Shown: in pieces, positions 1 to 64,000 of the stretch
Numbering within the stretch: the stretch's first letter is position 1
How the letters are laid out: the number at the start of each line of letters is the position of its first letter
From: Arsukibacterium perlucidum DSM 18276
GTDB taxonomy: Bacteria > Pseudomonadota > Gammaproteobacteria > Enterobacterales > Alteromonadaceae
NCBI RefSeq assembly: GCF_000382165.1
Contig: NZ_KB907703.1
Location: 1-64,000 of the forward strand
Direction: 5' to 3'
DNA: 64,000 bases
Made by a program: the position numbers and the translations under genes
Notes under the pieces: generated by a model
Databases searched by the model: none
What the model was told of the DNA's origin: nothing
What the model saw: only the letters and a program-made list of their open reading frames with translations

Positions 1-81
1 GGCGCCGCAGCTCTGGAGCCACACCGGATTAAATATAAGAAAATTTAAACTGTTAGCTCAGTCTTATATTAGTTATTACAA

Positions 82-106
82 TAAAACAGGCCGCAAATGC
101 GGCCTG
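82..106 (-). terminator. Intrinsic terminator of the solute-binding protein gene
   Basis: An 8-bp GC-rich stem with an AAAT loop (CAGGCCGC/GCGGCCTG) lies just past the stop codon at 109. On the minus strand it is followed by TTTTATTG, as in a rho-independent terminator. The same core with the same loop recurs at 22614 and 25433. Confidence 0.75.
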
Positions 107-108
107 AT

Positions 109-894
109 TTATATCTGTTTATTTTTTACCGGAATTATCCCGTCAAATTCTGAGCGCATAACTTTCTGATACAGTGTACTGGCGGCAACATGTTGGTGCG
201 CCTGCTGCAAGTTTTTAATCACTTCGGCTGACATAGCCTTATTAGCCGCCAGGTAAGTTTGCTGCTGCAGCTGCTCAATGGCAAAGGCAAATTCTACATA
301 TTCCGGTTTAATATTGAAATGAGCGGCCATCGCGGTCAGAGCCATCGGATCATCAATGATTAAATCCACCTTGCCATGCAGCAATAACTGCCAGGATTCT
401 GAAATATCTGCTGCCACTACCAACTGATCTGGTTGACCAAAACCATTTTTTTTCAAAAAAGTTTCGGCAACATCATGTCGTTGCACCGCAACACTATACT
501 GCTGGGCATCGGCCAGAGTCTTCAGCTGAATATCCTGCCGATGAGCAAGTTTTACAAAACCAAGCCGGTAAGAAGCTACCGGACCTATCCACTGAAATAA
601 CGGCTCGCGCTCTGCCGTTCGCGCCATGTTATAAATCAGGATCTCTGGCTGCTCTAACGCCATCTTATAAGCGCGGGCCCAGGGATAAATTTCAATACTG
701 GCGACAATGTCTGCCTGCTGCAGAATAGCTTTAACCAATTGAGTACTGTAGCCGTCTACCTGACCGGCCACCAGGGTCTGGTGTGGCGGCGAAAGCTCAG
801 TTACTACCTGCAGCTGGCTTGTTTCTTGCGCCACGCACATGCCTGTAGCAAGTATTAATCCAACAACCACCAGATATCGACTAACCCATGCCAT
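109..894 (-). CDS. Periplasmic solute-binding protein, SBP_bac_3-like
   Basis: A 261-residue exported protein. Residues 1–22 form a typical signal peptide (hydrophobic VVVGLILATGM followed by CVAQE). The rest resembles the amino-acid-type ABC-transporter binding domain (family 3): an early segment about choosing and binding a ligand (GQVDGYSTQLVKAILQQ), a middle hinge and a late segment LLLHGKVDLIIDDP typical of the second lobe. No permease or ATPase gene is adjacent, so it is probably one of the orphan periplasmic binding-domain proteins common in Alteromonadales rather than part of a transporter cassette. The ligand cannot be read from sequence. It is divergent from the thioredoxin-like lipoprotein gene. 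Confidence 0.8.
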   Translation of the reverse strand: MAWVSRYLVVVGLILATGMCVAQETSQLQVVTELSPPHQTLVAGQVDGYSTQLVKAILQQADIVASIEIYPWARAYKMALEQPEILIYNMARTAEREPLFQWIGPVASYRLGFVKLAHRQDIQLKTLADAQQYSVAVQRHDVAETFLKKNGFGQPDQLVVAADISESWQLLLHGKVDLIIDDPMALTAMAAHFNIKPEYVEFAFAIEQLQQQTYLAANKAMSAEVIKNLQQAHQHVAASTLYQKVMRSEFDGIIPVKNKQI

Positions 895-1024
895 GTAGAA
901 TCCTCAGTTTAACAGTTAGTGCAGTTTAACCCGGACATTAAGACAGCCAACTTTTCGCCAGTTGACAAGTATCAGCCGCCCTGTTGTTATAACGCCACTT
1001 TATTCCCAATACAACCGACTTCTT

Positions 1025-1708
1025 ATGACAGCTAACTTCTTCGCAATTAACCTTGCTAAATTACTGATCGTTGCCAGCCTAAGTTGGTCATTGATAGCGT
1101 GCTCTGAACCAGCCAAACCGGCCAGCTCCAGTGAGCAGACTGCTGCACCACAAACCCGTCCAGCTGCATTGCAATTTGAGCAAGACGTGCATTATCGGTT
1201 AGTTGACAATATTGACCCTGAACATGCAAAACCGCCTTATCTGGTGCAATACTTCTGGTTTGGTTGTCAGCATTGCCAGCAATTTGAACCGGTACTGGAA
1301 GCCATCATGCTGCGTCGTCCAGAGTTAAGCCTGGTTCGAAAACACGCTGCGGCGGTGCCACACTGGCAAACCGACGCCCGGATTTTTTACAGTTTGCAGC
1401 AAATGGAGTTGGAGCACTTAACAGACCCATTGTTCAAGCTATATGAAGCAAAGCGCCAGCTTACCCCGCTAGATTTACAACAATTTTTAACGAGCCATCA
1501 GGTAGATCAGGCAGCTTTTTTTGAGATTGCTGAAAACAGCGAGCAGGTGGTCAGTAAAATGCGCCGCAGTGTCAGCGAAATGCAGGATAATAACATTCGC
1601 GGCGTACCGGCCCTGGTAGTAAATGGCCGTTATTTAATTACGCCAAATGCCGATATCAACAACCTGGACGCTTATCTGGCATTAATTGACTACCTGCAGC
1701 AAAAATAG
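1025..1708 (+). CDS. DsbA-like thioredoxin-fold lipoprotein
   Basis: About 227 residues from the ATG at 1025; a TTG at 962 would add 21 residues but places the signal sequence internally, so I prefer 1025. The N-terminus is a lipoprotein signal (LIVASLSWSLIAC with lipobox L-I-A-C). A redox site CQHC lies in FWFGCQHCQQF, the position of the DsbA CPHC motif, and the distal RGVPALVVNGRY carries the conserved cis-proline (GVPA). This supports a periplasmic, membrane-tethered thiol oxidoreductase of the DsbA family. It differs from soluble DsbA by its lipid anchor and by Gln in the CXXC dipeptide. The partner and the direction of electron flow are unknown; no DsbB homologue is adjacent. Confidence 0.78.
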   Translation: MTANFFAINLAKLLIVASLSWSLIACSEPAKPASSSEQTAAPQTRPAALQFEQDVHYRLVDNIDPEHAKPPYLVQYFWFGCQHCQQFEPVLEAIMLRRPELSLVRKHAAAVPHWQTDARIFYSLQQMELEHLTDPLFKLYEAKRQLTPLDLQQFLTSHQVDQAAFFEIAENSEQVVSKMRRSVSEMQDNNIRGVPALVVNGRYLITPNADINNLDAYLALIDYLQQK

Positions 1709-1790
1709 CGACGGGCTTGTTTGCAAGCTGAATGCAGACAAATCGTTTTAAAATGTTATTGCGACTGTTATTGACTGTGATATCGTAACT

Positions 1791-1805
1791 GATAATTATT
1801 ATCAT
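1791..1805 (+). promoter_or_regulatory. Fur-box-like palindrome upstream of the DUF6746-like gene
   Basis: GATAAT-T-ATTATC is a perfect 13-bp inverted repeat at 1791–1803, extended by AT. It matches 13 of 19 positions of the classical Fur consensus. A TTGACT (1771–1776) stands about 15–18 bases upstream, so the palindrome would cover a −10 region, a typical repressor position. Assignment to Fur is inference. Confidence 0.45.
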
Positions 1806-1824
1806 CTAAGTTGTGAGGTTCTTT

Positions 1825-2199
1825 ATGAAAGCGGCTATTCCCCTCAGTGCCATATTATTGTTAGCGACTTTTGCCTGCTACAGCGTCGCTGACCAGCAAC
1901 GACCAGATCACTTTAAAGGAGAACAGGCCGCGACCTTGCAAGATGCTATTGAATTATTCCGCACTAACAACCAGAACTTACAGCAACTACTGCAGGGCGA
2001 GCTCACCCCGCAAGCCATGGTTGAGATCCACCAGTTAACTTATACCCTGGAAAATGCGCTGGAAAAAATCCACAGCGAAACAACCCAGTTAAAAGAGGTG
2101 CTTGAAGAAGTACATCTGGCTTCAGAAAGTATGGATTTTGCTAAGGTTAAAAAGCAAGCTAAGCACTATCTGGATACGGCTAACACTTTGGTGAAATAA
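1825..2199 (+). CDS. Small exported protein, DUF6746-like
   Basis: About 124 residues starting at the ATG at 1825, which has TGAGG seven bases upstream; an in-frame GTG at 1813 is less likely. A signal peptide (residues 1–23, ending SVADQ) precedes a mature helical domain rich in Gln, Glu and Leu (FKGEQAATLQDAIELF, VEIHQLTYTLENALEKI, LKEVLEEVHLASE). The pattern RPDHFKGE...HQLTYTLENALE...EVHLASE resembles the DUF6746 family of small periplasmic proteins as I remember it. There is no cysteine motif for heme c in the mature part. No function is known. A Fur-like palindrome immediately upstream suggests iron-responsive expression. Confidence 0.65.
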   Translation: MKAAIPLSAILLLATFACYSVADQQRPDHFKGEQAATLQDAIELFRTNNQNLQQLLQGELTPQAMVEIHQLTYTLENALEKIHSETTQLKEVLEEVHLASESMDFAKVKKQAKHYLDTANTLVK

Positions 2200-2281
2200 A
2201 CGACCTGCTGATCCAAAGCTGCCGGCCCGGTATACTGTACCAGAGCAGACAACGCTAACCGGGTGTAAATTGGAGAAGTGT

Positions 2282-2929
2282 ATGACTCTATGGCAAGGTG
2301 GTGCCTGGCTGCTATGGCTGGTACTGCTGCTGTGGTTTTTCCCGCGAGAACTCGTGCCAAAGCTCAGAACTGATGCAGGTTATCAGCATTTGCTGTTTGG
2401 CTCCGTTCTGATTATTGGCTTGCTCTGGTTAGTGCGGGCCGGAATTGAACCCGGGCTGGAACTGCACTTGCTCGGAATAACCACGCTGGTGTTGTGTCAT
2501 GGCTGGCGGATCACCTGGCTGATTGGTAGCCTGGCTATTGGCATGCTGGTTGCGCTGGGCAAAGTCACTCTGGTTGATGCCGGCAGCGTCGCAGTGTTAA
2601 CCGTAATGCTGCCAGCAGTGTTCAGTTACCTGATTTTTATCCTGTCTTACCAATACCTGCCGCGCCATCTGTTTATCTATATTTTTGTGGCAGGCTTCGC
2701 TAGTGCTGCACTTACAATTACCCTGAAGATAGTACTAACGTCGTTATGGTTCTATTGGCAGGGCTTGCACAGCTGGGCCAGTATTTATCAGAATTACCTG
2801 CAACTGGCTTTACTTATCTGGTTTGCCGAAGCCCTGCTCAACGGCATGGCGATTACGCTGATGAGTGTTTACCGGCCACACTGGCTCAGAACCTTTTATG
2901 ACAATGAGTACCTGTCGCCGGATCGCTGA
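2282..2929 (+). CDS. CbiM-like integral membrane protein (energy-coupling-factor permease family)
   Basis: A 215-residue protein with five to six hydrophobic helices; start ATG at 2282 with GGAG six bases upstream. The spacing of the membrane segments and the central GITTLVLCHGWRITWLIGSLA and VLTVMLPAVFSYLIF stretches resemble the CbiM/energy-coupling-factor permease family (PF01891-like), which in complete systems imports Co2+ or Ni2+. It lacks the N-terminal MHIPDG-type metal-binding motif of genuine CbiM, and no CbiN, CbiQ or CbiO gene is nearby. It may therefore be a solitary family member with a different role. The family assignment is by resemblance; the substrate is unknown. Confidence 0.6.
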   Translation: MTLWQGGAWLLWLVLLLWFFPRELVPKLRTDAGYQHLLFGSVLIIGLLWLVRAGIEPGLELHLLGITTLVLCHGWRITWLIGSLAIGMLVALGKVTLVDAGSVAVLTVMLPAVFSYLIFILSYQYLPRHLFIYIFVAGFASAALTITLKIVLTSLWFYWQGLHSWASIYQNYLQLALLIWFAEALLNGMAITLMSVYRPHWLRTFYDNEYLSPDR

Positions 2930-2962
2930 TTACCGTTCAGGTGATAAATTATATACTGAAAA

Positions 2963-4315
2963 TTACACTACCCCCTGCTGAATCATGGCATCGGCAACCC
3001 GCCGAAAACCAGCAACGTTAGCCCCCAGAATAAAATTAGTGGGTTGCTCAAGCTCAGCCGCCGTATCCCTGGTGCGCTGGTATATCCCCAGCATAATGTC
3101 TTTCAATTTCTGATCAACCTCAGCAAAACTCCAGTGCTGCATGCTGGCATTCTGCGCCATTTCCAGTTGACTGGTCGCCACGCCCCCTGCATTAGCAGCC
3201 TTGCCAGGCGCATAGGCAATTTTTGCCTGTAACAGCAGGTCAGCGGCATCCGCAGTACAGGGCATATTGGCACCTTCACAAACTGCTATGCAGCCATTAT
3301 CCAGTAAAGCTTTGGCATCGGCCGCTGTTAGTTCGTTCTGGGTTGCACAGGGAAATGCTAACTGCCCGGCAAAACGCCACACAGCATGGCCATCCTTAGG
3401 GTAGTTGTCGCGGCTGATATACTCAGCATCAGGATGACGCTTAGCATAATCACTTAACCTGCCCTGCTCTACCTCTTTTACCTGTTTTAAACTTGTTACA
3501 TCGATACCACTTTTCTGATAAATGGTGCCAGCGGAATCAGAGCAGGTTACCGGTTTCGCCCCGAGTTCCAATAATTTTTCAATAGTATAAATAGCAACAT
3601 TACCCGAGCCTGATACCAGACACTCTTTACCTTCCAGGGTATCTTTGTTCCCTTCAAGCATATGCTCTGCGAAATAAACACAACCATAACCAGTGGCTTC
3701 CTTGCGCACCAGCGAGCCACCCCACAATAAGTCTTTACCGGTAAGCACACCCTCAAAACGGTTGGTCAGCTTTTTATACTGGCCAAACATATAGCCAATT
3801 TCGCGGGAACCTACGCCAATATCGCCGGCGGGTACATCGGTGGTCGGGCCTATATGCCGGTACAACTCACTCATAAATGCCTGGCAAAAACGCATAATTT
3901 CACCATCTGACTTACCCTTAGGATCAAAGTTCGCGCCACCTTTACCGCCGCCCAATGGCAAACCGGTAAGAGCATTCTTTAAAACCTGTTCAAAACCCAG
4001 AAACTTTATAATGCTGGCATTGACACTGGGATGAAAACGGATGCCACCTTTGTATGGCCCCAAAGCAGAATTAAACTCAACCCGGTAACCCTTGTTCACC
4101 TGCACAGTGCCGCTATCATCAACCCAGGCTATCCTGAACATAATTTGTCGCTCCGGCTCTACCATTCGCTCAATAATAGAATGCTTGCAAAAGCGACTGT
4201 CTTCATCAAGCACCGGTGCCAGTGAGTCCAGCACTTCTTCAACTGCCTGGTAAAACTCGGTCTGTGCCGGGCTGCTTTTTTGTAATTTAACGATGGTATT
4301 GTGGGTATAGGGCAT
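2963..4315 (-). CDS. gdhA: NADP-specific glutamate dehydrogenase
   Basis: A 450-residue hexameric-type glutamate dehydrogenase that reductively aminates 2-oxoglutarate with ammonia and NADPH. The N-terminal domain holds GGGKGGANFDPKGKSDGEIMRF, the active-site Lys region, and PAGDIGVGSREIGYM; the Rossmann domain has SGSGNVAIYTIEKL. Length fits the roughly 450-residue bacterial NADP enzyme. The open frame extends 29 codons further upstream, but homologues begin at MPYTHN-type sequences, so I chose the ATG at 4315. It converges on the CbiM-like gene, and the divergent alpha/beta hydrolase starts about 140 bases upstream. Confidence 0.95.
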   Translation of the reverse strand: MPYTHNTIVKLQKSSPAQTEFYQAVEEVLDSLAPVLDEDSRFCKHSIIERMVEPERQIMFRIAWVDDSGTVQVNKGYRVEFNSALGPYKGGIRFHPSVNASIIKFLGFEQVLKNALTGLPLGGGKGGANFDPKGKSDGEIMRFCQAFMSELYRHIGPTTDVPAGDIGVGSREIGYMFGQYKKLTNRFEGVLTGKDLLWGGSLVRKEATGYGCVYFAEHMLEGNKDTLEGKECLVSGSGNVAIYTIEKLLELGAKPVTCSDSAGTIYQKSGIDVTSLKQVKEVEQGRLSDYAKRHPDAEYISRDNYPKDGHAVWRFAGQLAFPCATQNELTAADAKALLDNGCIAVCEGANMPCTADAADLLLQAKIAYAPGKAANAGGVATSQLEMAQNASMQHWSFAEVDQKLKDIMLGIYQRTRDTAAELEQPTNFILGANVAGFRRVADAMIQQGVV

Positions 4316-4454
4316 ATCATAAACCTGTGTTTTGAATAAGGTGTGTGCAGGGGGCAGCCTGTCAGCGGTTACCCTGTCAATTGCAGTAGCAGACTGGCAC
4401 AATGGCCAGCAAGGAAATAAAAGCGTCAGGTAATTAACGCAAAAAGAGCCTGTT

Positions 4455-5303
4455 ATGGATCACTCATTACACTTTAGCTTAACTGGTTATAAAAATAGCA
4501 TGCAATTTGCTGCATTAGCTAATCAGCAACACTTTAACGATGGCCAGACTCCGACCCTCTGTTTGCATGGTTGGCAAGACAACGCCGCCAGTTTTATACC
4601 ATTGGCCAACGCATTGGCCGGCACACCCATGCTGGCACTGGATTTTCCGGGCCATGGCCACTCGCCTTATCGCAGTGATGATGCCCACTACTATTTTTTT
4701 GACTGGGTGGAAGACATTGTCGCATTGTGTCAGCAGCAGGGCTGGCAACAACTGACCATCATTGGCCATTCGATGGGTGGTATGGTAGCAACCGCCCTGG
4801 CTGCAGCCTTTCCTGAGCTGGTAGCCCGTTTAGTGCTGATTGATAGTCTGGGTTTTGTTACTGCGGAGATCAGCAGCAGCGAACAGTTACGTCAGGGAAT
4901 AGTCTCAAGGTTAAAATCAGCCCCCAAACTCAAGCCATACTACCCGGATCTTGCTGCTGCGGCCAGGGCCAGACTTAGCCAGGGCGATTTTGGCATGCAA
5001 CAAGCGCTGTTACTGGCAGAGCGCGGAACTGTCAGTGACCAGCATGGCGTCTGCTGGAGAAACGATTATCGCTTGCGGTATAAATCGGTACACCGGCTTA
5101 CTCAAAACCAGGCCAGGGAATTATGCCAGGCAGTGCAGGCTCCGGTACTGGCCGTTTTAGCCAGTGGTGGCCCTTTTAGCAGTAAGCTGGAGGAGGTACA
5201 AAGCTGGTATCAAAAGTTAACCGTTACTCAAATAACCGGCGGCCATCATTGTCATATGACAGCCGCCTGCGAGGTTGCCAGGCTGATAAAAACCTGGCTC
5301 TGA
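4455..5303 (+). CDS. Alpha/beta-fold hydrolase
   Basis: A 282-residue cytoplasmic alpha/beta hydrolase. The oxyanion-hole strand LCLHGWQDNAASF is at about residues 35–47, the nucleophile elbow IIGHSMGGM puts the catalytic serine at 106, and the histidine is in the C-terminal GGHHCHM. These are the signatures of esterases and lactonases; the substrate is unknown. The short cap domain (KPYYPDLAAAARARL) resembles small acyl-esterase relatives such as the YbfF and MhpC group. Its stop abuts that of btuB (5304), so the two genes converge with no spacer and no separate terminator is visible. Confidence 0.85.
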   Translation: MDHSLHFSLTGYKNSMQFAALANQQHFNDGQTPTLCLHGWQDNAASFIPLANALAGTPMLALDFPGHGHSPYRSDDAHYYFFDWVEDIVALCQQQGWQQLTIIGHSMGGMVATALAAAFPELVARLVLIDSLGFVTAEISSSEQLRQGIVSRLKSAPKLKPYYPDLAAAARARLSQGDFGMQQALLLAERGTVSDQHGVCWRNDYRLRYKSVHRLTQNQARELCQAVQAPVLAVLASGGPFSSKLEEVQSWYQKLTVTQITGGHHCHMTAACEVARLIKTWL

Positions 5304-7133
5304 TCACTGCACAATGTAGCTGACTGACAGACCAAAATTAGCACCGGCGGTAGCATAGCCCCGGCTGGTGTAATAATCTTTATCGGTCACATTCGCCAGC
5401 CGGGCCCTCAGTGTCAGCTGCGGTGTAATGTCATAACTCAGCCCCACCCCCCATAAAGTATGGGCAGGCGCTTGTGGAAAGACGTCACCGCTAAACCAAT
5501 CTAGCCCCTGAAAACTGGCACTTTGATAATCTGCTGTAATAAAGGCAGACCAATTGTCAGCGGTGTAACTGCCCCGCCAGTTAATCGTATTTTCAGGCCG
5601 GCGCTCCAGCTTAAAGCCGTTGCTACGGTTCTCAGTATCCAGCCAGCTATAGCTGAAATTACTGGACCATTGCTGCCAGGTTTTGAGCAAGCTGAATTCA
5701 AGCCCGCTGACCGTAGCCAACACCACATTCTCAGCCTGCTCAACCCCCTGAATAAGGTTGGTAACCTCGCGCTCAAACCAGGCAAGCTGCAACGTTAAGC
5801 CGCTTGTCAGATAGCTCAGGGCAACTTCATCCGATATCGACTGCTCTGGTTTAAGATCCGGGTTGGCAAAACCCGGAAAATACAACTGGTTGAATGAAGG
5901 CACTTTAAAGGCGGTACCACGACTGGCACGAAGCTGCCAGTGCTCGGTCAATTGATAACCTGCGGCTAGCTGCCAGGTTGTCTCAGCACCATACTGATTA
6001 ATCGCATCATGGCGGGCCGCTGCTTCCAGCTGTAACAGATTAAGCTGATAGTTAACGCCGGCGAATATTGCGCGATTCGTTCTGCTGGTTTGCTCGTATG
6101 CGGTGGCAGATTTTGCCACCTGCTCCTGATACCAGTTAACCCCGCCCACAAATTGTAAGCCGATAGCTAACTCAGACGCCGCCTGATAACTGAACTCGTC
6201 ACGCTCAGTGACAAAAGGGCTGCGGGAGTCAGGGCCAAAAGTCGTGTCGCTATCCAGGTTACGACTGAGCTGAGCCTGATGTTGCCAGCTGTTCAGCTGC
6301 TGTTGCCAGCCAAGCAGATAGGCACGGCTAAGGGTATCAGTTTCATCTTCACGACCAAAACTGGTATCAAACTGATTAAAACCGGAATTCACGTCAGCCT
6401 GAGCAGTCCATAGTCCAACATATGAGTGGTACTCAGCCGCAACTTTCAGATACTGCTGCTGATAGCCATCACTATCAGGGTCTTGTGCCGGCTGGGCGTT
6501 AAAACCATCAGCCTGACTGGCCCCGGCACTGGCCCGCAGGGTTAACCGTTCAAGTTGCTGACTGACACTGATATCAGCACCAGCCTGGCCATAACTGCCG
6601 ACACGGCCATGCAATTCCAATGCTCTGCTACGCCGGGTGGTTATGGCAATAACACCGGCCAGAGCATCAGAGCCATACCAGGCAGCCCGGGGCCCCCGGA
6701 TAACTTCAATCCGTTCAATCAACTCCAGCGGCACCATCGATAAGGCTTTATATCCCAAAGTAGCGGAGCCACTGCGCACCCCATCAACCAGCACCAGGGT
6801 GTGACCGGTATTACCACCGCGCACATATATACTACTGTTCTGACCACGGCCACCATCCCGGCTTAAGTTAATCCCGGGTAACTGAGCCAGTAACTCAGGT
6901 AAATCGTTTGACTGACGCGCCACTATATCGGCTCGTTCCAGCACCGTAACGCTGGCCAGCACATCTTGCTGCAACGTAGCAGTGCGGTTAGCGTAAATAC
7001 TGATATGTTCAACAGCCGCATCAGGGGTATCATTTACAATAGAAGTGTCGTTCAGGCTGGCAGCAACAAACGTACTGGCACCAGCCGGATAGCAGGATGC
7101 AACCAGCAAGGCTGCAAAAGCAGGTTTAAACAT
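5304..7133 (-). CDS. btuB: TonB-dependent vitamin B12 receptor, BtuB-like
   Basis: A 609-residue outer-membrane receptor. The ATG at 7133 has AGGAG just upstream. A signal peptide is followed by a plug domain (SVTVLERADIVARQ, LPELLAQLPGINLSRDGG, IYVRGGNTGHTLVLVDGVR, IEVIRGPRAAWYGSDALAGVI) and a 22-strand-type barrel ending in aromatic residues typical of the last strand (LSVSYIVQ). Length matches the ~600-residue BtuB family. A cobalamin riboswitch in the 5' leader is direct evidence that it is tuned to B12 and makes cobalamin or a corrinoid the likely substrate. No btuC, btuD or btuF is in the window. Confidence 0.93.
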   Translation of the reverse strand: MFKPAFAALLVASCYPAGASTFVAASLNDTSIVNDTPDAAVEHISIYANRTATLQQDVLASVTVLERADIVARQSNDLPELLAQLPGINLSRDGGRGQNSSIYVRGGNTGHTLVLVDGVRSGSATLGYKALSMVPLELIERIEVIRGPRAAWYGSDALAGVIAITTRRSRALELHGRVGSYGQAGADISVSQQLERLTLRASAGASQADGFNAQPAQDPDSDGYQQQYLKVAAEYHSYVGLWTAQADVNSGFNQFDTSFGREDETDTLSRAYLLGWQQQLNSWQHQAQLSRNLDSDTTFGPDSRSPFVTERDEFSYQAASELAIGLQFVGGVNWYQEQVAKSATAYEQTSRTNRAIFAGVNYQLNLLQLEAAARHDAINQYGAETTWQLAAGYQLTEHWQLRASRGTAFKVPSFNQLYFPGFANPDLKPEQSISDEVALSYLTSGLTLQLAWFEREVTNLIQGVEQAENVVLATVSGLEFSLLKTWQQWSSNFSYSWLDTENRSNGFKLERRPENTINWRGSYTADNWSAFITADYQSASFQGLDWFSGDVFPQAPAHTLWGVGLSYDITPQLTLRARLANVTDKDYYTSRGYATAGANFGLSVSYIVQ

Positions 7134-7181
7134 CAAAGCTCCTACAATGTGCCCACCGCACATGTTAGTTAGTTAGTGGAC

Positions 7182-7346
7182 TTTTCAGGCCGGTCTCCGG
7201 GCTTACAACCTGCTTGCGCCAAAACTTTACCTTCCCATCAGCTGACAGTGGTATTCAAAGCTTTGATAGTTGTTTACCGTTGCGGGGGCAGCTCTGGCTT
7301 AAACCAGATTCCCGTTTAACTGCAGCATGCTGCAGCACCTGAAAAA
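7182..7346 (-). promoter_or_regulatory. Cobalamin riboswitch in the btuB leader
   Basis: Read on the minus strand the leader has the conserved landmarks in order: AAACGGGAA (7309–7317), GCTGCCCCCGCAACGGTAA (about 7272–7292), GATGGGAAGG, and the B12 box AGCCCGGAGACCGGCC (7188–7203). A closing P1 helix pairs TTTTCAGG (7338–7345) with CCTGAAAA (7182–7189). It ends about 50 bases before the btuB start, so control is probably at translation initiation; no U-run terminator follows the aptamer. Confidence 0.95.
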
Positions 7347-7368
7347 AAGCGGCCTTAGTAAAGGCCGC
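7342..7368 (-). terminator. Intrinsic terminator downstream of yajQ
   Basis: GCGGCCTT-TACT-AAGGCCGC (7349–7368) is a perfect 8-bp stem followed by seven T on the minus strand. It would end the yajQ transcript. The U-run overlaps the P1 strand of the btuB riboswitch. Confidence 0.8.
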
Positions 7369-7372
7369 GTGC

Positions 7373-7400
7373 AGTGTAACCGTGAAGCAGAAAATGTCAA
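7373..7400 (-). promoter_or_regulatory. Sigma-70 promoter for btuB
   Basis: TTGACA (7395–7400) and TACACT (7373–7378) are separated by 16 bases on the minus strand, just after the yajQ stop codon. The predicted transcription start near 7366 falls inside the stem of the yajQ terminator hairpin. Confidence 0.65.
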
Positions 7401-7438
7401 TAGATAGCCAGACGGCTAAAACAAATCAAATGGCCAGG

Positions 7439-7921
7439 TTAGTCACGAAAATTAGTAAACTGAAAGGCTTGTTCTAAATCACTGCCGCGTACCAGTGCCA
7501 TGGCCTCCTGCAAGTCATCACGCTTTTTGCCGGTCACCCGCACTTGATCACCCTGAATAGCAGCCTGAACTTTAAGCTTATTATCTTTAATCAACTTAAC
7601 TAACTTTTTTGCCATGTCCTGCTCTATTCCTTGCAACAGGCTGACACTTAAACTGTATGTTTTACCCGAGTGCACTACATCACCCTCTTTAAATGAGCGG
7701 ACATCAAGGCCGCGCTTGACCGCTTTAGCCAGAAAAATTTCCAGCATTTGCTGTAATTGAAATTCAGCTTCTGCTTTCATGGTGATCACTTTTTCTTTCA
7801 GAGTAAAATCGGCCTGCACGCCCCGAAAATCAAAGCGGGTGGTTAATTCACGGTTGGCATTTTCTACTGCATTCAGCACTTCTTGCTGGTCGACTTCTGA
7901 CACGATATCGAATGAGGGCAT
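7439..7921 (-). CDS. yajQ: YajQ family nucleotide-binding protein
   Basis: A 160-residue cytoplasmic protein starting at the ATG at 7921, which has AAGGAG upstream. It begins [25 protein letters not shown]-type sequence, contains TRFDFRG and ends with [17 protein letters not shown], all diagnostic of the YajQ/DUF520 family. Members bind nucleotides, and some bind cyclic-di-GMP. Length is the usual 160–165. It is a single gene followed by its own terminator and then the btuB promoter. Confidence 0.95.
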
Positions 7922-8015
7922 TTTAAATCTCCTTAGCATAAGCCATTCTGTCTGCTGGTGATTATAACCAGAAAACTGCTACAATCCGAGCGCCGTTTCA
8001 AAGCTGGGGGTAGCT

Positions 8016-8372
8016 GTGCCACAGATTTTTTATCGTTGGGTATGTGTATTGTGTTTTGTGCTGGCAACCGCTGGCTTTTTGGCTGAGCTAAGTGGTCACC
8101 GGATCGGTGGTGGCTTTGCTCATATCGACAAAGTGGCCCATTTTGGTATTTTCGCTGTCCTGACAGCTCTGATTTGGAAAGGTTTCAGGCTTACTCCGCT
8201 GCCAGCATTTCTGTTGCTGGGTATCTATGGTGGCGCTATAGAGCTGGCACAGCATTACTTTACCCGTCGCACCGGTGATTGGTGGGATTGGCTGGCCGAT
8301 ATTGCCGGTATAGTGAGTTTTTATCTGGTTCGTGCATTGTGGCACCATATACGTCCGCGCAGCCAGCGCTAA
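8016..8372 (+). CDS. VanZ-like membrane protein
   Basis: 118 residues from a GTG at 8016 preceded by GGGGG. There are three to four predicted membrane helices and the VanZ-family signature: IDKVAHFGIFAVLTALIW, then IELAQHYFTRRTGDWWDWLADIAGI, with the H-F-x-x-F and E-x-x-Q...D-x-x-D-x-x-A-N/D pattern. VanZ-like proteins are widespread small inner-membrane proteins, and outside glycopeptide resistance their role is unknown. The 3' end overlaps the likely panE start by 34 bases. Confidence 0.8.
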   Translation: MPQIFYRWVCVLCFVLATAGFLAELSGHRIGGGFAHIDKVAHFGIFAVLTALIWKGFRLTPLPAFLLLGIYGGAIELAQHYFTRRTGDWWDWLADIAGIVSFYLVRALWHHIRPRSQR

Positions 8373-9256
8373 GCTGGTGCATTGTTGGTAGGGGCGCTAT
8401 TGGTCTGCTGGCCGGCGCCAGGCTGCAGCTTGCTGGTTATCCAACCAGGCTCTGGCTTAAACAACCTGCAAATCTGCAGCTTAATTTTACCGATATTCAA
8501 CAGCAAAATAAGCAATTATGTTTGCTGCCACAGCAAACAAATAGCCCTGTTCAGCGCTTGCTGGTGCCGGTAAAAGCATACGATGTCCGCCATGCCGTAG
8601 CGCAATTAATGCCTTATCTTGCTAATAATGCTCAGCTGGTTATCAGTCATAACGGGATTGTTCCGCTTCAGCCGTTGCTGGAACAATTAACACCAGAGCA
8701 AGGGCTCTGGTTTTTATCAACCAGTCAGGCAGCTTACAAACCGGCACCAGATCACGTTATTCATAGTGGTACCGGGTCAAGCTATCTGGCAAAACTAACT
8801 GCTGCCAGCTGGGAAGATGACGATATTGTCGCAGCAATGACTGTAGCATTGGGGCCGCTGTCTGTTGTTGCTGACATTTATCCGCTGCTCTGGCAAAAGC
8901 TGGCAATTAATGTAGCTATTAATCCATTGACCGCGATAGAGAATTGCCAGAATGGCCAGCTGGCGGCGCCGCGCTATCAACCTCAGATTGAAGCGCTGGT
9001 TAGCGAAGTGTGTCAGGTCGCGACAGCATCAGGCTATCCGATGGATATCAGCTCAAGCCTGGCTAAGGTGTATCAGGTAATCGCTGCGACAACTAATAAT
9101 TTTTCATCAATGCAGCAAGATGTCCAAGCCGGACGGCAAACTGAAATTGACGCTATCTGTGGTTACGTCTGTCAGCAAGCGGCACAACTTAACATCGCCG
9201 CACCGGCAAATAAACAACTGCTTATGCGTATTCGGGCGTTAACAACTGCTACTTAG
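8339..9256 (+). CDS. panE: 2-dehydropantoate 2-reductase
   Basis: Catalyses NADPH reduction of 2-dehydropantoate to pantoate in pantothenate synthesis. The Rossmann motif appears as IVGRGAIGLLAGARL (usual GxGxxG) near the N-terminus, NGI appears in SHNGIVPLQ, and the conserved Lys lies in LLWQKLAINVAINPLTAI. The Glu/Asn-containing C-terminal helix TEIDAICGYV matches the family. The start is uncertain: no ATG precedes the motif. I chose the GTG at 8339; a TTG at 8279 is also in frame. Either start overlaps the VanZ-like gene, implying coupled translation. The 3' end overlaps thiI by 8 bases, tail to tail. Confidence 0.85.
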   Translation: MAPYTSAQPALSWCIVGRGAIGLLAGARLQLAGYPTRLWLKQPANLQLNFTDIQQQNKQLCLLPQQTNSPVQRLLVPVKAYDVRHAVAQLMPYLANNAQLVISHNGIVPLQPLLEQLTPEQGLWFLSTSQAAYKPAPDHVIHSGTGSSYLAKLTAASWEDDDIVAAMTVALGPLSVVADIYPLLWQKLAINVAINPLTAIENCQNGQLAAPRYQPQIEALVSEVCQVATASGYPMDISSSLAKVYQVIAATTNNFSSMQQDVQAGRQTEIDAICGYVCQQAAQLNIAAPANKQLLMRIRALTTAT

Positions 9257-10712
9257 CAGGCCGGTATACCGACACATTTTTATGCCCCAGCTCATGCAAT
9301 AACAGCGCTTGCAACCGGCTCATCACCCCTTTACTGCAATAACAGTAATAGTGATGGCCAGGGTCTAGTTTAGTGAACTGACTAGCCAGCCGAAAAAAGG
9401 GTAATTCCACCACTGGCACGCCAACATCGGCAAATGGCGCCTGCTCGGTTTCTTCCGGGCTGCGGATATCTAGAATTACCGCATTGTCGGCCAGCTCAGC
9501 CAGTGTACTAACGACGTGAGCTTCCTGCTCCGCCTGATAATCTATAGTACGGATATCCAGCACTTTAGCCGCTCTGACCACCTGTTCCAGCAATGCCATA
9601 TCTAACTTACTTTCGTTTTGCTCCACCTCTGTCAGTACGGCATTAACGGTAGGCTTTTTCGATATCACGCCGCAATATTCCGGCATGCTTTTCGCCAGTT
9701 CTTCCACGCCTATTTGCCGGGCGATATCAATAATATCCTGCTTATCATGATAAATCAGAGGGCGTAACACTAAATCGGGAGTAACTCTGTCTATCACTGC
9801 CAGGTTAGCGATGGTTTGACTCGACACCTGACCAATACTCTCGCCAGTTACCACCGCTTTTATACCTAAATCATGCGCTACGCGACTGGCAGCGCGCAAC
9901 ATCATCCGCTTCAGGATAACGCCCATAACGCCGTTATCAACCTGCTCAAGGATATTATCGACCACCGGCGCAAAATCGACACTTACAAACTTAACCCGAT
10001 GCGACAGGCTGTATTTTTGCCAAAGATAAAATGCCATCTCCCGCACTCCGGCTTCGTGTGCAGCACCGCCCAGATTAAAAAAAAGATAATGGGTCCGCAG
10101 GCCTTTGCGGATCATCAGGTAACTGGCAACGGCAGAATCATAACCGCCGGAAATCAGTGATAGCACGTCTGATTGCGAAGGCAATGGGAAGCCGCCCATG
10201 CCACTGAAGCTCTCGCTTAACAGTAATAGCTTATCCTGCTTAATCTCCAGCTTAATCGTGATATCCGGTTGTTTTAGCTGAACTTTCGCCGAGGCAACCT
10301 GCTGATTAAGGCCACCGCCGATATACCGTTCTGCTTCAATGGAGCTAAAGCTATGCTTACCTTGGCGCCTAACCCGCACACAAAACGTTTTACCTGCAAG
10401 CTGCGACTGATATACCGCCAACACCTGCAAATAAATATCGTGTAAGTCGTTAAAAGCTGCTGTGCGCATTTCTGAGAAAGTAACAATACCCGGAATACAG
10501 CCTAAGCGCTCAATAAGCTTGCTCCGAATTTGTGGTGTATCGTTATCGCAACTGATAGTCAGATGATCAAACAGGTTGGTTACGACAACCCCGGGCTCAA
10601 CCTGAGTCAGGATGTTTTTCAGGTTGCGTTCCAGTAACTTAGTCTGGCGTTTGCGAACCGACTTACTTTTAATCGATATCTCAGGATGCAGTTTAATAAT
10701 AAATTCAAGCAT
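9249..10712 (-). CDS. thiI: tRNA uracil-4 sulfurtransferase ThiI with rhodanese domain
   Basis: 487 residues from the ATG at 10712 (longer frame disregarded because homologues start MxFIIKLHPEISIKS). Domains in order: ferredoxin-like and THUMP region (about 1–165), PP-loop ATP pyrophosphatase with SGGYDSAVAS, and a C-terminal rhodanese domain with the persulfide loop CYCSKGVMS. The partner cysteine expected from E. coli is in PEYCGVISKKP. It makes 4-thiouridine at position 8 of tRNA and supplies sulfur for the thiamine thiazole in organisms of this type. It carries the full-length enterobacterial architecture, including the rhodanese extension needed for thiazole synthesis. Confidence 0.96.
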   Translation of the reverse strand: MLEFIIKLHPEISIKSKSVRKRQTKLLERNLKNILTQVEPGVVVTNLFDHLTISCDNDTPQIRSKLIERLGCIPGIVTFSEMRTAAFNDLHDIYLQVLAVYQSQLAGKTFCVRVRRQGKHSFSSIEAERYIGGGLNQQVASAKVQLKQPDITIKLEIKQDKLLLLSESFSGMGGFPLPSQSDVLSLISGGYDSAVASYLMIRKGLRTHYLFFNLGGAAHEAGVREMAFYLWQKYSLSHRVKFVSVDFAPVVDNILEQVDNGVMGVILKRMMLRAASRVAHDLGIKAVVTGESIGQVSSQTIANLAVIDRVTPDLVLRPLIYHDKQDIIDIARQIGVEELAKSMPEYCGVISKKPTVNAVLTEVEQNESKLDMALLEQVVRAAKVLDIRTIDYQAEQEAHVVSTLAELADNAVILDIRSPEETEQAPFADVGVPVVELPFFRLASQFTKLDPGHHYYCYCSKGVMSRLQALLLHELGHKNVSVYRPAK

Positions 10713-10864
10713 AATATTCAGACATGACAATAACAGCGCTAAAAAGTGGCGCGGATTATAGCGCAAAGCCAGAGCAACACCTAACATCGTGCTGTACTCT
10801 GGCTTTAAGTAATATGCTGTACCCAGACCTGATTACGACCAGCAGCTTTTTTAAATAGCAACTA

Positions 10865-11923
10865 CTACACCAGCAAATCAATTTGCTGAACCAAGACCGG
10901 CCTGGCATTGTCAGTAAATGCCAGGCCACTGCGTTGAATTTCGCCGGTTTTTTGCTGCTGTTTATCCAGCAATGGCATCGGTGTAGCAACCGAACTTACA
11001 GAAAATGCCCCCAGCTTTGCCTCTGTCATGCTTTGCAGCGGTTGGTTAGGCCGCCATAAATACAGGTATTGCCAGATATCATCGCTGGGGTCGATAAAGC
11101 CATTGCCGTTATCATCAAACGCGGCCAGCTCAGCGAAGCCCTGGCCAGTTTGCGGGCCAAACAGCTCGGTGCCATTATTCACCTGCCGGTCGTTGTTGCG
11201 ATCATAAGCCAGATAATATTGCTGCGCGGCCAGTTGGGGTAGCCGCACTTTGCTGCCATCATTGCGGAGATCAAACAGTTTACTATCGTTGCTCAGTTGC
11301 ACCGGGCTGCCGGATAAACTGACGATCAGCGGATCTTGTAACGGCTGTTCGGTATAGCTATAGCGTGCCCAGCTTAAAGCCATACTAAACTCAAAAGCAA
11401 AGCTGATACTGCTGCCGTCGTTAAGTTGTAATTCGCCGCTGAAGCTAGCATGCACTGCCTGATATCCAAACTCCCACTGCTCGGTTGCTAAAATCTGACC
11501 GGCTATGTCTGGCTGGCTTTGACTGGCAGTTAACCACACCGATTGCTGCGATACGCTGCTGCTGAGGGCGACGCTTTCGATGTCCTTAGCGGAAAACTCT
11601 GCCATCAATGGTTTATCCAGCCATTCGCTGGTGTGCACGCTTAACTGTGCCAGAATGCGCTTTACCATGCCAATGGTTTGAAAGGCGTTGAACACCTTAT
11701 CATCGTCTGTCGTCTGGGCTGCCTGATCTGATGTTGTAGTGTTGTCAGGCACCGCAGGCGCTGGATCAATATACATGCCGTTATTAGCCGCAACCGGTTT
11801 GGCTACAGCAGGGACAGGGCGTGGTTCGGTATTGGCTTTGCTTAGTAACTGCTGTTTGCGACCATAAGCAATGGTTTTTTGTTCGGCAACCGCAAACTGT
11901 TGCGAAGCAGATGTAATATCCAT
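10865..11923 (-). CDS. Unrecognised protein with EF-hand-like loops
   Basis: About 352 residues. The start is the second of two adjacent ATGs (11923), six bases after GGAG. I do not recognise the family. Visible parts are a low-complexity Ala/Pro/Thr-rich N-terminal stretch (about 30–75), a middle beta-rich domain (about 100–230), and two Asp/Asn-rich calcium-type loops, DRNNDRQVNNGTE (about 241–253) and DDNGNGFIDPSDD (about 270–282), the second matching the EF-hand DxDxDG pattern. No signal peptide or membrane segment is seen. It lies downstream of pomAB in the same direction, 166 bases away, with an inverted repeat between. A link to motility is only positional. Similar proteins with paired Asp-rich loops are common in marine gammaproteobacteria. 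Confidence 0.6.
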   Translation of the reverse strand: MDITSASQQFAVAEQKTIAYGRKQQLLSKANTEPRPVPAVAKPVAANNGMYIDPAPAVPDNTTTSDQAAQTTDDDKVFNAFQTIGMVKRILAQLSVHTSEWLDKPLMAEFSAKDIESVALSSSVSQQSVWLTASQSQPDIAGQILATEQWEFGYQAVHASFSGELQLNDGSSISFAFEFSMALSWARYSYTEQPLQDPLIVSLSGSPVQLSNDSKLFDLRNDGSKVRLPQLAAQQYYLAYDRNNDRQVNNGTELFGPQTGQGFAELAAFDDNGNGFIDPSDDIWQYLYLWRPNQPLQSMTEAKLGAFSVSSVATPMPLLDKQQQKTGEIQRSGLAFTDNARPVLVQQIDLLV

Positions 11924-11991
11924 CATTGGCTCCACAAGGTTTTTCTGTTAAACGGTTATCGGCAAGTTCTGGTTAAAGCTTGAGCAGTTTT

Positions 11992-12026
11992 TTCAGCCTG
12001 AACATTAACATCTTGAGCAGGCTGAA
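11992..12026. repeat. Inverted repeat with partial tandem duplication
   Basis: TTCAGCCTG (11992–12000) and CAGGCTGAA (12018–12026) form a perfect 9-bp stem. The ten-base TGAACATTAA occurs at 11999 and again at 12023, and CTTGAGCAG occurs on both sides. No U-run follows on the minus strand, so it is not an obvious terminator for pomB. Confidence 0.5.
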
Positions 12027-12089
12027 CATTAATTGTTTGTGATCCCTTGCTGCGGTGTTTTAACCAGGCTGAATCAATTTAACACAACA

Positions 12090-13046
12090 CTAGTTTGCCG
12101 CCGGCTCGAAGCTTATTGGATCTGACTCTTTGGCCTTACCCTGCATTATTGATATTTCAACCCGCCGGTTGCGCCGGCGATTTAGCTCAGAGTCGTTTTC
12201 CACTAACGGTCGGGTATCAGCATGCCCCATCACCACCACCCGTTGCCGATCAAAGTCAGGCGCCCGGATTAGCTCAGTTGCCACAGATACAGCCCTTTTG
12301 GCAGATAGTTCCCAGTTATTACTGTGCAGCTCATCTGACACCTGGATATCATCGGTATGACCACTTACCGTTATTTCGCCGGGTACCTCATTTAACAAAG
12401 TCCCTATTTGCTGAATAATAGGCCGGAACCGGGGTTGCAAAAATGATGAACCAGAGGGGAAGGACCCATTTTCACGAATGCGGATAATGATTTGCTGGCC
12501 CAGTGACTCAAGCTCAACAGCACCATCGACAATTTGTTGTTCCAACTGCTCTGCCAGCTTTTTTACCATTTCATTGGTTTGCTGCTGCATTTCCTCGGCC
12601 GCAGCATCCGCGGCTGCCGCTTCAGCATCTGCGGTCTCTTCTGCATTGGCTGCTGACTGGCCCCCCGTCATATCATCCCGCTGCTCTTGCCGGCCACCAG
12701 CTGAATCTTCCTCACCAGCCTGAAACTCTATGACCTGCTGGGTAATTTCCATTGTTTGCTGCTGCAAGGTCTCAATGGGCGTTGGATCGGGCCGGCCAGG
12801 TCTGAACTCCATCGCAATAACACTGGTACCCTTTGGGATATCTTCAACTTCAATTTTATTTTGCACCCCAAATGCAAACTTCATTGAACCGGCAATTTGC
12901 TTGAACTTCAACACGTCCATTTCTGAAAACGCCAGCAGCAATACGAAAAAGCACATTAGCAGCGCCATTAAGTCAGCAAAGGTACCCATATACTGTGGGA
13001 GCCCCGGAGGGGGGCATTTACATTCCTGTTCTTCTTCGTCGTTCAT
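12090..13046 (-). CDS. pomB: Flagellar motor stator protein PomB/MotB
   Basis: 318 residues. A single N-terminal membrane helix carries the ion-binding aspartate (YMGTFADLMALLMCFFVLLLAFSEMD, Asp at 25). A long acidic, Gln-rich periplasmic linker (about 115–165) precedes a C-terminal OmpA-like peptidoglycan-binding domain (TVSGHTDD, LSAKRAVSVATELI, NRRRNRRVEISIM). The phenylalanine/cysteine-rich helix and the PomA partner favour a sodium-driven stator. The start overlaps the pomA stop by 4 bases (ATGA), so translation is coupled and the two subunits are made together. Confidence 0.94.
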   Translation of the reverse strand: MNDEEEQECKCPPPGLPQYMGTFADLMALLMCFFVLLLAFSEMDVLKFKQIAGSMKFAFGVQNKIEVEDIPKGTSVIAMEFRPGRPDPTPIETLQQQTMEITQQVIEFQAGEEDSAGGRQEQRDDMTGGQSAANAEETADAEAAAADAAAEEMQQQTNEMVKKLAEQLEQQIVDGAVELESLGQQIIIRIRENGSFPSGSSFLQPRFRPIIQQIGTLLNEVPGEITVSGHTDDIQVSDELHSNNWELSAKRAVSVATELIRAPDFDRQRVVVMGHADTRPLVENDSELNRRRNRRVEISIMQGKAKESDPISFEPAAN

Positions 13047-13816
13047 GCGGGCTCTCCGGCAGCGACCTCGCGCTTACCCTGAGCCAGGTAATTGCGTAAA
13101 ATGCCTTCAATCACTTTCGGGTTCTGACCGTCCTGAATACCCAGAATAGCATCCAGGATCAGCTGATTATTCTGTTTTTCCTGCTGGTTTCGAATGGCCA
13201 GCTTATCAGCCAGCGGTATAGCAATAACGTTAGCAATAAAAGCACCATACAAGGTTGTTAAAAGTGCCACCGCCATCGCCGGGCCGATCGCCTTAGGATC
13301 ATCCATGTTAGATAACATTGCCACCAAACCGATCAAGGTACCGATCATTCCCATTGCAGGGGCAACGTCGCCTAAACTACGAAAAATGGCGATACCTGTT
13401 TCATGACGTTTCTCGGTCAGACTGATATCCTTAAGCAACGTAGCTCTGACTACATCTGCATCATGGCCATCGACCAGCATATTGACGCCTTTCTGCATAA
13501 AAGCATTGGGTATCTCTGCTTCTTCCAGTGCCAGAAATCCACCTTTGCGGGCTGAGTCGCCTAGTTGTACTGCTTTTTCAATCAACTCTTCCGGCGCTTC
13601 AATTTTAAACATAAAAGCTTTGACTGCGATTTTGCCCGCTCCGAGAAACTGACTCAGGGTAAATTTGGTAATAACAACAAAAATAGAGCCCCCGACCACA
13701 ATCAGCACCGATACTAAATCAGCAAACATGGCAGGGTCGCCACTACTACCAATAATCATCGCCATGACTACAAAACCAATAGCGCCAATCATGCCAACCA
13801 GGGTTGCTATATCCAC
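13043..13816 (-). CDS. pomA: Flagellar motor stator protein PomA/MotA
   Basis: 257 residues, four membrane helices, with the cytoplasmic loop between helices 2 and 3. It has the family motif GDVAPAMGMIGTLIGLVAMLSNMDDPKAIGPAMAVALLTTLYGAF, with the conserved prolines at the stator pore. The proline-glycine-rich helices and the length (about 255) match the sodium-type PomA of Vibrio and Shewanella rather than the 290-residue proton-type MotA. It is first gene of pomA-pomB. It is divergent from xseB, the same neighbourhood as in Vibrio and Shewanella. Confidence 0.94.
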   Translation of the reverse strand: MDIATLVGMIGAIGFVVMAMIIGSSGDPAMFADLVSVLIVVGGSIFVVITKFTLSQFLGAGKIAVKAFMFKIEAPEELIEKAVQLGDSARKGGFLALEEAEIPNAFMQKGVNMLVDGHDADVVRATLLKDISLTEKRHETGIAIFRSLGDVAPAMGMIGTLIGLVAMLSNMDDPKAIGPAMAVALLTTLYGAFIANVIAIPLADKLAIRNQQEKQNNQLILDAILGIQDGQNPKVIEGILRNYLAQGKREVAAGEPA

Positions 13817-14013
13817 TATTTACTCCTTAATACAGACCCCAAGCGGGAATAATGATTATTTTATATTAGCTTATAGTCGGTTATCGACAAAACTTCGTAA
13901 ACATTGAGCACTGAATTACAGAAAACAAGTAATTTAGGCTTTCACTTATTCGTTATGATTGACCATAATAGCCTGCTAAGGTAACGTTGCGCACAGTTTT
14001 TTTGGGGATAGTC

Positions 14014-14259
14014 ATGAGTAAAAAGAAAGCTGACCTGGGCCAGTTTGAACAGGCAATGGCAGAACTCGAAAGTATAGTGCAGCAATTAGAGCAAGGCGAC
14101 TTATCGCTTGATGCCTCGCTAACCCAGTTTGAACGGGGTATCAGCCTGGTAAAGCAAAGCCAGCAACAACTTCAAAGCGCTGAGCAGAAAGTTCAATTGC
14201 TGTTACAACAGCAACAGCAGGAAAGCCTGCAAGCTTTTACACCACCGCCAGGAGAGTAA
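14014..14259 (+). CDS. xseB: Exodeoxyribonuclease VII small subunit
   Basis: 81 residues from the ATG at 14014. It shows the XseB signature FEQAMAELESIVQQLEQGDLSLDASLTQFERGI and a glutamine-rich coiled-coil tail. The small subunit binds XseA to degrade single-stranded DNA. It is followed one base after its stop by ispA, the usual xseB-ispA-dxs operon. Confidence 0.95.
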   Translation: MSKKKADLGQFEQAMAELESIVQQLEQGDLSLDASLTQFERGISLVKQSQQQLQSAEQKVQLLLQQQQQESLQAFTPPPGE

Positions 14260-14260
14260 C

Positions 14261-15145
14261 TTGGCACCTCAAAGCCTGACGTTGTATCAACACCGGATTG
14301 AGCAACAATTACAACTGCAAATGGCTGCCCAGCCACAAATTGCTGCCACCTTACATCAGGCAATGTCATATAGCCTGACAAATGGCGGCAAACGGATCCG
14401 CCCGTTTTTTGTTTATGCCTGTGGTAAAATGCTTGGCGCGCCACTTGCTAACCTTGACAGCGCGGCATGCGCTATTGAATGCCTGCACAGTTACTCATTG
14501 ATCCATGACGACTTACCCGCCATGGATAACGATGATTTGCGGCGCGGCAAGCCAACTTGTCACCGGGCGTTTGACGAAGCCACAGCTATTCTGGCTGGAG
14601 ACGCGCTGCAGGCATTGGCTTTCGATATTCTTGCCGGACCTGAGGGTAACTTAAGCGCAGATCGCAGGCTGAAACGCATATCTATCCTGGCCAGAGCAAG
14701 CGGTATAGCCGGAATGTGTGCAGGTCAGGCAATCGATTTAGCGCAAACTAATAAACGCACTGATTTGGCGACATTGGAGCAGATGCATCGCTTAAAAACC
14801 GGCGCCTTAATCGAGTGTGCGGTGCAACTTGCTTATTACAGCAGTGAACTAGATTGCCCAGCTACGCTGCATGCCATGACAGGTTTTGCCAGTGCTTTGG
14901 GACTGGCTTTTCAGGTGCAGGATGACATTCTGGATATTGAAAGTGATACCATTGTCCTTGGTAAGCCACAAGGTTCAGATTGCAAGGCAAATAAATTAAC
15001 TTACCCGGCACTGTTAGGGCTGGAACAAGCTAAGGTTAAAGCAAACCAACTTTATCAAGATGCGTTAGCGGCACTTAGCAGCCTTCCTTACGATACTGAT
15101 GAGTTAAAAGCCTTTGCTCATTACATTATTGCCCGCAAGTTTTAA
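14261..15145 (+). CDS. ispA: Farnesyl diphosphate synthase
   Basis: 294 residues. It condenses isopentenyl and dimethylallyl diphosphates to geranyl and then farnesyl diphosphate. The first aspartate-rich motif is [17 protein letters not shown], the second is [17 protein letters not shown] binds diphosphate. The start is a TTG at 14261, two bases after the xseB TAA, with GGAGAG spaced for it; no closer ATG would leave the N-terminal helix intact. Length is near the ~299 residues of E. coli IspA. Confidence 0.94.
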
Positions 15146-15159
15146 TAAAGGCATTGAAG

Positions 15160-17025
15160 ATGGCATTAGATATGACCGATTTCCCGTTGTTAGCCAAAGC
15201 AGATCTGCCTGAGCAACTGCGTAAGTTACCTCAGGATAAATTACCGGCACTCAGTGCTGAGCTGAGACGCTTTCTGTTAAAAACCGTCAGTCAGAGCAGC
15301 GGTCACTTTGCATCTGGCCTGGGCACTGTTGAACTAACGGTGGCGTTACATTACGTTTATAACACACCGTTCGACCGACTGATCTGGGATGTTGGCCATC
15401 AGGCTTATCCACATAAAATTTTAACCGGTCGGCGTGAACAAATGCACAGTATCAGGCAGAAAGACGGTTTGCATCCTTTTCCATGCCGTGAAGAAAGTGA
15501 ATACGATACCCTGACAGTTGGCCATTCCAGTACCTCAATAAGTGCGGCGCTGGGTATGGCAATTGCCGCCAGCCAGGCTAACTCAAAACGCAAAGTCGTT
15601 GCAGTTATCGGCGATGGTGCTATTACTGCCGGTATGGCTTTTGAGGCGCTGAACCATGCCGGTGAAGTACGCCCTGATATGCTGGTTATTCTGAATGACA
15701 ATGAAATGTCGATTTCAGAAAATGTTGGTGCCTTGAATCAATATTTCGCCAGAATTCTATCAGGCAGCTTTTACACCAGCCTGCGCGAAGGCGGTAAAAA
15801 GATTTTGCAAGGCGTACCACCATTGCATGAACTGGCCAGCCGCGCCGAAGAACACTTTAAAGGCATGGTTACCCCCGGCACCTTTTTTGAAGAACTGGGT
15901 TTTAATTATATCGGGCCGATTGACGGTCACGATGTAATCACTCTGGCCGATACCATTCGCAATATGCGGAATCTCAAAGGTCCGCAGTTACTGCATATCG
16001 TTACCAAAAAAGGCAAAGGTTATGCACCGGCAGAAGCCGACCCTATCGGTTACCATGCGGTAGCTAAGTTTGATCCGGACGCCAGTAGCCAACCAGTTAA
16101 AAAAGCCGGCAAGCCTACTTTTTCTAATATTTTCGGACAATGGTTATGTGATATGGCCGCGCAGGACGAACGGCTGCAGGGTATTACACCAGCCATGCGC
16201 GAAGGCTCCGACATGGTGCAGTTTTCTAAAAGCTTTGCTAAGCGCTACTTCGATGTTGCCATTGCCGAGCAACATGCCGTAACCCTGGCAGCAGGGATGG
16301 CGATTGAAGGTTTAAAACCGGTAGTCGCTATCTACTCCAGCTTTTTACAACGTGGCTATGACCAACTGATCCATGATGTCGCGTTGCAAAATCTCGACGT
16401 ATTATTTGCTATCGATCGGGCCGGTATTGTTGGCGCGGATGGCCCAACTCATCAGGGGGCATTTGATATCAGTTTTATGCGCTGCATTCCAAATATGCTG
16501 CTGATGGTTCCTTCCGATGAAAATGAATGCCGGCAAATGCTGTATACCGGTTATCAACACCTGGGACCGGCTGCAGTTCGCTATCCACGTGGCGTCGGCA
16601 CAGGCATCGCCGCAAACCAGCAGATGCAGTTGTTGCCGCTGGGGAAAGCCAGAATTGTTAAGCAGGGAGCTAAGTTAGCAATTCTGGCATTTGGCCCTTT
16701 GCTAAACGAGTGCCAGCAGGTGGCAACTGAGCTTAATGCCACCCTGGTTGATATGCGTTTTATAAAACCACTGGATGAAGCCCTGCTGCAGCAACTGGCA
16801 TCTGAGCACAGCCATTTTGTCACGGTAGAAGACAACGCGCTGATGGGTGGCGCCGGTTCAGCCGTTAACGATTTTATCCTGCAGCATGGTCACGCGGTTA
16901 AGGTACTAAACCTTGGCCTGCCAGACCAGTTTATTAAGCATGGCAGCCAGCAGGAAATTTATGCAGAGCTGGGTTTAGACAGCAACGGCATCAGCCGCCA
17001 GGTAACAGCCTTTATTTCCCGTTAA
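15160..17025 (+). CDS. dxs: 1-deoxy-D-xylulose-5-phosphate synthase
   Basis: 621 residues from the ATG at 15160. It makes DXP from pyruvate and glyceraldehyde-3-phosphate with thiamine diphosphate, the entry step of the MEP pathway. Seen motifs are [15 protein letters not shown], the ThDP motif [15 protein letters not shown]...[10 protein letters not shown], the transketolase-type pyrimidine domain with [17 protein letters not shown], and [10 protein letters not shown]. The neighbouring ispA uses the products downstream. Confidence 0.97.
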
Positions 17026-17046
17026 AAGCAACCGTTAATAATTTTA

Positions 17047-17072
17047 AGCCAGGCACTTTACAGTGCCTGGCT
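17047..17072. terminator. Hairpin between convergent dxs and the sensor gene
   Basis: AGCCAGGCAC-TTTACA-GTGCCTGGCT is a perfect 10-bp stem. The sensor stop codon lies within it. The flanks are AT-rich on the minus side (TTAAAATTATT) without a clean U-run, so termination is likely but not certain. Confidence 0.6.
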
Positions 17073-20000
17073 GTCTCCCTGTTCAAACCACACCAGCCCC
17101 TCTGCCAGTAGTTTTTCAATTTGTGCTTCGATATGCGCCGAATCTTCAAACTCAAAGGCGTCAAGCTGAGAATCAAATGCCAGGGTTGCAACCGCATTTT
17201 TGCCGTTGTGCTTAACGTGATACAGCGCCAGCTCAGCAAGCTGCAGTGAGACCTCCCAGTTAATTAACTGGCCGCCCAAAAGCGGTAACGGATAATGTGC
17301 ATAACCTATTGAACAGGTCAGCCGAACAATCTGGCCATCGGGTAAATTAAAAGCTGCTTTCGCTACTTGTTCGTTCAGCCGGTAACTGAACTGACGAACC
17401 AGATCGATCTGAATATCACGCAGCACCAGCACAAAAGCCGCGCCGCTAAAACGTACTACATAGTCAGAGCCACGGGTTTCCCGGATCAGTAGGCCGCTGA
17501 CTTGCTGGATCAGGCTGTCGCCAGCACTGTTGCCATACTGATCATTAATTTGCTTAAAGTTGTCCAGATCGACATGCAGTAACGCCAGGCATTTACCCTG
17601 ATCCTGCATCGATTCCCGATTCCTTTGAAAGTGCTCAATGTCTTTTGGTAATTGTTCAAACATAAAACGCCGGTTACGCAAACCGGTCAGATTATCTTTA
17701 TGGGTTAACTGACTAAGTTGTTCATTTAACTCGTTTAACCTGACATTACTGTTTTCCAGCTCCTGGGTACGCTGTCTCACCAGCCGCTCCAGCTCCTGCT
17801 GCTTGTGCAGCGTATTACGCCGAACCAGCCATAACACACCATACAAGCAACATAGCAGCAGTAACAACCACAATGAACGATATAGCAGGGTTTCATCAAA
17901 ACGTTCTGGTACTATCAGTAACAGAGTGGTTTCTGCAGCAGATTGCCAGCTATGGCCATTCTGGCGTACCTGCAGCTGAAAAACAAAATTGCCTGGTGGT
18001 AAATTGGTATATACCGCCTCAAGCCGCTGCCCTACCTCATGCCAACGACTGTCAAAGCCATCCAGCCGGTAGCGAAAGTGCAAAGCATCTGGTTTGATAA
18101 ACTCCAACGCAGAATAATGCAATGTCACATTACGCTCATTCATTTCCAGTACTAACCGTTGCTGGCCCTGACTAAGCTGATATTGCTGGCTGGTAGTGAC
18201 CTGTTTAATTTTCGGTTTTAAAGCCAGCTCTGACATTTGCTTTAAATCTGCCTGTACTGCAATCAATCCTTTCAGTGTTGGAAACCAATACTCTTCCTGC
18301 CAACGCACTATTTTAGCATGCCCCGCACCATTGCAGCAGCGATTGGGGCCACTGCCTAACTGCCGGTCAAATGGTGTTAGTACCTCATTAATCACAAAAG
18401 GCTGGACACTGCTATCTGGTAAAGACGCCAACGCCAGTCGATAAATTCCTTTATGACTACTAACCCAAACCTGTTGCTGCTCAGCATCGTAACTAAAACC
18501 GACAGCCGGGCCATGAGGCATGCCGTTGCCGCTATGCAGCTGCAGCCATTGCTGATCAGGACGACGGATAAAAATGCCATCGTCAATAGTGCTGACCAGC
18601 AAACTGTTTTCAGGTAAGTGGATCAGCGCCAGAATATAGCTGTTGTAGAGTGCCGTGCCTACTCCCAGCCGTTGCAGCTTATCTTGCTGATACTGATATA
18701 AACCACGCGTAGTACCAACGAACAACTGTTCTGCAGTTTGTTGTAACGCAGTAATATTGCGGGATTCAAATTGCTCATTCAGGGGGGACATCGTTAACTG
18801 CTTGTCTTTGGCGTAATACAAACCTCTTACCCCGCCAAGCCAGACCCCACCTTCAATGGAGGGCTGCACCACTTTTATAGCGTTGCCCTGCAAACTGGGG
18901 AAAGGTACACTGAGTTCCTGGTTCTGCAAATTGTATTGCAACAAGCCACTATCGGCACCAAACCAAAGCAACTGTGGATTAGGCCAGAAAAAATCATGAA
19001 TTGTCTGGCTACCCAGCACATTAACATCGAGCAAGGTTGTAAACTTGCCAGCAGAGTTGAGGATTTGCAGCGCCGACTGACCGGCGATAAGCAGTTCATT
19101 CGCGGGCGTTAAACCAACGCTGCGTATTACCGGATCAACCAGCCCATCAACCAGCCGTCTGATATTTCCAGCCGCAGCACGGTATAAGCCGTCACTATAA
19201 CTGGCCAGCCAGATATTCTGCTGCTGGTCTTCAAAGATATCACTGAACCACGGTGTGGTGCCAAGTTCGGCTGTGGTCACCGTTTGCCAGTCTTGCTGAT
19301 GTTGCCGATAAAACAGCTTGCGATAGGTTGAAATCCAGCTACCATTTTGACTGTCTTTAAAGAGTTTATAAACGGGACTATGCTCACCATCAGGCAACTG
19401 GCATTTCTGGATCTCGCCTTCCGGCGTCAGGTGGTAAAAACCGCTCTCGCTGGCAAGGTGAAGACCTTGCTCGGTCACTGTCAAATCATAAACCGGGGTC
19501 TGGGCAAGTTCTAACGGCAGCGGGTATACCTGCAATTGCTGGCTGCCAGCAGAGTTTAATTGGTAAATATGCTCTGCACTACTCACCCAAATACTGTCAG
19601 CGGCCTTTTCAAGCTGATGAACCTGACTCCGAACTGCCTCAATCCGGCTAATCTTGCCGGCTTTAATCCGGAATAAATTATCTGCTGCCACCCAGATTTC
19701 ATTATCGGCCACCGCAATCATAGCGGTCACTTCAGCCACTATCGGATAACGTTCAAATTTCAGGGTTTTCGGATCAAAACCCGACAAACCCGCCTTGGTC
19801 CCAACCCAGATAAAACCGCTATTGTCCTGCAATAAACGGGTAATGGTATTACTGGCAAGGTGGCGGGTATTATCAGTAGTAAAATGTTCGAATTGTAAAC
19901 CATCAAAGCGGTTCAGGCCGTATGAGGTGCCTAACCAGATATAACCAAGATCATCCTGAATCACGGCACGAACTGAATTACTGGAGAGACCATCATTGCT

Positions 20001-20159
20001 GGTCCAGTGTCTGATATCAAAATCATAAACTGACTGTACGGCTTTTACCGGCGCGGCAGTTGTCGCCACTGCGGTTAAAGCTGAGCTATTCTGTTCCGCA
20101 CCGGCCGGGCCAAATGCGCCCAGCAGTAACATTACAGCCAGTACTATAACTTTTTTCAT
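17058..20159 (-). CDS. Propeller-type sensor with a degenerate GGDEF output domain
   Basis: 1033 residues. A signal peptide (1–21) leads into a long periplasmic region with repeated WLGT/GL-type two-component-regulator propeller blades (for example DDLGYIWLGTSYGLNRFDG, DNSGFIWVGTKAGLSGFDP), then a Y_Y_Y-like domain (about 690–755, FRYRLDGFDSRWHEV). One membrane helix follows at about 765–785 (RSLWLLLLLCCLYGVLWLV), then a coiled coil and a GGDEF domain from about 835. The upstream metal motif DLDNFKQINDQYGNSAGD is normal, but the active-site loop is SGAAF (905–909) instead of GG[DE]EF. It is therefore probably catalytically dead for cyclic-di-GMP synthesis and may act as a receptor. The inducing ligand is unknown. 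It follows pgpA by 33 bases. Confidence 0.88.
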   Translation of the reverse strand: MKKVIVLAVMLLLGAFGPAGAEQNSSALTAVATTAAPVKAVQSVYDFDIRHWTSNDGLSSNSVRAVIQDDLGYIWLGTSYGLNRFDGLQFEHFTTDNTRHLASNTITRLLQDNSGFIWVGTKAGLSGFDPKTLKFERYPIVAEVTAMIAVADNEIWVAADNLFRIKAGKISRIEAVRSQVHQLEKAADSIWVSSAEHIYQLNSAGSQQLQVYPLPLELAQTPVYDLTVTEQGLHLASESGFYHLTPEGEIQKCQLPDGEHSPVYKLFKDSQNGSWISTYRKLFYRQHQQDWQTVTTAELGTTPWFSDIFEDQQQNIWLASYSDGLYRAAAGNIRRLVDGLVDPVIRSVGLTPANELLIAGQSALQILNSAGKFTTLLDVNVLGSQTIHDFFWPNPQLLWFGADSGLLQYNLQNQELSVPFPSLQGNAIKVVQPSIEGGVWLGGVRGLYYAKDKQLTMSPLNEQFESRNITALQQTAEQLFVGTTRGLYQYQQDKLQRLGVGTALYNSYILALIHLPENSLLVSTIDDGIFIRRPDQQWLQLHSGNGMPHGPAVGFSYDAEQQQVWVSSHKGIYRLALASLPDSSVQPFVINEVLTPFDRQLGSGPNRCCNGAGHAKIVRWQEEYWFPTLKGLIAVQADLKQMSELALKPKIKQVTTSQQYQLSQGQQRLVLEMNERNVTLHYSALEFIKPDALHFRYRLDGFDSRWHEVGQRLEAVYTNLPPGNFVFQLQVRQNGHSWQSAAETTLLLIVPERFDETLLYRSLWLLLLLCCLYGVLWLVRRNTLHKQQELERLVRQRTQELENSNVRLNELNEQLSQLTHKDNLTGLRNRRFMFEQLPKDIEHFQRNRESMQDQGKCLALLHVDLDNFKQINDQYGNSAGDSLIQQVSGLLIRETRGSDYVVRFSGAAFVLVLRDIQIDLVRQFSYRLNEQVAKAAFNLPDGQIVRLTCSIGYAHYPLPLLGGQLINWEVSLQLAELALYHVKHNGKNAVATLAFDSQLDAFEFEDSAHIEAQIEKLLAEGLVWFEQGDSQAL

Positions 20160-20192
20160 TCCCTCGCCTTGTGCTCCGAACTTAGCTAGCCG

Positions 20193-20672
20193 CTAATTCA
20201 GCAGCTGATAATATATAAGCAATTGTAATATCAGCCAGGCTGGCACAGCCGCCAGCAAATCGTCCAGCATAATCCCTAAGCCACCATGAACCCGCTGATC
20301 AAACCAACGGATTGGCCAGGGTTTAACAATATCAAAAAAGCGGAACAATAAAAAACCAATTAGCAGGCTTTGTGCACTTAAGGGCACCAGTAACATGGTA
20401 AGCGCATAGCCAATAACTTCATCCCAAACGATAGCGCCATGATCGTGCTCGCCAACATCATGAGCGGTCTTACCACAGATATAAATACCCAGCGCTGTGC
20501 CGGCAACCAGAAATGCCAGATACCAGGCTAAGCCGAGCGCGGCAAAACCGATAATAAAAGGGATGGCAATCAGGGTACCAAAAGTACCGGGTGCTTTTGG
20601 TACCAGGCCCACGCCGAAACCTAATGCCAGCAGGTGCTGCCAGCGGCTCAGTTGAAATTTAGTATTGGTCAT
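20193..20672 (-). CDS. pgpA: Phosphatidylglycerophosphatase A
   Basis: 159 residues, membrane-embedded. It dephosphorylates phosphatidylglycerophosphate to phosphatidylglycerol. Motifs GFGVGLVPKAPGTFGTL near the N-terminus and DEVIGYALTML, RFFDIVKPWPIRWFDQRVHGGLGIMLDDLLA match PgpA. Its ATG overlaps the thiL stop (ATGA), the usual thiL-pgpA arrangement, so translation is coupled. Confidence 0.95.
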   Translation of the reverse strand: MTNTKFQLSRWQHLLALGFGVGLVPKAPGTFGTLIAIPFIIGFAALGLAWYLAFLVAGTALGIYICGKTAHDVGEHDHGAIVWDEVIGYALTMLLVPLSAQSLLIGFLLFRFFDIVKPWPIRWFDQRVHGGLGIMLDDLLAAVPAWLILQLLIYYQLLN

Positions 20673-21631
20673 GGGAAATGAACAAACCCCTGATGCTGAT
20701 ATTCGAATGGTTGCTCAGCCGCTTTTAATTCCAGCTTACCGGCAACGCCCGTGATCCGGCCGATGCAACTGACAGGTACACCATAAGGTGATAATAAAAC
20801 ATCAAGACTGCCACGCTTATTTTCTGGTACGGTGAATAACAGTTCGTAATCCTCGCCACCTGACAATGCCATTTGCAGGGCCGTGGCATGATCGCAGCTG
20901 TCTTTTAATGCCTGCGACAGTGGTAGTTTATTGACGTCAATGTATGCCCCTACCGCAGATCTGCGCAAGATATGCGGCAAATCGCCACATAAACCATCTG
21001 AAATATCCATTGCGCTACTGGCAACATTACGCAGAGCCTGGCCAAGCGCAACCCGGGCCGAAGGAAAATGAAAGCGTTGTAATAAATGAGCCTGATGTTT
21101 TTTGCTGGTTTGGGCGTGCCCCTGGCACACTTTTAAACCCAGCGCAGCGTCACCCAGAGTACCGGTTACGTAGATGTAATCGCCGACTTTAGCACCGGAG
21201 CGGGTAATAGCACGGCCACGCGGTACCTGACCCTTGGCAATCATGGTAAGACTAAGCGGGCCACGGGTGGTATCACCGCCTACCAGCCGACAATTATAAT
21301 AGTCGGCAGTTTCAGCCAGGCCAGCAGCAAACTGACGCAGCCAGGCTTCATCAACCTTAGGTAAAGTTAGTGCCAGAGATAACCAGGTTGGCTCAGCACC
21401 CATGGCTGCTAAATCACTGACATTCACCGTAACCAGCTTATGGCCCAGCGCCCTCGGATCGACATCAGGAAAAAAATGGGTGCCACAAACCATCGTATCG
21501 GTCGTAACGACTAAATCGTAGCCGTCTCGCATTTGCAGCACTGCACCGTCGTCGCCCACGCCAACAATCACATCCTGACGCGCGATACCGGCGTCAGCAA
21601 AGAAGCTGGCGATAAGTTCAAATTCACCCAT
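20669..21631 (-). CDS. thiL: Thiamine-monophosphate kinase
   Basis: 320 residues from the ATG at 21631. It phosphorylates thiamine monophosphate to thiamine diphosphate. Seen are GEFELIASFFA, VGVGDDGAVL, TDTMVCGTHFFP, VNVSDLAAMGAEP, GGDTTRGPL and SGGEDYELLFT, all ThiL landmarks. The start is ambiguous: the ATG at 21631 fits E. coli ThiL (MACGEF) but has no ribosome-binding site, because a terminator hairpin with its U-run lies just upstream. A TTG at 21652, inside the hairpin loop and 9 bases after GGAG, would give 327 residues. Confidence 0.94.
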   Translation of the reverse strand: MGEFELIASFFADAGIARQDVIVGVGDDGAVLQMRDGYDLVVTTDTMVCGTHFFPDVDPRALGHKLVTVNVSDLAAMGAEPTWLSLALTLPKVDEAWLRQFAAGLAETADYYNCRLVGGDTTRGPLSLTMIAKGQVPRGRAITRSGAKVGDYIYVTGTLGDAALGLKVCQGHAQTSKKHQAHLLQRFHFPSARVALGQALRNVASSAMDISDGLCGDLPHILRRSAVGAYIDVNKLPLSQALKDSCDHATALQMALSGGEDYELLFTVPENKRGSLDVLLSPYGVPVSCIGRITGVAGKLELKAAEQPFEYQHQGFVHFP

Positions 21632-21638
21632 AGTATGT

Positions 21639-21661
21639 AAAAAAGCCGACAAATGCCGGCT
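21639..21661 (-). terminator. Terminator-like hairpin between nusB and thiL
   Basis: On the minus strand AGCCGGC-ATTT-GTCGGCT (7 bp, one G·U) is followed by six T. It fills most of the 35-base gap between the nusB stop and the thiL ATG, ending seven bases before that ATG. Confidence 0.7.
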
Positions 21662-21666
21662 CTCCG

Positions 21667-22080
21667 TTAGTTGGTCCGCAACACCCGGACCGCTTTATCA
21701 AGAATACCATTGACAAATTTATGGCTGTCATCAGCAGCGAAGGCTTTTGCCAACTCAATTGCCTCATTGATAATCACTTTATAGGGCACATCCAGCCGGT
21801 ATTTCAGCTCGTACGCTGACACCCGTAACACTGCTTTTTCTACCAGATCGATATCTTCAAACGGTCGTTCCAGATAGGGCTTTAACGCCTCATCCAGTTT
21901 GCTGTGGTGCAAAACAACACCACGTAAAATATCCTGAAAGTAAGCAACATCAAGTTGCTTAACATTATTTTCCAGCAATAATTGCTGCTCAATGTCAGCT
22001 ATCGGGTTATGGCTGACCTGCCAGCTGTAAATACCCTGTACTGCCAGTGAACGCGACTGACGACGCACATTTGGTTTCAT
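21667..22080 (-). CDS. nusB: Transcription antitermination factor NusB
   Basis: 137 residues. NusB with NusE (S10) binds boxA RNA for rRNA antitermination. The Arg-rich start ([20 protein letters not shown]), [26 protein letters not shown] and KFVNGILDK match the family. It follows ribH by 11 bases as usual and precedes thiL across a terminator-like hairpin. Confidence 0.96.
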
Positions 22081-22091
22081 AAATTTTCCTG

Positions 22092-22556
22092 TTACAGCTG
22101 ATCCAGTACGTTAACCATTTCCAGCACTGACATTGCCGCTTCTGCGCCTTTGTTACCTGCTTTGGTGCCCGCACGTTCAATTGCCTGTTCAATACTATCA
22201 ACGGTTAGTACGCCAAAAGCGACTGGCAGATTATAGGTTAATGCCACCTGACCGATACCTTTGGTACACTCACCAGACACGTACTCAAAATGTGGCGTAC
22301 CACCGCGGATCACTGCACCAAGGGCAATAATCGCATCATACTTTTTGCTGGCAGCCACTCGTTGCAAAGCCAGTGGCATTTCAAAGGCACCAGGGATCCG
22401 CACAACTGTAATATCCTCGTCGGCCACGTTGCCTACCCGCTTTAATGTGTCAACGGCACCCTCTAACAGGCTTTCAACGATAAAACCATTGAACCGTGCC
22501 ACCACTAATGCGAACTTTTTGCCCTTGGCTACATAGCCGGCTTCAATCACTTGCAT
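22092..22556 (-). CDS. ribH: 6,7-dimethyl-8-ribityllumazine synthase
   Basis: 154 residues. It condenses the pyrimidinedione with DHBP to lumazine, the penultimate riboflavin step. Motifs are [41 protein letters not shown] and [11 protein letters not shown] with [20 protein letters not shown] precedes the ATG at 22556. Upstream, two hairpins (22576–22596 and 22614–22625) separate it from ribBA. Confidence 0.96.
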
Positions 22557-22575
22557 GGTAAATCCTCTCGAATCT

Positions 22576-22596
22576 GCGGCTGCAAAAATCAGCCGC
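22576..22596. repeat. Hairpin in the ribH leader
   Basis: GCGGCTG-CAAAAAT-CAGCCGC is a perfect 7-bp stem located about 20 bases upstream of the ribH start, next to its ribosome-binding site. It may affect ribH translation or protect the processed mRNA end; no function is shown. Confidence 0.5.
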
Positions 22597-22608
22597 GCAT
22601 AATATCAC

Positions 22609-22625
22609 AAAAACCGCAAATGCGG
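22609..22625 (-). terminator. Weak terminator-like hairpin after ribBA
   Basis: CCGC-ATTT-GCGG followed by TTTTTG on the minus strand, nine bases past the ribBA stop. The stem is only 4–5 bp, so it would be partial at best and ribH could be reached by read-through. The core CCGCAAATGCGG (plus strand) is the same as at 89 and 25433. Confidence 0.45.
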
Positions 22626-22633
22626 CATTGCTG

Positions 22634-23743
22634 TTATTCGGATACGTAGTCGACTACTTCCAGTCCGAAACCAGATAATGCATGGTATTTTTTAGGCTGG
22701 CTAAGCAAGCGCATTTTCTTTACGCCCAGACTGGCCAGAATTTGTGAGCCCACCCCAACATTGCGTGAGGTACCTTTCCATGGTGCGGCTTTGGGTTGTT
22801 CACCTTTATCTTCAGCTTCAAATGCCTGCACCATCCGTATCAGCTCAGCTGTAGATTCATGCTTACCCAGCAACACCAGCACCCCTCCTTCATCAGCAAT
22901 CCGCTTCATTGCGGTATGCAGCGGGAAACTGCGATTCGCTGCCCGGTCAGCCAACAGCAGATCAGAAAACGTGTTGTGCAAATGGACCCGCACCAGCGTC
23001 GCTTCCTCTGGCTTTATTTCACCTTTTACCAGGGCAAAATGCAGCTGATTATCGATGGTATCTTTAAAAGTCACCAACTGAAAATCACCGACTTCGGTCG
23101 GTAACTGACAGGTCGCTACTTTTTCAATAGTGGTTTCATTTAAATTACGGTATTCAATTAAATCAGCAATGGTACCAATTTTAATATTATGCTCACGGGC
23201 AAACACTTCTAAGTCGGGTCGCCTTGCCATGGTGCCGTCATCATTCAAAATTTCTACGATTACCGCTGCAGGCTCTAAACCGGCCAATCGGGCTAAATCA
23301 CAACCTGCTTCAGTGTGGCCGGCACGCACCAGCACGCCACCATCCTGTGCCATTAACGGGAAAATATGCCCTGGTTGCACAATATCTGCCGGGCTGGCGT
23401 CGCGGGCCACTGCGGCTTTAACTGTCCTGGCCCGGTCCGCAGCCGATATGCCGGTTGTTACCCCTTCAGCCGCTTCAATAGAAACGGTGAAGTTAGTGGC
23501 AAAGGGCGACTTGTTTGCATCTACCATTAACGGCAAATTAAGCTGTTTGCAGCGTTTTTTACTGAGGGTAAGGCAAATAAGGCCACGGCCATGCTTGGCC
23601 ATAAAGTTTATCGCCTCAGGCGTAACGTAGTCAGCTGCCATCACCAGATCGCCTTCGTTCTCGCGATCTTCATCATCCATCAGTACTACCATTTTGCCCT
23701 GACGAATGTCTTCAATAATTTCAGCAGGTGTATTCAGTTGCAT
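22634..23743 (-). CDS. ribBA: 3,4-dihydroxy-2-butanone-4-phosphate synthase with degenerate GTP cyclohydrolase II domain
   Basis: 369 residues. The N-terminal RibB domain is intact: [11 protein letters not shown] (23–33), [18 protein letters not shown]. The C-terminal half (about 205–369) aligns in outline with RibA, ending [32 protein letters not shown], but the zinc-site region that should read roughly R-V-H-S-E-C...C-D-C is [23 protein letters not shown] (251–273). All three zinc cysteines are missing. So this is functionally a RibB (the so-called RibBX form), and GTP cyclohydrolase II must be encoded elsewhere. No FMN riboswitch is visible in the 86 bases upstream. Confidence 0.92.
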
Positions 23744-23829
23744 AAAAACCCTTGTTAAATGTTGCTTCAGTAATACAGGTGCCTGACGCTGTTCTGTACC
23801 GGTTTTAAAACGTTCTGATCTGTTTTTGC

Positions 23830-24957
23830 TCAGTCAACTGCACTCAGTAGCGCTGTCAGCCGCAAATCTGGTCCAAGCCGGCAAATATCGTTGAACTCAA
23901 ACCGGTTAGCCTGACTCAACGCCTTTAATTCTGGTAGTTCTGCCATGGCCCTGGCCTGTGGCCCCAATAATACGGGCGCCTGATATAAAATAAACTCATC
24001 GACTAATTGTTGCTGTAACAAACTCCCTGCTAGCGTGGCGCCCGCTTCTACCCAGATACTGCGCACCTGGCGGGCGGCTAGCAGCTTTAGCAAAGCCGCT
24101 AAATCAAAGTAACCATCGTTACTAAGCGGCACTGCTTGCTGCTCCACCTGCCATGGCATTTGCCGCTGTGGCTTATCAGGGGCAATACACAGCAAAATGG
24201 GGCCGGCTAAACTGAACAGTGGCTCACTGCCGGTTAATTGCTGACGCCGGTCCAGAATAATTCTTAATGGCTGACGTAATTCACCGTTATTTAATGTCGT
24301 TATTGGCGTGGCGTCGGCTGGTTGACGTACCGTCAGGCGGGCATTATCAGCCAGCACTGTGCTGGCCGTAGACAGCACCGCGCTGCTTTGCGCCCGGTGC
24401 AACTGCACATCGGCTCTGGCTGCCGGGCTGGTTATCCACTTACTCTGACCATTGGCGAGCGCTGTGCGACCATCAATACTTGCAGCCAGCTTCAGCCTTA
24501 GCCAGGGTCTTTGCCGCTCCATGGCACTAAGAAAGCCTCGGTTTAACGCTCTGGCCTCAACTTCCATTAAGCCACTTTCGACCTTGATCCCTGCTTGCTC
24601 TAGCAGTGCCACGCCCTTGCCCGCAACCAGCGGATTAGGATCAAGCATTGCGATCACCACCCGACTTACCCCGGCAGCAATCAACGCCTCTGCGCACGGT
24701 GGCGTGCGGCCAAAATGGCTGCATGGTTCCAGCGTCACATAACAGGTTGCGCTGCGGGCTTGCCCGCCAGCCTCCGCCAGCGCATAGACTTCAGCATGGC
24801 CTTGCCCGGCCTGATGATGATAGCCCTCGCCAACCACCTTGCCGTTGTTAACCATTACCGCCCCAACATTCGGGTTAGGATCGGTGGTAAAGCGGCCTTT
24901 AGCTGCTAACTGCAGCGCGCGCGTCATAAAGTCGTGATCAGCCGGCATAAAAGCCAC
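23830..24957 (-). CDS. ribD: Riboflavin-specific deaminase/reductase
   Basis: 375 residues, two domains. The N-terminal deaminase has the zinc ligands HAEVYAL and [11 protein letters not shown] (about 45–85). The C-terminal reductase (about 150–365) has [22 protein letters not shown] and the NADPH-binding region. It performs the two central steps after GTP cyclohydrolase II. It starts at a GTG whose G is the last base of the nrdR TAG, with GGAG correctly spaced; an ATG at 24948 is an alternative. ribE, which normally follows in this operon type, is absent. Confidence 0.95.
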
Positions 24958-25409
24958 TATTGCTCTCCTAAGCGGGCAATTTCTTCACCGAATTCACGAA
25001 TATCTTTAAAAGATCGGTAGACAGAAGCGAACCGGACATAAGCCACTTTATCAACCTTGACCAGCTCATCCATGATCAGATTACCCAGCATATTACTGGC
25101 CAGCTCACGCTCGCCAGTCGCCCGTAACTGCGATTTAATTTTCTGAATAAGCTGTTCAATCTGCTCAGTGGATACCGGCCGTTTTTCCAGAGAACGCAAC
25201 AAGCCATTGCGCAGCTTGTCCTCGTTAAATGGCTCACGTGAGCCATCCCGTTTAATGATCCGCGGCATCACTAATTCTGCCGCTTCAAAAGTAGTAAAAC
25301 GTTCATGGCAAGCCAGACATTCGCGGCGCCTGCGAACCTGATGGCCATCGGCAACCAGGCGCGAGTCAATTACCTTGGTGTCATCAGCATTACAAAAGGG
25401 ACAATACAT
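24957..25409 (-). CDS. nrdR: Transcriptional repressor NrdR
   Basis: 150 residues. The N-terminal zinc ribbon is CPFCNADD...[12 protein letters not shown], and the ATP-cone domain is from about residue 49 ([24 protein letters not shown]). It represses ribonucleotide reductase genes at NrdR boxes. It heads the riboflavin operon, as in many gammaproteobacteria. Confidence 0.96.
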
Positions 25410-25425
25410 AGGCAGTTCTCAGAGA

Positions 25426-25450
25426 TAAAAATGGCCGCAAATGCGGCCAT
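25426..25450 (-). terminator. Intrinsic terminator of glyA
   Basis: ATGGCCGC-ATTT-GCGGCCAT, an 8-bp stem, followed by TTTTATC on the minus strand, between glyA and nrdR. Its core and loop are identical to those at 87–106. Confidence 0.8.
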
Positions 25451-25469
25451 AATAGCACTAAATTATCGG

Positions 25470-26723
25470 TTAAGCATAAACCGGAAAGCGACTGCACAAT
25501 TGGCCAACATCGGCTTTCACCCGTTCAATCACGCTTTCGTCGTTAATATTGTCCAGCACATCACAAATAAAGCCCGCCACCTGGCGTGCCTGTTCTTCTT
25601 TAAAACCACGGCGGGTAATCGCTGGGGTGCCAATACGTAAACCACTGGTAACGAAGGGAGAACGCGGGTCATTAGGTACAGAGTTTTTATTAACGGTAAT
25701 ATGCGCTTTGCCTAAAGCGGCATCCGCATCTTTACCAGTAATATCTTTGTCGATTAAATCCATCAGAAACAGATGGTTCTCGGTACCACCTGAAACAATC
25801 TTATAGCCACGTTTAATCATTTCATCACACATGGCTTTGGCATTGTTCAGCACCTGCTGCTGATACACTTTAAATTCCGGCTGTAACGCCTCTTTAAAGG
25901 CGACCGCTTTGGCGGCGATAACATGCATCAACGGCCCACCCTGACTTCCCGGGAATACCGCAGAATTCAGTTTTTTCTCAATCGCTTCGTTTTTACGGGC
26001 CAGAATTAAACCACCACGGGGGCCGGCCAGGGTTTTATGGGTAGTAGTGGTAACGACGTCGGCAACCGGAACCGGGTTTGGATATAAGCCTGCGGCAACC
26101 AAGCCGGCAACATGGGCCATATCAACTAACAGGTAAGCGCCTACTTTATCGGCGATGTCACGAAAACGCTGCCAGTCTACAATGCCAGAATAGGCAGAAA
26201 AACCAGCAATAATTAATTTTGGTTTATGCTCAAGTGCCAGAGCTTCGGCCTGCTCATAATCAATCACACCCGTTTCAGGATGTAAGCCATACTGCACAGC
26301 TTTATACAATTTGCCTGAAGAGCTGACATGCGAGCCATGAGTTAAATGGCCACCATGCGCCAGGCTCATACCTAGTATAGTATCGCCAGCTTCCAGCAAG
26401 GCTAAAAATACGGCTGCGTTAGCCTGGGAACCGGCATGCGGCTGCACATTGGCATAATCGGCGCCAAATAATTGCTTGGCGCGGGCAATAGCTAAATCTT
26501 CAGCAATATCAACAAACTCACAACCGCCATAATAGCGCTTGTGTGGATACCCTTCTGCATACTTATTGGTAAGCTGTGAACCTTGCGCCTGCAATACCCG
26601 CGGACTGGCGTAGTTTTCAGAAGCAATCAGCTCAATATGCGCTTCTTGTCTGGCGGTTTCATCGGTTATTGCCTGCCATAATTCCGGGTCAAAATCGGCA
26701 ATATTCATCTCACGCTTTAACAT
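25470..26723 (-). CDS. glyA: Serine hydroxymethyltransferase
   Basis: 417 residues, PLP-dependent, interconverting serine and glycine with tetrahydrofolate. The Schiff-base lysine is in [43 protein letters not shown] and [16 protein letters not shown] are standard. AGGAG precedes the ATG at 26723. It precedes nrdR in direction but is separated by its own terminator. Confidence 0.97.
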
Positions 26724-26929
26724 GCTTTCTCCTGGGCGCGGGTTACGCTAACTGGTTTAATCACTGGGGTCTGAACTGGCGCATATTCTACCCTGATTTC
26801 ACAAAGGATGCACCGAAAATATAGCCATCTGGCCGTCTGAAGGTGATGGTTATCGGATTGGCTGGCAAAACGCACAGCAAGCTTTACAGCTGCCTGTGCT
26901 TTACAAGGTAGTGGCAGCCCACTACTATA

Positions 26930-26945
26930 CTGTATATCAATACAG
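26930..26945 (+). promoter_or_regulatory. LexA (SOS) box of dinB
   Basis: CTGTATATCAATACAG fits CTGT-N8-ACAG exactly, with TA before it as in TACTGT. It ends 13 bases before the dinB ATG, where LexA would block initiation. No AGGAG lies between the box and the start codon. Confidence 0.9.
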
Positions 26946-26958
26946 CGAAATAACCACT

Positions 26959-28026
26959 ATGGTCAGTCAGCGTAAAATTATTCATATCGACATGGATTGC
27001 TTTTTCGCCGCAGTAGAAATGCGGGACAATCCGGCACTGGCCAGTATTCCTCTGGCGATTGGCGGCAGCCGCACTAGCCGGGGTGTTATTGCTACCTGTA
27101 ACTATCCGGCCCGTGCTTTTGGTGTGCGCTCTGCCATGCCCACCGGCCAGGCCTTGAAATTATGCCCGCAACTGCATCTGATGGCCGGCAATATGGATAA
27201 ATATAAAACAGTTAGCCGGCAAATACGCGCTATTTTCCAGCGTTATAGTGATCTGGTTGAGCCATTGTCGCTGGACGAAGCCTTTATTGATGTCAGCGAC
27301 AGCAGTCATTTTGGCGGCAGCGCAACCCGGATTGCCGCAGATATCCGGCGCGTTATTCTGGCTGAAACCGGCTTAACAGCATCAGCAGGGGTGGCGCCTA
27401 ATAAATTTCTGGCAAAAATTGCCAGTGATGAAAATAAACCTGATGGTTTATTTGTTATTACTCCGGGTGAGGTCGCCGAATTTGTTGAGAAACTGCCACT
27501 GGCCAAACTACCCGGCGTTGGCAGTAAAACAGCAGAGCGCCTGGCCCGGCTGGGCTTAACCCATTGCAAAGATATCGCTGATTGCGATCTGGCAGTACTG
27601 GTAAAGCAGTTTGGCGCCATGGCAGATAGCCTGTTAAAACGCAGTCAGGGTATAGATGAGCGCCCGGTGCGCGTAGAGCGCCAGGCTAAGTCGGTTGGGG
27701 TTGAGCAAACACTGGCGGCCGATATCGATGCTTATCAGGACTGTGTTGAGGCGCTGAGTTCCTTATGGCCCAAGCTGCAACTGCGCTTGGCTAATCAGGG
27801 TGAAAAGGGCCTGCAGAAAATCGGGGTAAAACTTAAATTCAGCGATTTTCGACAAACTACTGTCGAATGTCAGGCGCAAACGGCCAGCCTGGAGCAGTTT
27901 TTACCGTTGTTGCAACAGGCGTGGCAACGCCGGCAACGTCAAGGGGTGCGACTGGTAGGTTTACAGCTTGGCTTTAACCCACCTAACCCCGGGCAACTTT
28001 GCTTGCCATTTGAATCGCAAGCATAA
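26959..28026 (+). CDS. dinB: DNA polymerase IV
   Basis: 355 residues from the ATG at 26959; a longer frame from 26896 runs through the SOS box and is rejected. Y-family motifs are IHIDMDCFFAAVE, SLDEAFIDVS, SAGVAPNKFLAKIASDENKPDG and LPGVGSKTAERL. The C-terminus QLCLPF resembles a beta-clamp binding motif. It performs translesion synthesis and is induced by DNA damage, in agreement with the LexA box. Confidence 0.95.
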   Translation: MVSQRKIIHIDMDCFFAAVEMRDNPALASIPLAIGGSRTSRGVIATCNYPARAFGVRSAMPTGQALKLCPQLHLMAGNMDKYKTVSRQIRAIFQRYSDLVEPLSLDEAFIDVSDSSHFGGSATRIAADIRRVILAETGLTASAGVAPNKFLAKIASDENKPDGLFVITPGEVAEFVEKLPLAKLPGVGSKTAERLARLGLTHCKDIADCDLAVLVKQFGAMADSLLKRSQGIDERPVRVERQAKSVGVEQTLAADIDAYQDCVEALSSLWPKLQLRLANQGEKGLQKIGVKLKFSDFRQTTVECQAQTASLEQFLPLLQQAWQRRQRQGVRLVGLQLGFNPPNPGQLCLPFESQA

Positions 28027-28049
28027 AAAAGCCAGCTCGTTGGCTGGCT
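28024..28049. terminator. Bidirectional terminator between dinB and the cold-shock gene
   Basis: AGCCAGC-TCGTTG-GCTGGCT stem. On the minus strand it is followed by TTTTTTATGC, ending the cold-shock gene; on the plus strand CTTTAC follows it. It overlaps the dinB stop codon. Confidence 0.75.
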
Positions 28050-28068
28050 CTTTACAAATACTATCAGA

Positions 28069-28281
28069 TTAACCGGTTACAGTGACGTTTTCAGCCTGTG
28101 GACCTTTCTGACCTTCGGTAACTTCGAAAGTTACGCGTTGACCTTCAACTAAAGTTTTACGGCCAGTACCATTGATAGCGCGGAAATGAACGAATACGTC
28201 TTTGCCGCCTTCGCGCTCAATAAAACCAAAACCTTTATCTTCGTTGAACCACTTAACTGTACCGGAAATTAACTGTGACAT
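28069..28281 (-). CDS. Cold-shock family RNA-binding protein
   Basis: 70 residues, a single cold-shock domain with both RNP motifs (KGFGFIE and DVFVHF). It binds single-stranded RNA or DNA and melts secondary structure. Sequence ([23 protein letters not shown] end) is closest to the CspA/CspD-type group but the paralog cannot be fixed. A 263-base stretch separates it from the DEAD-box gene upstream and contains its leader. Confidence 0.95.
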
Positions 28282-28544
28282 AACACTCTCTTACTTTAAC
28301 TAAATTTGCCGAATTTTCGGCGACTTAAATATTACCGGCCAGGTAGTCAAGCGGGTAAATATTCAACTGCATTATCAGTTAAGCTGATCACGCGGTCAAC
28401 ATAAATACCAGACGAGCAGAAAATATATTCTATTACAGGCCGCACCGGCTAAATTGCATCTGCCAGAGCGGGTTACCGCCGGCAGAAACAAGTTAACTTT
28501 TTCAGTGTAGCAGTAAAAACGCTGAACAATTAACCAGCAACAAA
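28282..28544 (-). other. Intergenic region with the cold-shock gene leader
   Basis: 263 bases between the helicase stop and the cold-shock start, with no ORF or clear hairpin terminator. Cold-shock mRNAs often have long structured 5' leaders, and this space would allow one; I did not identify a conserved cold box or promoter with confidence. Confidence 0.4.
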
Positions 28545-29867
28545 TTATTTTTTTCTACGCACCGGGCCACTACCATCGTCACCACCTTCAAAGAAGGTTG
28601 GGGTCTTGGTTTTTGCGCTGTCAGGCTTAACCGGCCTTGGCTTAGCGGCTTTTGCCGATCCGCTGGCCTTACTTCTCACCTTAGGCTGTTGCGTTGGGGC
28701 AACAATCCCGCTAAATCGCGCGGGTAATGCCTCTACCACTGAAAACTCAATAGCATGGCGTAAAAACGCTTCAATATTCTGTAAACTCGGCCAGTCTTTT
28801 GGCCCCACCAGCGATATTGCCTGGCCCTTTGCTCCTGCCCTGCCGGTGCGGCCAATCCGATGCACATATTCTTCAGGGTGCTTTGGCAGATCAAAGTTAA
28901 TAACGTGTGATACCTTAAGTAAGTCAAGGCCGCGAGACGCCAAATCGGTGGTAACCAGCACCTGAAATTTACCAGTGGCAAATTGCTGCATTACACTATT
29001 TCGCTGTTGCTGACTTAGTTTTCCGCTTAATCCCACTGCAGTAAAACCCGCTGCTTCACACACACTGGTTAAGCGTTCGGCGTCGGCACGGGTAGCCGTA
29101 AACATAATAAGCTGATTAATGTCCTGCTGTTGTAAAAAGTGGCTCAGCAGCGCTTCCTTATGGCTTAAGTTATCGGCGAGGAAGAACCGCTGCTCAATAT
29201 CCTGGTGTTGCTGGTAGCCAGCCCCTACCGCGACCCGGTATGGATTCTTTAACAAGGCCAGTGCCAGATTATCCACTTCAGCATGATCGAGCGTGGCCGA
29301 AAATAACATAGTCTGGCGTAAACGATGGTCAGCCGCTTTATTGATGAAGGTAAGTTGCGGCAGGAAACCTAAATCCAGCATCCGGTCAGCTTCATCCAGG
29401 ATCAGCATCTCTAAACCATGCAAAAACAAGGCTTTATGCTCAAGGTGATCGACGAACCGCCCCGGTGTTGCTACCACAATAGTTGGCTGACGCTTCAGGA
29501 TTTTTTCCTGATCATTGAAGTTTTCACCGCCAACAATTAATGCAGCTGTAACCGGGGTATTGGCCACCAACAACCGCAATTGGGCATAAACCTGCTTCGC
29601 CAGTTCCCGGGTAGGCGCTAAAATCAGCGCCCGGGCGTCTTGCTTTGACAATGCCCTGCTTTTCAACAGCCGCTGCATCATTGGCAATAAATAGGCCAGG
29701 GTTTTACCCGAGCCGGTTTGCGAGGATACAATTAAATCGCGGCCTACCATTACTGCCGGTATGGCTTCTTGTTGAATCTCTGTCGGCTTAGCAAAGCCCA
29801 GATGCTGGATGGACCTGAGTAAGCGTGGATCTAACGCTAAATCTTTAAATGGCAAAATTAACCTCAT
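28545..29867 (-). CDS. DEAD-box RNA helicase
   Basis: About 440 residues. The helicase core is complete: Q-motif GFAKPTEIQQEAIP, SSQTGSGKT, PTRELAKQ, DEADRMLDLGF, FSATLDH, and HRIGRTGRAG. After residue ~385 a basic, Pro/Lys/Ser-rich tail follows (KVRSKASGSAKAAKPRPVKPDSAKTKTP). The pattern is RhlE/SrmB-like; such helicases act in ribosome assembly and mRNA decay, and its position next to a cold-shock gene fits RNA metabolism. The start is the ATG at 29867; a TTG at 29855 has a better-placed GAGG and is also possible. Confidence 0.92.
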   Translation of the reverse strand: MRLILPFKDLALDPRLLRSIQHLGFAKPTEIQQEAIPAVMVGRDLIVSSQTGSGKTLAYLLPMMQRLLKSRALSKQDARALILAPTRELAKQVYAQLRLLVANTPVTAALIVGGENFNDQEKILKRQPTIVVATPGRFVDHLEHKALFLHGLEMLILDEADRMLDLGFLPQLTFINKAADHRLRQTMLFSATLDHAEVDNLALALLKNPYRVAVGAGYQQHQDIEQRFFLADNLSHKEALLSHFLQQQDINQLIMFTATRADAERLTSVCEAAGFTAVGLSGKLSQQQRNSVMQQFATGKFQVLVTTDLASRGLDLLKVSHVINFDLPKHPEEYVHRIGRTGRAGAKGQAISLVGPKDWPSLQNIEAFLRHAIEFSVVEALPARFSGIVAPTQQPKVRSKASGSAKAAKPRPVKPDSAKTKTPTFFEGGDDGSGPVRRKK

Positions 29868-29975
29868 CACCTTGGAGTACTGGTATATGATAACCGAACT
29901 GGCCCATTTGAGTTAATAAGATTGCTTAAGGTACACTAAGCTGCTTATTTACCCTGCAACCCGAGTAGCCCTGAT

Positions 29976-30509
29976 ATGAGTAATGCGTTACGTGACCAGC
30001 TGCTGAAAGCTGGCCTGGCCGATGCCAAAAAAGTAAAAAAAGTAAAAAAAGAGAAGCACCAGCTAAAAACTCAGGCTGGCAAAAAAGCCATACCAGACAA
30101 CCAGACAGCAACGCTGGCACAGCAAGCCAAAGCTGAGCAAGTAGAACGCGATCGTGAACTTAACCGGCAAAAGCAAGCTGAGTTAGCCCAAAAAGCTATT
30201 GCCGCTCAGGTAAAACAAATAATTGAAACCAATGCCATTAATAGTAAAGGTGACGTTGGCTTTAATTTTGTTGATGGTAAGTTGGTCAAAAAGCTGTACG
30301 TCAGCAGTAAACTGCATGACGAGCTCAGCCGAGGCCTGGTGGCCATTGCCCGTCTGGCAGAACAGTATATTTTAATCCCTGCGCAAGTAGCAGAAAAAGT
30401 AATGCAGCGTGATGCCGCTAGCATAGTGTTACTTAATACCAAGCAACAACAACCGGATGAAGATGATCCTTATGCTGATTATCAGATCCCGGATGATTTG
30501 ATGTGGTAA
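29976..30509 (+). CDS. yaiL: DUF2058 (YaiL-like) protein
   Basis: 177 residues. The start SNALRDQLLKAGLADAKKVKKVKKEKH, a highly basic coiled-coil middle, and the tail YIPAQVAEKV...DDPYADYQIPDDLMW match the YaiL/DUF2058 family of soluble nucleoprotein-like proteins. No reaction is known. Confidence 0.85.
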   Translation: MSNALRDQLLKAGLADAKKVKKVKKEKHQLKTQAGKKAIPDNQTATLAQQAKAEQVERDRELNRQKQAELAQKAIAAQVKQIIETNAINSKGDVGFNFVDGKLVKKLYVSSKLHDELSRGLVAIARLAEQYILIPAQVAEKVMQRDAASIVLLNTKQQQPDEDDPYADYQIPDDLMW

Positions 30510-30545
30510 TTTTTTGCTAATCTCTATCTATAGTCAGGAGACACC

Positions 30546-31409
30546 ATGCGTTTATTAACTTCGTTTTTATGCCTGTCGCTACTGCTGCTTAGCAGCTCAT
30601 TATCAGCGGCCAGTGTCTGGAAAGTCAGTAAGGGAGATCAACATTTTTATCTGGCGGGTACAGTTCATTTGCTTAGCAAAAGTGATTATCCACTGCCTGC
30701 AGCGTATGACACTGCGTTTAATGCCAGCAGCCATTTACTGTTCGAAACCGATTTAAATGTGTTAACCAGCCCGGCCGGGCTAACAAAAATGATGCAGCAA
30801 AACACCTATAGTGACGGCAGGACCCTGGAGCAGGTATTGTCAGCCGGGGTTTATCAACGGCTAAAAACTTACGCCACTGCACGCAATATGCCGATTGCAG
30901 CAATCAGTCGTTTTAAACCGGGTTTTGCCGCCATGATGCTGGCAACCGTTGAAATGCAACGTTTAGGTACTGCAGAAACCGGCGTGGATATGCATTATAT
31001 GCAACTGGGGCAGCAACAAAATAAGAGCATTGCCGGCCTGGAAACCATAGATGAACATCTGGCAGTGCTGGATGGCATGAATCAGCTGGATCCTGATCTG
31101 ACCATCAGTTCTACCCTCGATGATATGCATAAAGTTGAAGAGCAACTGCTTGAAATGAAGCAAGCCTGGCGTGGTGGTGATGCCGCCAAACTGGAGCAAT
31201 TGTTTATTGGTGATTTGCAGCAAATACCGCAGTTGTATGAGATTTTACTGGTTAAACGCAATCACGCCTGGATGCCACAGTTACAAGCGCTAACCAGCAC
31301 CGGGCAAACTACTATGGTATTGGTGGGCGCTTTACATCTGGCCGGTGAAGATGGTTTATTGCAGCTGTTACAACAACAAGGCTATGCCATAAGCCAGCTT
31401 ACCGAGTAA
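30546..31409 (+). CDS. TraB/GumN family protein
   Basis: 287 residues. A signal peptide (1–21, ending LSAAS) exports it. The family's two histidine-containing motifs are seen: AGTVHLLSKSDYPLP near the N-terminus and VGALHLAGEDGLLQLL near the C-terminus. TraB/GumN proteins resemble EreA/ChaN-like hydrolases and are predicted metallopeptidases; the substrate is unknown. It is 36 bases after the DUF2058 gene, possibly cotranscribed. Confidence 0.85.
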   Translation: MRLLTSFLCLSLLLLSSSLSAASVWKVSKGDQHFYLAGTVHLLSKSDYPLPAAYDTAFNASSHLLFETDLNVLTSPAGLTKMMQQNTYSDGRTLEQVLSAGVYQRLKTYATARNMPIAAISRFKPGFAAMMLATVEMQRLGTAETGVDMHYMQLGQQQNKSIAGLETIDEHLAVLDGMNQLDPDLTISSTLDDMHKVEEQLLEMKQAWRGGDAAKLEQLFIGDLQQIPQLYEILLVKRNHAWMPQLQALTSTGQTTMVLVGALHLAGEDGLLQLLQQQGYAISQLTE

Positions 31410-31451
31410 CGCTTAGCGGCAAATTAAGCTGCTCCGCCAAAACGCAGCTAT

Positions 31452-32189
31452 TTAACGGCAACCCTGGCGGGCGCTAACACCTTTTACCCCTTCGGCAAAC
31501 GCTGGCGCAAGTTGCCAGCGTGGCCGGATAGGAGTTAAAGGCAATTCGCGCTTACGGGCGACCAGCAAATAACAGCCTGCAAAATAATTCAGATACTTCT
31601 CAGCAAAGCGTTGCATACTGTTGTTGCTGTACTCACTCACCAACATGCTGCCATAAAAAAAGCGTTGTTCAGACAGCACTTCAAAACCAATCAAATGTAA
31701 CCAGTCTTTGACCCGGCCTGGCGAAAAAAACCGGCCCTGCCAGGGATAACGCTGCTTCAGCCAGGGTGCGATACCAACCAGCCCCAGAATACTGAGCGGA
31801 TTAAAACCGGTTAATAATAAATAACCATCTGGCAGCAGTACCCTATGGGCTTCCCGCACAATATGGTGCGGATCGGTTTGATACTCCAGACAGTGGCTAA
31901 GTAATACCGCATCAATACTATGGCTATCTATTGGCAACGTATCTGGCAAACCAATCAGATGACTTTTACCGTTATCTGTACTGCCTAAATGTACCTGATG
32001 CTTAATTTTGCAACCCGGTAAGGTTAAGTCACTGCTTAAATCGCCCACTTTAAGCAAATAGTAACCAAAAATTTGCTGCCACCATGGCTGTAATTGCCCG
32101 GCTATTGCCTGCGCTAACGCCGGCCCCTGTAAAAACGCCTGCCAGCTCTCAGGTACCTGCGGTTCGTTTTCGTTCAATGCCGGTTTCAT
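31452..32189 (-). CDS. SAM-dependent methyltransferase, YafS-like
   Basis: 245 residues. A class I methyltransferase with a type-11-like core: IDAVLLSHCLEYQTDPHHIVREAHRVLLPDGYLLLTGFNP. The SAM-binding glycine loop is not canonical in the first third (LPGCKIKHQVHLGSTDN), so substrate and even catalytic competence are uncertain. It is divergent from gloB, as in E. coli (yafS/gloB). Confidence 0.8.
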   Translation of the reverse strand: MKPALNENEPQVPESWQAFLQGPALAQAIAGQLQPWWQQIFGYYLLKVGDLSSDLTLPGCKIKHQVHLGSTDNGKSHLIGLPDTLPIDSHSIDAVLLSHCLEYQTDPHHIVREAHRVLLPDGYLLLTGFNPLSILGLVGIAPWLKQRYPWQGRFFSPGRVKDWLHLIGFEVLSEQRFFYGSMLVSEYSNNSMQRFAEKYLNYFAGCYLLVARKRELPLTPIRPRWQLAPAFAEGVKGVSARQGCR

Positions 32190-32258
32190 GATAAAGTTGT
32201 GCCTGCTTTAATGTTGAGAGACCTTTAATGTTTAAAGAAAACGTTAAGAGAAAACCTG

Positions 32259-33026
32259 ATGCTGACTATTAACCCGCTTGCTGCCTTTGAGGATAACTAC
32301 ATTTGGAGCCTGTGTCAGCCAGATAACCCATTTTGTATTGTAGTTGACCCCGGCGATGCTAAACCAGTGCTGGCTTTTTTAAAGCAACAGCAGAAGTCTT
32401 TGTACGCAATTCTGATCACCCATCATCACCCTGACCATACCGGTGGCCTGGCTGAACTGCAACAAGCCTGGCCGGATGTGCGGATTATTGGCCCTGGCGC
32501 CGAGCAAACCAAAATACCGCTGTTAACCGAGCAGGTGCAACAAGGTGATACTGTTCAGCTGCCACCTTTTCAAACTCAGTTACAGGTAATCGATTTGCCC
32601 GGCCACACCCTTGGCCACATTGGCTTTTACAGCAAGCCTTACTTATTTTGTGGTGATACCCTGTTTAGCGCTGGCTGCGGCCGCCTGTTTGAAGGTAGCG
32701 CGGCGCAATTACATCACTCCCTGTGCAAACTAGCGACATTGCCAGCCGATACACAAGTGTATTGCACGCATGAGTATACGCTGGCAAACCTGCGTTTCGC
32801 CCTGACAATTGAACCTGATAATCAGCAGTTAAAAAATTATCAGCAACACTGTCAGAGCTTACGCCAGCAAAATAAGCCCACATTGCCCGGCAATTTGGCA
32901 ACCGAACAACAAGTTAATCCGTTTTTACGATGCGAAAACAAAGCGTTGCAACAGCGCTTCCAACAAAACACCAGCCTGGGCCTGTTTACCCTGCTCAGAA
33001 CGATGAAGGACCCGTTTAAATCCTGA
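32259..33026 (+). CDS. gloB: Hydroxyacylglutathione hydrolase (glyoxalase II)
   Basis: 255 residues, metallo-beta-lactamase fold. Binuclear metal ligands are in THHHPDHTGG, LPGHTLGHIGF, FCGDTLFSAGCGRLFEG and CTHEYTLANL. It hydrolyses S-D-lactoylglutathione to D-lactate and glutathione, completing methylglyoxal detoxification. The C-terminal KxxxR glutathione-binding end (MKDPFKS; R of LLRTMKD) fits. Confidence 0.96.
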   Translation: MLTINPLAAFEDNYIWSLCQPDNPFCIVVDPGDAKPVLAFLKQQQKSLYAILITHHHPDHTGGLAELQQAWPDVRIIGPGAEQTKIPLLTEQVQQGDTVQLPPFQTQLQVIDLPGHTLGHIGFYSKPYLFCGDTLFSAGCGRLFEGSAAQLHHSLCKLATLPADTQVYCTHEYTLANLRFALTIEPDNQQLKNYQQHCQSLRQQNKPTLPGNLATEQQVNPFLRCENKALQQRFQQNTSLGLFTLLRTMKDPFKS

Positions 33027-33080
33027 CTTGCAATCAGGCTTTGAACAGGTAACATTAATTTTTTTTCGCGGAATTGTGTT

Positions 33081-34676
33081 ATGCATTTAAAAATCTCTGC
33101 CGTCATGTTAGTTGCACTGCTTAGCGGCTGTGTCAGCACGACAGGGTCAGCGCCCCAAAATACCGGGACAACTAAAAACACCCCAGCGTTGGTGCAGGTA
33201 AAAGGTGCCAGTGCTGAACAAATTGCCAACCAGTTGTGGTACGCCGCCGATACGCCGCCTGAACAATTAGTGCCACTTGATGCCACTGAATTGGAAGATT
33301 TATGGCAGCGCATTCAGTTACAGCTTACTTTTAACGTTCCACAAACCCGGCCGATAGTTGAACAGCGTAATTTCTACAGCCAGCACCAAAGTTATCTGGA
33401 CCGGGTCGCTAACCGCGCTCAGCCTTTCCTGTATCATATCGTACAGGAGCTCGAAAAACGTAATATGCCGCTTGAACTGGCGTTGTTGCCAATCGTCGAG
33501 AGCGCGTTCGATCCTTTTGCTTATTCGCATGCCAGGGCTTCAGGCATGTGGCAGTTTATGCCGGCAACCGGCACCCGTTTCGGCCTGAAACAAAACTTCT
33601 GGTATGACGGCCGGCGCGATGTTATTGAATCCACCCGGGCGGCGCTGGATTACCTGCAATATTTATATAACACCCTGGAGCATGACTGGCTAAACGCCAT
33701 TGCTGCTTACAACGCGGGCGAAGGCAGAATTGGCCGGGCAATCCGGGCCAACAAGAAGCGGCGTCTGCCAACCGATTTCTGGTCACTTGACTTGCCAGCT
33801 GAAACCACTGCCTATGTGCCAAAGCTACTCGCTCTGGTTGATATTTTAAAACGACCAGATGACTTTGATATCGTCTGGAAATTTATTGCCAACGAACCCA
33901 AAATTGCCGTGGTAGCTACTGATGGCCAGATTGATTTAGCTATCGCCGCTGAACTGGCAGGGTTAAGTGTTGCAGAATTGCAGGCATTAAATCCAGGGTT
34001 TAATCAATGGGCAACTGATCCGGACGGTCCACACCAACTGGTGCTGCCGCTGGCAAAAGCGGATCACTTCAGTCAGTTGCTGGCGCAAACTCCGGCAGCA
34101 GACCGCTTACAGTGGCAGAGCTATACGGTTAGCTCCGGCGATACGCTGGGTAAAATTGCCCGCCAGTATAAAACCACTGTCGATGCCATCAGCCGCCTGA
34201 ACAAACTAACTGGCAACACCATCCGGATTGGTCAGCATTTGCTGATTCCTATGTCTGCAAAAGCAGCCGATCAATATGAGCTGAGCCAGCAGAACAGGAT
34301 TGCTAAAGCTCAGGGGCGCGCCGGGGGCAGTGTTAAAGCCGAATATATCGTTAAAAGCGGTGATACCTTGTGGGACATTAGCCGGGAACATAAAGTAACT
34401 GTGGCTGAATTGGCTAAATGGAACGGGATGGTACAGCGTGACCCGTTAAAGCCCGGTCAGAAACTGGTAATATGGCATGACAGTAAAACCAGCCCAAGCA
34501 CTGCCATCACCCGCACGGTAAACTATAAAGTACGTAAAGGTGATTCGCTGGCCCGGATTGCTCAGCGCTTCAGCGTCTCGGTTGCTGAAATTATTAAATG
34601 GAATAATATTAATACTGAGCGCTACTTACAGCCTGGAGAGCAGTTAAAGCTGATTGTTGACGTAACTCAGGTTTAA
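33081..34676 (+). CDS. mltD: Membrane-bound lytic murein transglycosylase D
   Basis: 531 residues. A lipoprotein signal with lipobox LLSGC (Cys17), a family-1 lytic transglycosylase domain with catalytic Glu140 in LLPIVESAFDPFAYS, ASGMWQFMPATG, and AYNAGEGRIGRAI. Three LysM domains follow, around 344–390, 418–460 and 475–522. It cleaves peptidoglycan to 1,6-anhydro products at the outer membrane. It follows gloB, as in E. coli. Confidence 0.96.
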   Translation: MHLKISAVMLVALLSGCVSTTGSAPQNTGTTKNTPALVQVKGASAEQIANQLWYAADTPPEQLVPLDATELEDLWQRIQLQLTFNVPQTRPIVEQRNFYSQHQSYLDRVANRAQPFLYHIVQELEKRNMPLELALLPIVESAFDPFAYSHARASGMWQFMPATGTRFGLKQNFWYDGRRDVIESTRAALDYLQYLYNTLEHDWLNAIAAYNAGEGRIGRAIRANKKRRLPTDFWSLDLPAETTAYVPKLLALVDILKRPDDFDIVWKFIANEPKIAVVATDGQIDLAIAAELAGLSVAELQALNPGFNQWATDPDGPHQLVLPLAKADHFSQLLAQTPAADRLQWQSYTVSSGDTLGKIARQYKTTVDAISRLNKLTGNTIRIGQHLLIPMSAKAADQYELSQQNRIAKAQGRAGGSVKAEYIVKSGDTLWDISREHKVTVAELAKWNGMVQRDPLKPGQKLVIWHDSKTSPSTAITRTVNYKVRKGDSLARIAQRFSVSVAEIIKWNNINTERYLQPGEQLKLIVDVTQV

Positions 34677-34737
34677 TCCCTATCTTAATAAGCAGCGACA
34701 GCCGATAGCCAATTTAAACAGTTTGCGGAGTAACAAC

Positions 34738-35229
34738 ATGAAAATTATGATACTTATTGTCGGCTTACTGTTTAGCCTGTCGGCTATTGGCCAATTTCAG
34801 CTAATGGGCAATGGCAGTTATACCCTGCAAGATGGCAAAACCGTGCCCATACAGTATGGGTTTAGTTATATCCGCAAGGAAGGCCAGTATCATTTTAGTG
34901 CGGGTAAACAAAGCCTGATCGTTAGCAGCCTGCCCCAGAAATACTCGCTGGCATTAATCCTGCAAAACGAAGATGAGGTTTGGGTACCGGATTTTGTTAG
35001 CGCACCACTTGCCGAATTTGAGTTTGAGATCGCGGATTTTAAGTTAAAACTTACCCAGCAACCCGAACTTAAGGATGGTCGCGGCAATTACATCTTACAT
35101 TACGATGGTGGCCGCTACCGCTTTAGCCGCGGCCCTGGCCAGGTTAATTTTGTATTTAACGAGGAAGGTATTGCCCGGGTAGAAATTAAAGGCATGCTCA
35201 AGCTAGCCAATACTAAACCAAAGGTATAA
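34738..35229 (+). CDS. Short exported protein of unknown function
   Basis: 163 residues from the ATG at 34738 with GCGGAG seven bases upstream. A signal peptide (1–18, LIVGLLFSLSAIG) precedes a mature beta-rich domain (TVPIQYGFSYIRKEGQYHFSAGKQSLIVSSLP, FNEEGIARVEIKGML). No cysteines, membrane helices or recognisable motifs are present. I do not recognise the family. It lies 61 bases after mltD in the same direction and may be read with it. Confidence 0.7.
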   Translation: MKIMILIVGLLFSLSAIGQFQLMGNGSYTLQDGKTVPIQYGFSYIRKEGQYHFSAGKQSLIVSSLPQKYSLALILQNEDEVWVPDFVSAPLAEFEFEIADFKLKLTQQPELKDGRGNYILHYDGGRYRFSRGPGQVNFVFNEEGIARVEIKGMLKLANTKPKV

Positions 35230-35261
35230 GTTGATAAACAGGGTAACGTTGCCTTTAGCTG

Positions 35262-35510
35262 TTAATCAGGCTCGCGTTGCAGCTGCAGCGCGGGTAGCAT
35301 ACCTGACGCCACACATAACAGGGGCGCGAGCAAGGTAACAAACCAAAAGCTTTGCAATTGCACGCCATGCCACAACGCATACAGTGCTGCAGTTAGTTGA
35401 AACACAATCCCAAACAACCCTACATACACCAGCATCCGGTTAATAAACCGTTTTGGCATGGCTGGCAGTCTGCCTGGTTTAGCTTTTTTGGCTGGTTTTA
35501 AATCTACCAT
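35262..35510 (-). CDS. Small two-helix membrane protein
   Basis: 82 residues from the ATG at 35510. A basic, Pro/Lys-rich N-terminus (LKPAKKAKPGRLPAMPKRF) precedes two hydrophobic helices (MLVYVGLFGIVFQLTAALYAL and FWFVTLLAPLLCVASGMLPAL). Its start lies two bases after the maiA stop (TAG-CG-ATG), so it is translationally coupled and ends the tyrosine operon. Function unknown. Confidence 0.65.
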   Translation of the reverse strand: MVDLKPAKKAKPGRLPAMPKRFINRMLVYVGLFGIVFQLTAALYALWHGVQLQSFWFVTLLAPLLCVASGMLPALQLQREPD

Positions 35511-35512
35511 CG

Positions 35513-36154
35513 CTACAACTGAGCATCGCTTTGTTGCTCTGGTGCTGCCAGGGCAAAGCCGGCCAACTGCTGGCAATGATGATATATCCGGCTGATGGTA
35601 GGATATTCCAGGGTGTCGAGCTTAAAGCGCAATGCATTGTACATTTGCGGCACCAGACACAAATCGGCCAGAGTGATATTGTCACCATAGCAAAACTCGC
35701 CGGCAGTCTTTTGCAGACGCTGCTCCAGGGCGTTAAAGCCAGTATGTAGCCAGTGGTAGATCCACTCGGTTTTCTGATCGTCATTTAAACGCAGTGGCCC
35801 GGTCAAATACTGTAATACTCTAAGATTGTTCAACGGATGAATATCGCAGGCAATATCCAAAGCCAGCGAGCGCACCTGTGCTTTAGCCTCAGGATCTTCT
35901 GGCAGCAGCGCTGGCTCAGGATAAACCTCATCAAGATATTCAATAATGGCCAGCGACTGGTTCAGGCTAAACTCACCATCAACATAAGTCGGCACCAGCT
36001 GATTTGGATTCAGTTGCTGATACTCAGCACTATGTTGCTGGCCACCGTCTTTTAGCAGGTGTACCGGTATCGTTTCAAAACTAAGTTGTTTTAAATTCAG
36101 GGCGATACGCACCCGATAGGCGGCGGATGAGCGCCAGTAGCTATAGAGTTTCAT
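35513..36154 (-). CDS. maiA: Maleylacetoacetate isomerase
   Basis: 213 residues from the ATG at 36154. A zeta-class glutathione S-transferase with the signature SYWRSSAAYRVRIALNLK, which holds the Ser-Ser-Cys-like active-site stretch (here SSAAYR), and QLNPNQLVPTY and LNQSLAIIEYLDE. It converts maleylacetoacetate to fumarylacetoacetate in homogentisate breakdown. Operon partners hppD, hmgA and fah lie upstream; a palindromic element separates it from fah. Confidence 0.94.
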   Translation of the reverse strand: MKLYSYWRSSAAYRVRIALNLKQLSFETIPVHLLKDGGQQHSAEYQQLNPNQLVPTYVDGEFSLNQSLAIIEYLDEVYPEPALLPEDPEAKAQVRSLALDIACDIHPLNNLRVLQYLTGPLRLNDDQKTEWIYHWLHTGFNALEQRLQKTAGEFCYGDNITLADLCLVPQMYNALRFKLDTLEYPTISRIYHHCQQLAGFALAAPEQQSDAQL

Positions 36155-36222
36155 CCTGTAACACCTGCTCAATTATTGGACAAAAAGAATCACCGCTTGG
36201 CAAAGGAGGTGAAAGCACGTAT

Positions 36223-36310
36223 GTACTTTTTTCTGCGACCGTTGCAGCCCTGGACGGGCGGAAACGAGCCCCCAGGGATGGGTTTACGGCGTGTTGCAGA
36301 AAAAATGTAC
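36223..36310. repeat. Large imperfect palindrome between fah and maiA
   Basis: Outer arms GTACTTTTTTCTGC (36223–36236) and GCAGAAAAAATGTAC (36296–36310) are complementary with one extra base. The inside holds a 10-bp stem with a two-base bulge, CCCTGGACGGGC (36248–36259) against GCCCCCAGGG (36268–36277), loop GGAAACGA. Its size, nested symmetry and position in an operon gap resemble dispersed intergenic palindromes. Confidence 0.65.
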
Positions 36311-36335
36311 GGAGTGTTTGCACCGGACCAGCTAA

Positions 36336-37355
36336 TTACTTCGCCTTATATTGCACCACTTGCTGGTCGATAGCACCAAAAATACTCTGGCCATCGCTAT
36401 CCAGCATTTCCATTTTAATGGTATCACCAAATTGCATAAAAGAGGTGCCGGGTTTGCCATCACGAATGGTTTCAATCATCCGGATCTCGGCGATACAGCT
36501 GTAACCTACGCCACCTTCGTTAATGGCAGTACCATACTCGGTGCCCTGCTTATTTGATACGGTACCTGAACCAATTACCGCGCCGGCACCCAGCTTGCGG
36601 GTTCTGGCGGCATGGGCTATCAACTGGCCAAAGTTAAAGGTCATATCGATACCGGCATTGGGTTTACCAAAAGGTTTACCATTATAAGTCGATAATAACG
36701 GTAAATGCAGCCGGCCATCCTGCCACTTATCACCAAGCTCATCCGGGGTAACGGCAACCGGGCTGAAGCTGGAAGCAGGTTTAGACTGGAAAAAGCCAAA
36801 GCCCTTTGCCAGTTCGTTTGGAATTAAACCGCGCAGTGACACGTCATTAACCAGCATAATAAGCCGTATTTTATCTAGCGCCTGCTCCGGGCTTACTGCC
36901 ATTGGCACGTCGTCGGTGATCACCGCCACTTCACCTTCAAAGTCGATACCATGATCAGTGCTAATAGCCTCAATCGGATCACGCGGGCCAATAAAGTCAT
37001 CAGAGCCACCCTGATACATCAACGGATCGGTCCAGAAGCTTGGCGGCATCTCAGAGTTACGCGCTTTGCGCACCAATTCAACATGATTTACATAAGCACT
37101 GCCATCTGCCCATTGGTACGCCCGTGGTAAGGGTGACTCGCACTGTGCCTGGTCAAACGCCATTTCGCCATCCAGCTTACCGGCATTAAGCGCCTGATAC
37201 ACCTGTTGCGCTTTCGCTGCCAGGCCTGCCCAGTTATCCAGCAGTTGTTGCATGGTGCCGGCGATCTCTCTAATCGCGATACAACGGCTTAAATCACGAC
37301 TTACCACCACTAACTGGCCGTCGCGGGTATTATTTTTTAAACTTGCTAACTTCAT
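36336..37355 (-). CDS. fah: Fumarylacetoacetate hydrolase family protein
   Basis: 339 residues. It splits fumarylacetoacetate to fumarate and acetoacetate, the last step of tyrosine breakdown. The catalytic domain shows DFEGEVAVITDDVP, NDVSLRGLIP, SKPASSFSPVAVTPDELG, and GSGTVSNKQGTEYGTAINEGGVGYS, with metal-binding Glu and Asp. It sits 24 bases after hmgA; together with hppD and maiA it completes the pathway. Confidence 0.93.
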   Translation of the reverse strand: MKLASLKNNTRDGQLVVVSRDLSRCIAIREIAGTMQQLLDNWAGLAAKAQQVYQALNAGKLDGEMAFDQAQCESPLPRAYQWADGSAYVNHVELVRKARNSEMPPSFWTDPLMYQGGSDDFIGPRDPIEAISTDHGIDFEGEVAVITDDVPMAVSPEQALDKIRLIMLVNDVSLRGLIPNELAKGFGFFQSKPASSFSPVAVTPDELGDKWQDGRLHLPLLSTYNGKPFGKPNAGIDMTFNFGQLIAHAARTRKLGAGAVIGSGTVSNKQGTEYGTAINEGGVGYSCIAEIRMIETIRDGKPGTSFMQFGDTIKMEMLDSDGQSIFGAIDQQVVQYKAK

Positions 37356-37379
37356 ATCAATCCTTAACTTAGCCCAAGC

Positions 37380-38513
37380 CTACGGCTTGGTTTTCCAGCT
37401 GTTGACATAATCCGGGTTTTCGGTGGCCAGGGCAGCTTCGCCCACTTCCAGTGCATCGCGGGTGTCCAGCATTACCGCCACTTCGTCGGTAAACTTCTTT
37501 TTATACTCGCGTCCGGCGGCAAAGGCTTTCGGATGTGGGCCATGGGTAAAACCGGCCGGATGAAAGGTTACCATGCCTTTTTCAATATTGTCGCGGCTGA
37601 AGAAATCACCGGCATGGTAAAACAGCACTTCATCGTAATCATCATTGTTATGATAAAACGGCACTTTTAATGCACCAGGATCACTCTCAATTGGCCGCGG
37701 CACAAAGGTACACACCACAAAGCGCTGCGCCACAAAAGTAGTATGAGCAGACGGCGGTAAATGATACCGATGGCTCATTAATGGCCGGATATCACGCCAG
37801 TTAATCCGCATTACTGCTAAGTCACCGTGCCAGCCAATTGCATCCAGCGGGTTATAGGGGTAAGTAATTACTGACACCTTGCCGTGGCGTTTTACTTCAA
37901 CCTGCCAACTGTCTTCACTGTATTGCGCTTTAAAAGCGTCATTAATTTTTGGCGTGTCGAGCATGGCCGGGTCAAAAATGGCGTGATTGCCCACCAGGCC
38001 CTTTTCCGGTAGCTGATAGCTGTCATTAGTGGCTTCAATCAGCAGAATAAACATCGGCTCATTCGGCACTAAACGCCACATGGTTGAGCGTGGGATCACA
38101 ATATAGTCACCGTCACGTACGCTCAAATGGCCAAAATCACAATAAAGCTCAGCACTGCCCTCATGAATAAACAGCAGCTCATCGCCATCAGCATTACGCG
38201 CCAGCTTGCTCATACTGTCTTTTAAACGCCAGGTCCGCATTTTACAGTGGCTGTTAAACAGTAGATCAGGCACCGCCCACGGCGATTGCGCACTATCCAG
38301 CTCAATCTGGTTAAAGTTGAACAATTGAGGCCTGAGCGGCCCCTGCCAGTCACTCCAGCCAGTTGGGGCATGAGTATGATGGAAGTGCGTTGCCGGGCCA
38401 AAAAAGCCACTACGGCCGGTTTCCCGCTCATATATTGCCTGCTCCGGAAAATCAGCATGAGCCTGGCGTGATACATCACCTTCCTTTAAGGGAAAAGATG
38501 CCCATTTACGCAT
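37380..38513 (-). CDS. hmgA: Homogentisate 1,2-dioxygenase
   Basis: 377 residues, a cupin-type ring-cleaving dioxygenase. HEGSAELYCDFGHLSVRDGDYIVIPRSTMWRL is the first cupin motif; EVLFYHAGDFFSRDNIEKGMVTFHPAGFTHGPHP supplies the iron-binding His and Glu. It is shorter than the ~430–445-residue Pseudomonas and human enzymes, as in the short Shewanella-type form. It overlaps the end of hppD by 8 bases. Confidence 0.92.
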   Translation of the reverse strand: MRKWASFPLKEGDVSRQAHADFPEQAIYERETGRSGFFGPATHFHHTHAPTGWSDWQGPLRPQLFNFNQIELDSAQSPWAVPDLLFNSHCKMRTWRLKDSMSKLARNADGDELLFIHEGSAELYCDFGHLSVRDGDYIVIPRSTMWRLVPNEPMFILLIEATNDSYQLPEKGLVGNHAIFDPAMLDTPKINDAFKAQYSEDSWQVEVKRHGKVSVITYPYNPLDAIGWHGDLAVMRINWRDIRPLMSHRYHLPPSAHTTFVAQRFVVCTFVPRPIESDPGALKVPFYHNNDDYDEVLFYHAGDFFSRDNIEKGMVTFHPAGFTHGPHPKAFAAGREYKKKFTDEVAVMLDTRDALEVGEAALATENPDYVNSWKTKP

Positions 38514-39588
38514 TGCTTAATACTCCGCGCTGAATTTGATCTTCTTCGATAGACTCAAACAAGGCTTTAAAGTTGCCCTCACCAAAGCCTTCGTTACCTT
38601 TACGCTGGATGATTTCAAAAAATACCGGGCCAATCACAGTTTTGGTGAAAATCTGCAATAAAATACCGTCTTTCATTGGTGCACCGTCGATTAATATCCG
38701 CAGATCACGCATCTGGTCCAAATCTTCCTCATGGCCTTCTACCCGGTCATTAACTTTGTTGTAGTAAGTTTCCGGAGTAGGCATAAACTCCATCCCGCGA
38801 TTGCGCAGAGTGCGTACCGTTTCATAAATATTGTCTGAGGTCAGGGCAATATGCTGAATACCTTCACCTTTATACTCGCGGATAAACTCTTCAATCTGTG
38901 ACTTATCATCAGATGACTCGTTAATCGGAATACGGATTTTACCGCACGGCGCAGTCATCGCTTTAGATACCAGCCCGGTCAGTTTACCTTCAATATCAAA
39001 GTAACGGATCTCACGGAAATTACCGATGTTTTCATAGAAACCGGCCCACAGGTTCATATTGCCGCGCATCACGTTATGGGTTAAATGGTCCAGCACTTCC
39101 AGGCCAACGCTGTGCTTAGCCATCTCAACCTGCCAGTTGTCATAGTATTTGAAGTCGATGTCATAAACTGAACTGGCACCATAACGGTCAACAAAATACA
39201 GCAAGCTGCTACCGATACCGTATACGGCAGGAATATTCAGTTCCATCGGCCCAACCTGGTTTTTATACTCTTTCGCGCCATTGGCCAGCGCATGTTTCAG
39301 TGCCGCAGCGGCATCAGTAACCCGAAAAGCCATAGCGCACACTGAAGGCCCATGCGACCTGGCAAATTCTTCAGCTTGCGAATTCGGCTCAGCGTTAATA
39401 ATGAAATTAATATCACCCTGCTTATATAACCAGGCCTGCTTTGAGCGGTGCTTGGCAACCTCAGTAAAACCAAGTGAATGGAACAAGTCTTTTAATTTCT
39501 GAATGCCATCGGCATCAGCGGCAGTATATTCAACAAACTCAAAACCGTCTGTGCCCAGCGGATTGATGGTATTTTTTGTATTTGGCAT
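38506..39588 (-). CDS. hppD: 4-hydroxyphenylpyruvate dioxygenase
   Basis: 360 residues, vicinal-oxygen-chelate fold. Iron ligands fit LEVLDHLTHNV, EGIQHIALTSDNI and GPVFFEIIQRKG; the end QIFTKTVIGPVFFEIIQRKGNEGFGEGNFKALFESIEEDQ is typical. It converts 4-hydroxyphenylpyruvate to homogentisate. A TyrR-box-like site lies about 105–120 bases upstream of its start, at 39693–39710. Confidence 0.96.
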   Translation of the reverse strand: MPNTKNTINPLGTDGFEFVEYTAADADGIQKLKDLFHSLGFTEVAKHRSKQAWLYKQGDINFIINAEPNSQAEEFARSHGPSVCAMAFRVTDAAAALKHALANGAKEYKNQVGPMELNIPAVYGIGSSLLYFVDRYGASSVYDIDFKYYDNWQVEMAKHSVGLEVLDHLTHNVMRGNMNLWAGFYENIGNFREIRYFDIEGKLTGLVSKAMTAPCGKIRIPINESSDDKSQIEEFIREYKGEGIQHIALTSDNIYETVRTLRNRGMEFMPTPETYYNKVNDRVEGHEEDLDQMRDLRILIDGAPMKDGILLQIFTKTVIGPVFFEIIQRKGNEGFGEGNFKALFESIEEDQIQRGVLSNA

Positions 39589-39692
39589 ATAGGGATTCTC
39601 CGAACAACGAATGTGGGCGCTATCATGCGCTTACCAACAAAAAAAGGAAGAGCTGGCGCTGCGGTAGCAACTAGCTATAACACCACTAAATT

Positions 39693-39710
39693 TGTACACA
39701 AATAACTACA
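39693..39710. promoter_or_regulatory. TyrR-box-like site upstream of hppD
   Basis: TGTACACAAATAACTACA has TGTA-N10-TACA symmetry and matches eight of the twelve TyrR-box positions (TGTAAA-N6-TTTACA). Confidence 0.5.
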
Positions 39711-39734
39711 AAACAGGGTATCGAAAATTTAGTT

Positions 39735-39770
39735 AAACAAAAGGGCCGACGGATAAGCCTGTCAGCCCTT
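39735..39770 (-). terminator. Intrinsic terminator of tyrR
   Basis: On the minus strand AAGGGCTGAC ... GTCGGCCCTT (one G·U) is followed by TTGTTT, just past the tyrR stop at 39801. Confidence 0.65.
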
Positions 39771-39800
39771 AGTTAGTAACGTTTTACGGACAAGCCGTGT

Positions 39801-41363
39801 TTATATCTTTACAGTCTTCCGATTTATGCCGTAATCACGCAACTTATTGGCCACTGCTGTGTGGCTTAAACCAAGTTTTTTCGCTAACTGACGGGAACTG
39901 GGATAGGCAGGGTACAGCTTACGCAGCAGGTTAGCTTCAAAGCGTTTTACTGCCTCATCCAAAGTGCCATCGAAATCCTGTTCCAGATAACCAAAGTCGC
40001 TGGTGTAACTGGGCAACTGCAAATGCTCTTTATCCAGCTCATAACCATCTAACAAGGTAACAGCACGATACAAGGCATTCTCCAGTTGACGCACATTTCC
40101 AGGCCACGGATATTGCTGTAAGAACTGGCTGCAACTTTCGGTTAACCGCGGCGCTTTGCGTCCGAGCCTTGCAGCGAAGCGGGCGATAAAGAATTCAGCC
40201 AACGGCACAACATCTTGCCTGCGCTCACGCAGCGGCGGTAATGTCAGGGTTAAGACATTAAGCCGATAGAACAAGTCTTCCCGAAAACGCCCTTCCTGCA
40301 CCATACCGGGTAAATCTTTCTGGGTGGTACAAATCACCCGCACATCCACTTTAACTTCGTTTTCATCAGCCACCCGCCGAAAACTGCCATCCTGCAGAAA
40401 ACGGATCAACTTAGTCTGCAGCTGGGTGGACATCTCGCCTACTTCATCCAGAAAAACACTGCCGCCATTGGCTTGCTCAAAAATGCCCTTTTTACCCTCG
40501 GTACTGCCGGCAAAGGCATTAGAGCCATAGCCAAATAACTCAGATTCAGCAACATTGTCCGGCAGAGAAGCACAATTTACCGCCAGAAAGGGTTTGCCTG
40601 CCCGGCTGCCTGCGGCGTGGCAGGCGCGGGCCAGTAATTCTTTACCAGTACCGGTTTCACCCATAATTAAAATAGGTGCATCCAGCTGAGCCATTTTTTT
40701 GGCTTCTCGCACCACTTTACGCATCAGGTTACTGTTGGCCTGCAATGTATTGAAACTTTCCTGATCGCCCTTTTTAAAGGCCACCATGTGCTGACCTAAA
40801 CGGCTTTCAGATTTTAGATTGATTACCGCACCTGCCAGAATTTCATGACCGGTTTCATCAGGCACCATCACCGGCAAGATATCAGCAATAAAACGTTTGC
40901 CATGTATTTCAAAACGCCGGGTTTGTGCCAGCACCTCGTCGCTTTCCAGCCAGCGCTGAAAATTAAAGCCCTTAACCATACCTTGCAGAGACTGACCCTG
41001 AATATCACGCTGCGCCACCGATAAGGCTTCCAGGGCAGCATCATTGATTACGGTTACGTTAGCTTTAACATCGATAGCAATCAGGCCATCTGGCAGCGTT
41101 TTTAATAAGGTAGTAAGTTCATTGTGTTCACGCTCAGACGGTAAAAACGCAGTGGTTTTAACATCTTCAACGCCGGCAATCCGGCGCATTTTCGCCATCA
41201 GCTCCTGGAATTTCTCGAAGTTGACTGTTGGAAACGACACATACATCCGGTTTAGCGACGGATCCACTTCGATGCCTCGCAAATCAAGCTGATAGCCAAC
41301 CAGTATATTTAATACCTCCTGAGCAAGACCCAGGCGATTCTGACATTGAATTTCTAAACGCAT
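39801..41363 (-). CDS. tyrR: TyrR-family aromatic amino acid regulator
   Basis: 520 residues. Domains: ACT (1–70), PAS (about 78–190), AAA+ with Walker A GETGTGKE (235–242), Walker B-like SVFLDEVGEM, and a Fis-type HTH at the C-terminus (QLAKKLGLSHTAVANKLRDYG). The sigma-54 contact loop GAFTGA is replaced by NAFAGS (282–287), so it should act with sigma-70 as does E. coli TyrR. It is placed between phhAB and hppD, both with TyrR-box-like sites, and has such a site in its own promoter region. Confidence 0.93.
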   Translation of the reverse strand: MRLEIQCQNRLGLAQEVLNILVGYQLDLRGIEVDPSLNRMYVSFPTVNFEKFQELMAKMRRIAGVEDVKTTAFLPSEREHNELTTLLKTLPDGLIAIDVKANVTVINDAALEALSVAQRDIQGQSLQGMVKGFNFQRWLESDEVLAQTRRFEIHGKRFIADILPVMVPDETGHEILAGAVINLKSESRLGQHMVAFKKGDQESFNTLQANSNLMRKVVREAKKMAQLDAPILIMGETGTGKELLARACHAAGSRAGKPFLAVNCASLPDNVAESELFGYGSNAFAGSTEGKKGIFEQANGGSVFLDEVGEMSTQLQTKLIRFLQDGSFRRVADENEVKVDVRVICTTQKDLPGMVQEGRFREDLFYRLNVLTLTLPPLRERRQDVVPLAEFFIARFAARLGRKAPRLTESCSQFLQQYPWPGNVRQLENALYRAVTLLDGYELDKEHLQLPSYTSDFGYLEQDFDGTLDEAVKRFEANLLRKLYPAYPSSRQLAKKLGLSHTAVANKLRDYGINRKTVKI

Positions 41364-41435
41364 AACAGCGACATACCCCGTTACCAGTGATTGGCAACAT
41401 AATACGGTATCAGACCACTACCAGACCAGTACTTT

Positions 41436-41453
41436 TGTAAAGATATGTGAACA
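41436..41453. promoter_or_regulatory. TyrR-box-like site upstream of tyrR
   Basis: TGTAAAGATATGTGAACA matches nine of twelve TyrR-box positions, with a perfect left half. It lies about 73 bases upstream of the tyrR start, fitting autoregulation. Confidence 0.55.
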
Positions 41454-41521
41454 AATAAGTTGAAACCTGACTGCAGCGCGGTGAATAGCTGCAACAGAGC
41501 GAGTACTGAGGGGTATTGAGA

Positions 41522-41548
41522 TGCGCCAATAACCAGGCTATTGGCGCA
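41522..41548. repeat. Perfect hairpin after phhB
   Basis: TGCGCCAATA-ACCAGGC-TATTGGCGCA has a 10-bp perfect stem and sits 18 bases past the phhB stop. There is no U-run on the minus strand, so it may stabilise the 3' end or attenuate read-through to tyrR. Confidence 0.55.
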
Positions 41549-41565
41549 ATGAATGCCGGGGCTAC

Positions 41566-41907
41566 TTAGTCAGCTAACAGGCTGTCGGTTTTAGCAGCAC
41601 AAATAAAATCGTTTTTATGTAAGCCTTTAATTGAATGTGACCACCAGGTCACCGTTAGTTTACCCCATTCCAGCAGTAATGCCGGATGGTGGCCTTCATC
41701 TTCAGCCAGTTGCGCAACCTTGTTGTGAAACGCCCAGGCTTGCTTAAAGTTTTTAAATTTGTATAACCGCTCCAACTGCAAAATACCGTCGCGAGATACC
41801 GGGGTCCAGTCGGGGATTTGCCGCATTAATGCCGGTAATTCAGCATCAGACACCTTCGGGGCATCAGCTTTACAGGCTTCGCATTTCATAGCTGTTAATT
41901 CAGTCAT
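41566..41907 (-). CDS. phhB: Pterin-4-alpha-carbinolamine dehydratase
   Basis: 113 residues. It regenerates the pterin cofactor of phenylalanine hydroxylase. The active-site pattern [33 protein letters not shown] is diagnostic. A four-cysteine/His-like N-terminus ([11 protein letters not shown]) is common in this family. AGGA precedes the ATG at 41907; only eight bases separate it from the phhA stop. Confidence 0.96.
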
Positions 41908-41915
41908 TACAGTTC

Positions 41916-42716
41916 CTAACTTGCTTGTTTTTGTTTAGGTTGAAACCGCGGTTCATGCAAGCCAAGTGCTTTAGCCTGCTCAACCAGCGCCATCATATCC
42001 AGATGGGCAACATCAAATAAATCATCAATGTTGTTCAGTAAAAAATAAATGGGCTGCATTATATCAATCCGATACGGAGTGCGCAGAATATCAACGGCAT
42101 CGAAGGGCTTACGCTCTGGCGTGGCAGATTCCAGAGCATAAACTGTCTCGCCCGGCGAGGATAAAATCCCCCCACCATAGATCCGTAAGCCATCAGCGGT
42201 TTTTAATAACCCAAATTCGATGGTAAACCAATACAGCCGGGCCAGGAACACCCGGTCTTGCTTACTGGCTGCCAGGCCTAACTTACCGTAGGTATGAGTA
42301 AACTCAGCGAATGCCGGATTGGTCAGCATAGCGCAGTGGCCGAAGATCTCATGAAAAATATCCGGTTCCTGCAGATAATCAAATTCTTCGCGGGAGCGAA
42401 TAAAGGTGGCAACCGGAAAGCGCTTATTAGCCAACAACTCAAAGAATTTATCGAAGCTGATTAACGCCGGGACTTCTGCGCACTCCCAGCCTGTGGTCGC
42501 CCGTAATACTTTGCTGACTTCTTCCAACTGCGGAATACGGTCCGTTGGCAACTGCAGCTTTTCCAGTCCGGCCAGAAACTCATCACACGCCTTGCCTTCA
42601 ATTACGCTCAGCTGGCGGGTTATCAGCTCATGCCAAATCTGATTGTCTTCGTCTGACCAGGCAATAATACCGTTGTCATCCGATTGTCTGGATACATACT
42701 GGCTTGTCTTACTCAT
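41916..42716 (-). CDS. phhA: Phenylalanine-4-hydroxylase
   Basis: 266 residues from the ATG at 42716 with AGG spaced upstream; a TTG at 42722 adds two residues. Iron ligands are [18 protein letters not shown] (2-His) and the Glu in [11 protein letters not shown]. It makes tyrosine from phenylalanine with tetrahydropterin. Length matches the short bacterial monomeric form (~262). phhB follows at once. A 10/12 TyrR-box match lies upstream. Confidence 0.96.
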
Positions 42717-42840
42717 ATACAACCTGTTGCAAATAAATTAGCGGCCTGGGCCGCCTTATTGGTAGACCGGATACTAGAGGATAAGACTTCGACTGTGTAT
42801 CGTGAACTGATGAAAAGCCCTGTAAAGCTGAGGCCACTGT

Positions 42841-42858
42841 CGTAAAGATAAAGTTACA
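42841..42858. promoter_or_regulatory. TyrR-box-like site upstream of phhA
   Basis: CGTAAAGATAAAGTTACA matches ten of twelve TyrR-box positions. A second left half, TGTAAA at 42821–42826, lies exactly 20 bases away, the spacing of two helical turns used by paired TyrR boxes. Confidence 0.6.
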
Positions 42859-42889
42859 ACAAGCGGCCGAACCTTAGTACAGTTGGGTT

Positions 42890-44083
42890 TCAGGCCTGTT
42901 GCTGCATTTTTTCCAGTGCCTGTTCTAAATCAGCGATAATATCAGCGACATGCTCTAAGCCTACCGATACCCGGATAAGACCATCGCTAATTCCCGCCAT
43001 TTTCCGCTCTTCGGGCGTGTAAGGGCTATGAGTCATCGAAGCTGGGTGTTGAATAAGTGACTCAGCATCCCCCAGGCTAACAGCCAGGCTTAGCAACCGA
43101 CACTGATTAATGAAATAACGGCTTTGCTCAAGGCTGGCATTTAATTCAAACGCCAGTACACCGCCAGCGCCTTGCATTTGCTCACCTAAAAAGCGATAAC
43201 CAGCATGGCTCGGCAAACCTGGGTAGTAAACTTCTTTTACCGCCGGATGTGCTTGTAAAAACTCAGCGACCTGCTGGGCGTTCTGACAATGACGCTCCAT
43301 CCGCACCGCCAGGGTTTTCAAACCCCGGATAATAAGCCAGGCGTCATGCGGGCTGATAGTTGCCCCCATATCCTTTAAGGTAGTCATCTTTATCGTGGCA
43401 ATTTTTTCGCTGTCGGCGACAATAATACCGGCCACCACATCACCATGGCCATTCAGGTACTTGGTGGCGCTATGAATAACAATATCAATGCCATATTTGG
43501 CAGGTTGCTGTAGTAAAGGAGTTAAAAAGGTATTGTCGACCACTGAAATCAGCTTATGCTGCTGGCAAAACTGGCCTAAAAACGCCAAATCCAGCACCAC
43601 CAGATTCGGGTTAATCGGCGTTTCAGCAAACAGCATTTTGGTGTTGGGTTTAAGCGCTGCTGCCACTGCCGCGTGATCAGTCATGTCGACAAAACTCACT
43701 TCAATACCATAACGGGCAAACATGTGGTTAAACAGGGCAAAACTGCAGCCATATATGGCTTTACTGGCGATCAGGTGATCACCATGTTGTAAAAATGCCA
43801 TAGTACTGGCCGCCACTGCGCCCATGCCGGTGGCGGTGGCCGCGGCATCATCCATGCCTTCAAGCGCAGCAATTTTCTGCTCCAGCTCACGGGTGGTCGG
43901 GTTACCCAGCCGGGTATATATGTAGCCTTCCTGCTCGCCGGCAAAACGGGCAGCACCCTGTTCGGCATTATCAAAAACGAAAGTAGAGGTCTGATACAAC
44001 GGCGTTGCTAAGGTGCCATGTTGGTTCTTTTCTTTGCCCGCGTGAATACAAAGAGTATGCGGGTGAACATTTTTAGTATGCAT
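42890..44083 (-). CDS. megL: Methionine gamma-lyase
   Basis: 397 residues from the ATG at 44083. A PLP-dependent trans-sulfuration-family enzyme: the Lys is in HSATKYLNGHGDVVAG, the tyrosine-arginine site in GYIYTRLGNPTT. AIYGCSFALFNHMFARYGIEV carries the cysteine that in Pseudomonas methionine gamma-lyase marks the elimination enzyme rather than cystathionine gamma-lyase. It cleaves methionine to methanethiol, ammonia and 2-oxobutyrate. An exceptional hairpin lies between it and ycjF. Confidence 0.85.
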   Translation of the reverse strand: MHTKNVHPHTLCIHAGKEKNQHGTLATPLYQTSTFVFDNAEQGAARFAGEQEGYIYTRLGNPTTRELEQKIAALEGMDDAAATATGMGAVAASTMAFLQHGDHLIASKAIYGCSFALFNHMFARYGIEVSFVDMTDHAAVAAALKPNTKMLFAETPINPNLVVLDLAFLGQFCQQHKLISVVDNTFLTPLLQQPAKYGIDIVIHSATKYLNGHGDVVAGIIVADSEKIATIKMTTLKDMGATISPHDAWLIIRGLKTLAVRMERHCQNAQQVAEFLQAHPAVKEVYYPGLPSHAGYRFLGEQMQGAGGVLAFELNASLEQSRYFINQCRLLSLAVSLGDAESLIQHPASMTHSPYTPEERKMAGISDGLIRVSVGLEHVADIIADLEQALEKMQQQA

Positions 44084-44143
44084 GGGTTTACTGCGTAAGG
44101 TAGTTAAAGACCCGCACATCTTTAACAGAAATCATGATTTTTG

Positions 44144-44179
44144 GAAGCATGCCAGACATCTTGCAGTCTGGCATGCTTC
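44144..44179. repeat. 14-bp perfect hairpin upstream of megL
   Basis: GAAGCATGCCAGAC-ATCTTGCA-GTCTGGCATGCTTC. It is bounded by AT-rich sequence but lacks a clean U-run. Within it AGACATCT matches seven of eight bases of a MetJ box (AGACGTCT). Confidence 0.75.
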
Positions 44180-44199
44180 TAATTATTTAAGTAATTTTG

Positions 44200-45210
44200 T
44201 CAACTTTCACTGGCAGTACTTCGCCCGCGTAAGCGCTGAATCAAACTCTGGCTAAGCTTAGCAACATTAATCTGCTGCTTTTCAGCCAGCGGCAAGGGGC
44301 GCAGCTGCTGCATCGCCATATTGCCTAAGCGGGCAACCAGTAAACCGGCAATCACGCCCTGGCCGGCTCTGGCCGACAGTTTTGCAGTCAGTTCACTGCT
44401 CATGACATCTGACGCCATATCAAGTGCTAATTCGCTGCCGCCGGCCCACAGTATGGCCGCCAAAGCACGTTTTAACATCACCAGGCTGCGCAACTGCCCC
44501 ACCGGCGCACCATACAACGTAGCAAGCTGGCGAACCATCCGGCTGCTGCGCCAGACCACCAATAACATATCGATTAGTGCAAACGGGATCACCGCCACCG
44601 CCAGACTGGTATCAGTCCCCGCTCGCCAGATTATTGCCTTTGCCTGCTTATCCAGCGGTTCCAGCACCATTTTGTCCAGCAGCTGCAGCTTTTCCAGATC
44701 ACTGTGTTGGGGTTGTGCCGCGTTCTGCCATTGCTGTGCAGTGCTTTGCAGAGCAGGAGTAGCAGGTAATTGCCTTATAATGTCCTGGCATAACGCATCG
44801 GCCTCGCCATACTGGACACTTTGGGCTATCCGCGCTGCGCTGCGCTGCCAGTGGCTGTTTTGCTGCAGCCGGCGCCATAGCCGCCACTCCCGCCATAACA
44901 GCCAGAGCGCTACAACAAGCACGGCAGCACTTAGCAAGCTGAAAATAGCACCCTTAACCGGATGTTGCTGCCAGCTGACAACTACGGCATCAAGCCATTG
45001 CCAGCACCCCAGCACTAGCAGGCTGAACAGCGCCAGCCAGATCAACTTACTTAATACGGCAGGTTTGGCTGCCACCGGTGCAATCACCGCTACCGGTTCA
45101 CTCTGCCAGTCGGCAGAATCAAACTCTGCCCGGGCTTTTAAAACCGGCTTTGCCGGCTCCGGGCTCTGCTCGCTGACCCTAAAAAACTGAGCGGGCTTCA
45201 ACGGTTTCAT
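44200..45210 (-). CDS. ycjF: YcjF family membrane protein
   Basis: 336 residues. Two N-terminal helices (about 74–93 and 104–125, LIWLALFSLLVLGCWQWLDAVV and GAIFSLLSAAVLVVALWLL) precede a DUF697-type domain with a further hydrophobic segment (VAVIPFALIDMLLVVWRSSRMVRQLATLYG). It overlaps the ycjX stop by 4 bases. In enterobacteria ycjX-ycjF belong to the Psp regulon; here they follow the psp genes. Confidence 0.9.
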   Translation of the reverse strand: MKPLKPAQFFRVSEQSPEPAKPVLKARAEFDSADWQSEPVAVIAPVAAKPAVLSKLIWLALFSLLVLGCWQWLDAVVVSWQQHPVKGAIFSLLSAAVLVVALWLLWREWRLWRRLQQNSHWQRSAARIAQSVQYGEADALCQDIIRQLPATPALQSTAQQWQNAAQPQHSDLEKLQLLDKMVLEPLDKQAKAIIWRAGTDTSLAVAVIPFALIDMLLVVWRSSRMVRQLATLYGAPVGQLRSLVMLKRALAAILWAGGSELALDMASDVMSSELTAKLSARAGQGVIAGLLVARLGNMAMQQLRPLPLAEKQQINVAKLSQSLIQRLRGRSTASES

Positions 45211-46592
45211 CGCAACTTATCTCCCAGCAAAAATTGTAAGGCATGATCCATCCGAATATGTGGCAGGTTCGCATTCGCGGCCAGGGGTAAAGGCAATAAA
45301 GATGGAAAGCTAAACTTATGGCTGGCAAATACGGTGTTGTCAGGTACCTCGGCCGGAACATCGCCGGGGAATAAACTGATCTTGTTACCGCTTTCACTAT
45401 CAGTACCGGTTAAACACACCTGTTTTTGACCATTTTGCTCAATAAAACCTGACTGACTGGCGCTTAGCGCTGCCAACGCCATAGCTTCGGTTTTTGCCAG
45501 CTGATAAGTAGTCTGTTTAAGCGGCTGACGGAGCAGGCTTTGCAGCAGCAGGGTCAGCGCCTGGTGCTGCTCTGGCGTAACATGGTCAGCCTTACTGGCT
45601 GCGAATAACACTTTGCTGATTTGCGGTTTAAACAGCCGGCGCAACATACTGGACGGTCCATAGTTAAAGCTCTGCATAATCAGCTGCAGCGCCTGACTTA
45701 ATTCCTCCGTGGCCGCCGCACCGGCATTGAGCGCACTTAAGCAATCGACCAGTACAACCTGACGGTCTAACTGCGAGAAGTGCTGTTTATAAAAGGGTTT
45801 AACCACATAGTCACGATAGCTTTGATAATGGCTGGTCAGTTTTGCCAACAGCGCACTGTTTTCACTAAGCTGTCCGGGCAACAGCGGCACCAGCTGCAGC
45901 ATCGGCGCGCCCGCCAGCTCTCCCGGTACTAACAAGCGGCCGGGCTGGTTTAAATAGGTGCCAGCGGTAGCACTGAATTGCTGCAACAACTTTTTATAGG
46001 CTTCGGTTAACGTTTGCAGCTGACCTTCGCTGGCATCATTCAGATCCGTTGTAGCAAGCAGACTGTTAAACTCAGCGGCCAGCGCCTGGCGATGCGGTTT
46101 AGCGAATAATTGCCAGCTGAACTCACACCACTGCTGATAATCAAGCTGCAATAGCGGTAAATCCAGCAGCCATTCCCCCGGATAATCAACAATATCCAGT
46201 TCCAGTTCACTATAAGATTGCAGATGAGAACGCAGGCCCTGGCTTGCCTTATAACGCAGCGCGAGGCTCAGTTGACTCCAGCCGGTAGTTGAAGGAGGCC
46301 ATTGCGGCGGCTGTTGCTGTAAAAAACTCAGATTATGTTCAAACGGAAACCGTGGAATAGTGAGTGCTTGCTCGGCGGCCAGCCGGCCTCCCAGATAACG
46401 CCCTTGCTGCACCACACCAAAGAATGGCAAATTTTGCGGGCTGTCGCCCTGGGTAAGCTGATGAACCAGCGAGGTAATGAAGGCAGTTTTACCTGCCCCA
46501 CTCAGGCCAGTTACGCCCAGCCGGACATGCCGGTCCAGGGCGCGGTGGCGTAATTGACGACTTTGATGCTGCAGCTTATCAAGCCAGGTCAT
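45207..46592 (-). CDS. ycjX: YcjX-like P-loop protein
   Basis: 461 residues. N-terminal Walker A GVTGLSGAGKTAFITSLVH, Walker B-like LDIVDYPGEWLLDLP, and VLVDCLSALNAG. The DUF463/YcjX family is a stress-induced GTPase-like protein of unknown partner. It is followed at once by ycjF and lies 11 bases after pspC. Confidence 0.92.
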   Translation of the reverse strand: MTWLDKLQHQSRQLRHRALDRHVRLGVTGLSGAGKTAFITSLVHQLTQGDSPQNLPFFGVVQQGRYLGGRLAAEQALTIPRFPFEHNLSFLQQQPPQWPPSTTGWSQLSLALRYKASQGLRSHLQSYSELELDIVDYPGEWLLDLPLLQLDYQQWCEFSWQLFAKPHRQALAAEFNSLLATTDLNDASEGQLQTLTEAYKKLLQQFSATAGTYLNQPGRLLVPGELAGAPMLQLVPLLPGQLSENSALLAKLTSHYQSYRDYVVKPFYKQHFSQLDRQVVLVDCLSALNAGAAATEELSQALQLIMQSFNYGPSSMLRRLFKPQISKVLFAASKADHVTPEQHQALTLLLQSLLRQPLKQTTYQLAKTEAMALAALSASQSGFIEQNGQKQVCLTGTDSESGNKISLFPGDVPAEVPDNTVFASHKFSFPSLLPLPLAANANLPHIRMDHALQFLLGDKLR

Positions 46593-46602
46593 AAAGCTCC
46601 GT

Positions 46603-47016
46603 TTATAAGTTATTAAATTCCCGGTTCAACTGAAAGCGGCTTGATGTTACATGGCGTTCCATATCCTGTAACCGCAGCTCCAGACTATTGTAGCGATTTG
46701 CCAAATGTTGCAAGGCTTGCTTTGGTGGCTCACCACGCTGCCACACCCGGGTTTTAACTTCTACCGTAGGCTCTTCAGCCGTTGCAGCACCGCTTAACGA
46801 TTGCTTAGCTGCAACTACTGACTTTTTTTCGAGCACCATCCAGCCGGCAATATACAACGCAGGTACAAACCAGCCTACACCAAGAAATACCGCAGATACA
46901 GTGACCAGACGTACCAACCAGGTTTCCCAGCCAAAGTAGTCAGCTATCCCGGCACATACCCCTGCCACTTTACCATTGACGTCATCACGTAATAATTCAC
47001 GTTTTGGCTTAGTCAT
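46603..47016 (-). CDS. pspC: Phage-shock protein C
   Basis: 137 residues from the ATG at 47016 with GGAG eight bases upstream. The PspC domain (LLRDDVNGKVAGVCAGIADYFGWETWLVRLVTV) with one or two membrane helices, and a C-terminal soluble part with NSLELRLQDMERHVTS coiled coil. It acts at the inner membrane with PspB to release PspF from PspA. It overlaps pspB by eight bases. Confidence 0.94.
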   Translation of the reverse strand: MTKPKRELLRDDVNGKVAGVCAGIADYFGWETWLVRLVTVSAVFLGVGWFVPALYIAGWMVLEKKSVVAAKQSLSGAATAEEPTVEVKTRVWQRGEPPKQALQHLANRYNSLELRLQDMERHVTSSRFQLNREFNNL

Positions 47017-47245
47017 GCTGGTTTCTCCACTGCGGGCTTTCAGCATCTAAAATCGCTTCCAGAGTATGAATGCGCTCGGCCATTTTCTCAGCCCGGGCCG
47101 CCAGGTTGTTTAACTGTTGTAGTTCAACATCCGTTAACCCCTGTTGCATTTTACTTCTGCTGCGATAGTGCATAATTACCCATAAGGGTGCCACAAAGAT
47201 CATAAACAGGATCAGTGGCACAAAAATTAACTCATGAATATCCAT
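47009..47245 (-). CDS. pspB: Phage-shock protein B
   Basis: 78 residues: one N-terminal membrane helix (ELIFVPLILFMIFVAPLWVIMHY) and a coiled cytosolic tail (LQQLNNLAARAEKMAERIHTLEAILDAE). Typical PspB length and topology. Confidence 0.94.
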   Translation of the reverse strand: MDIHELIFVPLILFMIFVAPLWVIMHYRSRSKMQQGLTDVELQQLNNLAARAEKMAERIHTLEAILDAESPQWRNQHD

Positions 47246-47270
47246 TTAGCTGCTCCTGCGACGCCTGAAA

Positions 47271-47948
47271 TCAGGCGTCTCCTTTACTGGTTTTTTTGGT
47301 TACTTTGGCTTTTAGTTCAGCAAGTTCATTATCGATTTTATCTTGCGCAGCCAGTTCTGCAAACTCGTCTTTCAGGCTTTTCTTGCCCAAATCATAAGAC
47401 TCGACCTGCGCTTCCAGCGAATCAATTTTCTGCTCATAACGTTCAAATTTGTACATCGCATCGTTGATCCGGTTACTATCAAGTGATTTTTTCACTTCCA
47501 GCCGGTTTTCAACAGTGGTGCGACGCATTAACATTGATTTCTGCCGGGCTTTAGCATCAGCCAGTTTTTCCTGCAGCTGTGATACCTCATCCTGCAACTT
47601 ACTAATGTGCTCGTCTAACACGGCAATATCACGCAGCAACGCATCGGCTTGCTCCGCTGCTTTCTGCTTTTCAATCAGGGCAGCGCGCGCCAGGTCATCG
47701 CGATCTTTACTCAATGCCAGTTCGGCTTTAGCCTGCCAGTCATCTGCTTCGCCTTGCAATCTGCTGACAACCCGTTGTAAATCTTTTTTCTCGGCAATCG
47801 TTTTGGCAGAAGATGAACGTACTTCTACCAGTGTATCTTCCATTTCCTGAATAATCAGCCGTACCATTTTTTCCGGATCTTCGGCTTTATCCAGCAACGA
47901 ATTGATGTTTGAGTTCACAATGTCTGAAAAGCGTGAAAAAATACCCAT
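47271..47948 (-). CDS. pspA: Phage-shock protein A
   Basis: 225 residues of coiled-coil. Start GIFSRFSDIVNSNINSLLDKAEDPEKMVRLIIQEMEDTLVEVRSSSAKTIAEKK is the PspA/ESCRT-III-like N-terminus. It binds and inhibits PspF, and on envelope stress oligomerises on the inner membrane. AGAGG precedes the ATG. Confidence 0.96.
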   Translation of the reverse strand: MGIFSRFSDIVNSNINSLLDKAEDPEKMVRLIIQEMEDTLVEVRSSSAKTIAEKKDLQRVVSRLQGEADDWQAKAELALSKDRDDLARAALIEKQKAAEQADALLRDIAVLDEHISKLQDEVSQLQEKLADAKARQKSMLMRRTTVENRLEVKKSLDSNRINDAMYKFERYEQKIDSLEAQVESYDLGKKSLKDEFAELAAQDKIDNELAELKAKVTKKTSKGDA

Positions 47949-47990
47949 CTTAGTTACCTCTGTCTGTTGATGTTATTACACTATTGCTTA

Positions 47991-48007
47991 TTCAGGTTTC
48001 TTGCCAA
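47991..48007 (-). promoter_or_regulatory. Sigma-54-like promoter of pspABC
   Basis: TTGGCAAGAAACCTGAA on the minus strand: TTGGCA at −24, correct ten-base spacing, and TGA in place of TTGC at −12 (GG-N10-GA). It lies 43 bases upstream of the pspA ATG, beside divergent pspF. Confidence 0.5.
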
Positions 48008-48130
48008 CTTTGCAAATTATCATAACGCATTAATTTTTAATAACTTTATTTATTTTAAACAAAAGCTTTAGCTCCTGCAGTTTATGAAATACACTACTTA
48101 TTAGCCAATTTAACTACTTAGTAGCTGCCA

Positions 48131-49225
48131 ATGAACAGAAAATACCAACAAGACAACCTGATTGGCCAGGCCAATAGTTTTTTAAACGTACTTGATCAAG
48201 TATCGCAACTGGCACCGCTGGATAAGCCGGTGTTAATTATCGGCGAACGGGGCACGGGCAAAGAGCTGATCGCCGCCAGGCTGCACTTTCTGTCGCAGCG
48301 CTGGGACCAGCAATACCTGACCCTGAATTGTGCCGCATTAAATGAGAACCTGCTGGAAAGCGAGCTGTTTGGTCACGAGGCAGGGGCATTTACCGGCGCA
48401 GGTAAACGCCATGAAGGTCGGTTTGAACGGGCAAACGGTGGCACTTTATTTCTGGATGAGCTGGCAAATACTCCGGCACTGGTGCAGGAAAAACTACTAC
48501 GGGTAATTGAATACGGCGAGTTTGAGCGGGTCGGCGGTAGCAGGCCTGTAAGGGTTGACGTCCGGTTAGTGTGTGCCACTAACGAAGATTTACCCACGAT
48601 GGCTGAAAACGGCGAATTCAGAGCCGATTTACTCGACCGACTAGCCTTTGACGTTATTACCCTGCCGCCGATGCGCGAACGCCGGGAAGATATTTTGCTG
48701 TTGGCCGAACATTTTGCGATGAATATGGCCAGAGAACTTGGCTTTGAGCTGTTTAGTGGGTTTAGTGAAAAGGCAAAAAACACCCTGCTTGACTATCACT
48801 GGCCCGGTAACGTGCGTGAATTAAAAAACGTGGTAGAGCGCAGTGTGTATCGTACCAATAACCCTTATGTGCCAGTGCATCATATCCAGTTAAACCCGTT
48901 CGAGTCGGCCTTCAGGCCTACCCAGCGTATTAAAACCCGACCGCAAGCGGTGCAAAAATCAGCAGAACCACTGGTAACCACTGTCAATACTGCTGATAAT
49001 AGTCAGGCGGTTAAGCCCGGTGAGCCTGTCAGCGATGCTATTGATTTCAGTAATGGCGTCGACTTCAAAACCTTATCGCAGGATTTCGAAGTAAAGTTGA
49101 TTAAGGATGCACTCAGTGCCAGCCAGTATAATCAGAAAAAGACCGCAGATTTACTTAACCTGACCTATCATCAGTTACGTGGTTATATGAAAAAGTATCA
49201 GTTGCTGGAAAGCCAGCAGGGATGA
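48131..49225 (+). CDS. pspF: Psp operon transcriptional activator PspF
   Basis: 364 residues. No N-terminal receiver; AAA+ with Walker A GERGTGKE (38–45), an intact sigma-54 contact loop GAFTGA (85–90), LFLDELANT, and an HTH (TADLLNLTYHQLRGYMKKY). It is longer than E. coli PspF (~325) because of a Pro/Thr/Val-rich linker (about 265–310). The stop overlaps the sapA start by 4 bases. It is divergent from pspA. Confidence 0.94.
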   Translation: MNRKYQQDNLIGQANSFLNVLDQVSQLAPLDKPVLIIGERGTGKELIAARLHFLSQRWDQQYLTLNCAALNENLLESELFGHEAGAFTGAGKRHEGRFERANGGTLFLDELANTPALVQEKLLRVIEYGEFERVGGSRPVRVDVRLVCATNEDLPTMAENGEFRADLLDRLAFDVITLPPMRERREDILLLAEHFAMNMARELGFELFSGFSEKAKNTLLDYHWPGNVRELKNVVERSVYRTNNPYVPVHHIQLNPFESAFRPTQRIKTRPQAVQKSAEPLVTTVNTADNSQAVKPGEPVSDAIDFSNGVDFKTLSQDFEVKLIKDALSASQYNQKKTADLLNLTYHQLRGYMKKYQLLESQQG

Positions 49226-50859
49226 ATTTGTCTATTAAACATTTTGTATATCCGATATACAGCTGTGCAATGCTAAGCGCCTTGCTGTTGCTTGCTGGCT
49301 GTCAGCCGCAGCTACCTGAAGCAGCGCGCAGTGGCCTGGTTTATTGCTCAGAGGGATCACCAGAAAGCTTTAACCCGCAATTAGTTACCTCCGGCACTAC
49401 TATTGATATTATCAGCCAGCAGTTATATGACCGGCTGGTCGATATTAACCCTGACAATGGCGATATTATTGCTGGCCTGGCAACGAGCTGGCAGGTCAGC
49501 GCGGATGGTACCCGCTATCAATTTACGTTACGTGACAACGTCAGCTTTCATAGCACTCATTACTTTTCACCCGGCCGGAAATTTAATGCCAGCGATGTGG
49601 TATTTACTTTCAACCGGATCACCGACCCGCTGCATCCGTTTCATCTGCAAGGTGGTGGTGTTTATCCTTACTTCCAGAGTGTCGACTGGGCAAGCCTGGT
49701 AAAACAGGTAGAGGCCATCGATGACCATACCGTAGTTTTTAAGCTACAACGGCCTGACAGCTCGTTTTTATCTAATCTGACAACCGATTTTGCTGCCATC
49801 CTTTCGGCAGAGTATGGTCAGAAATTGCTGGCAGCAAAACAACCCGCGCAGATTGACCGCCTGCCGGTTGGCACCGGCCCCTTTCGCTTCAGAGAGTACC
49901 AAAAAGATATTCTGGTCAGGCTATATCGTAACAAAAACTATTGGCGCGGCGACACCCAACCCGAGCAACTGGTATTTGATATAGTGCCTAACAATGCCAG
50001 AAGAATGGCTAAGTTATTCACTCACGAATGCGATATCGTTTCTTACCCAAGGGTTGCAGAGTTAGAACTGATCGCTGCACGGCCTGACGTAACTGTCCAG
50101 GAAAGCACCAGTATGAATGTCGGCTTCTGGGCCTTTAATACTCAAAAGCCACCTTTTGATCAGTTGGCTGTGCGTCAGGCACTGGCAATGGCCATTAACA
50201 GAGCAGCTATTTTACAAGCGGTTTATTATGGCCAGGCGACACCGGCCTACGGCATTCTTCCTCCAACCTCATGGGCATACAATGATGGCTTGCCGGCGCC
50301 AGTGTACTCGCCGGCCAAAGCCCGGGCGTTACTTGCCGAAGCAGGCTACCCTAACGGCTTTACCATGGATATCTGGGCCATGCCGGTACAACGCTTATAT
50401 AATCCTAATGCGCTGAAAATGGCAGAGTTAATGCAAGCCGACCTGGCCCAGATTGGCGTTAAAGCGAATATTGTTTCTTATGAGTGGAACAGCTTCCGTC
50501 AGAAACTCGGTAACTTTGAGCATGATTCAGTACTAATTGGCTGGGCGGCAGATAACCCTGATCCTGATAATTTTTTCCGCCCCTTGCTTAGCTGCGCCGC
50601 CAGAGACAGCGGCAGTAACCGGGCTAACTGGTGCGATCCGGCATTTGATGAAATTATCAGTGAAGCCCTGTTAACCGCAAACCAGCAGCAACGCCGGGCC
50701 CTGTACTTAACTGCGCAACAGTATTTACATCAACAGCAACCGCTGGTAGCCATTGCCCATTCGCAACGGTTTCAGGCAATCAGCAGTTCAGTTAGCGGCG
50801 TAACTATTAACCCTTACGGTGGCATAGCCCTGCAGCACGCAAAAAGGGTTGAACCATGA
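49222..50859 (+). CDS. sapA: SapA-like peptide-binding lipoprotein
   Basis: 545 residues, periplasmic substrate-binding protein family 5. It has a lipoprotein signal (LLLLAGCQPQLPEAARS). Motifs: LVYCSEGSPESFNPQLVTSGTTIDIISQQLYDRLV and FDEIISEAL. It delivers antimicrobial-type peptides to SapBC. The ATGA overlap with pspF couples translation. Confidence 0.93.
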   Translation: MNLSIKHFVYPIYSCAMLSALLLLAGCQPQLPEAARSGLVYCSEGSPESFNPQLVTSGTTIDIISQQLYDRLVDINPDNGDIIAGLATSWQVSADGTRYQFTLRDNVSFHSTHYFSPGRKFNASDVVFTFNRITDPLHPFHLQGGGVYPYFQSVDWASLVKQVEAIDDHTVVFKLQRPDSSFLSNLTTDFAAILSAEYGQKLLAAKQPAQIDRLPVGTGPFRFREYQKDILVRLYRNKNYWRGDTQPEQLVFDIVPNNARRMAKLFTHECDIVSYPRVAELELIAARPDVTVQESTSMNVGFWAFNTQKPPFDQLAVRQALAMAINRAAILQAVYYGQATPAYGILPPTSWAYNDGLPAPVYSPAKARALLAEAGYPNGFTMDIWAMPVQRLYNPNALKMAELMQADLAQIGVKANIVSYEWNSFRQKLGNFEHDSVLIGWAADNPDPDNFFRPLLSCAARDSGSNRANWCDPAFDEIISEALLTANQQQRRALYLTAQQYLHQQQPLVAIAHSQRFQAISSSVSGVTINPYGGIALQHAKRVEP

Positions 50860-51872
50860 CCCGCTACCTGTTACGCCGCTTGTTTCTGATGGGATTCGTA
50901 TTTCTGGCGCTTAGCCTGCTGGCTTTTAGCCTGGGCTATTTATTTCCTGGTGATGTGGTACAAAATGTCAGTGGTTTAAGGCCAATTGATGATAACCAGC
51001 GCCAGCAACTGATTAGTTATTACCAACTGGACCAGAATATTCTGCAGCAATACCTGGCGTTTTTGGGGCGGATTACCCAGGGAGACTGGGGCTTGTCTTT
51101 TTCCAGCCAGCAACCCTTGCTGCATGAAATAAAACTGTTGCTACCAGCCACGCTTGAGCTGGCAGCTTACGCATTATTATTGTCGTTTATTATTGGCATT
51201 CCACTTGGGATCCTGGCCGCATTTAAACCGGATAATATTATTGGGAAATCTATTTCTGCGCTCGCCATGGTTGGCTATTCGCTGCCGATATTCTGGTGGG
51301 GCTTATTACTGATAATGTTTTTCTCACTGGCATTAGGCTGGCTGCCTTCAGCCGGACGTATTGGGGTACTTTACGAAATTCCTCATAGCAGCGGTTTTAT
51401 GCTGTATGACATTCTGCAAGCAGACATTAACTATCGTAACGAAGCGCTGCACAACGCACTTCAGCATTTATTCCTGCCAACTATTGTACTGGCAACCTTT
51501 CCGACAACTGTAATGATCCGCTTTGTCCGCGACGCTATGCTCAATGTCTGGGAGCAAAACTACATTAAAACAGCCAGGGCAAAGGGCTTAAACCGTGGTC
51601 AGGTTCTTTATCGCCATGGCCTGCGCAATGCCTTGTTACCCGTTATACGCCAAATAGGTTTGCAATTCAGTACTCTGATTACCCTGGCAATGCTGACTGA
51701 AGTGATCTTCTCCTGGCCAGGCATTGGCCGCTGGCTGATTGACAGTATTTACCAACGCAATTATCCCGCTATCCAGGCTGGCTTATTGGTAATATCGACC
51801 ATGGTAATCACCATCAACATGCTGACAGAAATTTTGCATGCTTTTTTTAACCCGTTAGCCAGGCGAGGTTAA
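50856..51872 (+). CDS. sapB: SapB-like peptide permease
   Basis: 338 residues, six membrane helices, DppB-type. The EAA loop is in ARAKGLNRGQVLYRHGLRNALLPV. It overlaps sapA by 4 bases and is followed by sapC. Confidence 0.94.
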   Translation: MTRYLLRRLFLMGFVFLALSLLAFSLGYLFPGDVVQNVSGLRPIDDNQRQQLISYYQLDQNILQQYLAFLGRITQGDWGLSFSSQQPLLHEIKLLLPATLELAAYALLLSFIIGIPLGILAAFKPDNIIGKSISALAMVGYSLPIFWWGLLLIMFFSLALGWLPSAGRIGVLYEIPHSSGFMLYDILQADINYRNEALHNALQHLFLPTIVLATFPTTVMIRFVRDAMLNVWEQNYIKTARAKGLNRGQVLYRHGLRNALLPVIRQIGLQFSTLITLAMLTEVIFSWPGIGRWLIDSIYQRNYPAIQAGLLVISTMVITINMLTEILHAFFNPLARRG

Positions 51873-51873
51873 T

Positions 51874-52767
51874 ATGAGCAAGTTCCGCTTATATCTTGAA
51901 GAAAACAACCGCTCACCGGTTAAGCAGCTTTGGCGTGAATTCAGGCGACAGCATTCAGCAATGACCGGGTTAGTGCTGTTTATCAGCTTCTTTGCCATCA
52001 GCCTGCTGGCCCCTTTCATTACGCCACATGATCCGTACTTACAGGTTGATGAACTCTTACTGTTACCGCCGTCCTGGAGTGCCGCCGGCCTGGTGCAATA
52101 TCCTTTTGGCACAGATGACCTAGGCCGTGATTTACTCTCCCGGATGATCAAAGGTACCAGCTATACCTTTGGTTTTGCCCTTATCACGGTAGCAGGCGCC
52201 CTGGTAATGGGGCTGATACTGGGTGCTCTGGCAGGTATGAGTAAAGGCGTTAAATCCAGTGTGTTTAATCATATACTGGATTTAGCACTGACCATCCCAT
52301 CGCTGCTACTGGCAATCATTATTGTAGCTATTATTGGCCCAGGCTTGATGAATACCACCTGGGCTATCATGTTGGCGCTTTTACCACAATTTGTGCATGG
52401 TATTCGCAATGCCATTGATGAAGAGTTAAAACAGGATTATGTCGTTGCCTACCGGCTGGATGGTGCCAATGACTGGCATGTATTGAGCAGACTCATTTTG
52501 CCCAACATCTGGGAAAAATTGACAATTATGGCCACTATGGCCATTTCTACCGCCATTTTGGATATCGCTGCGCTGGGTTTTCTCGGTTTTGGTGCTCAGG
52601 CGCCGTTGTCTGAATGGGGCGCCATGATCAGCGATTCACTTGACCTGATCTATCTGGCTCCGAGCAGTGTGGCGATTCCGGGCCTGCTTATTTTCACCGC
52701 TGTGCTATCTGTGAACCTGGTTGGTGACGGTTTAAAAACCGCAATCTTAAAAAGGCGGCAAAGTTAA
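51874..52767 (+). CDS. sapC: SapC-like peptide permease
   Basis: 297 residues, DppC-type. Seen: FGTDDLGRDLLSRMIKGTSYTFGFAL and the EAA loop RLDGANDWHVLSRLILPNIWEKL. Only one base separates it from the sapB stop; sapD follows directly. Confidence 0.94.
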   Translation: MSKFRLYLEENNRSPVKQLWREFRRQHSAMTGLVLFISFFAISLLAPFITPHDPYLQVDELLLLPPSWSAAGLVQYPFGTDDLGRDLLSRMIKGTSYTFGFALITVAGALVMGLILGALAGMSKGVKSSVFNHILDLALTIPSLLLAIIIVAIIGPGLMNTTWAIMLALLPQFVHGIRNAIDEELKQDYVVAYRLDGANDWHVLSRLILPNIWEKLTIMATMAISTAILDIAALGFLGFGAQAPLSEWGAMISDSLDLIYLAPSSVAIPGLLIFTAVLSVNLVGDGLKTAILKRRQS

Positions 52768-53760
52768 ATGTTATTGCTCGATATTAAAAACCTGACTATT
52801 GAGCTGGAAACCGGCGACGGCCTGGTACGAGCGGTTGACAGGGTAAGCCTTAGTCTGCGTGAAGGTGAAACGCGCGGCCTGGTAGGAGAGTCAGGTTCCG
52901 GTAAAAGCCTGATAGCTAAAGCGATTGTCGGCGTACTTAACCGCCGCTGGCAGGTAACTGCCGACCGCTTTCACTGGCTTGGCAAAGATTTATTGCGACT
53001 GACCCCGGAACAAAGACGGCAGATAATTGGCCGTGATATTGCGATGATTTATCAGGAGCCCAGCCGCAGCCTTGACCCGACGGCAGTAATTGGTGAACAG
53101 TTAGAAGAAGCGATTCCGGATCATCTGCTCACCGGCCCCTGGTGGCGCCGTAATGCGTTCCGCCGTAAAAAAGCTATTGGCTTGCTCCATAAAGTTGGGG
53201 TAAAAGATCATCAACGGGTACTGCAAAGCTACCCCTATCAGTTATCAGAAGGCATTTGTCAGAAGGTTATGATAGCGATGGCTATTGCCAAAAACCCAAA
53301 ATTACTGATTGCTGATGAACCTACTACAGCGCTGGAGAGCACCACACAAGCGCAATTATTTCGCTTACTTGCCAGTTTCAATCAACTTAAGGGCATGTCA
53401 ATATTACTAATAAGTCATGAGCTGGAGAGTGTGGCCCGCTATACGCAGAAACTCAGTGTCTTATATTGCGGACAGTTGGTAGAAGCCGGCGAAACCAGTC
53501 AGGTACTGCAAGCACCCTTGCACCCCTACACCGATGCCCTGATTAAAAGCGTACCCGAATTCCAGCCTGATTTAGCACCCAAAACCCCGCTCTATGCATT
53601 ACCCGGCAGTATTCCAACATTGCAACACTTACCAATTGGCTGCCGGCTCGGTCCCCGCTGCCCCAATGCCCGCAAAGAATGCGTGAAAACCCCGGCATTG
53701 GAACGTCAGCAAAGTCACTATTTCAGCTGCCACTTTCCATTAACGACTAAGGGCAGCTAA
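52768..53760 (+). CDS. sapD: SapD-like ABC ATPase
   Basis: 330 residues. Walker A GESGSGKSLIAKA, ABC signature LSEGICQKVMIA (degenerate from LSGGQ), Walker B LLIADEPTTAL, and a C-terminal oligopeptide-type cysteine-rich tail (CRLGPRCPNARKEC). It pairs with SapF. Confidence 0.93.
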   Translation: MLLLDIKNLTIELETGDGLVRAVDRVSLSLREGETRGLVGESGSGKSLIAKAIVGVLNRRWQVTADRFHWLGKDLLRLTPEQRRQIIGRDIAMIYQEPSRSLDPTAVIGEQLEEAIPDHLLTGPWWRRNAFRRKKAIGLLHKVGVKDHQRVLQSYPYQLSEGICQKVMIAMAIAKNPKLLIADEPTTALESTTQAQLFRLLASFNQLKGMSILLISHELESVARYTQKLSVLYCGQLVEAGETSQVLQAPLHPYTDALIKSVPEFQPDLAPKTPLYALPGSIPTLQHLPIGCRLGPRCPNARKECVKTPALERQQSHYFSCHFPLTTKGS

Positions 53761-54527
53761 TGACTGACTTACTTGAAGTCCAGGCACTAAGCAAAAGCTA
53801 CAACAAACAGCGAGGCTGGTTTGGCCGGCAGCATATTTCTGCACTGGAAAATATCAGTTTCACCCTGGCAGAAGGCAAAACCCTGGCCATTGTCGGTGAG
53901 ACCGGCTCGGGTAAAAGCACCCTGGCTAAACTACTGGTTGGTATTGAAAAACCGGACAGCGGTCAAATCTTGCTGGCGGGCCAGCCAGTACAAATCAGTC
54001 ATTATAAAAAATATAACCATGTAATCCGCTTTATTTTTCAGGACGCAGGCCGCTCGTTAAATCCTTCCCAAAAAGTGGGTCAGATGCTGGAAGACGTGTT
54101 GTGTTTCAGTACGGTACTTGATCAACAACAACGACGCTATAAAATTGGCCAGACGTTGAAACTTCTTGGATTACTGGATGAACATGCTGAATATTACCCG
54201 CATATGTTTTCAGGAGGCCAGCTGCAACGGGTAGCCCTGGCCAGAGCACTTATCCTGGACCCTAAGCTGCTTATCCTGGATGAAGCCCTGACAGCCCTGG
54301 ACCCAACTTTAAGGGCCCAGATTGTTAATTTGCTGCTGGAACTTCAGCAAAAATCAGGACTGGCCTATTTGCTGATTAGCAATCAATTGCGGTTAGTTCG
54401 CCATATCAGCGATAGTATTCTGGTTTTACATCAGGGTAAGGCCGTTGATTACGGCACAACAGCTGATGTGTTTGCTGCCCCGGCCCACGATTACACCAGA
54501 AAACTTATTAACAGCTCTGGCGGCTAA
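53760..54527 (+). CDS. sapF: SapF-like ABC ATPase
   Basis: 255 residues. Walker A GETGSGKSTLAKL, signature FSGGQLQRVALARAL, Walker B LLILDEALTALD. It overlaps sapD by one base. It forms the second nucleotide-binding subunit and ends the operon. Confidence 0.93.
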   Translation: MTDLLEVQALSKSYNKQRGWFGRQHISALENISFTLAEGKTLAIVGETGSGKSTLAKLLVGIEKPDSGQILLAGQPVQISHYKKYNHVIRFIFQDAGRSLNPSQKVGQMLEDVLCFSTVLDQQQRRYKIGQTLKLLGLLDEHAEYYPHMFSGGQLQRVALARALILDPKLLILDEALTALDPTLRAQIVNLLLELQQKSGLAYLLISNQLRLVRHISDSILVLHQGKAVDYGTTADVFAAPAHDYTRKLINSSGG

Positions 54528-54563
54528 CGACAAATCTCTGCATGATCGTAGCCAATTTAAAAC

Positions 54564-54594
54564 AAAAAACCGTGCTCTTGGCACGGTTTTTTTA
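54564..54594. terminator. Bidirectional terminator between sapF and ppiD
   Basis: AAAAAACCGTGC-TCTT-GGCACGGTTTTTTT: 8-bp core stem with A-run upstream and T-run downstream on either strand. Confidence 0.9.
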
Positions 54595-54615
54595 ATTACT
54601 AAGCTATCAGCTTAC

Positions 54616-56520
54616 TTAGTTCTGTTCCGGGGTAGCTGCCCGCAAATTACGGCTGATTTTTGCGTTAGCTTTTAAAGCCGCAACCAGCGCCAGGTAACTT
54701 TGCTCTGCCTGACGTTGCGCCATGCTATCCAGCTCTTCCTCTGCAGGTACAGCTGTCACTTCAACGTTCTGTACTGCTGATACCGCAACAACTGCCACAT
54801 CACCACTGGCCAGCGTGACAGAGTCAACGCTAGGCTTGCCGGCTACCGGACGTGGCAATTTAAATGCCTTGCTGCGGATCTCCGGGTCTAAGCTGCCCCC
54901 AAAGCGCGGGGTTGCCGGTGCTGTTTGCAGACTAACTCCTGCCTGCTCTGCCAGGCTGGCAATATCAGTCTGCTCTGCCAGCAATGCCGCTACCTGTTCC
55001 TGAGCCAGACGGGCTTGCTGCTCTGTCTTCAGCGATCTGGTAATTTGCTCAGTTACCTCCTCAAGAGGCAAAGTACGGGCTGGTTGAAATTCTTTTACCC
55101 TTACTACCAACAGATGCTGATTAGCAATTTCAATTGGATCGCTGTTTAAACCATCATTAACGAATTGCTGGTCAAACAACTTGTTAAGCACTGCAGGATA
55201 AGCCAGTGGCTCAGTTGCATCTTCTTTGCTGAACAATGGCGTAGAATGGACACGAGCTCCCAGTACAGCTGCCGTCTCTTCCAGATTATCTGGCACTTCG
55301 AATGCAACTTCAGCCATCCGGGTCTGCAGCTGATAGAATTGTTCAGTAGCTTGTTCCTGTTTCAACCGTTCAACTATACCGTCCCGCACTTCAGCTAAGG
55401 ATTGCTGTTGGCCAGGAGTCAGGCTGACCAGTTTAATAATGTGATAACCATATTCGCTTTGTACTACACCGGTTAACTGGCCGGCTTCTGTCAGAGCGAA
55501 AGCAGCCTGCTCAAAGTCCGGGTCCATTTGTCCTGGCTCCAGGCTTTCCAATACCCCACCATTTTCTGCAGAAAAGGTATCGGCTGAATGCGTTCTGGCT
55601 AACTCCGCAAAATCCGCACCTTGCTGTAACTGGCTAAGCAACGCTGCCGCTTCAGCAGCGACTGTCTCATCAGTACCTTCAGACTCAAGCATGATATGAG
55701 CAACCTGGCGCTGCTCAGCACTGCTGAACCGTGCTTTGTTCGCTTCATAATAGGTTTGGATCTGCTGGTCGGTAATTTCTATATCTTCAGCTATTGCAGC
55801 CGCTGTCAACTCAACATACTCTGCAGCCACTTTAGGCTCGGTTTCAAAACGCTGAAGTTGCATCTGATAATAGTCTTGGATCATCTGTTCGCTGATTGTC
55901 ACCTGATCGGCAAAATTTTCCGCCTTAACCACAAAGTAGCTGATATCACGGCTTTGTTGCTCAAGCTGACGGATCTGCTGAATTTCCGAAGGTAAATAAA
56001 ATTCACTGGCAAACACGCCGGCCCGGAACTGACTTGCCGCCATATCTTCCCGCACCATTTCACGGAAATCGGCACTCTGGTAGCCCATCTGCCGCAACAA
56101 TGCGATGTAGCGGTCATTGTTAAAAGTGCCGTCTACCTGGAATTCACTCAGGCTTCTGATGGTATCACGCACCTGATCATCACCAACCCGGATCCCCAGT
56201 TTACCAACAAACTGCTGCTGCAAGGTTTCATCAATAAGCCGCTCCAATACTTCAGCCCGGAAACGGCTGTTATAAGCAGGATCCGCAGCAATAGTTTCGT
56301 ACATTTCACCAAATTGCTGTTGCATCCGTGCCCGATCGCGTTGCAGCGCTTGTTCAAACTCGGTCTGAGCAATTTCTTCACCATTAACCACTGCCACCGC
56401 AACGTCGGTTGGCGAGCTTAAATAACTGCCTACGCCTGCCAGGGCAAAAGTAAGAATTACCAAACCTAAAATGGTTTTGGCAATAACGCCCTGGGAGCCT
56501 TCTCTGATTCTCTCTAACAT
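54616..56520 (-). CDS. ppiD: Periplasmic chaperone PpiD
   Basis: 634 residues. One N-terminal membrane anchor (VIAKTILGLVILTFALAGVGSYL), SurA-like N-terminal domain, and one parvulin domain (about 266–362, VAHIMLESEG...YGYHIIKL). It is inserted in the inner membrane and assists folding at the Sec exit. It follows hupB, as in E. coli. Confidence 0.95.
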   Translation of the reverse strand: MLERIREGSQGVIAKTILGLVILTFALAGVGSYLSSPTDVAVAVVNGEEIAQTEFEQALQRDRARMQQQFGEMYETIAADPAYNSRFRAEVLERLIDETLQQQFVGKLGIRVGDDQVRDTIRSLSEFQVDGTFNNDRYIALLRQMGYQSADFREMVREDMAASQFRAGVFASEFYLPSEIQQIRQLEQQSRDISYFVVKAENFADQVTISEQMIQDYYQMQLQRFETEPKVAAEYVELTAAAIAEDIEITDQQIQTYYEANKARFSSAEQRQVAHIMLESEGTDETVAAEAAALLSQLQQGADFAELARTHSADTFSAENGGVLESLEPGQMDPDFEQAAFALTEAGQLTGVVQSEYGYHIIKLVSLTPGQQQSLAEVRDGIVERLKQEQATEQFYQLQTRMAEVAFEVPDNLEETAAVLGARVHSTPLFSKEDATEPLAYPAVLNKLFDQQFVNDGLNSDPIEIANQHLLVVRVKEFQPARTLPLEEVTEQITRSLKTEQQARLAQEQVAALLAEQTDIASLAEQAGVSLQTAPATPRFGGSLDPEIRSKAFKLPRPVAGKPSVDSVTLASGDVAVVAVSAVQNVEVTAVPAEEELDSMAQRQAEQSYLALVAALKANAKISRNLRAATPEQN

Positions 56521-56561
56521 CTTCGCGATATCTCTATTTTCAACTTAACGGTAAGTTGTCT

Positions 56562-56592
56562 TAAAAAAAAAGCGCATCTTAACAGATGCGCC
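56562..56592 (-). terminator. Intrinsic terminator of hupB
   Basis: GCGCATCT-GTTA-AGATGCGC followed by nine T on the minus strand. Two further stems, 56603–56626 and 56631–56657, lie between it and the hupB stop. Confidence 0.85.
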
Positions 56593-56602
56593 TTTTTTAA
56601 TG

Positions 56603-56657
56603 AAGCCCGGTTACTTACCCGGGCTTTCCAGGCTGCCCCGGCGCGCCGGGGTTAGCC
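56603..56657. repeat. Two GC-rich hairpins after hupB
   Basis: AAGCCCGG-TTACTTAC-CCGGGCTT (56603–56626) and GGCT...CCCCGGCGCGCCGGGG...AGCC (56631–56657). Neither has a U-run on the minus strand. Confidence 0.7.
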
Positions 56658-56662
56658 ACCAG

Positions 56663-56935
56663 TTAGTTTACGGCGTCTTTTAACGCTTTACCTGGCTTGA
56701 AAGAAGGAATTTTCGCAGAAGCGATTTGAATAGTAGCACCGGTTTGTGGGTTACGGCCTGTACGGGCAGCACGCTCACGTACGCTGTAAGTGCCAAAACC
56801 AACCAAAGCTACAGAGTCGCCTTCTTTAAGTGCATCAGTAACAGCGTCAATGAACGCGTCCAGCGCACGACCAGCTGCCGCTTTTGAAATATCTGCGTTA
56901 GCAGCAATTTTGTCGATAAGTTGAGACTTGTTCAC
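56663..56935 (-). CDS. hupB: HU-beta nucleoid protein
   Basis: 90 residues from a GTG at 56935; no in-frame ATG is nearby, since the upstream ATG reads into a stop. [28 protein letters not shown] and [33 protein letters not shown] are HU hallmarks. It is placed between lon and ppiD as in E. coli. Confidence 0.97.
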
Positions 56936-57074
56936 AATATCATCCCCTTCAATTGTTATTATTTTCTACAACCAGCAGTTATTAGCTTTTATAGACTGCG
57001 CTTCGTTATAACAAGCATCTTGTTGTCTTGCAAGCAGAAGACGCTTTCAAACTAATAATTTTTCGCTTTAACCG

Positions 57075-57097
57075 CAGCCCTTGTTCCACAAGGGCTG
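57075..57097. repeat. Hairpin downstream of lon
   Basis: CAGCCCTTG-TTCCA-CAAGGGCTG, 9-bp perfect stem about 50 bases past the lon stop. No U-run follows on the minus strand, so its effect on lon-hupB transcripts is unclear. Confidence 0.55.
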
Positions 57098-57145
57098 GGT
57101 CGAAACTGACCATAACTTAGCACAGCCAACGGGAATGAAAAGCCC

Positions 57146-59542
57146 CTAAGCCGGATTTTTTATAGTTTTTTTGCTTTTTGCTGCATTTTTTGCCGTATTT
57201 ACCACGTTGACGCGGTCTGTAGGCTCTTGCAAGGCATATTGCAACACGTCTTCAATCCATTTTACCGGCAAAATCTCGATGTCGCCTTTGACATTATCCG
57301 GTATTTCTTTTAAATCCCGGATGTTGTCGTGCGGTATCAGTACCCGCTTAATCCCACCCCGGTGTGCCGCCAGTAACTTCTCTTTCAGCCCGCCAATGGG
57401 CAATACTTCACCGCGCAGGGTGATTTCGCCGGTCATTGCCACATCTGCTCGTACAGGATTGCCGGTTAAGCTTGATACCAACGCTGTTACCATGCCAATA
57501 CCTGCGCTGGGGCCATCTTTTGGCGTTGCACCTTCTGGCACGTGAACATGGATATCCCGCTTCTCATAGAAATCTTCGTTGATCCGCAGTACTTCAGCCC
57601 GGCTGCGAACTACTGTCATCGCTGCCTGAATAGACTCTTTCATCACATCACCCAGTGAACCGGTAAAAGTCAGCTTACCTTTACCAACTACCGAAGCAGC
57701 TTCGATGGTTAGCAGATCACCGCCCACTTCGGTCCACGCCAGACCTGTTACCTGACCAACCCGGTTACTGTCCTCAGCTTTACCATAATCGTGCCGCTGC
57801 ACACCAAGGTAATCCTCCAGATTGTCGGCGTTGATTACTACTTTCTTAATATCAGCGTTTAATAAGATTTCTTTAACCGCTTTACGGCAAAGTTTAGAAA
57901 TTTCCCGCTCTAAGCTTCGCACCCCGGCTTCCCGGGTGTAGTAACGGATAATCCCAATAATTGCGCTGTCTTCAATACTTAACTCATGAGGCTTTAGCCC
58001 ATTTCGACTGATTTGCTTGGCAATTAGATGTTGCTTGGCGATATTCAGTTTTTCGTCTTCGGTATAACCTGACAGGCGAATAACCTCCATCCGATCCAGC
58101 AAAGCTGCGGGAATGTTCAGGCTGTTCGATGTGGCAAAAAACATCACATCCGACAAATCGTAATCAACTTCCAGATAATGATCACTAAAAGCAGCATTTT
58201 GCTCAGGATCCAGTACTTCCAACAAGGCCGCTGCGGGATCACCGCGGAAGTCCGACGCCATTTTGTCTATTTCATCCAGTAAAAATAACGGATTACGTAC
58301 GCCAACCTTGGCCATTTTCTGGATGATCTTACCAGGCATAGACCCAATGTAAGTGCGGCGATGGCCGCGGATTTCCGCTTCATCACGCACGCCGCCCAGT
58401 GCCATTCGCACATACTTGCGGCCGGTAGCCTTGGCAACCGACTGGCCAAGTGACGTTTTACCAACACCCGGCGGACCTACCAGACACAAGATAGGCCCTT
58501 TTAACTTATTAACCCGTTGCTGCACCGCCAAATATTCAATAATCCGCTCTTTGACTTTCTCCAGACCATAGTGATCGGCGTTCAGGACTTGCTCGGCAGC
58601 CGCCAGGTTCTTCTTCACCTTGCTGCGGGCTTTCCATGGCACTGTCGACAACCAATCAATATAGCTGCGCACCACTGTGGCTTCCGCTGACATTGGCGAC
58701 ATCATCTTCAGCTTCTGCAACTCAGCTTTGGCTTTGTTTGCCACTTCCACCGGCATTTTGGCATTTTCAATTTTAGCGGCCAGCGCTTCAAATTCATCGG
58801 GGGCATCTTCCAGATCGCCAAGCTCACGCTGAATAGCTTTCATTTGCTCATTCAGGTAATACTCGCGCTGGCTTTTCTCCATTTGCTTCTTAACCCGGCT
58901 GCGAATTCGACGTTCAACCTGCAATATGTCGATCTCACTTTCCATCATCGCCATCAGGTATTCCAGGCGCTCGGTTACATCAACCAGCTCCAGCACTTTT
59001 TGCTTATCTTCCACTTTAAGTGGCATATGCGCTGCCATGGTATCGGCCAAACGGGCCGCATCATCAATACCACTTAGTGCTGTAAGTACTTCTGGCGGGA
59101 TCTTTTTATTAAGCTTGATGTAGCCTTCAAACTGGTTGATAGCTGAGCGTAAGAATACCTCCTGTTCACTGCTCTCGATCTCAATAGAAGGGATCAGCTC
59201 AACATGAGCAGCAAAGGCATCTTCAGTTTCAGTAAACTCGGCCAACCTGGCGCGTTTCGAGCCTTCAACCAGCACTTTTACCGTACCGTCGGGTAGTTTC
59301 AGTAATTGTAAAATGGTGGCAACAGTACCAATCTGGTACAAATCGTCAGCACTGGGATCGTCCAGTGTGGCATCCTTCTGCGCTACCAGAAAAATCTGTT
59401 TGTCGTTGTCCATCGCCGCATCTAAACATTTAATAGATTTAGCCCGACCGACAAATAGTGGGATCACCATGTGGGGGTAAACGACAACGTCACGCAACGC
59501 CAATACCGGCATATGCAAACGTTCAGTTTGTTCTACTGTCAT
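57146..59542 (-). CDS. lon: ATP-dependent protease Lon
   Basis: 798 residues. N-terminal LON domain, AAA+ with Walker [11 protein letters not shown], and the serine-lysine protease domain with catalytic Ser in [11 protein letters not shown]. It degrades misfolded and regulatory proteins. A sigma-32-like promoter upstream fits heat-shock induction. Confidence 0.98.
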
Positions 59543-59588
59543 TGATTATCTCTCGAATTAATACTGCGGGCGATACCTGATAACCAGT

Positions 59589-59616
59589 ATATGGGGTTAA
59601 TTTGGCAAACTTCAAT
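59589..59616 (-). promoter_or_regulatory. Sigma-32-like heat-shock promoter of lon
   Basis: On the minus strand ATTGAAG (59610–59616), 13 bases, then CCCCATAT (59589–59596). The −10 box fits the sigma-32 consensus exactly. The start would fall about 40 bases before the lon ATG. Confidence 0.75.
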
Positions 59617-59620
59617 TGTG

Positions 59621-59649
59621 AAAACAAAAAAGGAGCTGAACCAGCTCCT
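59621..59649 (-). terminator. Intrinsic terminator of clpX
   Basis: AGGAGCTG-GTT-CAGCTCCT followed by TTTTTTGTTTT on the minus strand, just past the clpX stop. Confidence 0.85.
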
Positions 59650-59654
59650 TTTTG

Positions 59655-60935
59655 TTAGTGGGATTGCGCCACTTCCGGCTCACTGTTCTCATATATCAAT
59701 ATGGGCTGAGTCTCACCGCGGATCACTGTTTCATCAATTACAACTTTACTGACATCATCCATAGAAGGTAATTCATACATGGTGTCGAGCAAAACCCCCT
59801 CAACAATTGACCGTAAGCCCCGGGCACCGGTTTTACGCTCCATTGCTTTCTGACCGATTGCTTTTAAAGCATCGTCCCGGAATTCCAGCTCAACATTTTC
59901 CATTTTAAACAAAGCTGCAAATTGTTTTACCAGCGCATTTTTTGGCTGACTCAGAATTTGCACTAAAGCATCCAAATCCAGCTCAGTCAGGGTAGCGACT
60001 ACCGGCAGCCGGCCAATAAACTCCGGAATCAAACCGTATTTAACCAGGTCTTCCGGCTCAACATCTCGAAATGACTCGCTCAGGCTACGGCTGCTTTCTT
60101 TACTCTTAACTGTCGCACCGAAACCAATGCCCGCACCTTTAGCGCTGCGCTGTTCAATCACTTTATCCAGTCCGGCAAAGGCGCCGCCACAAATAAACAG
60201 AATTTTAGAGGTGTCTACCTGTAAAAATTCTTGTTGCGGATGCTTACGACCCCCTTGCGGTGGTACTGAGGCAATAGTACCTTCAATCAGTTTCAGCAAT
60301 GCCTGTTGCACCCCTTCGCCCGATACATCACGGGTAATAGAAGGGTTATCAGATTTACGGGAAATTTTGTCAATTTCGTCGATATAAACAATACCGCGCT
60401 GAGCTTTTTCAACATCGTAATCGCATTTTTGCAGTAGTTTCTGAATGATGTTTTCGACATCTTCTCCGACATAACCAGCTTCAGTTAAGGTTGTGGCATC
60501 GGCCATCGTGAAGGGTACATCTAACAACCTGGCCAATGTTTCTGCCAGCAGAGTTTTACCGCTACCAGTAGGACCAATTAACAAAATATTACTTTTGCTA
60601 AGCTCTACTTCCTGCTTATTCTGAGCACTACGCAACCGTTTATAGTGGTTGTACACCGCTACTGCTAATACTTTTTTAGCATGGTCCTGGCCAATAACGT
60701 AGTCGTCCAGGTGAGCACGAATTTCCCGTGGTGTAGGTAAAGTATCAGACTCGCGTTTAGGCGAGATATCTTTAATCTCTTCCCGGATAATGTCGTTGCA
60801 TAAATCAACGCATTCATCACAAATATAGACTTGTGGGCCTGCGATCAACTTACGCACTTCATGCTGTGATTTTCCACAAAACGAGCAATACAATAACTTG
60901 CCGCTTTTATCGCCGTCAGTGCGGTGATCAGACAT
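59655..60935 (-). CDS. clpX: ATP-dependent Clp protease ATPase subunit ClpX
   Basis: 426 residues from the ATG at 60935 with GAGG seven bases upstream. Zinc domain [17 protein letters not shown]...[11 protein letters not shown], Walker [24 protein letters not shown] (the IGF loop that docks ClpP). It unfolds substrates for ClpP. Typical length (~424). Confidence 0.98.
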
Positions 60936-60990
60936 GTAACTACCTCTTATAAACTCGCTGGTGACCGCAATAATTGTCACCCTGCTTTAA

Positions 60991-61614
60991 TTACTTCGTT
61001 TCTCTTTTACTTAATATGGTATCAATCAGCCCATAATCCAAGGCTTGTTGTGCACTTAAGAAACGATCACGCTCCGTATCATTAGCGATTTCTTCGTACG
61101 TTTTACCAGTATGCTCAGCCATTAGCCGGTTTAATTTCTCTTTGATGCCCAGGATTTCACGGGCATGTATTTCAAAATCAGTTGCCTGGCCCTGAAACCC
61201 TCCTAATGGCTGGTGAATCATTACCCGGGCGTTTGGCAAACAATAGCGCTTACCTTTGGTGCCGCCTGATAACAAAAATGCCCCCATACTGGCAGCCTGG
61301 CCAACACAAACCGTGGCAATATCAGGTTTAATATAGCGCATAGTGTCGTAAATTGATAAGCCAGCAGTAACTGAGCCGCCCGGCGAGTTGATATATATGT
61401 AGATATCTTTTTCCGGATTTTCCGATTCAAGAAACAAAAGCTGAGCCACAATTAAGTTAGCCATATGATCCTCAACCTGACCGGTTAAGAATATTACCCG
61501 CTCTTTTAACAGCCGGGAGAATATGTCATAAGAGCGTTCACCTTTAGCGGTTTGTTCAACAACCATAGGTACTAAAGCGTTAATGATGTCAGTCATATCG
61601 CGTGACATTGGCAT
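60991..61614 (-). CDS. clpP: ATP-dependent Clp protease proteolytic subunit
   Basis: 207 residues. Catalytic Ser in [15 protein letters not shown], His in [12 protein letters not shown], and Asp in [24 protein letters not shown] precedes the ATG at 61614; an ATG two codons on (PMSRDM) is an alternative. It precedes clpX by 55 bases. Confidence 0.97.
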
Positions 61615-61650
61615 AAATGGGATCCCTTAAAATAAACTCGGTATAGTTTT

Positions 61651-61681
61651 GCCGGAAAATAAAAGCGGCCGGAAAATAAAA
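61651..61681. repeat. 17-base tandem duplication between tig and clpP
   Basis: GCCGGAAAATAAAA occurs at 61651 and again at 61668, directly in tandem. The second copy forms part of the U-run of the tig terminator. Confidence 0.7.
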
Positions 61682-61706
61682 TGGCCCGAACTACTGTTCG
61701 AGCCAT
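61672..61706 (-). terminator. Intrinsic terminator of tig
   Basis: AATGGCTCGAAC-AGTA-GTTCGGGCCATT (one mismatch) followed by TTATTTT on the minus strand, just past the tig stop. clpP could also be read through. Confidence 0.75.
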
Positions 61707-61735
61707 TAAAACCGTCATACCACGATAAGTCAATC

Positions 61736-63046
61736 TTAGTTAGTGGCTTGTGGATTCATTATCTCGTCAAAGGCAGCAGCCTGTTCAGTAACCTTGGCTT
61801 TTGCCAGGATTAATTCGATGGCCTGCTCTTCCAGCGCTACATTGCGCATGCTTTGCATTAATTCTTTGTTGCTATGGTAGTACTGCACGACTTCAGCTGG
61901 ATCTTCGTAAGCTGAGGCTACGTTGGCAATTAACTCTTCCACTTTAGCATTATCAACTTTCAGCTCGTTGGTTTTAATTACTTCACCCAGTAACAAACCT
62001 ACTTTAACCCGGTCTTTTGCCTGTTCTTCAAACAGTGAAGCCGGTAATTCAGGTAATTGCTTAGGATCAACATTGTTACCAAAACGCTGCAACGCTTGCT
62101 TACGCAGTACTTCAACTTCACCACCAATTAATGCTTGTGGAACTTCCACTTCATTGTTGGTCAGTAAGCCTTTGATTACCTGCTCTTTCACCTTACCTTT
62201 GATGGTCTGCTTCAGCTCACGTTCCATGTTTTTACGCACTTCTGTTTTCAGGGCGTCAACGCTGGCTTCGGCCAGGCCAAACAAGGTTGCAAACTCATCA
62301 TTTAATTCTGGCAGAACCTGCTCTTCAACAGTCTTTACTGTTACAGCAAAGCTGGCAGCTTTACCTTTCAGATTCTCAGCGTGGTATTCTTCCGGGAATG
62401 TGACATCTACCGTTGCTTTCTGACCAGCTTTTTTACCAATTACGCCATCTTCAAAACCTGGGATCATCCGACCTGCGCCTAATTCCAGTTGGAAATCGCT
62501 GGCTTTGCCGCCTTCAAACTCTTCACCATCAATTGAGCCAACAAAATCCATCGTTACCCGATCGCCAGCAGCTGCAGCACCTTTCTTCGCCTGCCATTTA
62601 GCGTGTTGCTTACGCAAAGTTTCCAGCATTTTGGCCAGATCATCTTCGCTGATTTCAACTGTTGGCTTGTTTACTTCGATTTTATCCAGATTCGCTACCG
62701 TTACTTCCGGATAAATCTCGAAGGTTGCTGCGAACTCTAAATCTTTACCTGCCGCTAACGCGCCTGGGGCAAAAGTTGGTGCACCAGCAGGTGTTAATTT
62801 GTTTTCAATTACCGCTTCATAAAATGAGCGTTGCATTTGCTCTGATGCCACTTCCTGCAACACAGCCTGGCCGAAACGTTTCTGAATGATTGATACCGGC
62901 GCTTTACCCGGACGGAAACCATCGATACGCTGACGCTTAGCCAGATCACGTAAACGGTTTTTAACTTCTGAATCAATTTTGTCAGCCGGTACAGTAATAG
63001 TTAAACGGCGCTCTAAACCCTGGGTGGTTTCCACAGAAACTTGCAT
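61736..63046 (-). CDS. tig: Trigger factor
   Basis: 436 residues. Ribosome-binding loop [17 protein letters not shown], PPIase (FKBP-like) domain at about 150–245 ([22 protein letters not shown]), and a helical C-terminal domain. It binds the ribosome near the exit tunnel and folds nascent chains. A strong sigma-70-like promoter is 110–135 bases upstream. Confidence 0.97.
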
Positions 63047-63153
63047 CTTGCTACCTCGAAATCAAAATCAGGCGTCTGAAATACGCCGTGCTTGTATGGT
63101 CGGGACTCGAAAAACTTAAGCTGAACCTGACCTGTTATAAAATTGGACGCGGC

Positions 63154-63182
63154 ATTATAGCGGGCTAAATCCCCATAGTCGA
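63154..63182 (-). promoter_or_regulatory. Sigma-70-like promoter of tig
   Basis: On the minus strand TCGACT (63177–63182), 17 bases, TATAAT (63154–63159). It lies in the 282-base gap before tig; the −10 is perfect. The gap also holds an 11-base direct repeat GCCGTGCTTGT at 63085 and 63190. Confidence 0.7.
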
Positions 63183-63219
63183 GCCTTTAGCCGTGCTTGT
63201 TTACACTGTTTATCTTGAC

Positions 63220-63262
63220 AAAAAATAAAAAACAGACTCAACCCGGTAAAGCTAAGTCTGTT
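63220..63262 (-). terminator. Intrinsic terminator of proA
   Basis: AACAGACT...AGTCTGTT with a long loop, followed by TTTTATTTTTT on the minus strand, about 70 bases past the proA stop. Confidence 0.7.
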
Positions 63263-63328
63263 CAATAAGTTAGCCAGCTATTCGCCTTCTGTTAACAGCA
63301 GGATTCAGCCGCTGTTGACAAAAAAACA

Positions 63329-64000
63329 TCAGTTGCGGATCTGACCGCTACCGGTAACTACATATTTCTCGGTAGTCAGAGCTTCCAACCCCATTGGGCC
63401 ATATGCATGCAGCTTACTGGTTGATATACCAATTTCTGCGCCCAACCCCAGTTCGCCACCGTCTGAAAAACGCGATGAGGTGTTATGCATTACAACGGCC
63501 GTATCTACGGTGCGGATAAAGCGCTCAGCATTGGCCTGATCGGCAGTACATATAACTTCAGTATGCTGGCTGCCAAACCGATCAATATGTTCAATGGCTC
63601 CATCCATATCCGCCACTAGCTTGATAGCAATTTCTGGCGCCAGATACTCCTGGCCAAATTCATCATCAGCAATTAGCGACGCGCCACTGAAGTAGCCAAT
63701 GCTTTGACTACAGGCATGCACTTTTACCTGATGCTCAGCCAGGGCTTTAGCTACCATCGGCAGAAAATCTGCAGCCTGGTGCTTATTGACCAACAAACCT
63801 TCCAGCGCATTACAGACTCCGGGTCGCTGCACCTTACCGTTTATCAGTAAATTAAGTGCCATGGTTAAATCGGCTGTCTGGTCAACATACAGATGGCAAA
63901 CCCCTTTAAAATGCTGAATAACCGGAATACGGCTATGTTCTGTAACAAAACGGATAAGCCCCTCACCACCACGCGGAATAACCAAATCAATAAACTGATC
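63329..64000 (-). CDS. proA: Gamma-glutamyl phosphate reductase, 3' part
   Basis: The last 223 codons are present, and the frame runs off the window at 64000 without a start; the family is about 415–425 residues. It reduces gamma-glutamyl phosphate to glutamate semialdehyde in proline synthesis. Catalytic Cys is in RPGVCNALEGLLVN, and VMHNTSSRFSDGGELGLGAEIGISTSKLHAYGPMGLEALT is typical. Confidence 0.97.
   Translation of the reverse strand, partial: DQFIDLVIPRGGEGLIRFVTEHSRIPVIQHFKGVCHLYVDQTADLTMALNLLINGKVQRPGVCNALEGLLVNKHQAADFLPMVAKALAEHQVKVHACSQSIGYFSGASLIADDEFGQEYLAPEIAIKLVADMDGAIEHIDRFGSQHTEVICTADQANAERFIRTVDTAVVMHNTSSRFSDGGELGLGAEIGISTSKLHAYGPMGLEALTTEKYVVTGSGQIRN

Follow-up and report, generated by a model that had tools for sequence, protein, structure and literature searches.

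A dispersed palindrome between fah and maiA of Arsukibacterium perlucidum is probably a copy of a YPAL-type miniature element

Introduction

The YPAL palindromes insert past stop codons. They have been described in Yersinia and Erwinia carotovora, in two length classes, as elements that measure about 168 (and 130) bp and possess distal arms (PMC2267715), and the 168-base repeat RU-2 of Y. pestis has been equated with them (PMC2759123). Direct repeats of 3 to 26 bp at their ends and empty sites have been reported, together with targets located at or adjoining regions of dyad symmetry and with the suggestion that the elements might affect the stability of the upstream transcript (PMC2229807). 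Most Yersinia genomes contain from 37 to 144 copies and Y. ruckeri 2 (PMC2847712). The REP/BIME repeats are also dispersed extragenic palindromes with compensatory changes, and the RAYT genes associated with them are described as always flanked by two REPs (PMC2817692).

Two Rfam entries are of interest for comparison, Ysr224 (RF02770), which is filed as one Yersinia sRNA, and TwoAYGGAY (RF01731), filed as a cis-regulatory RNA, in which an outer stem closes two hairpins with AYGGAY loops. In the open-access literature we found no paper that joins YPAL with either of them, and PMC4383904 draws no link between CsrA and such repeats.

Here we describe a palindrome found in a window of 64,000 nucleotides of the genome of A. 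perlucidum (the whole stretch of DNA that was analysed). Judging from its sequence and from that of its relatives, it is probably a copy of a miniature palindromic element of the YPAL type, belonging to a non-coding family present in many gammaproteobacteria.

Results and Discussion

The palindrome and its operon

The 181 bases that separate fah (36336..37355, minus strand; Pfam PF01557 and PF18288) from maiA (35513..36154, minus strand, ATG at 36154; TIGR01262, above the NCBIfam cut-off) contain a single feature of this kind, an imperfect inverted repeat of 88 bases at 36223-36310, with the outer stem starting 25 bases beyond the fah stop codon. A preliminary description of the window had reported a nested palindrome of about this size, with arms around a GC-rich bulged stem, in a gap much wider than the others of the gene set (about 25 bases or less). 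All of this was confirmed: the arms are GTACTTTTTTCTGC and GCAGAAAAAATGTAC, hmgA and fah are separated by 24 bp, hpd and hmgA overlap by 8 bp, and the region 36215-36320 folded as RNA reaches -51 kcal/mol, well beyond its shuffles (mean -31.2, sd 3.7; z -5.3; 0/200 as low). The long stem also forms on the minus strand, that of the operon, when the whole gap is folded (z -2.8, 1/200 shuffles as low). The identities of hpd (TIGR01263) and tyrR (NF008085) are above the NCBIfam cut-offs, and the hmgA call rests on a partial HgmA_N match; this hmgA-like gene (37380-38513 of the window) scored 78.7 bits with the NCBIfam hmgA model, against a cut-off of 510.75 bits, and is a divergent homogentisate dioxygenase.

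The whole element, in its short form, occupies positions 36215..36317 and has its GGA loops on the plus strand, antisense to the operon. The two covariance models used in this work matched it at G000:C3:36220-36313 (R1) and G000:C3:36219-36314 (R2, the same match as 2204-2299 of locus L038). The outer stem is made of a 5' arm of type A, GTACTTTTTTCTGC (36223..36236, plus strand), backed by outer-stem covariation, and a 3' arm, GCAGAAAAAATGTAC (36296..36310, plus strand), which has one bulged extra T. At the junction there are two further plus-strand hairpins. Hairpin 1 (36247..36259) reads GCCC-TGGAC-GGGC, with the GGA in a five-base loop devoid of a leading A, and hairpin 2 (36268..36290) is composed, in this order, of GCC, CCC, the hexaloop AGGGAT (36274-36279), GGG, the bulge TTTAC (36283-36287) and GGC. 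The distal flanks (within 36203..36325) prolong the stem weakly and are not conserved. In the lowest-energy fold of the window copy the CCCTGG of hairpin 1 pairs with the CCAGGG of hairpin 2, which counts against the two-hairpin form; the latter, as proposed for this copy, rests on its relatives.

The distal flanks also contain AAAGGAGGTG, a stretch similar to a Shine-Dalgarno sequence that is followed by an ATG (36222), both noted in the preliminary description. They are indeed found on the plus strand and open a frame of 50 codons, but the frame is not kept in relatives. In seven loci with the element in the same orientation it spans 50, 21, 50, 31, 31, 31 and 31 codons, with the Shine-Dalgarno-like run in 3/7. 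A small peptide encoded from this ATG was rejected because of this lack of conservation, and AAAGGAGGTG looks like incidental stem sequence. An intrinsic terminator was also rejected, since a simple consensus scan (blind to hairpins with long loops) gave no match at the element.

Dispersion and conserved fold

When 106 bases of the element were compared by BLAST with the genome from which they come, 32 pieces appeared at E up to 10, several of them full copies with differing outer stems. Some copies were split into two pieces because a long form exists, with about 75 extra bases and more hairpins in the middle of the element; short forms measure about 100 bp and long forms about 170 bp. The covariance model R1, made from 11 copies of this genome, gave at least 24 matches in it at E 0.001, and in the 31 genomes of the genus (this one included) from at least 7 to at least 63 matches per genome, with a median of 24. 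R1 matches were present in at least 31 of the 148 order genomes sampled and R2 matches in at least 47 of the 274 class genomes sampled, the own genome being included in both sets. All these figures are minima, since scoring was limited to 128, 26 or 14 candidates per genome (for genus, order and class, respectively). The training copies of both models had GGA loops, so that copies of this kind are recovered more readily. A pattern for the conserved 3' part found at least 118 stretches in the genomes of GTDB species; among the 80 listed are representatives of Xanthomonas, Stenotrophomonas, Pseudomonas, Halopseudomonas, Marinobacter, Microbulbifer, Cellvibrio, Shewanella, Alteromonas, Alcanivorax, Sodalis and Rheinheimera. 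Carriage by plasmids or phages was rejected, as a blastn search with the 106 bases found nothing at E 0.01 in the plasmid or the phage collection.

The preliminary description had considered a dispersed REP/MITE-like element, proposing to look for further copies and to compare the fah-maiA spacing in relatives, and had named a single conserved copy per genome as the finding that would speak against it. The many copies per genome exclude the latter, and the clean absence of the element from six of 19 fah-maiA gaps of the genus (see below) agrees with dispersion.

The arrangement of the copies is varied. At one locus (G015:C8:2664-3009) three tandem copies follow one another every 121 bases, and inverted pairs of copies 190-344 bases apart, similar to BIMEs, appear in several genera (L123, L131, L165, L179, L190 and L191). 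The additional hairpins of the long form include one with the loop ATGGAT (L019, L017, L020, L013/L016), and orthologous sites may hold either form (for example, short in L038 and long in L039).

The copies follow a common plan. An outer stem, almost free in sequence, is followed by an inner stem and by a junction with hairpins 1 and 2, each having a GGA in its loop. The near-constant letters are GAGCC and TTYACGGCGTG. The same fold recurs, among the loci listed, in Xanthomonas, Stenotrophomonas, Pseudomonas, Marinobacter, Shewanella and Sodalis. In 15 copies from the own genome, 13 of the 14 outer-stem pairs had changed on both sides; this comparison concerns the outer helices only, the inner hairpins being off register there (24-25% paired). 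Two larger alignments were fitted to the models, which leans them towards structure. The first (A4) draws on 43 loci of the genus and the order, which yielded 50 matches (49 distinct); 96% of its cells were paired (32-46% when slid), and 26/32 pairs were changed on both sides in the 49 distinct rows. The second (A5) derives from the 119 matches given by R2 in the 80 listed loci; in its 117 distinct rows 29/32 pairs were changed on both sides, and 94% of the cells were paired versus 37-50% with a slid partner. It must be kept in mind that template-switch correction can also produce complementary changes in DNA palindromes, with no need for selection on the structure.

The stems vary, while the GGA of the loops is retained. 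The GGA of loop 1 is found in 48/50, 116/117 and 84/86 rows of A4, A5 and a further alignment, A6 (A4 and A6 share rows), and that of loop 2 in 50/50 (A4) and 86/86 (A6). Loop 2 follows the form A-N-GGA-N in 49/50 rows of A4 and in 86/86 of A6, and loop 1 is the five-base TGGAC in the window copy and in many copies of the genus. A5 is uninformative about loop 2 and TTYACGGCGTGT because its search pattern contains both.

To describe the surroundings of the copies we have used 194 of them, that is, the 229 obtained by merging A4, A5 and A6 less the six orthologous stretches of contig C28 (L235-L240). After dropping 30 located in called ORFs of more than 150 codons and 18 at locus ends, 146 could be placed, 92 in tandem gaps, 42 in convergent and 12 in divergent ones (genes were called with a crude longest-ORF caller). 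Divergent gaps are avoided (Fisher p 1.9e-8) in comparison with the other gaps of at least 60 bp in the same loci, which is an approximate control. Most copies lie shortly after a stop codon, the median distance between the upstream stop and the model match being 44 bases in tandem gaps, and the element shows no preferred orientation to the genes (48 sense vs 44 antisense, p 0.75).

Relationship with YPAL, Ysr224 and TwoAYGGAY

We have filed the element as YPAL-type because the published letters of RU-2 (YPAL) align to the same core. As given in PMC2759123, RU-2 has the two-hairpin GGA core and TTTACGGCGT, and aligns with the window copy, with those of Sodalis and with further ones (a letter alignment, as opposed to a covariance model score). 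The features shared are the two GGA hairpins, GAGCC, TTTACGGCGT, the many dispersed intergenic copies and the existence of two length classes. There are also differences: in the present genus there is a short form of around 100 bp and a long one enlarged by additional inner hairpins, the outer stems differ in sequence from those of YPAL, and the distal arms of Yersinia were found in Sodalis copies but not in the window copy.

With Rfam, the window copy gave no match up to E 1 (TwoAYGGAY included), and a long-form copy gave, up to E 10, only matches at the level of chance (Ysr224 13.7 bits, RsmY 11.3 and ZNRD1-AS1_2 9.9). Among 18 of the 80 class loci that were scanned whole, one match reached the gathering score. 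This was Ysr224 on a Sodalis copy (82.9 bits against a cut-off of 70), at the same place as the element and on the strand opposite to the GGA loops. In the own genome the best Ysr224 match had 32.2 bits, below the cut-off of 70, and in none of the 274 class genomes was the gathering score exceeded. Matches below the cut-off appeared in 27/274 of them, some of them coinciding with R2 hits, on the other strand (e.g. G362:C74:16597-16700).

TwoAYGGAY has a similar architecture and similar junction letters. The GGA strand of the Sodalis copy aligns to it below the cut-off (21.5 vs 43 bits, E 0.34), R2 matched four TwoAYGGAY loci poorly (at best 14.6 bits, E 0.058), and in the own genome TwoAYGGAY gave no match at E 0.001, nor was its gathering score of 43 bits reached. 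In five sampled gammaproteobacterial genomes (G417, G334, G444, G202 and G263) TwoAYGGAY itself behaves as a dispersed repeat, with at least nine matches in each, sometimes in inverted pairs about 200 bases apart.

Chromosomal integrons were another candidate, suggested by the gene-sized spacing of the copies on C28. In attC sites the conserved letters are at the ends. We have set them aside because the conserved letters of the present element are in its middle and because the genes around the C28 copies look, by eye, like operons of leucine and valine catabolism.

Mobility of the element

We infer that the element spreads as a non-autonomous mobile element, the folded strand of which would be recognised by a mobilising machinery. 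The element could be conceived as a REP/BIME, with a RAYT (Y1 HuH) transposase moving it in hairpin form. In favour of this explanation are the covarying stems of these dispersed intergenic palindromes, the occurrence of some of them in inverted pairs, and the two Y1_Tnp genes of the own genome. However, the 6.0 and 5.8 kb around these genes contain no convincing copy, the best match (18.8 bits, E 0.0028) being a hairpin of 39 bases and low G+C that is too short for the core, and the arrangement of a RAYT gene flanked by two inverted copies was not found at either of them. Besides, four of the 31 genus genomes lack any Y1_Tnp hit and nevertheless contain at least 44, 19, 49 and 27 copies, and across the 31 the number of copies does not rise with that of Y1_Tnp genes (Spearman -0.25, p 0.17). 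The element also has a much larger structured core than REP/BIME (a GTAG-type head was sought by eye only). A RAYT origin thus seems very improbable, and the term REP used in the preliminary description is unsupported in this sense.

A covariance model gave a match between maiA and fah at 12 of 24 maiA loci from the own and related genomes. In the genus, 13 of 19 fah-maiA gaps (own included) have the element, seven in the orientation of the window (L038, L039, L041, L045, L046, L047 and L050) and six reversed, five of the latter according to the model (L040, L042, L048, L052 and L053) and one, a degraded copy in L054 that is absent from the model report, by eye only. Six gaps are devoid of it (L043, L044, L049, L051, L055 and L056). 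By eye, long forms occupy L039, L040, L052 and L054. A tree of maiA and part of fah, with 8/16 inner branches well supported, requires at least three changes of orientation among the 13 occupied loci and at least three of presence or absence.

A similar picture is provided by contig C28, where copies are found in five gaps and the orientation varies at four of them among seven species (paired copies were oriented by eye). The two orientations are distributed 3 vs 3 at scoA-HMGL (one species empty), 3 vs 2 at ECH-MCCb (two empty), 5 vs 2 at mmsA-ACAD and 3 vs 4 at ACAD-ECH; the mmsB-SDR gap is empty in three of the seven. The five gaps (L033, C28:28000-47900) lie among genes that resemble, by eye, those of leucine and valine catabolism, and the window copy lies in tyrosine catabolism.

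The simplest reading of the reversals is that the element flips in place through its arms. Fresh insertion into the same gap may also account for them, since the bases just outside the element differ too. At ECH-MCCb, the empty site of G005 has CGCGGTTGCTGCGT once, and in G009 and G007 copies of it, differing at 2 of 14 bases, are found at both ends of the insert. These would look like a worn target-site duplication, but the apparently empty site could also be a deletion between short repeats, which would look the same, and the left CGCGGTTGCTGCGT copy is similar to the distal arm present in other copies of the element (GCTGCTGCG), which counts against the insertion reading. Such direct repeats (14 bp with 2 mismatches) were found at this one site only.

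The same set of loci bears on the possibility that the palindrome is a local regulatory structure, an attenuator or a processing site, that evolved between fah and maiA. Its presence in 13 of the 19 genus loci would be in keeping with that. Against it are the many copies elsewhere, the six gaps without it, its reversal between close species and the absence of a simple terminator. We regard such a local origin as excluded for practical purposes; as an origin it is refuted, and it survives only as a secondary role of an inserted element.

In this operon the element would be transcribed as part of the hpd-hmgA-fah-maiA mRNA, and its outer stem would give a strong hairpin whichever strand is read. 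Lying shortly after the end of fah, such a hairpin would either be cleaved by an RNase or protect the message upstream of it against 3' exonucleases. We infer that an orientation-independent hairpin in the mRNA is the likeliest local effect; that it lowers maiA relative to fah is conceivable, if somewhat doubtful.

The conserved GGA loops

A pair of GGA hairpins could bind a CsrA/RsmA dimer, so that the element would control the neighbouring mRNA or act as a sponge when transcribed. Such a role is compatible with mobility. Loop 2 fits the ANGGAX hexaloop, the high-affinity form for CsrA/RsmE (PMC4005645), the GGA of loop 1 is kept while the stems change, and the architecture resembles that of TwoAYGGAY, for which CsrA binding has been proposed (PMC4333381) and to which the Sodalis copy can be aligned, as seen above, below the cut-off. 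But the orientation of the copies to the genes is random and differs between species at orthologous sites, so that control of host genes cannot explain the conserved loops. In the window copy, loop 1 (TGGAC) is not ANGGAX, and both GGA stretches are paired in the lowest-energy fold, a type of occlusion described as weakening binding the most (PMC4005645). CsrA control of fah-maiA is not predicted, because loop 1 is unfit and the GGA loops are on the strand antisense to the operon, nor is CsrA binding at this site, because the operon mRNA has the complementary loops. The RsmY match of the long-form copy (E 1) is at the level of chance. All in all, we consider a function as a CsrA/RsmA-binding element rather unlikely. 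As antisense copies retain the loops just as well, it is more likely that they serve the element itself, either in its propagation or through its own transcript, than a host gene.

Taken one step further, YPAL, Ysr224, TwoAYGGAY and the present repeats might be one old mobile family with a constant pair of GGA loops of the CsrA/RsmE type, which would use or titrate CsrA through its own transcript and be switched locally by reversal. We put this forward as an unlikely and speculative scenario. If it were true, each copy transcribed in the GGA orientation would add CsrA-binding sites, and reversal in place would act as a local on/off switch.

Concluding remarks

These comparisons probably link a repeat known mainly from Yersinia with a family whose defined fold occurs in many gammaproteobacteria. 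They also show that a locus listed by Rfam as an sRNA, Ysr224, has its match on the other strand of a dispersed element. The orthologous sites at which the element is present, absent or reversed form a set in which the effects of the hairpin on operon mRNA could be measured. The element also raises the question of why a mobile repeat, as this one appears to be, would keep two GGA loops whichever way it faces the genes of its host.
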